From Nitrospirota bacterium (GTDB taxonomy: Bacteria > NPL-UPA2 > JAADIA01): 32,367 nucleotides of DNA. The notes below the pieces were generated by a model. That model was not told the DNA's origin, searched no databases, and saw only the letters and a list, made by a program, of their open reading frames with translations. Positions within the stretch are counted from its first letter, which is position 1; each line of letters opens with the position of its first letter. A program made the position numbers and the translations under genes. Positions 1 through 32,367 of the stretch are shown here, piece after piece. Where the stretch lies: assembly GCA_013151555.1 (NCBI GenBank), contig JAADIA010000091.1, positions 1-32,367 on the forward strand, given 5' to 3'.

Positions 1-1689
1 ATAAGAAAAAGTATCTGTTATTTGCCAAGTACCGGGTTTTTTATCCCGGGTTATTGTTCTTTTATGGGTAATATCTGCATATTGAATTTCTCCCTGAAAA
101 ATAATTTTATCATTTGTCCCGGTCAGTTCTGCCTTTATAATCTTAACCCTGTCGGGCAGGCTGAAGAGGTTATCCGAAATCTTGCTTTGTTCCCGGTTAT
201 CAAAAGCAATAGTATTATGATATGCGGTGGAGCGAAATCTATTTCTTTTCTCAGGGTAGGGGAGATATACGTAAGTGCCAGGGTCAACGATTACATCTTG
301 TCCGTTAAGCGTTAGTTCAAAACTTAGTTTATCATTGTGAGCATGGCCGCCATTCCCGTGTTGTCCGTTAGGGCCACAGGAGATAAAACAGTAATTGTTC
401 TCATCACGCATAATATACCAACCGGCATCGGGGAAAGCTTTAGAATTGAGCGGCTTTTCTCTGTAAGGTAGATCATCCCAGGATTTTTTCCCGGAAGGTC
501 CAAAAACCCAGAAAGCTTCTTCGTCAAAATCAAATTCAGATAATTTAAATTGTGAATCTTTGTAGTGCATTGCAGCCAGAGTTAACAAATATTTATGCTC
601 TAATACGGGTTTTTTACAGAATATAAGAAACCTGCCATTGTCGTTATCCCCGATTTGAGGTGCCATCCCATTAGGCTTTACGCAATACAAAGAGAATTCA
701 AACATTTTCCTGATCTTATTCTTATAGTTCTCCGGAAATTCTATCCCCGCACGCTTCCCGAGCAATTCGGAGTAGAAAAGCATCTCTAACACAAATCTGT
801 GATAAGAAACGGACGCCTCAAAATTGCAGCCGTCGGGGTAAACCTGTTTCTCTATTTCCTGAGACAATTCATTTAAAGTAAATTCTTGCCATTTTTTACT
901 TTCTCTGAAGAACGGGCAGTAAACAGCAATAAAAAATAAACCGGCTATATCAGCTAAGTAATGGTTGCCGGTTAATTTTGGAGAATACTCTAAATGATTG
1001 CGGATGAATTTACCGTGTTCATATATGCTAAGATAAAACTCCTTCAAAAAATCTTGAGAAAATGTGTCTTCGTTATGGAAGTATTCCATTGTCACCAACC
1101 AGTTGACGGCACGAATGGCTACATCCATCGTGCATCTCCAGTTTACGCCCAGTCCAATGGGATTATTTTTAATCCAGTCGGCAATCTGGTTCGAGAATTC
1201 TTCCGCATATTTTCTATGCTTGGTTAAAGTATATGCTTGACCCAGTATATTCAAATGTTGAAAGCGCGATAATTCCCAGGGGACTTTTACTTCTACTCCT
1301 CTTATATTCCTGTAACGCACATGGGAGTAAAGAGTTTGAGGATTCCAGTGAAAGTCATTCTTAAAGTCACTGTGCCAATCGATAGGCTGATATCCCGGAC
1401 CTTCCGGACTTAACTTTTTAGAGCCGCTACCCAGGAGGTCAAATATGTGTTTGCAAATTAAATCGGCCTCGTTAATCTTGGCTCTGACCTTATCGGGGAA
1501 TAATTCGCTATAGGCGCTTGCAATATTCGCAGAGTCATCGTCTCCATATACTAAATATCGTTTCTGAATGAAATCTATTTCTGTTTTCGGCCTCAGGTAA
1601 AAAAAATGATAATATAAATATTCCCACTTATAAAACATTATGCGAAACAAAATTTGAGAGACTTTAAATATAAATATTAATGTCTTCAT
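1..1689 (-). CDS. Heparinase II/III family protein (C-terminus cut by window edge)
   Basis: The frame is open from an ATG at 1689 to the window edge, giving 563 codons without a stop; the C-terminus is missing. The N-terminal half looks like the alpha-helical toroid of heparinase II/III-like polysaccharide lyases (VPWELSRFQHL near residue 125, an NWRCTMDVAIRAVNWL segment, then PDGCNFEASVSYHR and QIGDNDNGR). The C-terminal half has the beta-sandwich signature GGHAHNDKLSFEL followed by DVIVDPGTY and STAYHNT, around residues 440-490. Family members cleave uronic-acid-containing polysaccharides by beta-elimination. The start overlaps the stop of the 2-epimerase gene by four bases (ATGA), suggesting translational coupling, and I see no clear Shine-Dalgarno sequence. 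Its place at the end of an EPS operon suggests trimming or turnover of the polymer made here. Lyase substrate is unknown. Hydrophobic N-terminal residues could be a signal anchor, but I am unsure. Confidence 0.85.
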   Translation of the reverse strand, partial: MKTLIFIFKVSQILFRIMFYKWEYLYYHFFYLRPKTEIDFIQKRYLVYGDDDSANIASAYSELFPDKVRAKINEADLICKHIFDLLGSGSKKLSPEGPGYQPIDWHSDFKNDFHWNPQTLYSHVRYRNIRGVEVKVPWELSRFQHLNILGQAYTLTKHRKYAEEFSNQIADWIKNNPIGLGVNWRCTMDVAIRAVNWLVTMEYFHNEDTFSQDFLKEFYLSIYEHGKFIRNHLEYSPKLTGNHYLADIAGLFFIAVYCPFFRESKKWQEFTLNELSQEIEKQVYPDGCNFEASVSYHRFVLEMLFYSELLGKRAGIEFPENYKNKIRKMFEFSLYCVKPNGMAPQIGDNDNGRFLIFCKKPVLEHKYLLTLAAMHYKDSQFKLSEFDFDEEAFWVFGPSGKKSWDDLPYREKPLNSKAFPDAGWYIMRDENNYCFISCGPNGQHGNGGHAHNDKLSFELTLNGQDVIVDPGTYVYLPYPEKRNRFRSTAYHNTIAFDNREQSKISDNLFSLPDRVKIIKAELTGTNDKIIFQGEIQYADITHKRTITRDKKPGTWQITDTFSY

Positions 1690-2777
1690 ATATTTTTGGC
1701 AATAATCTTGATGATCCTCTCCGCTGTTCGACCATCCCACAGTTCGGGGGTTTTACCTCGCTTGCCTTTGTTGGTCAGGATATCATCAACATATTTTAGT
1801 ATCTTATTTTTATCCCTGCCGACTAAATAGTTTGTTCCTTCATTTACGGTAATGGGACGCTCGGTATTTTCGCGCAAGGTAAGGCAGGGAATGCCAAGGG
1901 CGGTAGTTTCTTCTTGCATACCGCCGGAATCGGTCATGACGAGCTTCGCTTTCAGCATCAGCTTTAAAAAGTCCCGGTAGCTGAGAGGTTTTATCAGTTT
2001 CAGTCCGGGCATTGCTTCAACTTTTTCCTCTAAGGAAAACTCCCGGATCCTTTTTCTTGTCCGGGGATGAACAGGATAGATTATTTTTATCTGTTTCCGG
2101 ATGGTATCCAGGGCATCAAGTATTTTTCCGAAATTTTCGCAGTTATCTACATTGCTGGGACGGTGTAAGGTTAAGAGAGCATAGTCTGTATCGTCCATTT
2201 CTAACCGGTTAAGGATATCAGACCGTTCTGCTTTTTCTTTATTCCTCATTAAAGTATCAATCATTACGTTACCCACGAAGAAGGTTTTCTCAGGAGAAAT
2301 GCCTTCTCGAAGAAGGTTCTCATTGGCATCCCGGCAGGTGGTAAAGAGAAAATCGGAAATGGCATCGGTGAGAATACGGTTGATTTCCTCCGGCATGGTA
2401 CGGTCTAAACTTCTCAAGCCAGCTTCTACATGAGCAACCTTAATCCCTAATTTTACGGCGGTAAGGGTACAGGCGATGGTAGAGTTGATATCTCCTACAA
2501 CGAGAACTAAATCGGGTTTTTCCTGCAGTAATACTTTTTCAAACTTTAGCATAACGTGGGCTGTCTGTTCGGCATGAGAGCCGGAGCCTACCTCCAGGTT
2601 TATATCGGGTTCCGGAATTCCCAGGTCGTCAAAAAATGCTTCTGACATTTCAATATCGTAGTGCTGCCCGGTATGAACAAGCAATGTTTCCATCTGGGGG
2701 TATTTCTGCATTTCCCTAATGATAGGAGCTATCTTCATAAAATTTGGTCTTGCTCCCACAACATTTATAATCTTCAT
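1686..2777 (-). CDS. wecB: UDP-N-acetylglucosamine 2-epimerase (non-hydrolysing)
   Basis: A 363-residue protein, the normal length for non-hydrolysing UDP-GlcNAc 2-epimerases (WecB/MnaA), which interconvert UDP-GlcNAc and UDP-ManNAc in the cytoplasm. Family motifs are visible: GARPNFMKIAPI at the N-terminus, HTGQHYD near residue 36, HVEAGLRS near 116, NVMIDTL near 170 and the nucleotide-binding TDSGGMQEE near 283. The start overlaps the stop of the upstream epimerase gene by four bases (ATGA), and an AAAAGGAAA ribosome site lies just before it. With the UDP-HexNAc dehydrogenase three genes upstream in the same operon it could supply UDP-ManNAc or UDP-ManNAcA for the polysaccharide. Family assignment is firm; the in vivo sugar is inferred. 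Confidence 0.95.
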   Translation of the reverse strand: MKIINVVGARPNFMKIAPIIREMQKYPQMETLLVHTGQHYDIEMSEAFFDDLGIPEPDINLEVGSGSHAEQTAHVMLKFEKVLLQEKPDLVLVVGDINSTIACTLTAVKLGIKVAHVEAGLRSLDRTMPEEINRILTDAISDFLFTTCRDANENLLREGISPEKTFFVGNVMIDTLMRNKEKAERSDILNRLEMDDTDYALLTLHRPSNVDNCENFGKILDALDTIRKQIKIIYPVHPRTRKRIREFSLEEKVEAMPGLKLIKPLSYRDFLKLMLKAKLVMTDSGGMQEETTALGIPCLTLRENTERPITVNEGTNYLVGRDKNKILKYVDDILTNKGKRGKTPELWDGRTAERIIKIIAKNI

Positions 2778-3700
2778 AAATTTCCTTTTATAGTTTTTCC
2801 TAATCCTTCTTCAAAGCTTACTTCCGGATGGTATTCTAAGAGTTTTTCTGCTTTGGAGATATCTGCTAAAGAATGTTTAACATCTCCGGCTCTGGCTTCG
2901 GCGTAGGTTGGGGTAAGCGAGGTTGCCAGGAGATCGTCTATATAACCTATCAGTTCATTTATGATGACTCTCTCTCCCATAGCAATATTAAATATTTCTC
3001 CTTCTACCCCTTTTGCTTTGCAGGCAAGAAGGTTTGCCTGGACCACATTCTCTATATAGGTAAAGTCACGGGATTGTTCTCCATCACCGTAAATAGTTGG
3101 CGAATTGCCGGAGAGCATGGCCGTGATGAATTTGGGGATGACGGCGGAATAGAGAGAATTGGGGTCTTGCCGGGGACCGAAGACGTTAAAGTATCTTAGG
3201 ATAACCGTTGAGAGTCCAAATGTGGTTTGGAATGCCCGGCAGTAGTATTCTCCGACCAATTTTGTCACTGCGTAGGGGGAGAGAGGATTTGGAGTCATAT
3301 CCTCTCTCTTGGGTAAGGTCGGAGTATTCCCATAGGCGGAAGAAGAACCGGCATAGACAACTCTTTTCACAGCAGCCTCTTTGGCAGCAAATAGGATGTT
3401 CAGGGTTCCGTTGACATTAACTTCGTTGGTAGTTAAAGGGTCTTCAACAGACCTTTGCACCGAGGGAAGGGCAGCTTGATGCAGACAGAAATCAACGCCT
3501 TCCATAGCTTTCTGACAAGTAGCCAGGTCTCTGATATCACCTTCTATTAAATCAATATTAGCTGCTACTTGCTTGAGATTCTCTCTCTTGCCGGTTGAAA
3601 AGTTGTCCAGGACTCGTACTTTTTCTTTATTTTCAACCAGCTTATCCACAATGTTTGAGCCGATAAATCCGGCTCCACCGGTTACTAAATAAGTTGACAT
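2774..3700 (-). CDS. NAD-dependent epimerase/dehydratase, UDP-HexNAc 4-epimerase-like
   Basis: A 308-residue extended short-chain dehydrogenase. It has the Rossmann glycine motif GGAGFIG at residues 8-14, SSSAYG at 119-124 and the catalytic pair Y143/K147 in SPYAVTK, followed by YFNVFGPRQDPNS, the typical substrate-loop region. The run SSSAYGNTPTLPK...PLSPYAVTK is closest in my memory to WbpP-type UDP-GlcNAc 4-epimerases, so UDP-GlcNAc/UDP-GalNAc (or the uronic acid forms) is the likeliest substrate. UDP-glucose 4-epimerase (GalE) or UDP-glucuronate 4-epimerase is also possible. The start has a good ribosome site (TAGGAG, 6 nt before ATG). The gene is coupled to wecB by an ATGA overlap and follows the dehydrogenase gene after a 159-bp gap that holds a palindromic repeat. 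Confidence 0.88.
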   Translation of the reverse strand: MSTYLVTGGAGFIGSNIVDKLVENKEKVRVLDNFSTGKRENLKQVAANIDLIEGDIRDLATCQKAMEGVDFCLHQAALPSVQRSVEDPLTTNEVNVNGTLNILFAAKEAAVKRVVYAGSSSAYGNTPTLPKREDMTPNPLSPYAVTKLVGEYYCRAFQTTFGLSTVILRYFNVFGPRQDPNSLYSAVIPKFITAMLSGNSPTIYGDGEQSRDFTYIENVVQANLLACKAKGVEGEIFNIAMGERVIINELIGYIDDLLATSLTPTYAEARAGDVKHSLADISKAEKLLEYHPEVSFEEGLGKTIKGNL

Positions 3701-3720
3701 GGGGGTCTCCTATATTCCCG

Positions 3721-3772
3721 GGGACAGTCCCGATTCTACGAGCTTACGCTCCGTAAATCCGGGACAGTCTCC
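3721..3772. repeat. GGGACAGTCCC palindromic element, copy A
   Basis: A 52-bp element between the 4-epimerase and dehydrogenase genes. It begins with GGGACAGTCCC and ends with a near copy of the same block. Between them, GATTCTACGAGC and GCTCCGTAAATC form an imperfect stem (10 of 12 positions pair) around a short loop. Two further copies lie at 5216-5266 and 7911-7959, always between co-directional genes of this operon. It resembles REP-type elements; no transposase gene is nearby. Confidence 0.85.
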
Positions 3773-3859
3773 TTTGTCTTTCCGAGCCTTCATTTTCTTG
3801 TTTCATGGAACTAATTACACCCTATAAAAGTGGTTGAATCAAGTTGAGCATTGTCTTAT

Positions 3860-5173
3860 TCATAGCTTAACTATTTTCTTTGGTTCCTCTATTCCTTTGG
3901 TAGCATTTCGTGTATCTATAACTAAATTGGATTTTTCTACTATCCCCGGGAAATCGTAGCAACTATGGTCGGTGACGATTACTACGCAATCTGTTTTTTC
4001 TAAGAGTTCGTCCGTCAGGGCCATGGAGTGGATGGTGGAATTATCAAGGACGAATTCGGGGATGTAGGGATCATTATATAGTATTTGGGCTTCTTTCTTC
4101 TGTAGAATTCTGATTATTTCCTCGGCGGGGGATTCCCGGCTATCTTTTACATCCTTTTTGTAGGCTACTCCTAAGATAAGGATTTGGGAGCTTTTTACGC
4201 TCTTTTCCCGGTGATTGAGAGCATCGACAACCCTGGTAACTACATATTCGGGCATGAGTTTGTTAATCTCTCCCGCCAGGTCAATAAATTTAGCATTAAA
4301 GTCGTTCATCCGGGCCTTCCAGGAAAGATACTGGGGGTCAATGGGGATGCAATGTCCTCCCAGTCCCGGACCGGGATAGAAAGGCATAAACCCAAAGGGT
4401 TTGGTGGCTGCGGCTTCGATTACTTCCCAGACATCAATGCCTAAGCGGTTACTGATAAGAGCTAACTCATTGACCAAGGCGATGTTGACGCTCCGGAAGG
4501 TGTTCTCCAACAGTTTGACCGTTTCGGCGACTTTGGTTGAGGATAATGGGATAACTTTCTCTATAACCTGTTCGTAAAGCAGTTTTGCCATCTTTGTACA
4601 TTGGGGAGTTATTCCTCCTACTACCTTGGGAATGTTGTTTGTTTTGTATGTGGGGTTCCCGGGGTCAACCCGTTCCGGGGAAAAGGCCAAATAAAAATCT
4701 TGTCCAACTTTAAGTCCGCTGGATTGGAGTAGAGGAAGAATAACTTCATCTGTGGTTCCGGGATAGGTGGTGCTTTCCAGAATTATCAATTGTCCTTTAT
4801 GCAGGTAGCGGGCAATTTCTCTCACAGCGGAAACGATGTAGGAGATGTCCGGTTCTTTTGTCTTTCGCAGAGGAGTCGGAACGCAGATACTTATCGTATC
4901 TAAATGTTTTAAAACTTCATAATGGCTAACTGCTTCCAAGCGTTTTTGAGCTACCAAGGCTTCTATATCTTTTTCTTCCGTATCAAGAATATAAGATTCC
5001 CCGGCATTTATTTTTTTTACTCTTTCTTCATTTATATCAATCCCAATGGCCTGGAATCCTTTCTTGGCAAATTCAACGGCTAAAGGAAGGCCAACATAGC
5101 CTAAACCGATTACGCCTATCCGGGCTTTCTTATTTAATATCTTCTCGTTCAGAGGCATCTCTGTGCTTTTCAT
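3860..5173 (-). CDS. UDP-N-acetylhexosamine 6-dehydrogenase (UDP-Glc/GDP-Man DH family)
   Basis: A 437-residue NAD-dependent nucleotide-sugar dehydrogenase that oxidises C6 of a UDP-HexNAc to the uronic acid in two steps. Visible features: Rossmann motif GLGYVG at residues 23-28, STTYPGTT near 135-141, FSPERVDPGN near 164-173, the PGPGLGGHCIPIDP block with catalytic Cys275, and a C-terminal Rossmann-like domain starting at ILGVAYKKDVKDSRESP. The SYILDTEE and GFMPFYPGPGLGGHCIPIDPQYL stretches are typical of the WbpA/WecC/TviB branch rather than UDP-glucose dehydrogenase. UDP-GlcNAc or UDP-ManNAc is the probable substrate; the neighbouring 2-epimerase fits either. A second in-frame ATG lies at codon 6 with AGAG before it. 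The flanking gaps hold repeat copies A and B. Confidence 0.92.
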   Translation of the reverse strand: MKSTEMPLNEKILNKKARIGVIGLGYVGLPLAVEFAKKGFQAIGIDINEERVKKINAGESYILDTEEKDIEALVAQKRLEAVSHYEVLKHLDTISICVPTPLRKTKEPDISYIVSAVREIARYLHKGQLIILESTTYPGTTDEVILPLLQSSGLKVGQDFYLAFSPERVDPGNPTYKTNNIPKVVGGITPQCTKMAKLLYEQVIEKVIPLSSTKVAETVKLLENTFRSVNIALVNELALISNRLGIDVWEVIEAAATKPFGFMPFYPGPGLGGHCIPIDPQYLSWKARMNDFNAKFIDLAGEINKLMPEYVVTRVVDALNHREKSVKSSQILILGVAYKKDVKDSRESPAEEIIRILQKKEAQILYNDPYIPEFVLDNSTIHSMALTDELLEKTDCVVIVTDHSCYDFPGIVEKSNLVIDTRNATKGIEEPKKIVKL

Positions 5174-5215
5174 AATGTTCGTTTGCTTTCCAGGTTTTCT
5201 TCCATCTGTATGTCC

Positions 5216-5266
5216 GGGACAGTCCCGATTCTACGAGCTAACGCTCCGTAAATCTGGGACAGTCCC
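5216..5266. repeat. GGGACAGTCCC palindromic element, copy B
   Basis: The second copy, between the dehydrogenase start (5173) and the phosphatase-family stop (5281). It keeps both GGGACAGTCCC ends and the GATTCTACGAGC/GCTCCGTAAATC stem, and differs from copy A at a few positions. The conservation of the whole unit, not just the stems, argues for dispersal from a common source. Confidence 0.85.
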
Positions 5267-5280
5267 TTTAATCCGTCACC

Positions 5281-6639
5281 TTAATCTTTTCCCCTGCTTG
5301 TGCTCTCTTTCAGGGTACGGGAGGCAGAAATGTCCATCAGATTAAGGATAATGGGCATACAATCGTTGATGGCTATTCCTTCCCGGTTTTGTTCTTCTCC
5401 TTTTATGTACAGGAAGGCATCATCAAAAGTATGCATTCCTTCTATGGGGGTGCGTTCGGTGAGGGTATCCTTTTCCAGGGTGCCTTTGAGATCGTAGCCG
5501 TCAAAGGGGACGGCTATGAGGTCGGCAGCATCTTCAAGGCAAGGGCCTTCATAAATTTCTTCTTTTCGGTAAACCTGTTTGATTATCTTTTCTTCAGTAT
5601 CAGGGTCCTGCATTTCCAATAAGGACTGAATGAGTTCGTCTCTTACGGCTTCGTAGTCCTGTCCGGGGGATATTTTTCCTTCCGGTTCCCGGCCTTTGAG
5701 GTTAATGAAGATCCTTCCGGGGATAAAGCTGTAGGCTGTGGTGCTCTCTCCGTCAATGTCGGATAGGGATTTGGCTGGACTGTTCCTGAATTTAAGCCAG
5801 CCCTGCTGTTTCAGATAGTAGTTTACCTGAACTTCCTGCTTGATTGAGCAAAAACCATGGTCTGAAAGGATGATAAGGGAGGTATTATCGTCAAGCTTCT
5901 CTTCTATTTTTCCCAGGGCCTCGTCTATTTTTTGATAGTAATTGAAAAACTGGGGAGCGTATTCGGGATCGTTATTTTCCATCTTCTCCCAGAGAAAATG
6001 ATGGAGACGGTCGGTCTCCATAATGTGGCACATAAAGAAGTCCCATGGCTCGTTATCCATAAGATAGAACATAGTTTCTAAACGTTTATCAAGAGTGTAG
6101 TTCAGGTCTTTCATGAGGGCGTCTTTGGATTCTCTTGCCTTCCAGGCATCGATATCGATGCGGTAGCCGAGTTCTTTCAGCTTAGGGTAAAGAGATTGGG
6201 GATAGACGGCTTTACTTAAGTCGGTGGCCAGGAAACCGGAGATGAGAATTCCGTTGACCTCCCGGGGAGGGTAGGTGACGGGAACGTTCATAACTACCAC
6301 TTTCTTGCCGGCCTTACCGAGGATCTCCCAGAGGGTTTCTGCTTTCATATGAGAGGAAGTAGGAATGAAAATTTCCCAGGGATTGGTGGTTCGGTCCACG
6401 AAGCCGAAGATGCCGTGTCCGGCAGGATTTTTACCGGTCATGAAGGATGACCAGGCTACTCCGGAAACAGTGGGGAGGACGGAATTCATCCGGTTGAGGG
6501 AGCCGGTTTGAAGCAAACGGGAAAAATTGGGCAGTTTGCCTTCGGCTGTCAGGCGTCTTACCAGGCTGTAAGGGGTGCCATCGAGACCGATAGCCAGAAC
6601 TCTTTTCTCCTTTTTTCTAAAACGACCGAATAAAGCCAT
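5281..6639 (-). CDS. Alkaline phosphatase superfamily (type I phosphodiesterase/nucleotide pyrophosphatase-like) protein
   Basis: A 452-residue protein with the metal-binding scaffold of the alkaline phosphatase superfamily. AIGLDG gives the first metal Asp (D20). The nucleophile loop is LPTVSGVAWSSFMTG, with Thr57 or Ser59 as candidate nucleophile, followed by NPAGHGIFGF. METDRLHHF near residue 210 and LSDHGF near residue 260 supply the remaining Asp/His ligands. This pattern is common in large uncharacterised phosphodiesterase/phosphatase families next to glycan genes; phosphoester, sulfate ester or nucleotide hydrolysis cannot be separated by sequence alone. I see no signal peptide, so it may be cytoplasmic. 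It starts 13 nt after the cysN stop and is likely co-transcribed and co-translated with it, which hints at a role with APS/PAPS products or sulfated sugars. Confidence 0.85.
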   Translation of the reverse strand: MALFGRFRKKEKRVLAIGLDGTPYSLVRRLTAEGKLPNFSRLLQTGSLNRMNSVLPTVSGVAWSSFMTGKNPAGHGIFGFVDRTTNPWEIFIPTSSHMKAETLWEILGKAGKKVVVMNVPVTYPPREVNGILISGFLATDLSKAVYPQSLYPKLKELGYRIDIDAWKARESKDALMKDLNYTLDKRLETMFYLMDNEPWDFFMCHIMETDRLHHFLWEKMENNDPEYAPQFFNYYQKIDEALGKIEEKLDDNTSLIILSDHGFCSIKQEVQVNYYLKQQGWLKFRNSPAKSLSDIDGESTTAYSFIPGRIFINLKGREPEGKISPGQDYEAVRDELIQSLLEMQDPDTEEKIIKQVYRKEEIYEGPCLEDAADLIAVPFDGYDLKGTLEKDTLTERTPIEGMHTFDDAFLYIKGEEQNREGIAINDCMPIILNLMDISASRTLKESTSRGKD

Positions 6640-6652
6640 GATGGGGTCTCAA

Positions 6653-7891
6653 TCAACTGGTTTTTGTTATAATTCCGCCGGCACATATGTTCTCGCCCCG
6701 GACAAAGACAAACCTGCCCAGTTCTTGTACTTCATTAAAGGTTTTAACGGCAATCGGTTTCTTTGTTTTTATAATTACTTCACCTACTTCAAGGTTCTTT
6801 AATTTGTCAGCATCTTCTTCGATTACCTCAAGGGAGGAAGAATTGATTCTTTTTTCAATCTTTTCTACTTTGGAGTTCATCTCCTGAGTAGCACATCTCA
6901 GAGTTATCTTATCTTTTTTATTAAAATCTTCTTTGGCCATCCAGAAAACATTGGCTCGGAACGTATCTGTTAGAGCCGGTTCTTTCTTGGATTCGCAGAT
7001 AACGTTTCCTCTGTCCAGGAAGACGGGGTCCTGAGTGGTAATGCCGGTGCTTTCGCCGGCACAACTTTTATCTACCTCTTCCAAAAATTTTTCTATGGAC
7101 TTAACCTTTGTTATTTGTCCATCAGGCAAAATCTTGATTTCCTGTTCTTTCCTGATAGTCCCGGCTTCAATTCTTCCCACTGCTATTCTTTTGCCGTTAA
7201 CCTTATAAACATCCTGTACGGGGAATATTAAGGGTTTGTTCTCTGCCGATACTCTGTTCCTGAGAGAATCCAGGCTCTCTAATACCGTCGGTCCCTTATA
7301 CCAATCCATATGCGAAGATTTCTTGGCGACATTATCGCCCTGGATAGCTGATATCGGGATATAGAAATCGGAGGTAATATTTATGGAATCAAGAAAGTTT
7401 CGGGTCTCTTCTTTGACCTTATTAAATCTATCTTCCTTGAAGTCCAGCAAGTCCATTTTGTTCAGGACTACCACTACTTGCTCTAATCCCAGCATAGCCA
7501 GGATATAAGCATGGCGTTTTGTCTGTTCCTGCACCCCTTCTTCAGCATCGACGATGAGGAGGGCGGCTTCCGCCTGGGAAGCGCCGGTTATCATGTTTTT
7601 AACGAACTCTACATGACCGGGGGCATCTATGATGACATATTCTCTTTTATCGGTCTTGAAAAAGGTTTGGGCCGTGTCTATGGTTATCCCTTGTTCTCTT
7701 TCTTCCCGGAGATGGTCCATAAGGAAGGCAAATTCAACTTTTCTTCCCAGCTCTTTGGAAGATTGTTCAACTTCCTGCATTTTTTCGGGGGGCAGGGAAT
7801 TAGTATCAAAGAACAGTCGGCCTATTAAGGAAGACTTTCCATGATCGACATGCCCGACGATAACGAATTTTAAGTTTCCTTTGTTGCTCAT
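6653..7891 (-). CDS. cysN: Sulfate adenylyltransferase subunit 1 (GTPase)
   Basis: A 412-residue EF-Tu-like GTPase. It couples GTP hydrolysis to formation of adenylyl sulfate (APS) by CysD. GTPase motifs: G1 GHVDHGKS at 13-20, REQGITID switch region near 65-72, G3 DAPGH at 88-92 and G4 NKMD at 143-146. Beta-barrel domains fill the C-terminal half. No APS-kinase (CysC) domain is fused at the C-terminus, unlike NodQ-type proteins; the protein is slightly shorter than E. coli CysN. It follows cysD after a 120-bp gap carrying repeat copy C. CysN and the EF-1alpha-like relatives are easily confused, but adjacency to cysD settles the call. The setting inside an EPS operon suggests activated sulfate for polysaccharide sulfation. 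Confidence 0.93.
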   Translation of the reverse strand: MSNKGNLKFVIVGHVDHGKSSLIGRLFFDTNSLPPEKMQEVEQSSKELGRKVEFAFLMDHLREEREQGITIDTAQTFFKTDKREYVIIDAPGHVEFVKNMITGASQAEAALLIVDAEEGVQEQTKRHAYILAMLGLEQVVVVLNKMDLLDFKEDRFNKVKEETRNFLDSINITSDFYIPISAIQGDNVAKKSSHMDWYKGPTVLESLDSLRNRVSAENKPLIFPVQDVYKVNGKRIAVGRIEAGTIRKEQEIKILPDGQITKVKSIEKFLEEVDKSCAGESTGITTQDPVFLDRGNVICESKKEPALTDTFRANVFWMAKEDFNKKDKITLRCATQEMNSKVEKIEKRINSSSLEVIEEDADKLKNLEVGEVIIKTKKPIAVKTFNEVQELGRFVFVRGENICAGGIITKTS

Positions 7892-7910
7892 TGTTTGTGC
7901 TTTCTGCTCA

Positions 7911-7959
7911 GGGACAGTCCCGATTCTACGAGCTGCGTTCCGTAAATCGGGACAGTCCC
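7911..7959. repeat. GGGACAGTCCC palindromic element, copy C
   Basis: The third copy, between cysN start (7891) and cysD stop (8012). The loop differs (GAGCTGCGTTCC instead of GAGCTTACGCTCC) while both GGGACAGTCCC ends are perfect. A short AAAGGGAC-like sequence follows at 7989 but is not a full copy. Confidence 0.83.
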
Positions 7960-8011
7960 TTCAAGGCTCCATAAATTAGGGATTGTTCCCCTTTCGGGGG
8001 ATAGAGAGGCT

Positions 8012-8812
8012 TTACATGTATCCAAGAGATCTTAATTTTTGCATCATATAGGCGGATTCTTTATCCTGGGCTCTCCCGCTGCGCTCGGAAACATCCGTAG
8101 TTCTTATCTCTTCTATTATTTCGTCTACTGTGCCGGCTTTTGAATCTACAGGATTGCAACAGGTCTCACATCCGATGCTTCGATATCTCTTTCCGTCTTT
8201 GGATAAGTAAAGCTCTACTACCGGCAGATTTTCTCTTTTTACGTATTCCCATACATCCAGTTCCGTCCACCCTAAGAGAGGATGGATTCTCAAGTGTTCC
8301 TCATCTTTTGCTTTAGTTTTATATTGGTCCCATAATTCGGGGGGTTGTTCCCGGTAGTTCCATTCGAAATCTTCATCCCGGGGAGAGAAAACCCTCTCTT
8401 TTGCTCTAATACCGTGCTCGTCTCTTCTGATGCCCAGATATAGAGCCCGGAAATTGTTTTTGGCTATAGCGTCTTTTAAAGCGTTTGTTTTCAATTCGGT
8501 GCAACATTCCAGCTTGCCTTTATCCGGACATACTCCCCTGTCTATTGCGGCCTGGTTTTTGTAGACTATCAGGTCTAATCCCCATTCCCGGGCATACTTG
8601 TCTCTGAATTGATATATTTCTTGAAACTTATGGCCGGTATCCAGATGCATTACGGGGAAGGGAAGTTTTCCGTAGAAAGCTTTTCTCACTAACCAGAGAA
8701 GGGCGGTAGAGTCTTTACCTATCGACCAGAGCATAGCTACCTTTTTAAATTGTCTATAGGCTTCCCGGATTATAAAGATGCTCTGGTTTTCTAATTCTGA
8801 AAGATGGTCCAA
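8012..8812 (-). CDS. cysD: Sulfate adenylyltransferase subunit 2
   Basis: A 266-residue PP-loop ATP pyrophosphatase-fold protein, the catalytic subunit of the CysDN ATP sulfurylase that makes APS from ATP and sulfate. The PP-motif SIGKDST is at residues 30-36. HLDTGHKFQEIYQFRD and IRRDEHGIRAKER match the family, and the C-terminal SERSGRAQD segment is the usual nucleotide-end signature. It lacks the longer internal loops of the E. coli protein (about 300 residues) and has a CETCCNPVDS segment instead; PAPS reductases share this fold, but the following cysN makes CysD the right call. The start is a TTG at 8812, preceded by AAAGGA; the upstream ATG at 8820 is followed at once by TAA. It lies 20 nt after the chain-length gene. 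Confidence 0.92.
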   Translation of the reverse strand: MDHLSELENQSIFIIREAYRQFKKVAMLWSIGKDSTALLWLVRKAFYGKLPFPVMHLDTGHKFQEIYQFRDKYAREWGLDLIVYKNQAAIDRGVCPDKGKLECCTELKTNALKDAIAKNNFRALYLGIRRDEHGIRAKERVFSPRDEDFEWNYREQPPELWDQYKTKAKDEEHLRIHPLLGWTELDVWEYVKRENLPVVELYLSKDGKRYRSIGCETCCNPVDSKAGTVDEIIEEIRTTDVSERSGRAQDKESAYMMQKLRSLGYM

Positions 8813-8832
8813 TTTTACATATCCTTTTTTTA

Positions 8833-10392
8833 TCAGGCGGATACAATAATAAGTCCTATTATCAAGCTGAGAAAGAAAGCAACAGAAAAACCGGCAATTA
8901 GCATCCAGATGTTGCGGCGTTTAGTTTCCTGGGCAGCTAAATCGTCCGGGGTAAGAATTACTGGAATTGCTGCCAGGACCGGTAAATTCAAAGTGGCCTT
9001 GGCATCTTCCATTCCGTGGAGGGAATGGTCGGAGAACTCTGCGAGAAAAATAACTCCAAATCCCAGGAGCGAGCCCACTATGATACTAACAATGGCCATC
9101 AGTCCCTTTCGAGGTTTAGATGGCTTGAGGGGGAGGCGGGCAGAGGAGATGATTTTGTATTCGGTTCCCCGTTCTTTCACTTCCACCTGGGAAATACGGT
9201 TGGATTCGAAACGCTGGAGAAGCATCGCGTAGACACTCTGGTTTACCTTGTTGTCCCGGGTGAGCTGGGCAAGTTTGCGTTCAGCAGCGGGGACATCATC
9301 TACTCGCTTTTGGAATTCAGCAACTAATTTTTCCAATTCCTTCTTGCGGGCTTCCTGGTTTCTGAGATTGATTTCCAATTCCCGGTATCGCTGTTCCAGA
9401 CGTTGATAAACGGGATCTAAAGAAGAAGTTTTGCTGTTCACGGTTTCCTCAACGGCCCTGGCTAATCTTTCTTTCATTTTAGCAATCTGGCCGCGTAATT
9501 CGATTACCCGGGGATGCTCTTCAGTAGCATCCACGAGAAGGTTCGTTAATTCCATCTCGGCTTTGACAATTTGAGCATTCAGTTCATCGAGTAAAGGATT
9601 TAAACCGCGGGTAGTTTCAGTAATAATTAATCTTTCGTCACCGCTGAGTTGTTTCTTCAAGAGATCAAGTTCCCGAGTTAATTCTTTATAAGTTAAGGTT
9701 ACATCGACTAATTGGGACTCATATTGAACCAGTTTTTGCAGGTTAACGTTTTCCTGCATCCCGGGGAAGGTCATCAGATTCTTCTCTTTGAATTCATAGA
9801 GAGCGCGGTCGGACTCTTCCAGTTTTTTCTTGTAACGGTTGAGCTGCTCTCCGATGAACCCTACGGCGGTAACTGCTTCCTCCCGTTGAGCGCTGAGGTT
9901 GGATTCAATAAAAATCTGGGTTAGGATATTAACGGCATCCCGGGCTTTAACGGGATCCCGGTCCTCAAAGGATAGCTCAAAGACATTGGGGGCCCGCATT
10001 GTGATGGAGAAATGGTCTCGCACATCGTTAAGAACCTTATCCATTTCTTCCAGGGAAGTAATCCCTTTATCAAGACCCAGGCGGCGAACTAATTCCCAGA
10101 GACGGGGCCAGGAAAGCATCTGTTCCTGAATAGAGAGAAGCTGCTCTGCCAGATCGGGAGGACTAACGGCTCGTCCGGTTGTCTGTTCCAGGGGATTAAT
10201 AACCGGAGGGGTCTGGATCATAATCATGGAAGATGTCCGGTAGATGGGAGGGAGATAAAAAGAGATAGTGGTAACTAGAAAGAAGATGATGATTATTGGG
10301 AGCAAGAAGAACCATTTGCGACGAAAAAGGACCTGAAGATAATCACGCAAGGTAGCTTGCAGTTTAGCTCCTGGTGAGTCGAATGGGGGCAT
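8833..10392 (-). CDS. Wzz/GumC-like polysaccharide chain-length determinant
   Basis: A 519-residue inner-membrane co-polymerase. After a short cytoplasmic stretch (LQATLRDYLQVLFRRKW) comes a transmembrane helix at about residues 27-48, then a periplasmic region with long heptad-rich coiled coils (about 160-370). A proline-rich SARLPLKPSKPRKG motif precedes the second transmembrane helix near 430-452, and an extra helix ends the protein (WMLIAGFSVAFFLSLIIGLIIV). It has no fused kinase domain; the CpsD-type protein is encoded separately upstream. I chose the ATG at 10392 because GGGAGGAAA precedes it at the right distance. An in-frame ATG at 10440 would overlap the end of the export gene by 37 bp and lacks a ribosome site. 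The protein sets chain length and bridges polymerisation to the Wza-like exporter. Confidence 0.92.
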   Translation of the reverse strand: MPPFDSPGAKLQATLRDYLQVLFRRKWFFLLPIIIIFFLVTTISFYLPPIYRTSSMIMIQTPPVINPLEQTTGRAVSPPDLAEQLLSIQEQMLSWPRLWELVRRLGLDKGITSLEEMDKVLNDVRDHFSITMRAPNVFELSFEDRDPVKARDAVNILTQIFIESNLSAQREEAVTAVGFIGEQLNRYKKKLEESDRALYEFKEKNLMTFPGMQENVNLQKLVQYESQLVDVTLTYKELTRELDLLKKQLSGDERLIITETTRGLNPLLDELNAQIVKAEMELTNLLVDATEEHPRVIELRGQIAKMKERLARAVEETVNSKTSSLDPVYQRLEQRYRELEINLRNQEARKKELEKLVAEFQKRVDDVPAAERKLAQLTRDNKVNQSVYAMLLQRFESNRISQVEVKERGTEYKIISSARLPLKPSKPRKGLMAIVSIIVGSLLGFGVIFLAEFSDHSLHGMEDAKATLNLPVLAAIPVILTPDDLAAQETKRRNIWMLIAGFSVAFFLSLIIGLIIVSA

Positions 10393-10403
10393 CGTTTCCT
10401 CCC

Positions 10404-11204
10404 TTAGTACCGGTAGCCGGGACGGGTAGTGTAATACCATTTATCATATTCGGCGCGGCGTTTATAGTAGTCCTTATCAAATTGGTAATAAAGGCTCTGT
10501 AAAGAGCTGGCTTTTGAGGCCGGGTTGAGAATCTGGTCGAGGAGGGTATTCCACTTGCTGGCTATAGTTGAAGGAACATAGATAATATCTCCCGACTTTA
10601 AGGTTAGATTCTGCCTCAAATCTCCTTTGTAAAGCAAGGTATAAAGGTTCACTTTTTTGCTGCTGGGCTTTTTAGGGTCGGGATCTATTATCCGGGCACG
10701 GCGTAAAGAAGCGTAGGGGGTAGGCAGCCCGGCTTCAAAGATGGCTTCCATTAAGGTTGTACTGCTTCCTTTCATAGTATAACGCCCGGGTTTGAGAACT
10801 TCACCGACTACGTAATATTTTTTGGAACCGTACTGAACGATAGAAACAGTCACTTGAGGATTATAAAGGTATTTTTTGAGTTTTTCGGTAATCTCTTGTT
10901 CAAGCTTATCCTGGGTGATGCCGGTCAGTTTAAGTTCCTTCCAGAAGGGTAGGGTCATGAAAGAAGGGTCCGTTTTATCAGGGAAAGTTGCCTGACCGCT
11001 CTTGGCAATAATAACTATGCCGGTAAATTCCGGATGCCGTTCGGTAGTAACACTGATAATATCATCGCCTCCCAGGATATATTTGGCCGGGGTTTCCTGT
11101 TTAGCAGGAGCAACCTCTACCTGGAGTAACGGGCCGGTGGCGGCACATCCGGTAAGTAAGACTATAACTATTATTCCTATAAGGCTGTTTGCATACTTGG
11201 GCAT
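10404..11204 (-). CDS. Wza-like outer-membrane polysaccharide export lipoprotein
   Basis: A 266-residue Poly_export/SLBB protein. The N-terminus MPKYANSLIGIIVIVLLTGC is a lipoprotein signal peptide with lipobox LTGC; the acylated Cys is about residue 20. Then comes the Poly_export domain (YILGGDDIISVTTERHPEF ... LKKYLYNPQVTVSI) and one SLBB beta-grasp segment (VGEVLKPGRYTM ... EAIFEAGLP). The C-terminus is Tyr/Arg-rich. The chosen ATG has GGGGAG seven nucleotides upstream and starts the signal peptide directly; an in-frame start 18 codons earlier (11258) would spoil the signal peptide. Members form the outer-membrane channel for EPS or capsule. The gene ends 11 nt before the chain-length gene. 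Confidence 0.93.
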   Translation of the reverse strand: MPKYANSLIGIIVIVLLTGCAATGPLLQVEVAPAKQETPAKYILGGDDIISVTTERHPEFTGIVIIAKSGQATFPDKTDPSFMTLPFWKELKLTGITQDKLEQEITEKLKKYLYNPQVTVSIVQYGSKKYYVVGEVLKPGRYTMKGSSTTLMEAIFEAGLPTPYASLRRARIIDPDPKKPSSKKVNLYTLLYKGDLRQNLTLKSGDIIYVPSTIASKWNTLLDQILNPASKASSLQSLYYQFDKDYYKRRAEYDKWYYTTRPGYRY

Positions 11205-11220
11205 AGTTAATCTCCCCACT

Positions 11221-11320
11221 AAATAAGCTCTAAATATCAAGTAAGAGCTAAACATCAAGCACCAAATTTCAAAATTGGTGATTTAGTCATTGGTTATTAT
11301 TTAGTATTGGTTATTATTTA
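11221..11320. repeat. AATAACC iterated-word inverted repeat, copy 1
   Basis: The gap between cpsD-like stop (11322) and the Wza start. The left arm repeats words such as AATATCAAG and ATCAAGCACCAAAT; the right arm carries TTGGTGATTTAG followed by CATTGGTTATTATTT twice. A perfect short stem CACCAAATTT/AAATTGGTG forms the apex. The same words, ATCAAGCACCAAAT and GGTGATTTAG, recur in copy 2 at 18541-18720, in the other half of the window. Confidence 0.8.
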
Positions 11321-11321
11321 T

Positions 11322-12164
11322 TTACAGATGACGATAAATAAAGTCCGGTATGGGATGTTCGACATGGGTTAATACATATCCGAGAATTTCAGCTTTAGTT
11401 TCGGCCAGTACTGATTGAGCTCGCTGGATTACTTCTCTTTTGGTCGCATTGGCTTTAATGACTAAAAGAACGCCGTCTGTTTCCCGAGCGATAATTCCGG
11501 CATCGGTTACTGCGAGAACGGGAGCAGTATCTATAATTATATATTCGAACCGGGACTTAATTTCAGTTAACAGGTGTTTCATTTTCGCTGATTCTAATAA
11601 TGAAGAAGGGTTAGAAACAGCTTTACTGCCGGGCAAGACAGTAAGGTTATTGATTTTAGTAGGTAAGAGGATTGATTCTAAAGATATGTTATCGGTTAGA
11701 AAGTCTGCTAAACCGGCCTTGGGAGTCAAATTTAGATACTGATAAACCTGGGGTTTCCAGATATCTCCATCTATAAGCAAGATAGGCTTATTAATATCCT
11801 GAGCCATTATGATAGCCAAATTAATAGCGGTGATGGTCTTGCCTTCTCCGTAAGTAGAACTACTTATTACCAGGGTGTGAGGAGAATTTTTGGCGTTTAA
11901 GGATTGGATGTTGGTTCTAATCAACCGGTATTGTTCGGAAGCAGGCGAATGAGGTTCAAAGTAAGTAACGAGATGAGGGTCAAGACCTGTAATGGATGGC
12001 GGCGATAAGGGAACCGTAGGCAAAGCTCGCGGGGGTCCCTTTTTATTAATACTTTGGGAAGGTACCTCTTTTGAAGGTGGTGGAACTTTATCTTCTTGTT
12101 GCTGCCGGAGGCGCTCTTCGCGTTCCTTGGCTGCTTTTTGAAGTGCTTCGGTTATTTTGCTCAT
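11322..12164 (-). CDS. CpsD/CapB-family (BY-kinase-like) ATPase of exopolysaccharide synthesis
   Basis: A 280-residue P-loop protein of the MinD/BY-kinase fold, the cytoplasmic partner of the Wzz-like protein. Features: a charged, proline-rich N-terminal 60 residues (MSKITEALQKAAKEREERLR opens it), then SEQYRLIRTNIQ near 76-87, Walker A SSSTYGEGKT at 101-110, Walker A' LLIDGD at 129-134 and Walker B IIIDTAP near 214. The family Walker A is usually SSxPGEGKS; here Tyr105 replaces the Pro. The C-terminus (IPDFIYRHL) holds only one Tyr, not the Tyr-rich tail used for autophosphorylation by classical BY-kinases. This is typical of exosortase-associated 'tyrosine autokinase' relatives, so kinase activity is unproven. 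It is the first gene behind the 12312-12340 promoter, with a ribosome site AAACGGGAG. Confidence 0.88.
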   Translation of the reverse strand: MSKITEALQKAAKEREERLRQQQEDKVPPPSKEVPSQSINKKGPPRALPTVPLSPPSITGLDPHLVTYFEPHSPASEQYRLIRTNIQSLNAKNSPHTLVISSSTYGEGKTITAINLAIIMAQDINKPILLIDGDIWKPQVYQYLNLTPKAGLADFLTDNISLESILLPTKINNLTVLPGSKAVSNPSSLLESAKMKHLLTEIKSRFEYIIIDTAPVLAVTDAGIIARETDGVLLVIKANATKREVIQRAQSVLAETKAEILGYVLTHVEHPIPDFIYRHL

Positions 12165-12311
12165 AGGGAATACTCCCGTTTAAGCTCTTTATTATTTTGT
12201 TTGTAGGGCAGGTGAATCATCCCCTTCTAACTTACTATCAAAATTGAGTTTGAAAAACTTAAAATTTCAAAGTATTAACAGATATTCAGAGACGCTAAAT
12301 TTACTTGAGGA

Positions 12312-12340
12312 ATTATACCTTAAAGTAATGAATTTGTCAA
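12312..12340 (-). promoter_or_regulatory. Consensus sigma-70 promoter of the EPS operon
   Basis: On the minus strand TTGACA (12340-12335) and TATAAT (12317-12312) are both perfect consensus hexamers with a 17-nt spacer. The predicted start is near 12305, giving a leader of about 140 nt before the cpsD-like gene. The leader ends in GGGAGTATTCCC directly before the ATG; the arms GGGA/TCCC could pair over the ribosome site. Confidence 0.85.
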
Positions 12341-12341
12341 G

Positions 12342-12380
12342 TGTTTAGAGATTTGTTTAGAGATTCAGTGCATGTTTAGA
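12342..12380 (-). promoter_or_regulatory. Tandem 12-bp repeats abutting the -35 box (candidate operator)
   Basis: On the minus strand AATCTCTAAACA occurs twice without a gap (plus coordinates 12354-12365 and 12342-12353), ending one base before the -35 hexamer. A third TCTAAACA lies further upstream (12373-12380). Direct repeats at this position are typical of sites for response regulators or other dimeric activators; no regulator gene is in the window. Confidence 0.55.
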
Positions 12381-12472
12381 TGTTTTTTGGATTCTTTTTT
12401 GGGAGAGAAAACTTATGGTTTTAATGATATTCTCCGATGAGAAATAGTAAGGATGTTAGGTGAAGAAAGTAG

Positions 12473-13438
12473 TTAGTGCTTACCGGAGAACTCTGCAAGA
12501 GCATCTTTGACAAGGGTCTCGGTAATCTTGTGAGATCCCTGCACGTAACTGGTGAGAAGGGACTGGTCGCAGACCATATTGATGAGACGAGGGATGCCGT
12601 GGGAATAAGCATAAATGGTCTGAAGGGCAGCAGTGGTAAAATGAACCGGTGGAGGTGAAGTGGTCTCTTGCTGCCGGGAAGGAATTATTATTGCCTGTTT
12701 ACATTTTGGGCAATCGGCTTCCCTGTCAGCATGTTTCAGGGATGCGACTAATAATTTCCCACATTTTTTACAGTTAAACTTGACTGAACGGGGGAGAGCC
12801 GGTTTTTTAGCTTTGGTGGCGATTTTGAGGCGGTGGTTGATATAAGCGGTAGTCTCTTCTTCGTTGAGAGGATAGATATGATAGTAGACGTTAATACGCT
12901 GTTTAAGCTGAGCGAGTTTCTGGAGATTGAGTTGGTCGCGAAGTTCGGGCTGGCCGAGGAGGAGAATCTGGATTAGTTTTTCTTTTTCCGTTTCCAGATT
13001 GGAAAGCATTCGGATTTCTTCCAGGACTGAGGGGCGAAGGTTCTGAGCTTCATCAACAATAAGGACGACATTGTAACCTAAGGAAAGTTGACGGATAAGG
13101 AAATTGTTTAGTTCTTTCATCAACTGAACTTTATTTTTGGATTTGGTTTGAATTCCGAAATCTTCTAAAGCGAGTTGAATGAGTTGTTTTCCGGTAAGGT
13201 AAGTGTTGGTGATGATAGCGGTTTTGGTATGGGTATCGAGTTTGTTAAGGAAGGTGCGGCAGATAGTAGTTTTACCGGAACCGATTTCTCCGGTTATAAC
13301 GGCGAAGCCTTTACGTTCGTTAACGGTGTAAATGAGACTGTTGAGTGCTTCCTCATGTTCTTTGGAGGAAAAAAAGTATTTGGAATCGGGGGTAAGGTTA
13401 AAAGGTTTTTCGGTAAAATTGTAAAATTGTTCGTACAT
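12473..13438 (-). CDS. ExeA/GspA-like AAA ATPase with zinc-ribbon insertion
   Basis: A 321-residue AAA+ ATPase of the ExeA/TniB type; members close to it sit in exosortase-associated EPS loci. It opens with MYEQFYNFTEKPFNLTPDSK, the family signature. Walker A GEIGSGKT is at 50-57 and Walker B VVLIVDEAQNL at 124-134; LLGQPELRDQL near 160 is sensor-1 region. In the C-terminal lid (HRLKIA ... FTTAALQTIYAYSHGIPRLIN) about 55 extra residues are inserted, with a zinc ribbon of Cys223, Cys226, Cys243 and Cys246 (FNCKKCGKLL...DCPKCKQAIIIP). The protein may energise or regulate EPS assembly; a partner is unknown. It is divergent from dprA and upstream of the main EPS promoter, so it may have its own transcript. 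Confidence 0.88.
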   Translation of the reverse strand: MYEQFYNFTEKPFNLTPDSKYFFSSKEHEEALNSLIYTVNERKGFAVITGEIGSGKTTICRTFLNKLDTHTKTAIITNTYLTGKQLIQLALEDFGIQTKSKNKVQLMKELNNFLIRQLSLGYNVVLIVDEAQNLRPSVLEEIRMLSNLETEKEKLIQILLLGQPELRDQLNLQKLAQLKQRINVYYHIYPLNEEETTAYINHRLKIATKAKKPALPRSVKFNCKKCGKLLVASLKHADREADCPKCKQAIIIPSRQQETTSPPPVHFTTAALQTIYAYSHGIPRLINMVCDQSLLTSYVQGSHKITETLVKDALAEFSGKH

Positions 13439-13479
13439 TTTAATCTCTATCCCTGTGGGTTAATCAGAACCTTTTTTTT

Positions 13480-13646
13480 GACAGGATTAACAGGATGAAC
13501 GGGATTATTATTTCCCCAATGTTCTTACTTTTCGTTTTACATTGACTTTCTTCTCACCAAAATTTAATAGTAATCCTACCTGTTTTCCAGTGGCCGTTAG
13601 ATAATTTACTCGATATTTTTATCTTGTCTATCCAGTTAATCCTGTC
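13480..13646. repeat. 17-bp inverted repeat enclosing the GxxExxY remnant
   Basis: GACAGGATTAACAGGAT (13480-13496) and its complement ATCCAGTTAATCCTGTC (13630-13646) match at 16 of 17 positions. They bracket a 36-codon coding remnant on the minus strand. The words GACAGGAT/AACAGGAT are themselves iterated, like the other repeat families of the window. Confidence 0.75.
13508..13618 (-). pseudogene. GxxExxY-family protein, C-terminal remnant
   Basis: Read on the minus strand, this segment encodes 36 codons before TAA TAA. The product contains YLTATGKQVGLLLNFGEKKV and ends KRKVRTLGK. This matches the C-terminus of the GxxExxY family (NYLKATG.xxGLLINFG then a basic tail), small proteins of unknown function. 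The expected upstream part (GxGxxExxY and the PD-(D/E)XK-like middle) is absent: an in-frame TAA precedes the segment and repeat DNA follows. No start codon or ribosome site is present, so this is a fossil of a gene, not an active one. The match is from memory of the family. Confidence 0.65.
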
Positions 13647-13795
13647 TGAATTTCTTTAAAGATTCTTTCTCTTAACTATCATCTTAGGAACAGAGTTAAT
13701 ATTATCATAAATATACCTAATAACCGGGGTGCTGTCAATGGCCCGTCAGTTTTTTTCTTTACTTTCTTCTTTTAGCTTGGTATATATTGGGCAAG

Positions 13796-14908
13796 ATGGA
13801 TAAGATAGATAGACTGAAGTTTTGGTTGGCCTTGAATGCTATTCCCGGTCTGGGAGCACGGAGAGCGAAGCTGCTTCTGAAACATTTTGGGAGTCCTCAG
13901 GCTATCCTTGCAGCTCCTTCTTCTAAGTTAAGAGGAATTCCCGGTATCGGTCCGGAACTGACCAAGAGAATAATAAACTGGAAAACATATCTGGATTTGG
14001 ACAAAGAATTTTGTTTGTTGGAAAAGCATCAGGTTAAGGTAATTGTTGTTGATGATAGCTCTTATCCAAAAAACTTAATAAACATTTTTGATCCTCCCTT
14101 AATCCTTTATATAAAAGGAGAGCTCCTTCCCCGGGACTGGATTTCGGTAGCTATTGTGGGCTCCCGGCGTTCTTCTTTTTATGGAAGGAGAACAGCAGAG
14201 AAGTTAGGCCGGGAACTGGCGGCCAGGGGATTGACAGTAGTTAGTGGCCTGGCTCGGGGTGTCGATTCGGCGGCTCACAAAGGAGCGTTATCCGGTGCCG
14301 GACGGACGATAGCTGTTCTGGGAAGCGGTTTGGATGTGGTTTATCCTCCTGAAAATAAGGAACTGATGGAAGAGATTTCCCGAAAAGGAGCAGTCGTCTC
14401 GGAGTTTCCTATGTCCACTTTTCCCGAGAGAGGGAATTTCCCCCGGCGGAATCGAATTATCAGCGGTCTTTCTTTGGGAGTGGTAGTTGTGGAAGCGGCT
14501 CAAAGGAGCGGGGCTTTGATTACTGTTGACTGTGCTCTCGAACAAGGCCGGGAGGTCTTTGCTCTTCCCGGGAAAGTGGATTCTCTGACCAGCCGGGGCA
14601 CTAATATATTGATTCAACAGGGAGCTAAGCTGGTGACTACCAGCGAAGATATCATTGAGGAACTGGAGCCGATATGGGAAAAGTTGTATCCGGAGAAGGA
14701 GATGAGAAACACCGATAACCTGCCTTTGCCTCCTTTGAAAGAAGAAGAGATGAAGGTATATAATCTTTTATCCGATGAGCCTAAACAGGTGGATTCTCTT
14801 ATCGGGGAAAGCGGATTGCTTCCCGGTCATATTTCTTCTGTTCTCTTGATGCTGCAGATGAAGAAGCTTATTAAAGAACTTCCCGGGAAGAAATATATAA
14901 AAGCGTGA
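13796..14908 (+). CDS. dprA: DNA-processing protein DprA (Smf)
   Basis: A 370-residue protein that loads RecA on incoming single-stranded DNA in natural transformation; it is also conserved in non-competent bacteria. Order of domains: N-terminal helix-hairpin-helix/SAM-like region (AIPGLGARRAKLLLKHFG, then GIPGIGPELTKRI), the extended Rossmann DprA core with VAIVGSRRSS, VVSGLARGVDSAAHKGAL, VLGSGLDVVYPPENK, PRRNRIISGLS and SGALITVD, and a C-terminal winged helix (about residues 315-370, DEPKQVDSLIGESGLLPGHI). Length is normal. I take the ATG at 13796; a TTG three codons earlier (13787) is possible, and neither has a strong ribosome site. It is the first of the plus-strand housekeeping run. Confidence 0.95.
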   Translation: MDKIDRLKFWLALNAIPGLGARRAKLLLKHFGSPQAILAAPSSKLRGIPGIGPELTKRIINWKTYLDLDKEFCLLEKHQVKVIVVDDSSYPKNLINIFDPPLILYIKGELLPRDWISVAIVGSRRSSFYGRRTAEKLGRELAARGLTVVSGLARGVDSAAHKGALSGAGRTIAVLGSGLDVVYPPENKELMEEISRKGAVVSEFPMSTFPERGNFPRRNRIISGLSLGVVVVEAAQRSGALITVDCALEQGREVFALPGKVDSLTSRGTNILIQQGAKLVTTSEDIIEELEPIWEKLYPEKEMRNTDNLPLPPLKEEEMKVYNLLSDEPKQVDSLIGESGLLPGHISSVLLMLQMKKLIKELPGKKYIKA

Positions 14909-14910
14909 AA

Positions 14911-15006
14911 AGTTGTAAGTATTAAGTTGTAAGTTGTAAGTATTAAGTTTTTTTTCTTAATTCTTAATGCTTAATACTTAATACTTAATTCTTATAACTT
15001 ACAACT
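14911..15006. repeat. TTAAGTATTAAG iterated-word inverted repeat, copy 1
   Basis: This fills the dprA-topA gap. The left arm iterates AGTTGTAAGTATTAAG; after a T-run the right arm iterates the complementary CTTAATACTTAATAC and ends TAACTTACAACT. The two arms can fold into a long AT-rich hairpin. The same words recur at 17197-17304, on the other side of topA. Confidence 0.85.
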
Positions 15007-15034
15007 GTTCTAAACTGTTTTAAAAGGAGTAATA

Positions 15035-17197
15035 ATGCCTACTAAATCATTGGTTATTGTGGAATCGCCGGCTAAGGCAAAGACAATCAACAAGTTCCTC
15101 GGCTCGAATTATCAGGTTAAATCCTGCTGGGGGCATGTGCGGGACCTTCCTAAGAGTAAGCTTGGAGTTAATGTGGAAGATGATTTCCAGCCTGAGTATG
15201 TTACCGTTCGCGGGCGGGGGAAAGTTGTTAAAGAAATTCAGAAAGCAGCTAAAGAAGTAGATAGAATTCTGCTTGCTTCCGATCCTGACCGGGAAGGGGA
15301 AGCTATCTCCTGGCATCTGTCTGAAATTTTAGGAAACAAAGATAGTATCTACCGCATAAATTTCCATGAAATAACTAAAACAGCTATCCGGGAAGCAGTG
15401 AAGAATCCCGGACGGATAGACTTGAATAAGGTCAATGCTCAACAGGCAAGGAGAATTCTGGATAGGATTGTCGGTTATAAATTAAGCCCTCTCCTTTGGA
15501 AGAAAGTAGGGAGAGGTTTAAGTGCGGGAAGAGTGCAATCGGTAGCTGTTCGACTCGTTTACGAGCGGGAGAAAGAGATTGAAAAGTTCGTTCCTCAAGA
15601 GTATTGGTCGGTAATAGCGAGTTTGAGAACAGAATTATCGGGGGATACTTTTGAAGCTAAGCTGGAGAAAATTGATTCCGAAAAGGCGAAGATTGATAAT
15701 GAGGAACAGGTTAAAAAGATAGTCGATGAACTTAAAGGAGCAGAGTTTCATATTAAGAGTATAAAGAGAAAGGATCAGAGAAGAAATCCCTCTCCTCCTT
15801 TCACTACCAGTTACCTGCAGCAAGAGGCTTCCCGGAAGCTCCGTTTTACCGTTAGGAAAACGATGCGGGTAGCTCAACAGCTCTATGAGGGGTTGGAAGT
15901 AGATGGAGAAGGAAGCGTTGGCCTGATTACTTATATGAGAACTGATTCGGTGCGGGTATCGGCAGAGGCTCAGCAGGAGGCTGCGAGTTATATAAAAGAT
16001 AAATTCGGTCCGGAATTTCTTCCTTCCCAACCGCCTCAATATCGGGCAAAGAAAGGGGCTCAGGACGCTCATGAAGCGATCCGACCTACCGACGTGGGAC
16101 GGGAGCCGGAGAGACTTAAACCTTTTCTTAGTCTTGAACAATATCAATTATATAAGTTGATTTGGAACCGTTTCCTGGCCAGTCAGATGAAGCCGGCTCT
16201 TTTCAAGATGACTACTGTTGATATAGCCGCAGGACGGTTCATCCTCCGGGCTACGGGGCTGGAGATGAAGTTTAAAGGGTTTATGGCGGTGTATGTGGAA
16301 GCAAAGGAGGAAGAAGAGAAGCAACCAGGGAACGGGTCGGAAGATGTCGCCGGTCCGGAGAATTCTTCGTCGGGATTGGATGTGAAGAAGAAAAATGAAA
16401 AGCTCTTGCCGGAACTGAAGGAAGGAGAAAAGTTAACTCTTCTTGAATTATTGCCGGGACAGCATTTCACTAAACCTCCGTCCCGGTTTTCGGAAGCCGG
16501 TTTGGTCAGAGCTTTGGAGGAAGAGGGGATTGGACGCCCAAGCACTTATGCGCCTATTATTAATACTATTCAGGAACGGCAATATGTGGAAAAAATTCAG
16601 GGAAGGTTTCATCCTACGGAGTTGGGGGGAATAGTTACGGAGCTTTTAGTGAATCATTTCCCGGAGATTTTAGATGTAAAGTTTACGGCTAACCTGGAAA
16701 ACAAACTGGATGGGATTGAAGAGGGAGAAGTTGATTGGGTACAACTGCTCCGGGAGTTTTATCAGCCGTTTATTATCACTCTGGACAAGGCGAACCGGGA
16801 AGCGAAAAGAGTTAAAAGGAAAGAGATTCCTACCGATCAAACTTGCCCCGATTGCGGGGGAGTGATGATGCTGAAGACGGGAAGATACGGAAAATTCCTG
16901 GCCTGTGGTAATTTCCCTGAATGTCGCCATACTCAATCGGTAACCCTGGGAGTGAAGTGTCCGCAGGAAGGATGCGAGGGGGAGATTGTAGAGAGAAGGT
17001 CCAAGAAGGGAAGAACTTTCTTTGGCTGCAACCGGTTTCCTGAGTGCAAGTTCTTATCCTGGGACAAGCCTGTTGATAAAAAGTGTCCTCAATGTGGAGC
17101 CGGTTTCCTGGTGGAGAAAAGGGGTAAAGAGGGGCAGACTTATCATAAGTGTGTTGATAAAGAGTGTGGATATAAAGAGACTATAGAAAAGGATTAA
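15035..17197 (+). CDS. topA: DNA topoisomerase I (type IA)
   Basis: A 720-residue type IA topoisomerase that relaxes negative supercoils. The TOPRIM domain starts at residue 5 (LVIVESPAKAKTINKFLG) and has the ASDPDREGEAISWHL metal site near 80-95. VNAQQARRILDRIVGYKLSP and SAGRVQSVAVRLV follow. The catalytic tyrosine is Tyr300 in GLITYMRTDS. HEAIRPT and EEGIGRPSTYAPII are the other central motifs. Three C-terminal four-Cys zinc ribbons begin at CPDCGG, CPQEGC and CPQCGA (about 605-715). A variable acidic linker (EEEEKQPGNGSEDVAGPE) splits the gate domain near 425-460. The start has AAAAGGAG at 5-6 nt. Both flanking gaps hold the same TTAAGTATTAAG repeat, whose words overlap the stop codon. Confidence 0.97.
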   Translation: MPTKSLVIVESPAKAKTINKFLGSNYQVKSCWGHVRDLPKSKLGVNVEDDFQPEYVTVRGRGKVVKEIQKAAKEVDRILLASDPDREGEAISWHLSEILGNKDSIYRINFHEITKTAIREAVKNPGRIDLNKVNAQQARRILDRIVGYKLSPLLWKKVGRGLSAGRVQSVAVRLVYEREKEIEKFVPQEYWSVIASLRTELSGDTFEAKLEKIDSEKAKIDNEEQVKKIVDELKGAEFHIKSIKRKDQRRNPSPPFTTSYLQQEASRKLRFTVRKTMRVAQQLYEGLEVDGEGSVGLITYMRTDSVRVSAEAQQEAASYIKDKFGPEFLPSQPPQYRAKKGAQDAHEAIRPTDVGREPERLKPFLSLEQYQLYKLIWNRFLASQMKPALFKMTTVDIAAGRFILRATGLEMKFKGFMAVYVEAKEEEEKQPGNGSEDVAGPENSSSGLDVKKKNEKLLPELKEGEKLTLLELLPGQHFTKPPSRFSEAGLVRALEEEGIGRPSTYAPIINTIQERQYVEKIQGRFHPTELGGIVTELLVNHFPEILDVKFTANLENKLDGIEEGEVDWVQLLREFYQPFIITLDKANREAKRVKRKEIPTDQTCPDCGGVMMLKTGRYGKFLACGNFPECRHTQSVTLGVKCPQEGCEGEIVERRSKKGRTFFGCNRFPECKFLSWDKPVDKKCPQCGAGFLVEKRGKEGQTYHKCVDKECGYKETIEKD

Positions 17198-17304
17198 GTA
17201 TTAAGGATTAAGTATTAAGAATTAAGTGTTAAAGATTGGGGATTGGATGGGGATTACAACTTAATACTTACAACTTAATACTTAATACTTAATACTTACA
17301 ACTA
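17197..17304. repeat. TTAAGTATTAAG iterated-word inverted repeat, copy 2
   Basis: This fills the topA-xer gap. The left arm iterates GATTAAGTATTAAG, the centre is GATTGGGGATTGGATGGGG, and the right arm iterates ACTTAATACTTACAA. It starts inside the topA stop codon and ends about 7 nt before the xer start, so it occupies the place where a ribosome site would be. Confidence 0.85.
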
Positions 17305-17310
17305 TTTCTT

Positions 17311-18264
17311 ATGGATAAATATATTAAAAGATTTATGACTTACCTGGAAATCGAGCGGAATTTCTCTCGTCATACCTTGATGAGTTATGGGGGAGATTTG
17401 AGACAGTTTGCCGGTTTTTTATTAAGGAGTTCTCTGTCTGCGTCCGGTTTGCCTGCACAGGCAGGTCGAAAGCTTCCTCAGGGAGAAAATATCCCGGATG
17501 CCGTTGACTACCTGACGATCAGGGAATTCCTGGCTTATCTTCAGGAAAGGGGAATCAGCCGGCGGACGGTTTCCCGGAAGTTAGCTGCTTTGCGTTCTTT
17601 CTTTAAGTTCCTTTGCGAGGAAGGTTATTCTTCTTCTGATCCCACGGCAGGTTTGAGGACTCCGCGTTTGGAGAAGAGACTTCCTCAGTTTCTTGACCTG
17701 GAACAGGTGACAAAGTTAATGGAGGCTCCCCGGGGAGAGGGGGTTCTTGAACTGAGGGATAGGGCTATTTTAGAAACTCTTTATAGTACCGGGATGCGGG
17801 TGAGTGAACTTATCGGTCTTAATGCTTCTCAGATAGATTTTATTGGGGGCGCTTTGAAAGTTATGGGTAAGGGGAGAAAAGAGCGAATAGTTCCTGTTGG
17901 GGAGAAAGCTTTAGAAGCGCTGAACCGTTATCTGGATAAACGGACGGAGTTGTTCCGGAGAAGGAAAAAGGATATCTTGCCGGATAGGAAAGCGCTCTTT
18001 CTTAATAACTGGGGAGGGAGGCTTACTGCTCGCAGTGTCATTAGGATGGTGAAGAAGTATATTGGAAAGATATCCACTGAGATGAATATCAGCCCGCATA
18101 CTTTAAGACATACCTTCGCTACTCATCTTCTTAACGCCGGAGCAGATTTGAGAGCTGTCCAGGAACTCCTTGGGCACGTTAGTCTTTCTACTACTCAGAT
18201 ATATACGCATGTAACTGTGCCGAGGTTAAAGAAAGTTTATGATCGAGCTCATCCGAGAGCTTGA
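17311..18264 (+). CDS. xerC: Tyrosine recombinase XerC/XerD
   Basis: A 317-residue tyrosine recombinase that resolves chromosome dimers. The N-terminal SAM-like core-binding domain (residues 1-120) is followed by the catalytic domain with Arg in STGMRVSELIGL, Lys in MGKGRKER, HTLRHTFATH (His and Arg), LLGHVSLSTTQIYTHV (His and the catalytic Tyr). Position after topA is the usual one for xerC, but sequence alone does not separate XerC from XerD. Near residues 40-70 the protein carries about 19 residues more than E. coli XerD; this insert (SASGLPAQAGRK) is encoded by a stretch with the perfect inverted repeat TGCCTG-CA-CAGGCA at 17450-17463. No ribosome site is visible before the ATG. Confidence 0.93.
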   Translation: MDKYIKRFMTYLEIERNFSRHTLMSYGGDLRQFAGFLLRSSLSASGLPAQAGRKLPQGENIPDAVDYLTIREFLAYLQERGISRRTVSRKLAALRSFFKFLCEEGYSSSDPTAGLRTPRLEKRLPQFLDLEQVTKLMEAPRGEGVLELRDRAILETLYSTGMRVSELIGLNASQIDFIGGALKVMGKGRKERIVPVGEKALEALNRYLDKRTELFRRRKKDILPDRKALFLNNWGGRLTARSVIRMVKKYIGKISTEMNISPHTLRHTFATHLLNAGADLRAVQELLGHVSLSTTQIYTHVTVPRLKKVYDRAHPRA

Positions 18265-18270
18265 AAAATA

Positions 18271-18470
18271 GGCACAAAGGCACAGAGGCACAAAGTAGCA
18301 AAGGCACAAAGGAAAAAATAAGAGCCTATATACTTGCAGTTATGTGGAGTGTGGAGCATAAACTATTTGCCCATTTAAGTACTTGTTTTGCTTTTAGTTG
18401 CAGTTAAAGATTTTTTTGTTTTTTTAACTCTGTGCCTTTGTGCCTCTGTGCCTTTGTGTCTCTGTGCCTT
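18271..18470. repeat. GGCACARA iterated-word hairpin element, copy 1
   Basis: It starts 6 nt after the xer stop. The left arm (18271-18310) iterates the period-8 words GGCACAAA/GGCACAGA. The right arm (18427-18470) iterates the complement CTCTGTGCCTTTGTGCC. The loop is longer than in other copies but shares AGGAAAAAATAAG, ATACTTGCAGTT and TTTTTTTAACTCTGTGCC with copies 2 and 3. Confidence 0.88.
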
Positions 18471-18489
18471 CTTTTACTATTAGGATGTC

Positions 18490-18518
18490 TTGACAGAGGC
18501 GAATTTGTATTATATAGT
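18490..18518 (+). promoter_or_regulatory. Sigma-70-type promoter of hslVU
   Basis: TTGACA (18490-18495), a 17-nt spacer and TATAGT (18513-18518). It lies directly after the GGCACARA element. The predicted transcript starts near 18525 and runs through the AATAACC repeat, giving a leader of about 240 nt before hslV. Confidence 0.72.
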
Positions 18519-18540
18519 ATGGAGGCGTTGAAATAAACAA

Positions 18541-18720
18541 GAGCCAAGAAATAATAACCAATAATCAAGCACCAAATATCAAATAAGCTCCAAATACCAA
18601 TAATCAATAATCAAACTGAGAAGATTTTCCTGTCATTAGATTGGAACCTTGTCTGGTGATTGGTGATTTAGACATTGGTTATTATTTGGTTATTGTAATT
18701 TGGTAATTGGTTATTATTTG
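18541..18720. repeat. AATAACC iterated-word inverted repeat, copy 2
   Basis: The left arm iterates AATAACCAATAATCAAG, ATCAAATAAGCTCCAAATACC and similar words; the right arm reads GGTGATTTAGACATTGGTT then TATTATTTGGTTATTG. The centre (18621-18655) is not repetitive. It shares ATCAAGCACCAAAT and the right-arm words with copy 1 at 11221-11320. With the previous two entries it accounts for the whole 500-bp xer-hslV gap; no gene is seen there. Confidence 0.82.
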
Positions 18721-18764
18721 TTTGTTTTAGCTTGCTATAAGACATAATACGAGGTGAAACAGTT

Positions 18765-19292
18765 ATGTATCGAGGGACGACTATTCTTTCAGTTAGACAT
18801 AAGGGAAAAGTAGCCTTAGGAGGGGACGGGCAGGTTACTCACGATATAACTATTATGAAACATAAGGCTAAGAAAGTGAGACGGATGGCTGAGGGTAAGG
18901 TATTGGCTGGTTTCGCCGGGACGGCGGCTGATGCCTTTACTCTGTTTGAAAAATTTGAGGGAAAGTTAGGGCAGTATAGCAATAATCTTTACCGGGCAGC
19001 AGTAGAACTGGCCAAAGAATGGAGAACGGATAGAATTTTGAGAAGGTTAGAAGCCTCATTGGTAGTGGTGGATAAAACTCATTCCCTTCTCGTTTCCGGA
19101 AACGGGGATGTAATCGAACCGGATGATGGGATACTTTCCATTGGCGCCGGAGGGCCCTATGCCCTGGCGGCAAGCCGGGCTCTGATTCAATATTCTCAAC
19201 TTTCGGTGAAGGAAATTGTCAAACAAGCTCTTTTAATTACGGCTTCCATCTGTATTTACACTAATGACCAGATTACGGTAGAGGACTTATGA
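18765..19292 (+). CDS. hslV: ATP-dependent protease subunit HslV
   Basis: A 175-residue proteasome-beta-like peptidase of the HslUV (ClpQY) complex, the normal length. The pro-sequence MYRG precedes the N-terminal nucleophile Thr5 in [18 protein letters not shown] holds the catalytic-site Asp region, then KVRRM supplies the conserved Lys. [32 protein letters not shown] and [16 protein letters not shown] are strongly conserved family blocks. It starts with ATG behind GAGGTGAAA, and its stop overlaps the hslU start by four bases (ATGA). A consensus promoter precedes it. Confidence 0.97.
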
Positions 19293-20659
19293 CTGATACT
19301 TTAACTCCCAAAGAGATTGTTAAAGAGCTGGATAAATATATTATCAGCCAGGATGAAGCTAAGAAATCGGTAGCTATTGCTTTGAGGAATCGCTGGCGGA
19401 GGCAGAAGCTTGCTCCCGAATTGCGAGATGAGGTAGTTCCTAAGAATATAATTATGATCGGGCCTACGGGAGTGGGGAAGACAGAAATTGCTCGTCGCTT
19501 AGCTCGATTGGCTCAAGCTCCTTTTATTAAGGTGGAAGCTTCCAAATATACGGAAGTGGGATATGTAGGCCGGGATGTGGAGTCTATGGTTAGAGATCTT
19601 GCCGACCTTGCCGTTAACATGATAAAAAATGAGAAGGCAGAGGGAGTGAAGAATAAAGCTAAAGAATTAGCCGAGGAGAGGTTGCTGGATCTTTTGTTTC
19701 CCTCGGCGCCGATGCAGGTTTCTCCTGATTCGATGGGGTTGGAGACGCTTCCTTCAGATTCTGAGGAGGAAGAAGCTCAGAGGGAGAGAACTCGAGAAAA
19801 ATTGAGGAAAAAGCTGCGGGCAGGGGTGTTGGAAAAGAGATTAGTTGAACTTGAGGTCAGGGATAAGTTTGTTCCTCTGGTGGAAATATTCTCCAGTTCC
19901 GGTATGGAAGAGATGGATGTAAATATCAATGAGATGTTTGGAAAGATGTTTCCCCAGCGAATGAAAAAGAGGAAGGTGACTGTAGGGGAAGCCAGAAGAA
20001 TATTAAATCAGGAAGAGGCCCAGAAGCTGATCAATATGGATGAGGTGATAGCAGAGGCTATTTCCCGGGTAGAGAACTCGGGGATAATATTCCTGGATGA
20101 GTTAGATAAGATTGCCGGTCGGGAGCAGGGAACGGGACCGGATGTTTCCCGGGAAGGAGTGCAGCGGGATATTCTCCCTATGGTAGAAGGGACAACGGTA
20201 GCTACCAGATATGGGATGGTCAAGACCGATCATATTCTCTTCATTGCCGCGGGAGCCTTCCATATTTCTAAACCTTCCGACCTTATTCCTGAACTGCAAG
20301 GAAGATTTCCCATCCGGGTGGAGCTGCAAAGTCTTTCCCAGGAGGATTTCAAGAAGATTCTTACTCAACCGCGCAATGCTCTTATAAAACAATATACGGC
20401 TCTTCTGGAAACGGAAAGTATCAAGATAAAGTTTACCCGGGAAGCTATAGATGAGATTGCTTCTATAGCTTCTATCGTTAATAGCCGGATGGAGAATATT
20501 GGAGCTCGCCGGCTTTATACTATTATGGAAAAGCTTATTGAGGATATATCTTTTAATGCTCCTGATGGTCCCCGGAAGGTGACTATTGGGGCTAAGTATG
20601 TGAAAAATAGGCTCTCTGCGATAATTAAAGACCAGGATTTGAGCAAGTATATACTTTAA
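19289..20659 (+). CDS. hslU: ATP-dependent protease ATPase subunit HslU
   Basis: A 456-residue AAA+ unfoldase that feeds substrates to HslV. Motifs: [20 protein letters not shown] near 14-33, Walker A GPTGVGKT near 57-64, pore loop GYVGRD near 92-97, an I-domain (about 110-240) with an acidic stretch, Walker [12 protein letters not shown] near 265-275, and sensor-2/arginine region [11 protein letters not shown]. The C-terminus DLSKYIL matches the tail that inserts into HslV. Overlap with hslV (ATGA) indicates coupled translation. The gene is full length. Confidence 0.97.
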
Positions 20660-20664
20660 GATAG

Positions 20665-20822
20665 ATTAAAGATGGTTTAAGGTTAAAAGTTTAAAGTTTA
20701 AGGTTTAAGGTTGAAGGGGAAAAGAAAGTAAAAAAGGTGGTTTAAGGTTAAAGAGGAAGAAAATCTTCAAAATAAGGGCTGGTTGTTTACTTTAAACTTT
20801 CAACTTTGAACCTTAAACCATT
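20665..20822. repeat. GGTTTAAGGTTAAA iterated-word inverted repeat
   Basis: This fills most of the 271-bp hslU-rpsB gap. The left part iterates TTTAAGGTTAAAAG and TTTAAGGTTTAAGG with about a 7-nt period; the right arm reads CTTTAAACTTTCAACTTTG then ACCTTAAACCATTTTT, its complement. The whole can fold as an AT-rich hairpin ending in a T-run. The rest of the gap holds the rpsB promoter. Confidence 0.82.
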
Positions 20823-20843
20823 TTTCATAAACTATTTTTCTGC

Positions 20844-20872
20844 TTGTCAGAAGAATAAGGGTGTGTTATACT
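20844..20872 (+). promoter_or_regulatory. Sigma-70-type promoter of rpsB-tsf
   Basis: TTGTCA (20844-20849), a 17-nt spacer and TATACT (20867-20872). The predicted start near 20879 leaves a leader of about 50 nt with AAAGGAGG before the TTG start of rpsB. Confidence 0.75.
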
Positions 20873-20930
20873 TTCCGGAAAAATTAGGTTAGAACTGATT
20901 TTGTGACAGCGATTGAAAGGAGGCAGGCAA

Positions 20931-21938
20931 TTGGCAGCTATTTTCTTGAGGGAGCTTTTAGAAGTAGGGGTCCATTTCGGTCATCAGACTAAACGTTGGA
21001 ATCCAAAAATGGCCCGCTACATATTTGGAGAGAGAAACGGCATTTATATTATTGACCTACTGAAAACAGTAGAAAACTTGAAGAAAGCCAGTAAGTTTTT
21101 AACGGAACTTGTTGGAGGCGGAGGAACGGTTCTCTTTGTGGGGACGAAGAAGCAAGCTCGGGAAACCATTAAACTGGAAGCTACCAGATGTGAGATGTTC
21201 TATGTTAATAATCGCTGGTTAGGAGGAATGCTGACTAATTTCCAGACAATAAAGAAGAGTGTCAGCCGTTTGAAGCAGCTTAAGCGAATGGAGGAAGAAG
21301 GGACTTTTGATATTCTTCCCAAGAAAGAGGTAATTAAACTCAACAAAGAAAAAGAGAAATTGGAAAAGAATCTGGCCGGGGTTGAGGAAATGCATAGTTT
21401 GCCGGCAGCTCTTTTTGTTGTTGATGTTAAAAAGGAGAAGATAGCTGTTTCTGAGGCTAATAAATTAGAGATACCGGTTGTGGCTCTCGTGGATACTAAT
21501 TGTGACCCGGATGAAATAACTTTCTGTATTCCGGGTAATGATGATGCTATCAAGGCAATAAAGGTTCTCTGTTCCCGGATTGCTGATGCTATCTTAAAAG
21601 GGAAAGAAATGGCTAGGGCCGGGGAAAAGAAGGTTGAGGATGAGAAAGAAGAAATGGTAGCTGCTCTTACTGAAAGTCCATCTGTCTCGGGAAAGCAAAG
21701 TGACGAAGGTATGAAACCGGCACAAAGTGATAAAGGCGTAAAAAAGGCACAGAGGCACGCAGGCACAGAGGCACACAGGGATAAAGATACAAAGGGACAA
21801 AGTGATAAGGGCGTAAAAAAGGCACAGAGGCACACAGGCACAGAGGTACAAAGGGATAAAGATACAAAGGCACAAAGTGACGGAGGCGTAAAGGCACAGA
21901 GTGATAAAGGTGCAGAGGCACAGACAAAGAAGGTATAG
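20931..21938 (+). CDS. rpsB: 30S ribosomal protein S2 with repeat-derived C-terminal extension
   Basis: Residues 1 to about 228 are a normal S2: [20 protein letters not shown] at the start, [42 protein letters not shown] and VDTNCDPD. S2 binds the 30S head-body junction near S1. I chose the TTG at 20931: AAAGGAGG precedes it, and it places the protein start where S2 usually starts; an in-frame TTG at 20913 has no ribosome site. The total of 335 residues is about 90-100 more than usual. The extra tail is polar and repetitive ([11 protein letters not shown] ... [11 protein letters not shown]), with an exact 75-bp (25-residue) period. Its DNA is built from the GGCACARA words that form hairpins between genes elsewhere in the window. 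Confidence 0.95.
21719..21927 (+). repeat. GGCACARA-word tandem repeat inside rpsB (75-bp period)
   Basis: CAAAGTGATAAAGGCGTAAA begins at 21723, and near-identical copies begin at 21798 and 21873, exactly 75 bp apart, so the frame is kept. Units contain GGCACAGAGGCACRCAGGCAC, the left-arm word of the intergenic elements. No complementary arm follows. Confidence 0.88.
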
Positions 21939-21968
21939 GGGATAAGAATTAAGGAGGAAGATAATAAA

Positions 21969-22508
21969 GTGAGTGAGAAGACGAAGATAACTTCAGATAT
22001 GGTTAAAAAACTGCGGGATATGAGTGGAGCAGGGGTGATGAGCTGTAAAAAAGCTCTGGCTGAAACAGACGGGGATTTTGAGAAAGCACTAAGATTTTTG
22101 CGGGAGAAAGGACTTTCTTTAGCCGCTAAAAAGGCGGGGAGGGATACGAGAGAGGGGTTGATTTCATCCTATATCCATTTCGGAAGTAAGATCGGGGTTT
22201 TGATAGAACTTAACTGTGAAACCGATTTTGTAGCCAAGACGGATGAGTTTAAGCAATTGGCTAAAGATATTTCTATGCATATTGCCTGGAACAATCCTCA
22301 ATTTCTGTCGCGTGACGATGTGCCCGGGGAAATAGTGGAACAGGAAGGCAATCGAGAAAAGTATTTTTCTCAGGTCTGTCTTCTCGAGCAGCCTTTTCTT
22401 AAAGATAATGAACTCTCCGTAAATGATTATCTGTCTTCGGCGATTGCCAGGATAGGTGAGAATATCAAAATAAGGCGCTTTGTGAGGTACCAGTTAGGGG
22501 AAGAGTGA
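21969..22508 (+). CDS. tsf: Elongation factor Ts (short form)
   Basis: A 179-residue nucleotide-exchange factor for EF-Tu. The N-terminal UBA-like domain has TSDMVKKLRDMSGAGVMSCK and the LREKGLSLAAKKAGR helix; the core has the EF-Tu contact motif TDFVAKTDEF (T85-F94). The usual length is 280-300; only one core subdomain plus the C-terminal helix (SVNDYLSSAIARIGENIKIR) remains, as in Thermus-type EF-Ts of about 196 residues. The start is GTG at 21969 behind AAGGAGGAAG. It follows rpsB by 30 bp in the universal order. Confidence 0.95.
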   Translation: MSEKTKITSDMVKKLRDMSGAGVMSCKKALAETDGDFEKALRFLREKGLSLAAKKAGRDTREGLISSYIHFGSKIGVLIELNCETDFVAKTDEFKQLAKDISMHIAWNNPQFLSRDDVPGEIVEQEGNREKYFSQVCLLEQPFLKDNELSVNDYLSSAIARIGENIKIRRFVRYQLGEE

Positions 22509-22603
22509 GATAGAATATAAGTTAAACTAAAAGACAAGTTAACGAGTGCTCAAGTGCTCATAAAGATTCCTTACACGTTGCCTGGATAGTGAGAATATAA
22601 TAG

Positions 22604-23323
22604 ATGAAAAAAAGTCCTGTTTATAAACGTATTCTTCTAAAACTAAGTGGAGAAGCCTTGCAGGGGCGTCAGAAGTATGGTATTAACCCGCAGGTAGTTA
22701 GAACTATTGCTGAGGAAATAAAGGATATTAAGGAACTTGGTTTGGAAATAGCTATTGTTGTAGGAGGGGGTAATATTTTTCGGGGGGGAGTAGCTGATAA
22801 CAAAGATTTAGCGCGTTCAACTGCTGATTACATGGGTATGTTGGCGACCGGAATAAATGCTCTGGCTTTACAAAGTGCCCTGGAAAGAATTGGGGTGGAT
22901 ACTCGTATTCAGACAGCTATTGAAATGAGAGATTTAGCTGAGCCTTATATCAGACGTCGGGCTATTCGTCATCTGGAGAAAGGAAGAGTGGTTATCTTTT
23001 CCGGAGGCACCGGTAGTCCTTATTTTACTACGGATACTGCGGCAGCCTTAAGGGCGGTTGAGGTTGGGGCGGAAGTAATCTTAAAAGCGACCAAAGTAGA
23101 TGGTGTTTACAATGCGGATCCGGTTCTTCATCCCGAGGCCAGAAGATATAGCCGATTGAAGTATATGGAGGCCATTAAAAAAAGGCTTAAGATAATGGAC
23201 TCGACGGCCCTTTCGCTTTGTATGGATAATGGCATGCCCATCATTGTTTTTAATTTAAGAAAGAAAGGCAATATCAAGAGAGTTGTTGAGGGAGAGACGA
23301 TAGGAACAGTGGTGGAGGGATAA
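22604..23323 (+). CDS. pyrH: Uridylate kinase (UMP kinase)
   Basis: A 239-residue amino-acid-kinase-fold enzyme that phosphorylates UMP to UDP. Motifs: [11 protein letters not shown] near residues 8-18, [11 protein letters not shown] near 52-62, [17 protein letters not shown] near 75, [23 protein letters not shown] near 135, [13 protein letters not shown] near 163 and the C-terminal GTVVEG. Length is normal. The ATG has no clear ribosome site; TATAAT sits at 22596-22601, only two bases upstream, too close for an ordinary promoter of this gene. Upstream is a 95-bp gap with the tandem TGCTCAAG/TGCTCATA words. Confidence 0.96.
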
Positions 23324-23338
23324 AAGTAGGAACAAGGT

Positions 23339-23405
23339 ATTTTTCGCTCGCCCTCCAGAGGCGGACAGGCGTGCGGTGCTCACTGCTACGCTTCAGTCGA
23401 AAAGA
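23339..23405. repeat. GC-rich nested palindrome in the pyrH-frr gap
   Basis: TTTTCG (23341-23346) and CGAAAA (23398-23403) form outer arms; inside, CCTC-CA-GAGG and GGCGGACAGGCGTGCGG form smaller hairpins. The GC content stands out from the rest of the gap. It looks like a dispersed element, but only one copy is in the window. Confidence 0.6.
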
Positions 23406-23531
23406 GATAGAAATTAAACTCTCCCCATTACTTCCTCCCCCTTTTTGCTTTTGAAAGTCCTGGAAGTGCTCCGCATTTCTCAGGGTAATCATTAATTAAA
23501 ATGCTAAGTGTGTGAATTATATAGCCCTACG

Positions 23532-23546
23532 GGTGAATTATTCACC
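23532..23546. repeat. Perfect 7-bp palindrome before frr
   Basis: GGTGAATTATTCACC, arms GGTGAAT and ATTCACC around one T. It could be a small repeat or an operator; it ends 41 bp before the frr start. Confidence 0.55.
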
Positions 23547-23587
23547 GGGAAGTGAATAGTTCTGGTTAGATGGAGGAAATGAGAACA

Positions 23588-24154
23588 ATGGAAAAATTGG
23601 TTCAAGATAGTCTTAGTGAGATGGAAAAGAAAATGAAGGTGTCGGTAGAGGTAACCAGACAAGAATTAGCAGCTATTCGGACAGGCCGGGCTTCAACCGC
23701 TCTCCTGGATAGAGTGGAAGTTGATTATTATGGAACACCTACTCCTCTACAGCAGGTAGCTAACGTTATGGTGCCTGAACCTGGCCTCATTGTTGTCCAG
23801 CCATGGGATAAATCGATTCTGAAAGATGTGGAGAAGGCTATTTTGAAGTCAGATATAGGTTTGACTCCCAATAACGACGGTAAAATCATTCGTATTTCTC
23901 TCCCTCACTTGAACGAAGAGAGAAGAAGGGAGTTAGCCAAGGTCGTCAGGAGGATAGCAGAAGAAGGAAGGGTTGCCGTTCGCCTGGTTAGACACAAAGA
24001 GAAAGAGAAATTGAAAGAGTTGGAAAAGGAGGGCAAAGTCTCTCAGGATGAAAGTCACCAGGGACAAGAGAAGATGGAAAAAATAACCCACCAGTACGTA
24101 GGAGAGATTGATAAGATATTGGAGAAGAAGGAAAGGGAAATATTAGAAGAATAA
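23588..24154 (+). CDS. frr: Ribosome-recycling factor
   Basis: A 188-residue factor that splits post-termination ribosomes with EF-G. Features: AAIRTGRASTALLDRVEVDYYGTPTPLQQVANV, PGLIVVQPWDKSILKDVEKAI and the long three-helix-bundle segment LNEERRRELAKVVRRIAEEGRVAVRLVRHK. I chose the ATG at 23588, since it gives 29 residues before IRTGRAS (26 in E. coli) and has GGAGG 11 nt before it. ATGs at 23570 and 23579 are possible; the first has no ribosome site and the second has one that is too close. The C-terminus is slightly extended. Confidence 0.95.
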   Translation: MEKLVQDSLSEMEKKMKVSVEVTRQELAAIRTGRASTALLDRVEVDYYGTPTPLQQVANVMVPEPGLIVVQPWDKSILKDVEKAILKSDIGLTPNNDGKIIRISLPHLNEERRRELAKVVRRIAEEGRVAVRLVRHKEKEKLKELEKEGKVSQDESHQGQEKMEKITHQYVGEIDKILEKKEREILEE

Positions 24155-24202
24155 AGAATAGTAACATGTGACTATTTTGGCAAAGTCAAAAATATTATGA
24201 AA

Positions 24203-24298
24203 ACCATAGAAACACAGAAGAACTCAAGCACGGAAAAACGAATTCAGAAAAAGAGTTATAAATTAAGTTTCCGTGGTTAAGTCTCTGTTTTCGTAGTT
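24203..24298. repeat. Imperfect inverted repeat (ACCATAGAAACACAG words), frr-ferredoxin gap
   Basis: CACGGAAA (24229-24236) pairs perfectly with TTTCCGTG (24268-24275). Outside this, ACCATAGAAACACAG and CTCTGTTTTCGTAGTT pair loosely. It covers half of the 184-bp gap. Confidence 0.65.
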
Positions 24299-24338
24299 GA
24301 ATTAGACAATATTATTGCTATTAGAGGGAGGTGAAAAG

Positions 24339-24509
24339 ATGGCTCATAAAATTACTGAAGAGTGTGTGGCTTGTGGGACTTGTTTAGCTGAGTGTCCTGT
24401 AGGTGCTATTCAAGAAGGAGAAGAACAATATTCTATTGATAAGGGCAAGTGTGATGACTGTGGCAAATGTGTTGAAGTTTGTCCTACAGAGGCTATTGTT
24501 AAGGAGTAG
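24339..24509 (+). CDS. 2[4Fe-4S] ferredoxin
   Basis: A 56-residue bacterial ferredoxin, a small cytoplasmic electron carrier. It has two full cluster motifs: CVACGTCLAECP and CDDCGKCVEVCP, each CxxCxxCxxxCP, with the internal twofold symmetry of clostridial ferredoxins. The ATG at 24339 has GGGAGGTG before it; longer in-frame starts lack that. Genes for ferredoxins are not a usual member of the frr-uppS interval. It could feed electrons to the [4Fe-4S] enzyme IspG encoded five genes further on, which uses ferredoxin or flavodoxin in many bacteria; this is inference. Confidence 0.93.
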   Translation: MAHKITEECVACGTCLAECPVGAIQEGEEQYSIDKGKCDDCGKCVEVCPTEAIVKE

Positions 24510-24518
24510 TAATTAAAA

Positions 24519-24599
24519 GGGTTCAAGTGGCCCGGGATTCAAGGGTTCAAGTGAAAAAATGTAAACAATAAGTGCGAGAATCCTTGAATCCTTTTTTTA
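24519..24599. repeat. GGGTTCAAG word repeat forming a hairpin with T-run
   Basis: GGATTCAAGG (24535-24544) pairs perfectly with CCTTGAATCC (24582-24591), which is followed by seven T. GGTTCAAGTG occurs twice in the left arm. It could act as a weak rho-independent terminator after the ferredoxin gene, although the 37-nt loop is long. Two alternative upstream starts of uppS fall inside it. Confidence 0.65.
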
Positions 24600-24616
24600 G
24601 TTTTTCGGGAGGAGTT

Positions 24617-25354
24617 TTGGCAAAGGACCAGGAGTTAGTAGATAGATTAGACCGGGCTAAGCTTCCTCAGCATGTAGCTATTATTATGGATGGTAATGGG
24701 CGCTGGGCTAAGGCAAAAGGGTTGCCTCGGGTAGCCGGGCACCGGGCGGGAGTAAAAAAAGTAAGGGAGGTTGTCCGCACTTCTCAAGAGATAGGAATTA
24801 AGATTCTTACTCTCTATGCTTTCTCGAGGGAGAACTGGAAGCGCCCTCGGAGAGAGGTGGATGTATTGATGCGTCTTCTTCAAGAATTCTTGAGGAGAGA
24901 ATGTCCTAATATGAACAAGAACGGAGTGAAGCTAAGAGCTATCGGTCGTTTAAAGGAACTTCCGGCAGGAGTCCAAAGAGTTTTGGAAAACACTATAAAG
25001 AGTACCATGGATAATAAAGGATTGCTTCTTAACTTAGCTCTTAATTATGGAGGAAGAAGCGAGATAGTTGATGCAGTCCGTGATTTAATTAAAGATGTTC
25101 AAAAAGGTGTCCGCAAGGTGGAAGAAGTGGATGAGGAAACTTTCCAGGAGTATTTATATACTGCCGGTCTTCCCGATCCCGATCTTCTCATCAGAACCAG
25201 CGGAGAATATCGAATAAGCAATTTTCTCCTTTACCAGCTCTCTTACAGTGAGATCTGGGTTACCCCTGTTTACTGGCCGGACTTTGGGCGGGAACTTTTC
25301 TTAGAAGCTCTCTTTGATTATCAGAAACGTGAGAGACGATTCGGCGGTGTCTAA
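24617..25354 (+). CDS. uppS: Isoprenyl transferase (undecaprenyl diphosphate synthase family)
   Basis: A 245-residue cis-prenyltransferase that builds the C55 lipid carrier used for peptidoglycan and EPS units. Motifs: VAIIMDGNGRWAKAKGLPR with the catalytic Asp, GHRAGVKKVREVV, LYAFSRENWKRP, and PDLLIRTSGEYRISNFLL with IWVTPVYWPDF. The start is TTG at 24617 behind GGGAGG; in-frame starts from 24572 lie in the GGGTTCAAG repeat. Its stop overlaps the cdsA start by one base (TAATG). Confidence 0.95.
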   Translation: MAKDQELVDRLDRAKLPQHVAIIMDGNGRWAKAKGLPRVAGHRAGVKKVREVVRTSQEIGIKILTLYAFSRENWKRPRREVDVLMRLLQEFLRRECPNMNKNGVKLRAIGRLKELPAGVQRVLENTIKSTMDNKGLLLNLALNYGGRSEIVDAVRDLIKDVQKGVRKVEEVDEETFQEYLYTAGLPDPDLLIRTSGEYRISNFLLYQLSYSEIWVTPVYWPDFGRELFLEALFDYQKRERRFGGV

Positions 25355-26157
25355 TGCGCAATAGACTACTTATGGCGGTCCTCTTTACCCCTATCTTCAT
25401 TATCCTCATTTTTTGGGGAGGAATTCCCTTCTTCTTCTTAGTTGCGGCCATTGCTCTTACAGGGCTTCTTGAATTCTACCGGATGATAGAGACAAAAGAG
25501 ATAAAACCTTTGATTTTCCTGGGGTTGCTGATGGCGATAGGGTGGCTGTTGGCTATTTCCGTTCCCCAAGCTTTCTCTTTGGTTATCGCTGCCAGTGTGA
25601 TGGTTCTTCTCGTCTATCAGATGAGAAGAAATGACCTTTCCCGGGCTATAACTAACTGTGCGATGACCATTTTCGGTTTGTTTTACGTTGTTGGACTTCT
25701 CGGACATTTGCTTGTCTTAAGAAATTTGGAGGGAGGAAGAAGCCTGGTCTTTACGGTGTGGTTTATTACCTGGATGGGAGATAGCGGGGCCTTTACTATT
25801 GGTAAATCCTGGGGGAAACATAAGCTGCTTCCTCGAATCAGTCCCAAGAAGACAGTAGAAGGAGTAATCGGAGGAATAGGTTCGGCTATATTGGCTGCTT
25901 TTGTTGCTTATATAACCTTGAGGGTTATCTTCAAAAGCGAGCCTTTTCCTATCTCTCACGCATTTTTCCTGGGACTGATTTTGGGGGTGGTGGGAATTCT
26001 GGGTGATCTTAGTGAGTCTCTCTTCAAGCGAAAGGCCAAGGTGAAAGATAGCGGAGAGAGTATTCCGGGGCATGGAGGTGTGCTTGATACTTTCGATAGT
26101 CTCCTTTTTACCGTGCCGGTAATGTATTATTATGCTAAGTTTATTCTGCATAGATAA
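25354..26157 (+). CDS. cdsA: Phosphatidate cytidylyltransferase
   Basis: A 267-residue multi-spanning membrane enzyme making CDP-diacylglycerol, the phospholipid precursor. Seven or eight hydrophobic segments are visible. The family signature near the C-terminus is present: SPKKTVEGVIGG (residues about 168-179), GDLSESLFKRKAKVKDSG near 223-240 and PGHGGVLDTFDSLLFT near 244-259. Start is ATG coupled to uppS by TAATG. It is followed by GGCACARA element copy 2. Confidence 0.95.
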   Translation: MRNRLLMAVLFTPIFIILIFWGGIPFFFLVAAIALTGLLEFYRMIETKEIKPLIFLGLLMAIGWLLAISVPQAFSLVIAASVMVLLVYQMRRNDLSRAITNCAMTIFGLFYVVGLLGHLLVLRNLEGGRSLVFTVWFITWMGDSGAFTIGKSWGKHKLLPRISPKKTVEGVIGGIGSAILAAFVAYITLRVIFKSEPFPISHAFFLGLILGVVGILGDLSESLFKRKAKVKDSGESIPGHGGVLDTFDSLLFTVPVMYYYAKFILHR

Positions 26158-26165
26158 GGAAAGAG

Positions 26166-26297
26166 AAGGCACAGAGGCACAAAGTGACAAAGGCACAAAG
26201 GAAAGATAAAAGCCAATACTTGCAATTTTTTAAGTTTTTCAACTTTTTTAACTTAGTGCTTCTGTGCCTTTGTGCCTTAGTGCCTTTGTTCTTAGTG
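26166..26297. repeat. GGCACARA iterated-word hairpin element, copy 2
   Basis: It starts 9 nt after the cdsA stop. The left arm is AGGCACAGAGGCACAAAG then TGACAAAGGCACAAAGG; the right arm is CTTCTGTGCCTTTGTGCC and TTAGTGCCTTTGTT. The loop GGAAAGATAAAAGCCAATAC and TTGCAATTTTTTAAG closely matches copy 3, so the loop, not only the arms, is conserved. Confidence 0.9.
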
Positions 26298-26317
26298 TTT
26301 CAAGATGGAGTAAGTTT

Positions 26318-27487
26318 ATGAAGAAGAAGCGGGTAGTTATTCTTGGCTCTACCGGTTCCATAGGAACAAGGACTCTGGAGGTGATTGCTGCTCTCCCCGG
26401 GAGGTTTGAGGTTGTTGGTCTTGCGGGAAAAGGGGATCTCGATAGTCTCAAGAGGCAGATAGAACAGTATCGTCCAAAGTTGGTGGCTGTTATAGAAGGG
26501 GCTGAAGATCTGAAGAAACTGGTTGGAGAGAAGGAAGTGAAGATTCTCTCGGGCGAAGCGGGTCTGGTGGAGGTGGCTAAATATAAAGAAGCGGATTTAG
26601 TAGTATTGGCTATCGTGGGAGCGTCTTCTCTCCTTCCTACTTTGGAAGCTATCCGAGCCGGGAAGACAATAGCTTTAGCCAGCAAAGAGGCAATGGTGAT
26701 GGCCGGGAAACTTATCCGGAGGGAAGCAGAGAGGGCAAAAGTTGATATTCTCCCTATTGATAGTGAACCGAATGCTATTTTCCAATGTTTGAAGGGCGAA
26801 GAAAAAAAAGAAGTTAAAAGACTAATTTTAACAGCTTCCGGCGGTCCTTTTTATAATATGGATAAAGAATCATTAGCCTCCGTTACGCCGGAAGAGGCTC
26901 TAAACCATCCTGTCTGGAAAATGGGCCGGAAAATTACCGTTGACTCAGCAACCTTGATGAACAAAGGTCTGGAGGTGATTGAGGCCAGCACCTTCTTTGA
27001 CGTAGATATCTCCCGTATTGAAGTGGTTATTCACCCTCAAGCAAAAGTCCATTCTTTGGTGGAATTTGTGGATGGCTCTATTATGGCCCTTTTGGGGGCA
27101 ACCGATATGAGAGTACCTATCCAGTATGCTTTGACCTATCCGGAAAGAGTTCCTAATCAACTGTCTGTTTTGGATTTGGTGAAAAGTTCGCCGCTTACTT
27201 TCCAGGCTCCGGATACGGATAAGTTTCCTTGTTTGCAATATGCTTATGAAGCCGGCAGGACTGGAGGAACGATGCCGGCGGTTCTCAATGCAGCTAATGA
27301 AGTAGCTGTGGAAGCTTTTCTGGGAGGAAAAATAAAATTTCTTGAGATCAGTGAAGTCTCGAGAAAAGTTATGAAGGAACATCGTCCTTTGAATGAACCC
27401 ACTTTGGATGATATCCTGCAATCTGATGCCTGGGCTCGCCAAGCAGCTAAAATGGTAGTTGAGGAGAATAAAAATCCATGTCTATAA
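26318..27487 (+). CDS. dxr: 1-deoxy-D-xylulose 5-phosphate reductoisomerase
   Basis: A 389-residue NADPH enzyme, second step of the MEP isoprenoid pathway. N-terminal dinucleotide motif ILGSTGSIGTRTLEVI; catalytic core ALASKEAMVMAG, PIDSEPNAIFQCL (metal Asp/Glu), LTASGGPF, HPVWKMGRKITVDSATLMNKGLEVIEA and VHSLVEF. Length is normal. The start is ATG at 26318 with GGAG upstream; an in-frame start at 26264 would be inside the GGCACARA repeat. It overlaps rseP by 10 bp. Confidence 0.97.
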   Translation: MKKKRVVILGSTGSIGTRTLEVIAALPGRFEVVGLAGKGDLDSLKRQIEQYRPKLVAVIEGAEDLKKLVGEKEVKILSGEAGLVEVAKYKEADLVVLAIVGASSLLPTLEAIRAGKTIALASKEAMVMAGKLIRREAERAKVDILPIDSEPNAIFQCLKGEEKKEVKRLILTASGGPFYNMDKESLASVTPEEALNHPVWKMGRKITVDSATLMNKGLEVIEASTFFDVDISRIEVVIHPQAKVHSLVEFVDGSIMALLGATDMRVPIQYALTYPERVPNQLSVLDLVKSSPLTFQAPDTDKFPCLQYAYEAGRTGGTMPAVLNAANEVAVEAFLGGKIKFLEISEVSRKVMKEHRPLNEPTLDDILQSDAWARQAAKMVVEENKNPCL

Positions 27488-28848
27488 TTATGTCCATCAT
27501 TGCCGTTTCCTTTGCCTTCGGGCTGATAATTTTCGTTCATGAGCTCGGTCATTTTATCATGGCTAAAAGGATGGGAGTTAAAGTAGAGGTGTTTTCCCTG
27601 GGTTTCGGGAAAAAGTTGGTTGGATTCAAAAGAGGTGATACAGAGTATTGTATTTCCATATTTCCTTTAGGGGGATATATAAAAATGGCGGGAGAGGAGG
27701 CCGGTGAGGGAGAGGAAGCGGAAAAAGGAGTGGAGGAGAGAGAAGTTAAGGAATATGAGTTCTTAGCTAAAACTCCGGGGCAGCGGTCAAAAATATTAGT
27801 GGCCGGGGTAGGCATGAACTTTCTTTTAGCTTGTTTCCTGATGATTCTTATCCTGCTTATCGGTATCCGCGTGCCTAACTACTCAAGTCGGATCGGTGGT
27901 ATCGAGAAGGGTTCACCTGCTGAGGAGATGGGATTGAAGGCAGGTGATAAAATAGTAGCTATTGATACACAGAAGGTTAATGACTGGTATAGCTTAAATA
28001 AAATCATAGATAAATCTCCCGCCCTTCCTGAAACCGAGGTCATCGTTCTGAGAAAAGGGAAGAGACTTTCTCTTAAGGGATCATCTCCCGGGAAAAAGGA
28101 TTGGGGAATTTTCCCGTATATGCCTGCCGAGATCGGTTCGGTAATTCCCGGGTTGCCGGCTTATGAGGCCGGGCTGAAGGCCGGAGACCAAATCTTATCA
28201 GTAAATGGTAAGGAAGTGAACCAATGGGTGGATATGGCAAAGGCCCTGAGGAATAACTCGAAGAAAGTACTCGTTCTGAAAATCCAAAGGGGAAAGACAT
28301 TACTTTCTCTTCCCGTAGAACCGGAGGTCCAGGAGGTAGACGGAAAAAGCTATAGTATCATTGGAATTGAAGCTCCATCTTCCGGTTATCGTCTGGTTCG
28401 CTATGGTCTCTGGGAGTCTGTTAAAAGGGGGTTAGGTGCATCCCTGAAAGAGATGTTTATGACTTATAAGGGACTCTGGATGCTTGCTACTCAGCCGGGT
28501 AAGTATGGAAAATATCTGGGTGGGCCGATCTTGATTACTCAGATGATAGCTCAGGAGTCAAAGATGGGATATGACCGTTTTTTATCTATGATTGCCAGGT
28601 TTAATATTTGGTTGGTAGTTGTAAACTTGCTTCCCATTCCTGTGTTGGACGGTGGGCATTTACTGTTCACCTTGATTGAAAGTATCAGAAAAAAACCTTT
28701 AGCCGTTAAGACACAGCAAGTGCTTCAGCAGGTAGGAATGGTAATCATCGTTGCTATAATGGTTGTTGCTTTTGCCAATGATACCATAAGACAGGTCGAT
28801 AGAGTTAAGGCTCTTCATCAGGAAGGAGTAGGAGCATCAGAGAAGTAA
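27478..28848 (+). CDS. rseP: RIP metalloprotease RseP (site-2 protease)
   Basis: A 456-residue inner-membrane zinc metalloprotease. HELGH (about residues 22-26) in the first transmembrane helix binds zinc; NLLPIPVLDGGHL in the third supplies the third ligand, Asp. Two PDZ domains lie between: one near 128-200 (GGIEKGSPAEEMGLKAGDKI) and one near 215-285 (IPGLPAYEAGLKAGDQI). Family members cleave anti-sigma factors and remnant signal peptides. A second ATG at codon 5 (27490) is an alternative that would remove the dxr overlap. Length is usual for E. coli-like RseP. Confidence 0.94.
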   Translation: MSIIMSIIAVSFAFGLIIFVHELGHFIMAKRMGVKVEVFSLGFGKKLVGFKRGDTEYCISIFPLGGYIKMAGEEAGEGEEAEKGVEEREVKEYEFLAKTPGQRSKILVAGVGMNFLLACFLMILILLIGIRVPNYSSRIGGIEKGSPAEEMGLKAGDKIVAIDTQKVNDWYSLNKIIDKSPALPETEVIVLRKGKRLSLKGSSPGKKDWGIFPYMPAEIGSVIPGLPAYEAGLKAGDQILSVNGKEVNQWVDMAKALRNNSKKVLVLKIQRGKTLLSLPVEPEVQEVDGKSYSIIGIEAPSSGYRLVRYGLWESVKRGLGASLKEMFMTYKGLWMLATQPGKYGKYLGGPILITQMIAQESKMGYDRFLSMIARFNIWLVVVNLLPIPVLDGGHLLFTLIESIRKKPLAVKTQQVLQQVGMVIIVAIMVVAFANDTIRQVDRVKALHQEGVGASEK

Positions 28849-28986
28849 CTCTCCCGATTTCTACTACTTCTTCTTTTAGGTTGACTAAGGTTATGTCTGC
28901 GTGAGGAAACGGGATTGTCGGCCCGGTTACGTGGAATCTTTGTCCTGCATCTAGAGTACGATTAAGTTTTGATTGGGGGAGCTGAC

Positions 28987-30066
28987 TTGCGGAAACGAAG
29001 GGGGACAAGAAAAGTAAAGTTCGGTCAACTATCTGTCGGAGGAAAAGCTCCTGTCTCCGTCCAGTCCATGACCAAGACCGATACCCGGGATGTAAAAGCT
29101 ACTGTCAGGCAGATCCGGGGATTGGAAAAGGTGGGTTGCCAGGTTATCAGAGTAGCTGTTCCCGATGAGGAAGCCGCACGTTGTCTGGGACGGATTAAGG
29201 AAAGAATTAAGATTCCTCTGATAGCTGATATCCATTTCGATTACCGGTTAGCTCTGATTGCTATTGAGGAAGGGGTGGATGGGTTACGTCTTAATCCCGG
29301 TAATATCAGGGATAAGAGGAAGATAAAAACAATAATTAAAGCAGTTAAGGCAGCCCAAATTCCGGTAAGGATTGGGATTAATTCCGGTTCCCTGGAGAAC
29401 CGTTACCGGTCCCGGATTAAAGATTACGACTTACCGCTGGCGATGGTAAAGAGTGCCGGCGATTACATAAAAATCTTTGAGGATTTAGATTTTTATGACC
29501 TTATCATTTCTCTGAAAGCCTCTGATGTTCCTGCTACTGTGAAGGCCTACCGGCTGATGGCGGAGAGATGTGATTATCCCTTCCATTTAGGAATAACTGC
29601 GGCCGGTCCTTCTTTCCGGGGAGCCATTCGTTCAGCCGTGGGGTTGGGAATTCTTCTCTCAGAAGGTATTGGGGATACTATTCGTGTATCTTTAACCGGA
29701 AACCCGCGGGAAGAAGTGAAAGCGGGATACGAAATATTGAAATCTCTGGGACTGTTTCGGGAAGGTCCTACTCTTATCTCTTGTCCTACCTGTGGCCGCT
29801 GTACAATAGATTTAGTCAAGATTGTCACTCAAGTTGAACGAAAACTCTCAACCTCTAACCTCCAACCTTCAACTTTTAAAATAGCCGTCATGGGCTGTGT
29901 GGTCAATGGTCCCGGCGAAGCCAGAGAGGCAGACATCGGCGTTGCCGGAGGCAAAGGTTTCGGAGTCCTTTTCCGGAAAGGGAAGGTGATAAAAAAGGTG
30001 CCGGAAAGCAAGCTGGTGGAGACAATTTTGGAGGAAATTGAAAGTAAAATTAGAGGCACAAAGTGA
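28987..30066 (+). CDS. ispG: 4-hydroxy-3-methylbut-2-enyl diphosphate synthase (IspG)
   Basis: A 359-residue [4Fe-4S] enzyme of the MEP pathway that reductively opens MEcPP to HMBPP. Features: VKFGQLSVGGKAPVSVQSMT, VGCQVIRVAVPD, PLIADIHFDYRLAL, LRLNPGNI and PVRIGINSGSL in the TIM barrel; cluster Cys266, Cys269 in CPTCGRC and Cys304 in MGCVVNGPGEA. The start is TTG at 28987 behind GGGGGAG; an earlier TTG at 28969 lacks one. The linker KLSTSNLQPSTFK before Cys304 is encoded by iterated AACCTC words with a perfect 8-bp inverted repeat (29831-29838/29868-29875); total spacing is only three residues longer than E. coli. The last codons and stop (RGTK, TGA) come from GGCACARA copy 3. Confidence 0.95.
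   Translation: MRKRRGTRKVKFGQLSVGGKAPVSVQSMTKTDTRDVKATVRQIRGLEKVGCQVIRVAVPDEEAARCLGRIKERIKIPLIADIHFDYRLALIAIEEGVDGLRLNPGNIRDKRKIKTIIKAVKAAQIPVRIGINSGSLENRYRSRIKDYDLPLAMVKSAGDYIKIFEDLDFYDLIISLKASDVPATVKAYRLMAERCDYPFHLGITAAGPSFRGAIRSAVGLGILLSEGIGDTIRVSLTGNPREEVKAGYEILKSLGLFREGPTLISCPTCGRCTIDLVKIVTQVERKLSTSNLQPSTFKIAVMGCVVNGPGEAREADIGVAGGKGFGVLFRKGKVIKKVPESKLVETILEEIESKIRGTK
29831..29875 (+). repeat. AACCTC iterated-word repeat inside ispG
   Basis: AAGTTGAA (29831-29838) and TTCAACTT (29868-29875) are perfect inverted arms. Between them lie CTCAACCTCTAACCTCCAAC, a run of near-identical 7-mers. It is in frame and encodes a linker. Confidence 0.75.
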
Positions 30067-30165
30067 CAGAGGCACAAAGGCACAAAGGAAAAATAGGACC
30101 AATACTTATTGCAGTTTTTTAGGTATTTTAACTCTGTGCCTTAGTGCCTCTGTGCCTGTGTGCCT
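30052..30165. repeat. GGCACARA iterated-word hairpin element, copy 3
   Basis: The left arm AGAGGCACAAAGTGACAGAG then GCACAAAGGCACAAAGG begins inside the ispG coding end; the right arm is CTCTGTGCCTTAGTGCCTC then TGTGCCTGTGTGCC. The loop GGAAAAATAGGACCAATACT and TTGCAGTTTTTTAGG matches copy 2. It ends 15 bp before the recG start. Confidence 0.9.
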
Positions 30166-30180
30166 ATTTGTAGTAGGCAA

Positions 30181-32367
30181 ATGGCGAATAATCTGCTTGA
30201 GATAGTAGAGAAGATAAGAAAACCTCTGGCTTTAGAGCAGAAAACCGGTTATCCTGATCGGGCTGCTGCCGGGGGGCTTGACCGTTATGTCCAGCTCTGG
30301 GTGAAGAAAGGGAGAGAAAGTTGTTCTACTCGCTCCGGGAGAGCTGCTCTTAAAGAATTGAACGATACTCTTGCCGGTTACCGTTTCCTGCCGGGAGGAG
30401 AAAGGGAGAAGAGAGTTAAAAAAGCTCTCCGGATAGTAGCGGGGTTGGAGAAGGAAGCCCGGGTGGTGGTGCATAGTAGGCCCGAGGATGAAGTTTCTTC
30501 CTGCTCCGGGGAGAAATGGCCGGATTGGACAAAGGAATCCGTGCAGTATATGAAAGGAGTGGGACCTAAGCGAGCCAAGGTTTTATCCCGCCTGAACATA
30601 GAAACTATTGGCGACTTAATTTACTATTTCCCCCGTCTTTATGAGGACAGAAGTAATCTAAAGCCCATTAACCAAATTCAAATAGGCAAGACGGAGACAA
30701 TAAAAGGAAAAGTCTTAGCTGCAGGAATAGAAAAACCCCGCCGCCGGTTGGAAATCCTCAAAGTAGCTGTCGGAGATGGAACAGGAATCGTTTACGCTGT
30801 CTGGTTTAATCAATCCTATCTCCGGAAATCTTTCCCTGTAGGGACTACCGTCATCTTGAGTGGTAAGGTGGATAGGTTTCGGGAAATTCAGATTGTCAAT
30901 CCTGCTTACGAAATACTTGCCGGAGACGAAGATGACCTTATCCATACCGGCCGTCTTGTTCCTCTTTATTCTCTGACGGAGAAGCTGAGCCAGAGGAGCT
31001 TGCGTTCCTTAATCAAAGATGCTCTTGATAAGTATGCTAACCGGTTGCCTGATATCCTGCCGGAGGCTATCCGGAAGTCCCATTCTTTAATCGACCTTCC
31101 CCAGGCTGTTATCCATATCCATTTCCCGGAGAGCGAAGAGGACAATGAAGTTGCCCGTCGTCGTCTGGTCTTTGATGAGTTCTTCTTTCTGCAGTTGGGC
31201 TTAGCTCTTAGTAAGCAGAGGAAAGTTCAGGGGAAGGGAATTAAACATAAAGTTCCGGGGAAGCTCTTTGAAGGATTCAGGGAGAGGCTTCCTTTTAAAT
31301 TAACCTCTGCTCAGGAGAAAGTAATAGAAGAAGTAAAGACTGATATGGAGAAGGAGAAGCCCATGAACCGTCTTCTTCAGGGGGATGTCGGTTCGGGGAA
31401 GACGATAGTGGCTGTCTTTGCTCTCCTTACGGCCGTGGAAGGGGGTTTTCAGGCTGCTCTTATGGTACCCACGGAAATTTTAGCGGAACAGCATTTTCTG
31501 AATTTACAAAGATGGTTCCTGCATCTGGATGTGAAGGTTACTCTCTTAATCGGGAGCCTCAGTCCCCGGATGAGGAAGGAATCCCTGGAAGAAATAGAAT
31601 CGGGAGAGTCTAATATAATTGTAGGTACTCATGCTCTTATCCAGGAGAAGATCAAGTTTTCCCGGTTAAGCTTAATAATCATTGATGAACAGCACCGGTT
31701 TGGAGTGAGACAACGAGCAGCTTTGAAGGAGAAAGGGTTGGAAACTCCGGATGTCTTGATTATGACGGCTACACCTATTCCCCGCACTTTAGCTCTTACC
31801 GTCTATGGGGACCTGGATGTTTCCACCATTGATGAATTGCCTCCCGGAAGAAGGCCGGTAGCTACTTACTGGGTCAGGGAGAAAGACCGCCAGGGAGTTT
31901 ATAAATTTCTGGAAGAGGAGATTGAAAAGGGACGGCAGGCTTATATCGTTTATCCTTTGATAGAAAAATCGGAGAAGTTAGAGGTGAAGGCAGCTACCGA
32001 GATGGCCGGGCATTTTCAAAGGGACATTTTTCCTCATCTGAAAGTAGGATTGCTTCATGGAAGGATGAAGGGGGAGGAGAAAGAAAAAGTAATGCGCTCT
32101 TTTAAGGAAGGAAAGATTGACATTCTTGTCTCTACCACGGTTATTGAAGTGGGGATAGATATTCCCAATGCTTCCCTGATGGTTATCGAGGAAGCCGGGC
32201 GTTTCGGTCTGGCTCAACTGCACCAGTTGCGGGGGAGAGTAGGGCGGGGAGATTATCAGTCTTACTGTCTGATGATGGGGAGTCCTGCCAGTGAAGAGGG
32301 CCGGAAACGACTCCAGGTGATGACTGAGACCAGTGATGGATTTCAGATTGCCGAGGAAGACCTGGAA
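30181..32367 (+). CDS. recG: ATP-dependent DNA helicase RecG (C-terminus cut by window edge)
   Basis: 729 codons are open to the window end. RecG remodels stalled forks and branch-migrates Holliday junctions. An N-terminal extension of about 115 residues, as in some thermophiles, precedes the wedge domain (VQYMKGVGPKRAKVLSRLNI, then IYYFPRLYEDRS). The OB-fold follows to about residue 280. Helicase motifs: LTSAQEKVIEEV (Q), I GDVGSGKT, Ia PTEILAEQH, II IIDEQHRFG, III MTATPIPRTLAL, V STTVIEVGIDIPNA and VI HQLRGRVGRG. The ATG at 30181 has only a weak AGG before it and sits 15 bp after the GGCACARA element, which occupies the place of a leader. The last helicase residues and TRG motif are beyond the window. 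Confidence 0.95.
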   Translation, partial: MANNLLEIVEKIRKPLALEQKTGYPDRAAAGGLDRYVQLWVKKGRESCSTRSGRAALKELNDTLAGYRFLPGGEREKRVKKALRIVAGLEKEARVVVHSRPEDEVSSCSGEKWPDWTKESVQYMKGVGPKRAKVLSRLNIETIGDLIYYFPRLYEDRSNLKPINQIQIGKTETIKGKVLAAGIEKPRRRLEILKVAVGDGTGIVYAVWFNQSYLRKSFPVGTTVILSGKVDRFREIQIVNPAYEILAGDEDDLIHTGRLVPLYSLTEKLSQRSLRSLIKDALDKYANRLPDILPEAIRKSHSLIDLPQAVIHIHFPESEEDNEVARRRLVFDEFFFLQLGLALSKQRKVQGKGIKHKVPGKLFEGFRERLPFKLTSAQEKVIEEVKTDMEKEKPMNRLLQGDVGSGKTIVAVFALLTAVEGGFQAALMVPTEILAEQHFLNLQRWFLHLDVKVTLLIGSLSPRMRKESLEEIESGESNIIVGTHALIQEKIKFSRLSLIIIDEQHRFGVRQRAALKEKGLETPDVLIMTATPIPRTLALTVYGDLDVSTIDELPPGRRPVATYWVREKDRQGVYKFLEEEIEKGRQAYIVYPLIEKSEKLEVKAATEMAGHFQRDIFPHLKVGLLHGRMKGEEKEKVMRSFKEGKIDILVSTTVIEVGIDIPNASLMVIEEAGRFGLAQLHQLRGRVGRGDYQSYCLMMGSPASEEGRKRLQVMTETSDGFQIAEEDLE

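Follow-up and report, generated by a model that had tools for sequence, protein, structure and literature searches.

A GxxExxY gene remnant between inverted tandem arrays as a probable internally deleted copy of an apparently undescribed kind of mobile DNA

The described system on which we draw as an analogue is the REPIN-RAYT (TnpA-REP) pair (PMC3116915, PMC8049555, PMC8266576). In such systems, a gene is bordered by short repeats, many inverted pairs or singlets lacking the gene are dispersed through the genome, and the gene often stays fixed at one locus while the repeats multiply; the elements analyzed here are alike in these respects and also in the lack of a target-site duplication. They differ in that the GxxExxY enzyme is a small protein of predicted PD-(D/E)XK fold and not an HUH/Y1 transposase, in that the repeats are formed by about three tandem 8–10-bp units instead of single REP hairpins, and in that many copies per genome are common, with the gene copies themselves apparently moving. 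As the enzyme class differs, the relation is one of working alike and not of membership. MITEs and the autonomous insertion sequences behind them share with the GxxExxY element the terminal inverted repeats, the internal deletion derivatives and the dispersal between genes, but the latter has neither a DDE nor any other known type of transposase, its ends are tandem arrays, and it shows no regular target-site duplication. A lone small gene between inverted repeats is also found in the 23S rRNA intervening sequences (IVS) with S23/IVP genes, where tandem arrays were present in our sample too; however, the protein fold is unrelated, the units measure 7 bp instead of 8–10 bp, and their sequences are others. 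In that sample, S23/23S_rRNA_IVP genes bounded by inverted tandem arrays with a best period of 7 bp (L153–L164, L173–L175) constitute a parallel class with an unrelated protein. Finally, the families GxxExxY (TIGR04256) and PDDEXK_3 (PF13366) include both the remnant described below and its full-length counterparts by profile score, whereas the family descriptions examined are silent on flanking arrays and mobility.

The window analyzed is a stretch of 32,367 nucleotides from a Nitrospirota bacterium (contig JAADIA010000091.1). The initial annotation had reported in it a gene remnant enclosed by a 17-bp inverted repeat with one mismatch, and this repeat was indeed present: GACAGGATTAACAGGAT lies at 13480–13496 (plus strand), with a second copy at 13630–13646 (minus strand) that differs at one position. 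A scan allowing up to three mismatches gave 3 matches in the window vs 0.08 expected from shuffled sequences. The arms of the inverted repeat (I1) extend to 35 nt (13480–13514 and 13612–13646, 74% complementarity), because each arm consists of about three tandem 9-bp units (ACAGGATTA...). From the sequence, a pattern scan and I1, two terminal arrays were delimited: one at 13480–13505 on the plus strand, 3' of the remnant (three 9-bp units, G-ACAGGATTA-ACAGGATGA-ACGGGAT), and one at 13621–13646 on the minus strand, 5' of it (G-ACAGGATTA-ACTGGATAG-ACAAGAT in minus-strand reading). The remnant itself, at 13511–13618 on the minus strand, has no start codon; its translation between the arms is KYRVNYLTATGKQVGLLLNFGEKKVNVKRKVRTLGK, which corresponds to profile positions ~88–116 according to PF13366, TIGR04256 and an in-house HMM. 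Put to a profile search, the proposed 36-codon match passed, with 23.2 bits for PF13366 (cut-off 22; E 9.5e-5; positions 90–116 of 117), and TIGR04256 gave 28.3 bits (E 1.8e-6), under its whole-protein cut-off of 35 bits as expected for a fragment. By these profiles the remnant is the C-terminal quarter of a GxxExxY (PDDEXK_3) gene, and not an S23 four-helix-bundle gene of the 23S rRNA IVS kind. The nuclease core D...ExK is absent from it, as D62, E72 and K74 are deleted, so it can encode no active protein; the locus itself is an inert relic. Its neighbors on the two sides are a PEP-CTERM-type ATPase gene (12473–13438, minus strand) and dprA (13787–14908, plus strand). The description of the locus as a repeat-bracketed fossil was thus correct, with the refinement that its likeness to other copies runs slightly past the arrays, over 13452–13695; this approximate extent of the whole element, to which no strand was assigned, is based on similarity to copies on contigs C40, C54 and C55 of the same genome. 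The element is MITE-like in having terminal inverted repeats, no complete gene and multiple dispersed copies, and autonomous elements with like ends, from which it could derive, were found outside its own genome (L363, L358).

Other repeats were observed in the same window. Inverted pairs of arrays of a type named -RAG after the end of its units (GGCACAGAGGCACAAAG... / ...CTTTGTGCCTTAGTGCCT) enclose short interiors at 26160–26285 and 30050–30170, and a one-sided array lies at 18270–18305, so that a second array class is also present in this genome. A degenerate tandem array of ~210 bp with units of the GGCACAGAGGCACA(C/A)AG type occupies 21715–21925. Directly after dprA, at 14915–14990, there is an inverted array of ~7-bp units (GTAAGTT.../...TTAATACTTAA), a unit length that also occurs around S23 genes. 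Three intergenic sites (3720–3775, 5216–5269 and 7908–7964) each contain a copy of a hairpin-like repeat that recalls REP-type repeats, GGGACAGTCCCGATTCTACGAGCT...CGTAAATC(C)GGGACAGTCCC.

Throughout the genome of the window (G000; 1.81 Mb, 93.7% complete), ACAGGATTAACAGGAT gave 113 matches with up to two mismatches, vs 1 for the reversed control, and it is nearly absent from relatives of the same order and the same phylum. Neighboring array pairs, examined in fetched stretches of this genome, faced inward in 27 cases, outward in none and in the same direction in one, with interiors of 12–277 bp that mostly contained no recognizable gene. Seven GxxExxY remnants were detected, five of them at such arrays. 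Differently trimmed C-terminal pieces lie on contigs C19 (the window), C40, C54 and C47, and three of the remnants have the same C-terminal piece between arrays, while contig C24 retains both arrays and an N-terminus (LTEKIIGCAYKVYNKLGYGFLE) joined to a C-terminus (EKRVDIKRKVRTL) at a common TTGGAGAG. Self-BLAST aligned the window element at 81–84% with C40 (13452–13610), C54 (13531–13679) and C55 (13581–13695). Judged from their sequences, these copies descend from one ancestral element by internal deletion and were dispersed together with their ends. As no full-length GxxExxY gene was found in the 93.7%-complete assembly, the array family of this genome is probably a relic, or reliant on a gene missing from the assembly. 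At one further site (C16:1–562), a 560-bp near-palindrome surrounds a single array pair, with the inverted repeat reaching far into both flanks.

The layout of intact elements was established around full-length GxxExxY genes by comparing the left with the right flank and counting scores of at least 16. Inverted arrays were present at 58 of 77 named loci, belonging to many phyla and including Methanosarcinales archaea, vs 0 of 259 windows shifted along the sequence, and flanks paired across loci reached such scores in 6.8% of cases; an unbiased search of the family yielded them at 48 of 79 full-length loci vs a null of 2.4%. In this unbiased set (n = 79) the inverted repeat went undetected at about a third of the genes, so that full-length genes without flanking repeats, named in the initial annotation as evidence that would speak against it, do occur, and most genes nevertheless have the repeats. 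An intact element consists of one gene, encoding a protein of 115–120 aa, with an array on each side, the two in inverted orientation and each made up of about three tandem units with a period of 8–10 bp; most elements measure 0.42–0.55 kb from outer end to outer end and lie a few bases from the neighboring genes. According to a simple ORF rule, 32 of 54 genes were sense to both neighbors, whereas 3 of 54 were antisense to both. High scores obtained with joined flanks, considered as possible split genes, came from elements located between co-directional genes and not within genes. The exact ACAGGATTAACAGGAT was practically missing around the full-length genes of the first 60 genomes, an apparent early refutation that was overturned when flank-versus-flank comparison revealed inverted arrays of other sequence. 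In fact, GACAGGATTAACAGGAT is the version of one protein subclade, and most GxxExxY genes have other units (ACCACAGAGGCACAGAG..., CCGCAGATTACGCAGATT...). The expectation that full-length genes would carry the window's own repeat at both ends held for L363, a full-length gene in an unrelated genome with essentially that repeat (GACAGGATTGACATGAT ... ATCATGTTAATCCTGTC) and ACAGGAT-type arrays (gacaggattgacatgat ... atcatgttaatcctgtcaaaaa), and failed for the majority with other units.

An AlphaFold2 model of a full-length member was confident (pLDDT 97), and its best structure matches in the PDB were Cas4-like SSO0001, lambda exonuclease, LHK-Exo, AddAB and I-Bth0305I (E 2e-3 and weaker), which we take to have the PD-(D/E)XK fold in common. 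No solved structure of the GxxExxY family was found in the PDB copy searched. In a diverse set of members D62, K74 and Q86 were invariant and E72 nearly so. The confident model places GxxExxY among the PD-(D/E)XK-fold proteins, nearest to Cas4 and lambda exonuclease, and not among the REP-associated tyrosine transposases of the Y1/HUH type. Its likeness to Cas4 at the sequence level is weak (PADLOC E ~1e-3; Pfam Cas4 below cut-off), and no other named defence family matched. The predicted fold and the D...ExK...Q residues are also those of PD-(D/E)XK homing endonucleases of the I-Bth0305I and I-Ssp6803I type, of Cas4 and of lambda exonuclease, but GxxExxY genes lie outside introns or inteins, and no CRISPR or recombinase partner gene was seen.

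Two array classes were distinguished, with units ending in -RAG (CACAGAG, CGCAAAG) or in -RAT (CGCAGAT, ACAGGAT), and mapped on a tree of 99 proteins (79 -RAG, 20 -RAT), from which 52 more were left out as their arrays were too weak or mixed to label. A single change of class, at a branch with support 99, accounts for the whole tree, vs a mean of 18.5 changes after shuffling and a value as low in 0 of 500 shuffles. Moreover, several genomes (G074, G100, G143, G185, G219) contain both classes, each beside its own protein clade, so the pairing is not a genome-wide compositional effect. Array class is thus tied to protein lineage. In agreement with the arrays of the window, all four remnant pieces of its genome had L363 (from G143) as best match among 151 proteins; L358 (from G158), also full-length and with ACAGGAT-type arrays, was the second-best match of the N-terminal piece and the third-best of the C40 piece. 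Separately, a genome without a GxxExxY or S23 gene (G047, L288–L312) gave 155 matches to ACAGGATTAACAGGAT-like or ACAGGAT-like arrays. These frequently form inverted pairs that enclose ~100 bp and have TGTCTGAACC/GGTTCAGACA at their borders; they were rejected as GxxExxY arrays, as they form a different family (TGTCTGAACCAGGATT...) in a genome lacking the gene.

Comparison of copies bears on the earlier proposal that gene and repeats move as a unit. Two elements of one genome (L364 and L365, G069) are 93% identical from array to array and have unrelated flanks, and the same is true, at ~81%, of L113 vs L121 and L122 in Flavobacteriaceae. The proposal is supported by inverted repeats far above chance across phyla, by copies that end at the repeats and by unrelated flanks, and has to be narrowed in that GACAGGATTAACAGGAT is limited to one subclade. 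As far as sequence comparison can establish, gene and arrays occur as one unit at different sites, and array-only copies are dispersed mainly in gene-bearing genomes. Vertical persistence is also common, since orthologous copies occupy the same locus in L121, L122 and L130 (Flavobacterium) and in L143 and L151; the long residence of the Flavobacterium copies at one locus indicates that movement may be rare. The only candidate for an empty site in a sister genome, G060, has 49 bp vs 668 bp, but the final codons of the gene are still present there, which marks the site as a deletion scar and not an ancestral empty site. Target-site duplications, as made by DDE insertion sequences, were no more frequent than the null in 63 and in 112 elements, and one apparent match (L329) was due to nested arrays. 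The sole strong candidate for such a duplication is L365 (G069:C259), where a perfect 26-bp direct repeat, TTCATATTTTCACCCTGATAAAAAAA, lies on both sides of the element. An unusual concentration was observed in G154 (C1, ~786–828 kb), with at least 8 full-length or partial GxxExxY genes within ~41 kb of a 2.2-Mb genome.

The numbers of array copies follow the presence of the gene. In the genus of G055, both G055 and G065 carry the gene at one locus, and G060 has lost it; matches to the element ends, as relative figures from a capped scoring that counts both arms, were ~95–101 and 80–85 where the gene is present, vs 61–72, 40–42, 8, 2–3 and 2–3 where it is absent. As in REPIN-RAYT systems, the flanking repeat type is dispersed in the gene's own genome (G055 and G065, and with the remnants of G000), and solo arrays without an inverted partner are present in this genus. 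Differences in solo-array presence between G055 and G060 are real, but were discarded as evidence as their borders are blurred by surrounding low-complexity repeats. At one such site (G055 C1:758937, G060 C1:2625305), one of the genomes has a second, small hairpin repeat (GTAGGGGCACGCCCTTGTGGCTGCCC) in place of the central part of a solo array, so that other repeats may insert into arrays. In a broader sample of 290 genomes from 261 genera, 63 had GxxExxY, and a degenerate array pattern was detected in 46 of these vs 17 of the 227 genomes that lacked it (odds ratio 33, p 4e-25, ignoring kinship and genome size), with 1361 of 1470 arrays located in gene-positive genomes. Array-rich genomes without the gene were also found (G016, G222 and G285, with 31, 20 and 19 arrays).

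Taken together, the window locus is probably a MITE-like, non-autonomous derivative of a GxxExxY element, shortened by internal deletion, and the protein of the intact element would mobilize the arrays. Our best inference, by analogy with REPIN/RAYT, is that the PD-(D/E)XK protein would itself move them: it would recognize its own array type, the putative nuclease would make or process DNA ends, and arrays with or without the gene would be copied to new sites. Internal deletion between short direct repeats would then yield array-bounded fragments such as that of the window, which could still be mobilized in trans until the gene is lost. More tentatively, GxxExxY proteins could serve to mobilize a pan-prokaryotic class of minimal elements that has not been described before, each lineage recognizing its own array and spreading the gene together with hundreds of gene-less arrays. 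On this reading, such a REPIN/RAYT-like system with a PD-(D/E)XK nuclease would account for a large part of the short intergenic repeats that lack an explanation in environmental genomes. Chief among the rival readings is a passenger model, in which an HUH/RAYT-type or other transposase, recombination or template switching would move the arrays, and GxxExxY would be cargo or a domesticated repair nuclease located between them by chance. This we consider unlikely, even if it would accommodate the array-rich genomes without the gene, the S23/IVP four-helix-bundle genes, which encode no nuclease and are likewise enclosed by inverted tandem arrays, here with 7-bp units, and the lack of general target-site duplication in the 63 and 112 elements. 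A passenger gene would not require that array class track the GxxExxY clade near-perfectly, even within one genome, nor that array numbers track gene presence, as they do in one genus and across the 290 genomes. The association and co-segregation data thus favor self-mobility by the protein.

An RNA or regulatory role, in which paired arrays form long transcript stems like those of 23S rRNA intervening sequences or operon attenuators and gene and arrays spread by ordinary recombination, appears improbable. RNA folding is favorable for the window element (z −5.2), as it is for any inverted repeat, the genes on either side of elements are co-directional, with 32 of 54 elements sense to both neighbors and 3 antisense to both, and the S23 genes offer a parallel; but hundreds of dispersed gene-less arrays, the partnerless solo arrays of the G055 genus and the tie between array class and a protein of DNA-nuclease type all argue against it. 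Quite improbable, too, is a Cas4- or lambda-exonuclease-like defence nuclease with arrays as self-recognition or regulatory sites: the weak Cas4 likeness in sequence (PADLOC, Pfam) and fold is countered by the absence of a match to any named defence family, by a gene that stands alone among housekeeping genes with no defence island in the few loci read closely, and by the numbers of paralogues, of fragments and of arrays without the gene that single genomes contain, which resemble element dynamics. That a decayed gene simply came to lie between unrelated repeats is hardly credible; the shortness of the remnant is the sole point in its favor, and it is refuted by the inward-facing pairs, by the array association of 5 of the 7 remnants, by the C-terminal piece common to three of them and by full-length counterparts with the same layout.

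The initial annotation had thus picked up a true fragment of a larger pattern, in which a very common orphan protein is tied, lineage by lineage, to its own terminal arrays. In the papers searched, among them few from subscription journals, the family is mentioned twice in passing, and neither its mobility nor the present repeat sequences are described; an earlier description may exist elsewhere. The protein-array pattern is apparently an undescribed and widespread kind of mobile DNA. GxxExxY is a very common "unknown" protein, and short tandem-unit repeats like CACAGAGGCACAGAG and CGCAGATTACGCAGATT are scattered unexplained through many environmental genomes; their lineage-by-lineage tie suggests a testable function for the protein and a possible origin for the repeats. 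Should the nuclease indeed move the arrays, this would be a new enzymatic route for the dispersal of small repeats in bacteria and archaea.

What the first reader, a model, noticed from the sequence alone, without database searches (positions are those of the whole stretch)
21719..21927. Ribosomal protein S2 tail built from an intergenic repeat
S2 here has a tail of about 100 residues past its globular end, with a strict 75-bp/25-residue tandem period at 21723, 21798 and 21873. The DNA words (GGCACAGAGGCACACAGGCAC, CAAAGTGAYAAAGG) are those of the hairpin elements in three gaps of the same window. A dispersed non-coding repeat appears to have been captured as coding sequence by a universal, essential gene and then amplified in frame. 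I am not aware of a description of this.
Basis: partly seen in the sequence, partly recalled or inferred. Interest (0 to 1): 0.85.

Follow-up and report, generated by a model that had tools for sequence, protein, structure and literature searches.

The report
Ribosomal protein S2 with repeat-derived tail
In one uncultured bacterium, about the last 75 residues of the essential ribosomal protein S2 are spelled by an eight-letter DNA repeat that normally sits between genes; the same repeat has run into the ends of several other genes here and in a relative, a new variant of the repeat-in-gene capture known from Rickettsia.

Summary
rpsB (20931-21938) encodes a 335-residue S2 whose last 107 residues follow the globular fold. 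About 21697-21927 is a degenerate array of the octamer AAAGGCAC, with a 75-bp (25-codon) unit about 2.3 times over. The same octamer and variant words form hairpin elements in gaps of this window and at about 40 places in the 1.81-Mb genome. None of seven same-order or same-phylum genomes has the repeat in S2, and there rpsB abuts or nearly abuts tsf. Capture is not unique to S2: the octamer also spells the C-terminal tails of KsgA, an OppD-like ATPase, an epimerase and a glycosyltransferase here, and of PheT, ProS, a TrpE/PabB-like enzyme and a chorismate mutase in a same-order genome, where it also links TrpD to TrpC. The pure octamer has no stop in any frame and reads KGTKAQRH in every sense frame, so capture is easy. 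"Amplified in frame" is true but weak evidence of selection: copies 1 and 2 differ by four non-synonymous changes and one synonymous. Assembly error is unlikely (longest exact repeat 24 bp). Rickettsia palindromic elements and other MITE-ORF fusions are the precedent. The tail is probably a tolerated, disordered by-product; its function is untested.

The parts
20931..21938 (+). rpsB, ribosomal protein S2, TTG start at 20931 behind AAAGGAGG, 335 residues, TAG stop 21936-21938
   Evidence: Pfam PF00318 E 2.7e-99; sequence
20931..21614 (+). globular S2 core, 228 residues
   Evidence: aligned to S2 in 56 of 60 genomes; confident model up to about residue 240
21615..21696 (+). tail portion of ordinary K/E-rich type, not octamer-derived
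   Evidence: similar in composition to tails of G001, G004, G002
21697..21927 (+). octamer-derived coding array (units AAAGTGAC, AAAGGCGT, AAAGGCAC, AGAGGCAC, AAAGGGAT, AAAGATAC) with two 3-base departures from the 8-base rhythm
21720..21794 (+). 75-bp copy 1: [25 protein letters not shown]
21795..21869 (+). 75-bp copy 2: [25 protein letters not shown], five base differences from copy 1
21870..21935 (+). partial and rearranged third copy: [22 protein letters not shown]
21939..21968 (+). 30-base spacer before tsf with GGAGG; in seven relatives rpsB abuts or nearly abuts tsf
18253..18482 (.). octamer hairpin element in a gap (arms 18253-18324 and 18408-18482)
26155..26301 (.). octamer hairpin element in a gap, with CAAAGTGACAAAGG at 26180
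   Evidence: (fold z -4.3)
30040..30180 (.). octamer hairpin element behind ispG; its first bases encode the last residues (RGTK) of IspG
   Evidence: fold z -7.2

Best explanation
A single arm of a dispersed intergenic hairpin repeat, made of the octamer AAAGGCAC, came to lie at the 3' end of rpsB, next to the tsf start. The octamer has no stop codon in any frame, so the S2 reading frame runs through it and ends at the next stop downstream. The arm then grew by slippage or unequal recombination, including one 75-bp step that preserved the frame. The result is about 75 extra hydrophilic, net positive, disordered residues on the end of S2. The most likely role is none or nearly none: a tolerated tail, kept in frame because frameshifts inside it usually meet stops early. 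Shown: array identity, lineage specificity, recurrence in other genes, openness. Inferred: the insertion mechanism, translation in the cell, and near-neutrality.
For: Shared octamer and variant words with about 40 element places in the genome. Arms-only non-coding array with the same variant units at G000:C97:5422-5570. S2 tails of seven same-order or same-phylum genomes lack it, and rpsB there abuts or nearly abuts tsf. The same arm ends four other genes here, beyond their Pfam domains, and the KsgA tail is unmatched in five relatives. A same-order genome shows four more tails and a TrpD-TrpC fusion through the array. The pure octamer is open in six frames and always reads KGTKAQRH on the sense strand. 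Copies 1 and 2 differ by four non-synonymous and one synonymous change. Tail modelled with pLDDT under 50. Longest exact repeat 24 bp inside and 23 bp against the fetched genome stretches.
Against: Both 3-base departures from the octamer rhythm, all AGTGA spacings (27, 75, 75, 24) and the absence of in-frame stops, against 12 stop words in the other two sense frames of the repeat, hint at some constraint on the frame, so the tail may not be fully neutral. The expected number of in-frame stops from non-coding arms is only 2.1 (chance of none 0.12), so this is weak. No proteomic or read-level evidence was available, and no close relative shows the step before capture.
Confidence: 0.78

Rival explanations
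1. The tail is selected: its positive, disordered repeats help S2, for example by binding mRNA or S1 near the mRNA exit, or by keeping ribosomes translating up to the tsf start so that rpsB and tsf stay coupled.
For: Frame preserved through two 3-base indels and a 75-bp duplication; zero in-frame stops; net charge +7 over 73 residues; rpsB abuts or nearly abuts tsf in relatives. Disrupting ribosomal-protein extensions affects fitness in Mycoplasma pneumoniae (PMC9534751).
Against: Four of five differences between copies are non-synonymous; any capture of this strand gives the same hydrophilic peptide, so composition is not evidence; same-order genomes do with 26-66 residue tails of other composition; the effective number of independent frame events is about three or four.
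Confidence: 0.17
2. Assembly or binning artefact: the array was joined to rpsB by misassembly across repeats.
For: The genome is a 99-contig assembly rich in this repeat.
Against: Longest exact internal repeat 24 bp and longest match to the fetched genome stretches 23 bp; the ORF runs through in frame and tsf follows in the expected order with its own GGAGG; similar captures occur at many loci in two genomes.
Confidence: 0.04
3. The S2 tail came first as a protein-level low-complexity repeat, and resembles the intergenic elements by chance or seeded them.
For: S2 tails vary in length and composition in many bacteria.
Against: The DNA words, including variant units, match non-coding hairpins and a non-coding array in the same genome, and the octamer occurs in other genomes where S2 has no such tail.
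Confidence: 0.01

Closest known systems
Rickettsia palindromic elements (RPE; Ogata et al. 2000 and 2002, as summarised in PMC10969869 and PMC2229807)
   Same: Dispersed palindromic repeats found in frame inside or fused to conserved genes, apparently tolerated by the host protein.
   Different: RPEs are about 150 bp with a conserved peptide, inserted as an element; here a single arm of a hairpin built from an octamer is used, mostly at C-termini, with later tandem growth, and the openness comes from the octamer itself in all six frames.
Bacterial MITE-ORF fusions (ERIC/RU-1, YAPL/RU-2, RU-3, Correia elements; PMC2229807)
   Same: Small intergenic hairpin repeats whose open frames fuse to host ORFs; the open Correia version is found in genes and the stop-rich version almost only between genes.
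   Different: No terminal TA motif or target duplication established here; repeat units are 8 bp and vary in number.
Disordered extensions of ribosomal proteins (Mycoplasma pneumoniae; PMC9534751)
   Same: Extra, mostly disordered residues on a ribosomal protein; such extensions are common across bacteria.
   Different: The passages read give no origin of those extensions from an intergenic repeat.

Membership tests
Ribosomal protein S2 (uS2) | full S2 domain | tested here: met
   PF00318 positions 1-216 of 216, E 2.7e-99
Ribosomal protein S2 (uS2) | rpsB followed by tsf | tested here: met
   EF-Ts at 21969-22508
MITE / palindromic repeat fused in frame to a host gene (RPE-like) | same repeat dispersed at many loci of the genome | tested here: met
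   about 40 places
MITE / palindromic repeat fused in frame to a host gene (RPE-like) | open frame joined to conserved host genes | tested here: met
   S2, KsgA, OppD-like, epimerase, glycosyltransferase; PheT, ProS, TrpE/PabB-like, chorismate mutase, TrpD-TrpC in G002
MITE / palindromic repeat fused in frame to a host gene (RPE-like) | palindromic hairpin in the gene-borne copy itself | tested here: not met
   S2 copy has one arm only; RNA fold z -1.1 and -2.0 against -4.3 and -7.2 for intergenic copies
MITE / palindromic repeat fused in frame to a host gene (RPE-like) | terminal inverted repeats with target site duplication and a mobilising transposase | tested here: inconclusive
   arms are inverted repeats; target duplications not analysed; two Y1 transposase genes exist, and the one examined is flanked by GGGACAGGCTACTTT ends, not the octamer
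Rfam RNA families | match above a gathering score | tested here: not met
   only sub-threshold matches to miRNA and snoRNA families

The most novel reading that the evidence does not exclude
A repeat whose unit is free of stops in all six frames acts as a frame-independent source of protein tails and gene fusions across a bacterial lineage, and in operon junctions such as rpsB-tsf its translation is selected to keep neighbouring genes coupled.
Probability: 0.2. Interest if true: 0.75.

Novelty: new variant of a known kind. Interest (0 to 1): 0.52.

Why it matters
It gives an essential-gene example of non-coding repeat DNA turning into protein, with many parallel cases in the same and a related genome, so how such sequence is tolerated or used becomes testable. 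The octamer shows a simple rule: a unit of 8 bases without stops reads as one hydrophilic peptide in any sense frame, so capture at a gene's 3' end costs little. It also warns annotators that lineage-specific tails of conserved proteins may be repeat DNA.

Tried and rejected
Rfam gave nothing. Papers holding the octamer string: none found. A link to the Y1 transposase was not supported: the copy examined has other flanking repeats; the second copy was not examined. The openness of the frame as proof of selection was rejected, since the pure octamer is open in all frames and chance openness is 0.12. The strict 75-bp period as proof of coding selection was rejected because a frame-preserving step has a one in three chance. 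Captures in distant genomes with the octamer (G198, G099, G224 and others): none clear in the few ORFs inspected.

Full report
What is there. The window is contig C19 of an unnamed 1.81-Mb genome in 99 contigs, 93.7% complete. rpsB starts at TTG 20931 behind AAAGGAGG and ends with TAG at 21936-21938. The Pfam S2 domain is complete. Past the 228-residue core lie 107 residues; this is the longest tail of 109 S2 proteins measured here (next 77, median 19). The first part is an ordinary K/E-rich tail. From about 21697 the DNA is an array of octamers related to AAAGGCAC, with a 75-bp unit about 2.3 times over. The octamer score is far outside 500 shuffles.

The repeat elsewhere. A 24-base pattern of three octamers has 54 forward and 56 reverse matches in this genome against 9 and 9 for the reversed control. 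Around these I fetched 34 stretches. With the window they hold 40 arrays or array pairs: 19 with both arms above threshold, forming a hairpin with a recurring central sequence close to GTTAAAAAACCTAAAAAACTGCAAGTATTGG, and 21 with one arm above threshold, many with a weaker second arm (my count). Two of the hairpins were folded and fold well (z -4.3 and -7.2). In all 19 two-arm elements the AAAGGCAC arm comes first, so a gene's 3' end meets the sense octamer. One-arm arrays exist outside genes too: C97:5422-5570 carries the same variant units as the S2 tail. The pattern occurs in 9 of 241 genomes sampled, including one outside the phylum with 31 matches.

Capture in S2 and in other genes. S2 tails of G001, G002, G004 (same order) and G005-G008 (same phylum) are 26 to 66 residues and not made of the octamer. 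In those genomes rpsB abuts or nearly abuts tsf; here 30 bases separate them. So the array is specific to this lineage and lies at the gene junction. Four more genes in this genome end in octamer-coded tails beyond their domains: a glycosyltransferase, an epimerase, an OppD-like ATPase and KsgA; PurE and IspG end in a few such residues. The KsgA match in five relatives ends at residue 283-285 of 305, just before the octamer tail. In G002 the same happens to PheT, ProS, a TrpE/PabB-like enzyme and a chorismate mutase, and the array joins TrpD to TrpC in one frame. Counting codons from the start of the octamer linker, the first ATG, GTG or TTG is a GTG at codon 32, already inside the IGPS domain; it is the only IGPS match in G002, and G008 has a TrpC of its own in a 265-residue frame. 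Internal initiation at that GTG is not excluded.

Why capture is easy. A pure AAAGGCAC array has no stop in any of six frames and reads KGTKAQRH in each sense frame. Any loss of a stop, or insertion before one, therefore adds a hydrophilic tail. This also means that an open frame and the peptide's composition say little about selection.

Is the frame selected? Copies 1 and 2 differ at five bases: four non-synonymous, one synonymous. From non-coding arms, 2.1 stops would be expected in the 72 codons; none is seen, chance 0.12. Against this, the repeat part holds 12 stop words in the other two sense frames and none in frame, the five AGTGA words are all in one phase at spacings 27, 75, 75 and 24, and both departures from the octamer rhythm are 3 bases. 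Because of the duplications only three or four of these are independent. Frameshifts inside the tail run into a stop after 12 residues (median). I read this as weak constraint on the frame, not as proof of function. The model gives residues 250-335 pLDDT under 50, with the caveat that the alignment holds no homologous tails.

Artefact. The longest exact repeat inside the tail is 24 bp and the longest match to the other fetched stretches of this genome is 23 bp, so a usual assembly should not confuse it. Reads were not available.

Known kinds. Rickettsia palindromic elements and other MITEs are known to be fused in frame to host genes (PMC10969869; PMC2229807), and disordered extensions of ribosomal proteins are common (PMC9534751). 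What differs here is the single octamer arm, the C-terminal position, the later tandem growth, and openness in all six frames. The S2 copy lacks the palindrome, so it is not itself an RPE-type element, though it works like one. The papers searched did not hold this repeat.

Noticed in passing
L242 (G002:C14:3500-7134), ORF of 627 aa on the minus strand: TrpD and TrpC are fused in one frame through an octamer-coded linker (ISKAQRHKGTEAQRHRGAEN); it is the only IGPS match in that genome.
   Followed up: partly
window 14907-15009, 17186-17306, 11216-11320, 18526-18732, 20665-20828: Other hairpin-like families of short iterated words fill gaps of the same window (7-base TTAAGTA type, CCAAATATCAAAT type, TTTAAGGTTAAAAG type).
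   Followed up: no
window 3710-3775, 5199-5269, 7900-7934: A dispersed repeat GGGACAGTCCCGATTCTACGAGCT in three gaps; a Y1 transposase gene elsewhere in the genome (L203 near 1470-2139) is flanked by GGGACAGGCTACTTT inverted ends, a possible REP and transposase pair.
   Followed up: no
L192 5222-5370 (G000:C97:5422-5570): A one-arm non-coding octamer array with drifting units (GGGAC, GGCGT, GATAT, GACGT), the nearest non-coding analogue of the S2 tail.
   Followed up: partly
G198, several contigs: A genome outside the window's phylum carries 31 matches to the same octamer pattern, so the repeat recurs across distant bacteria.
   Followed up: partly
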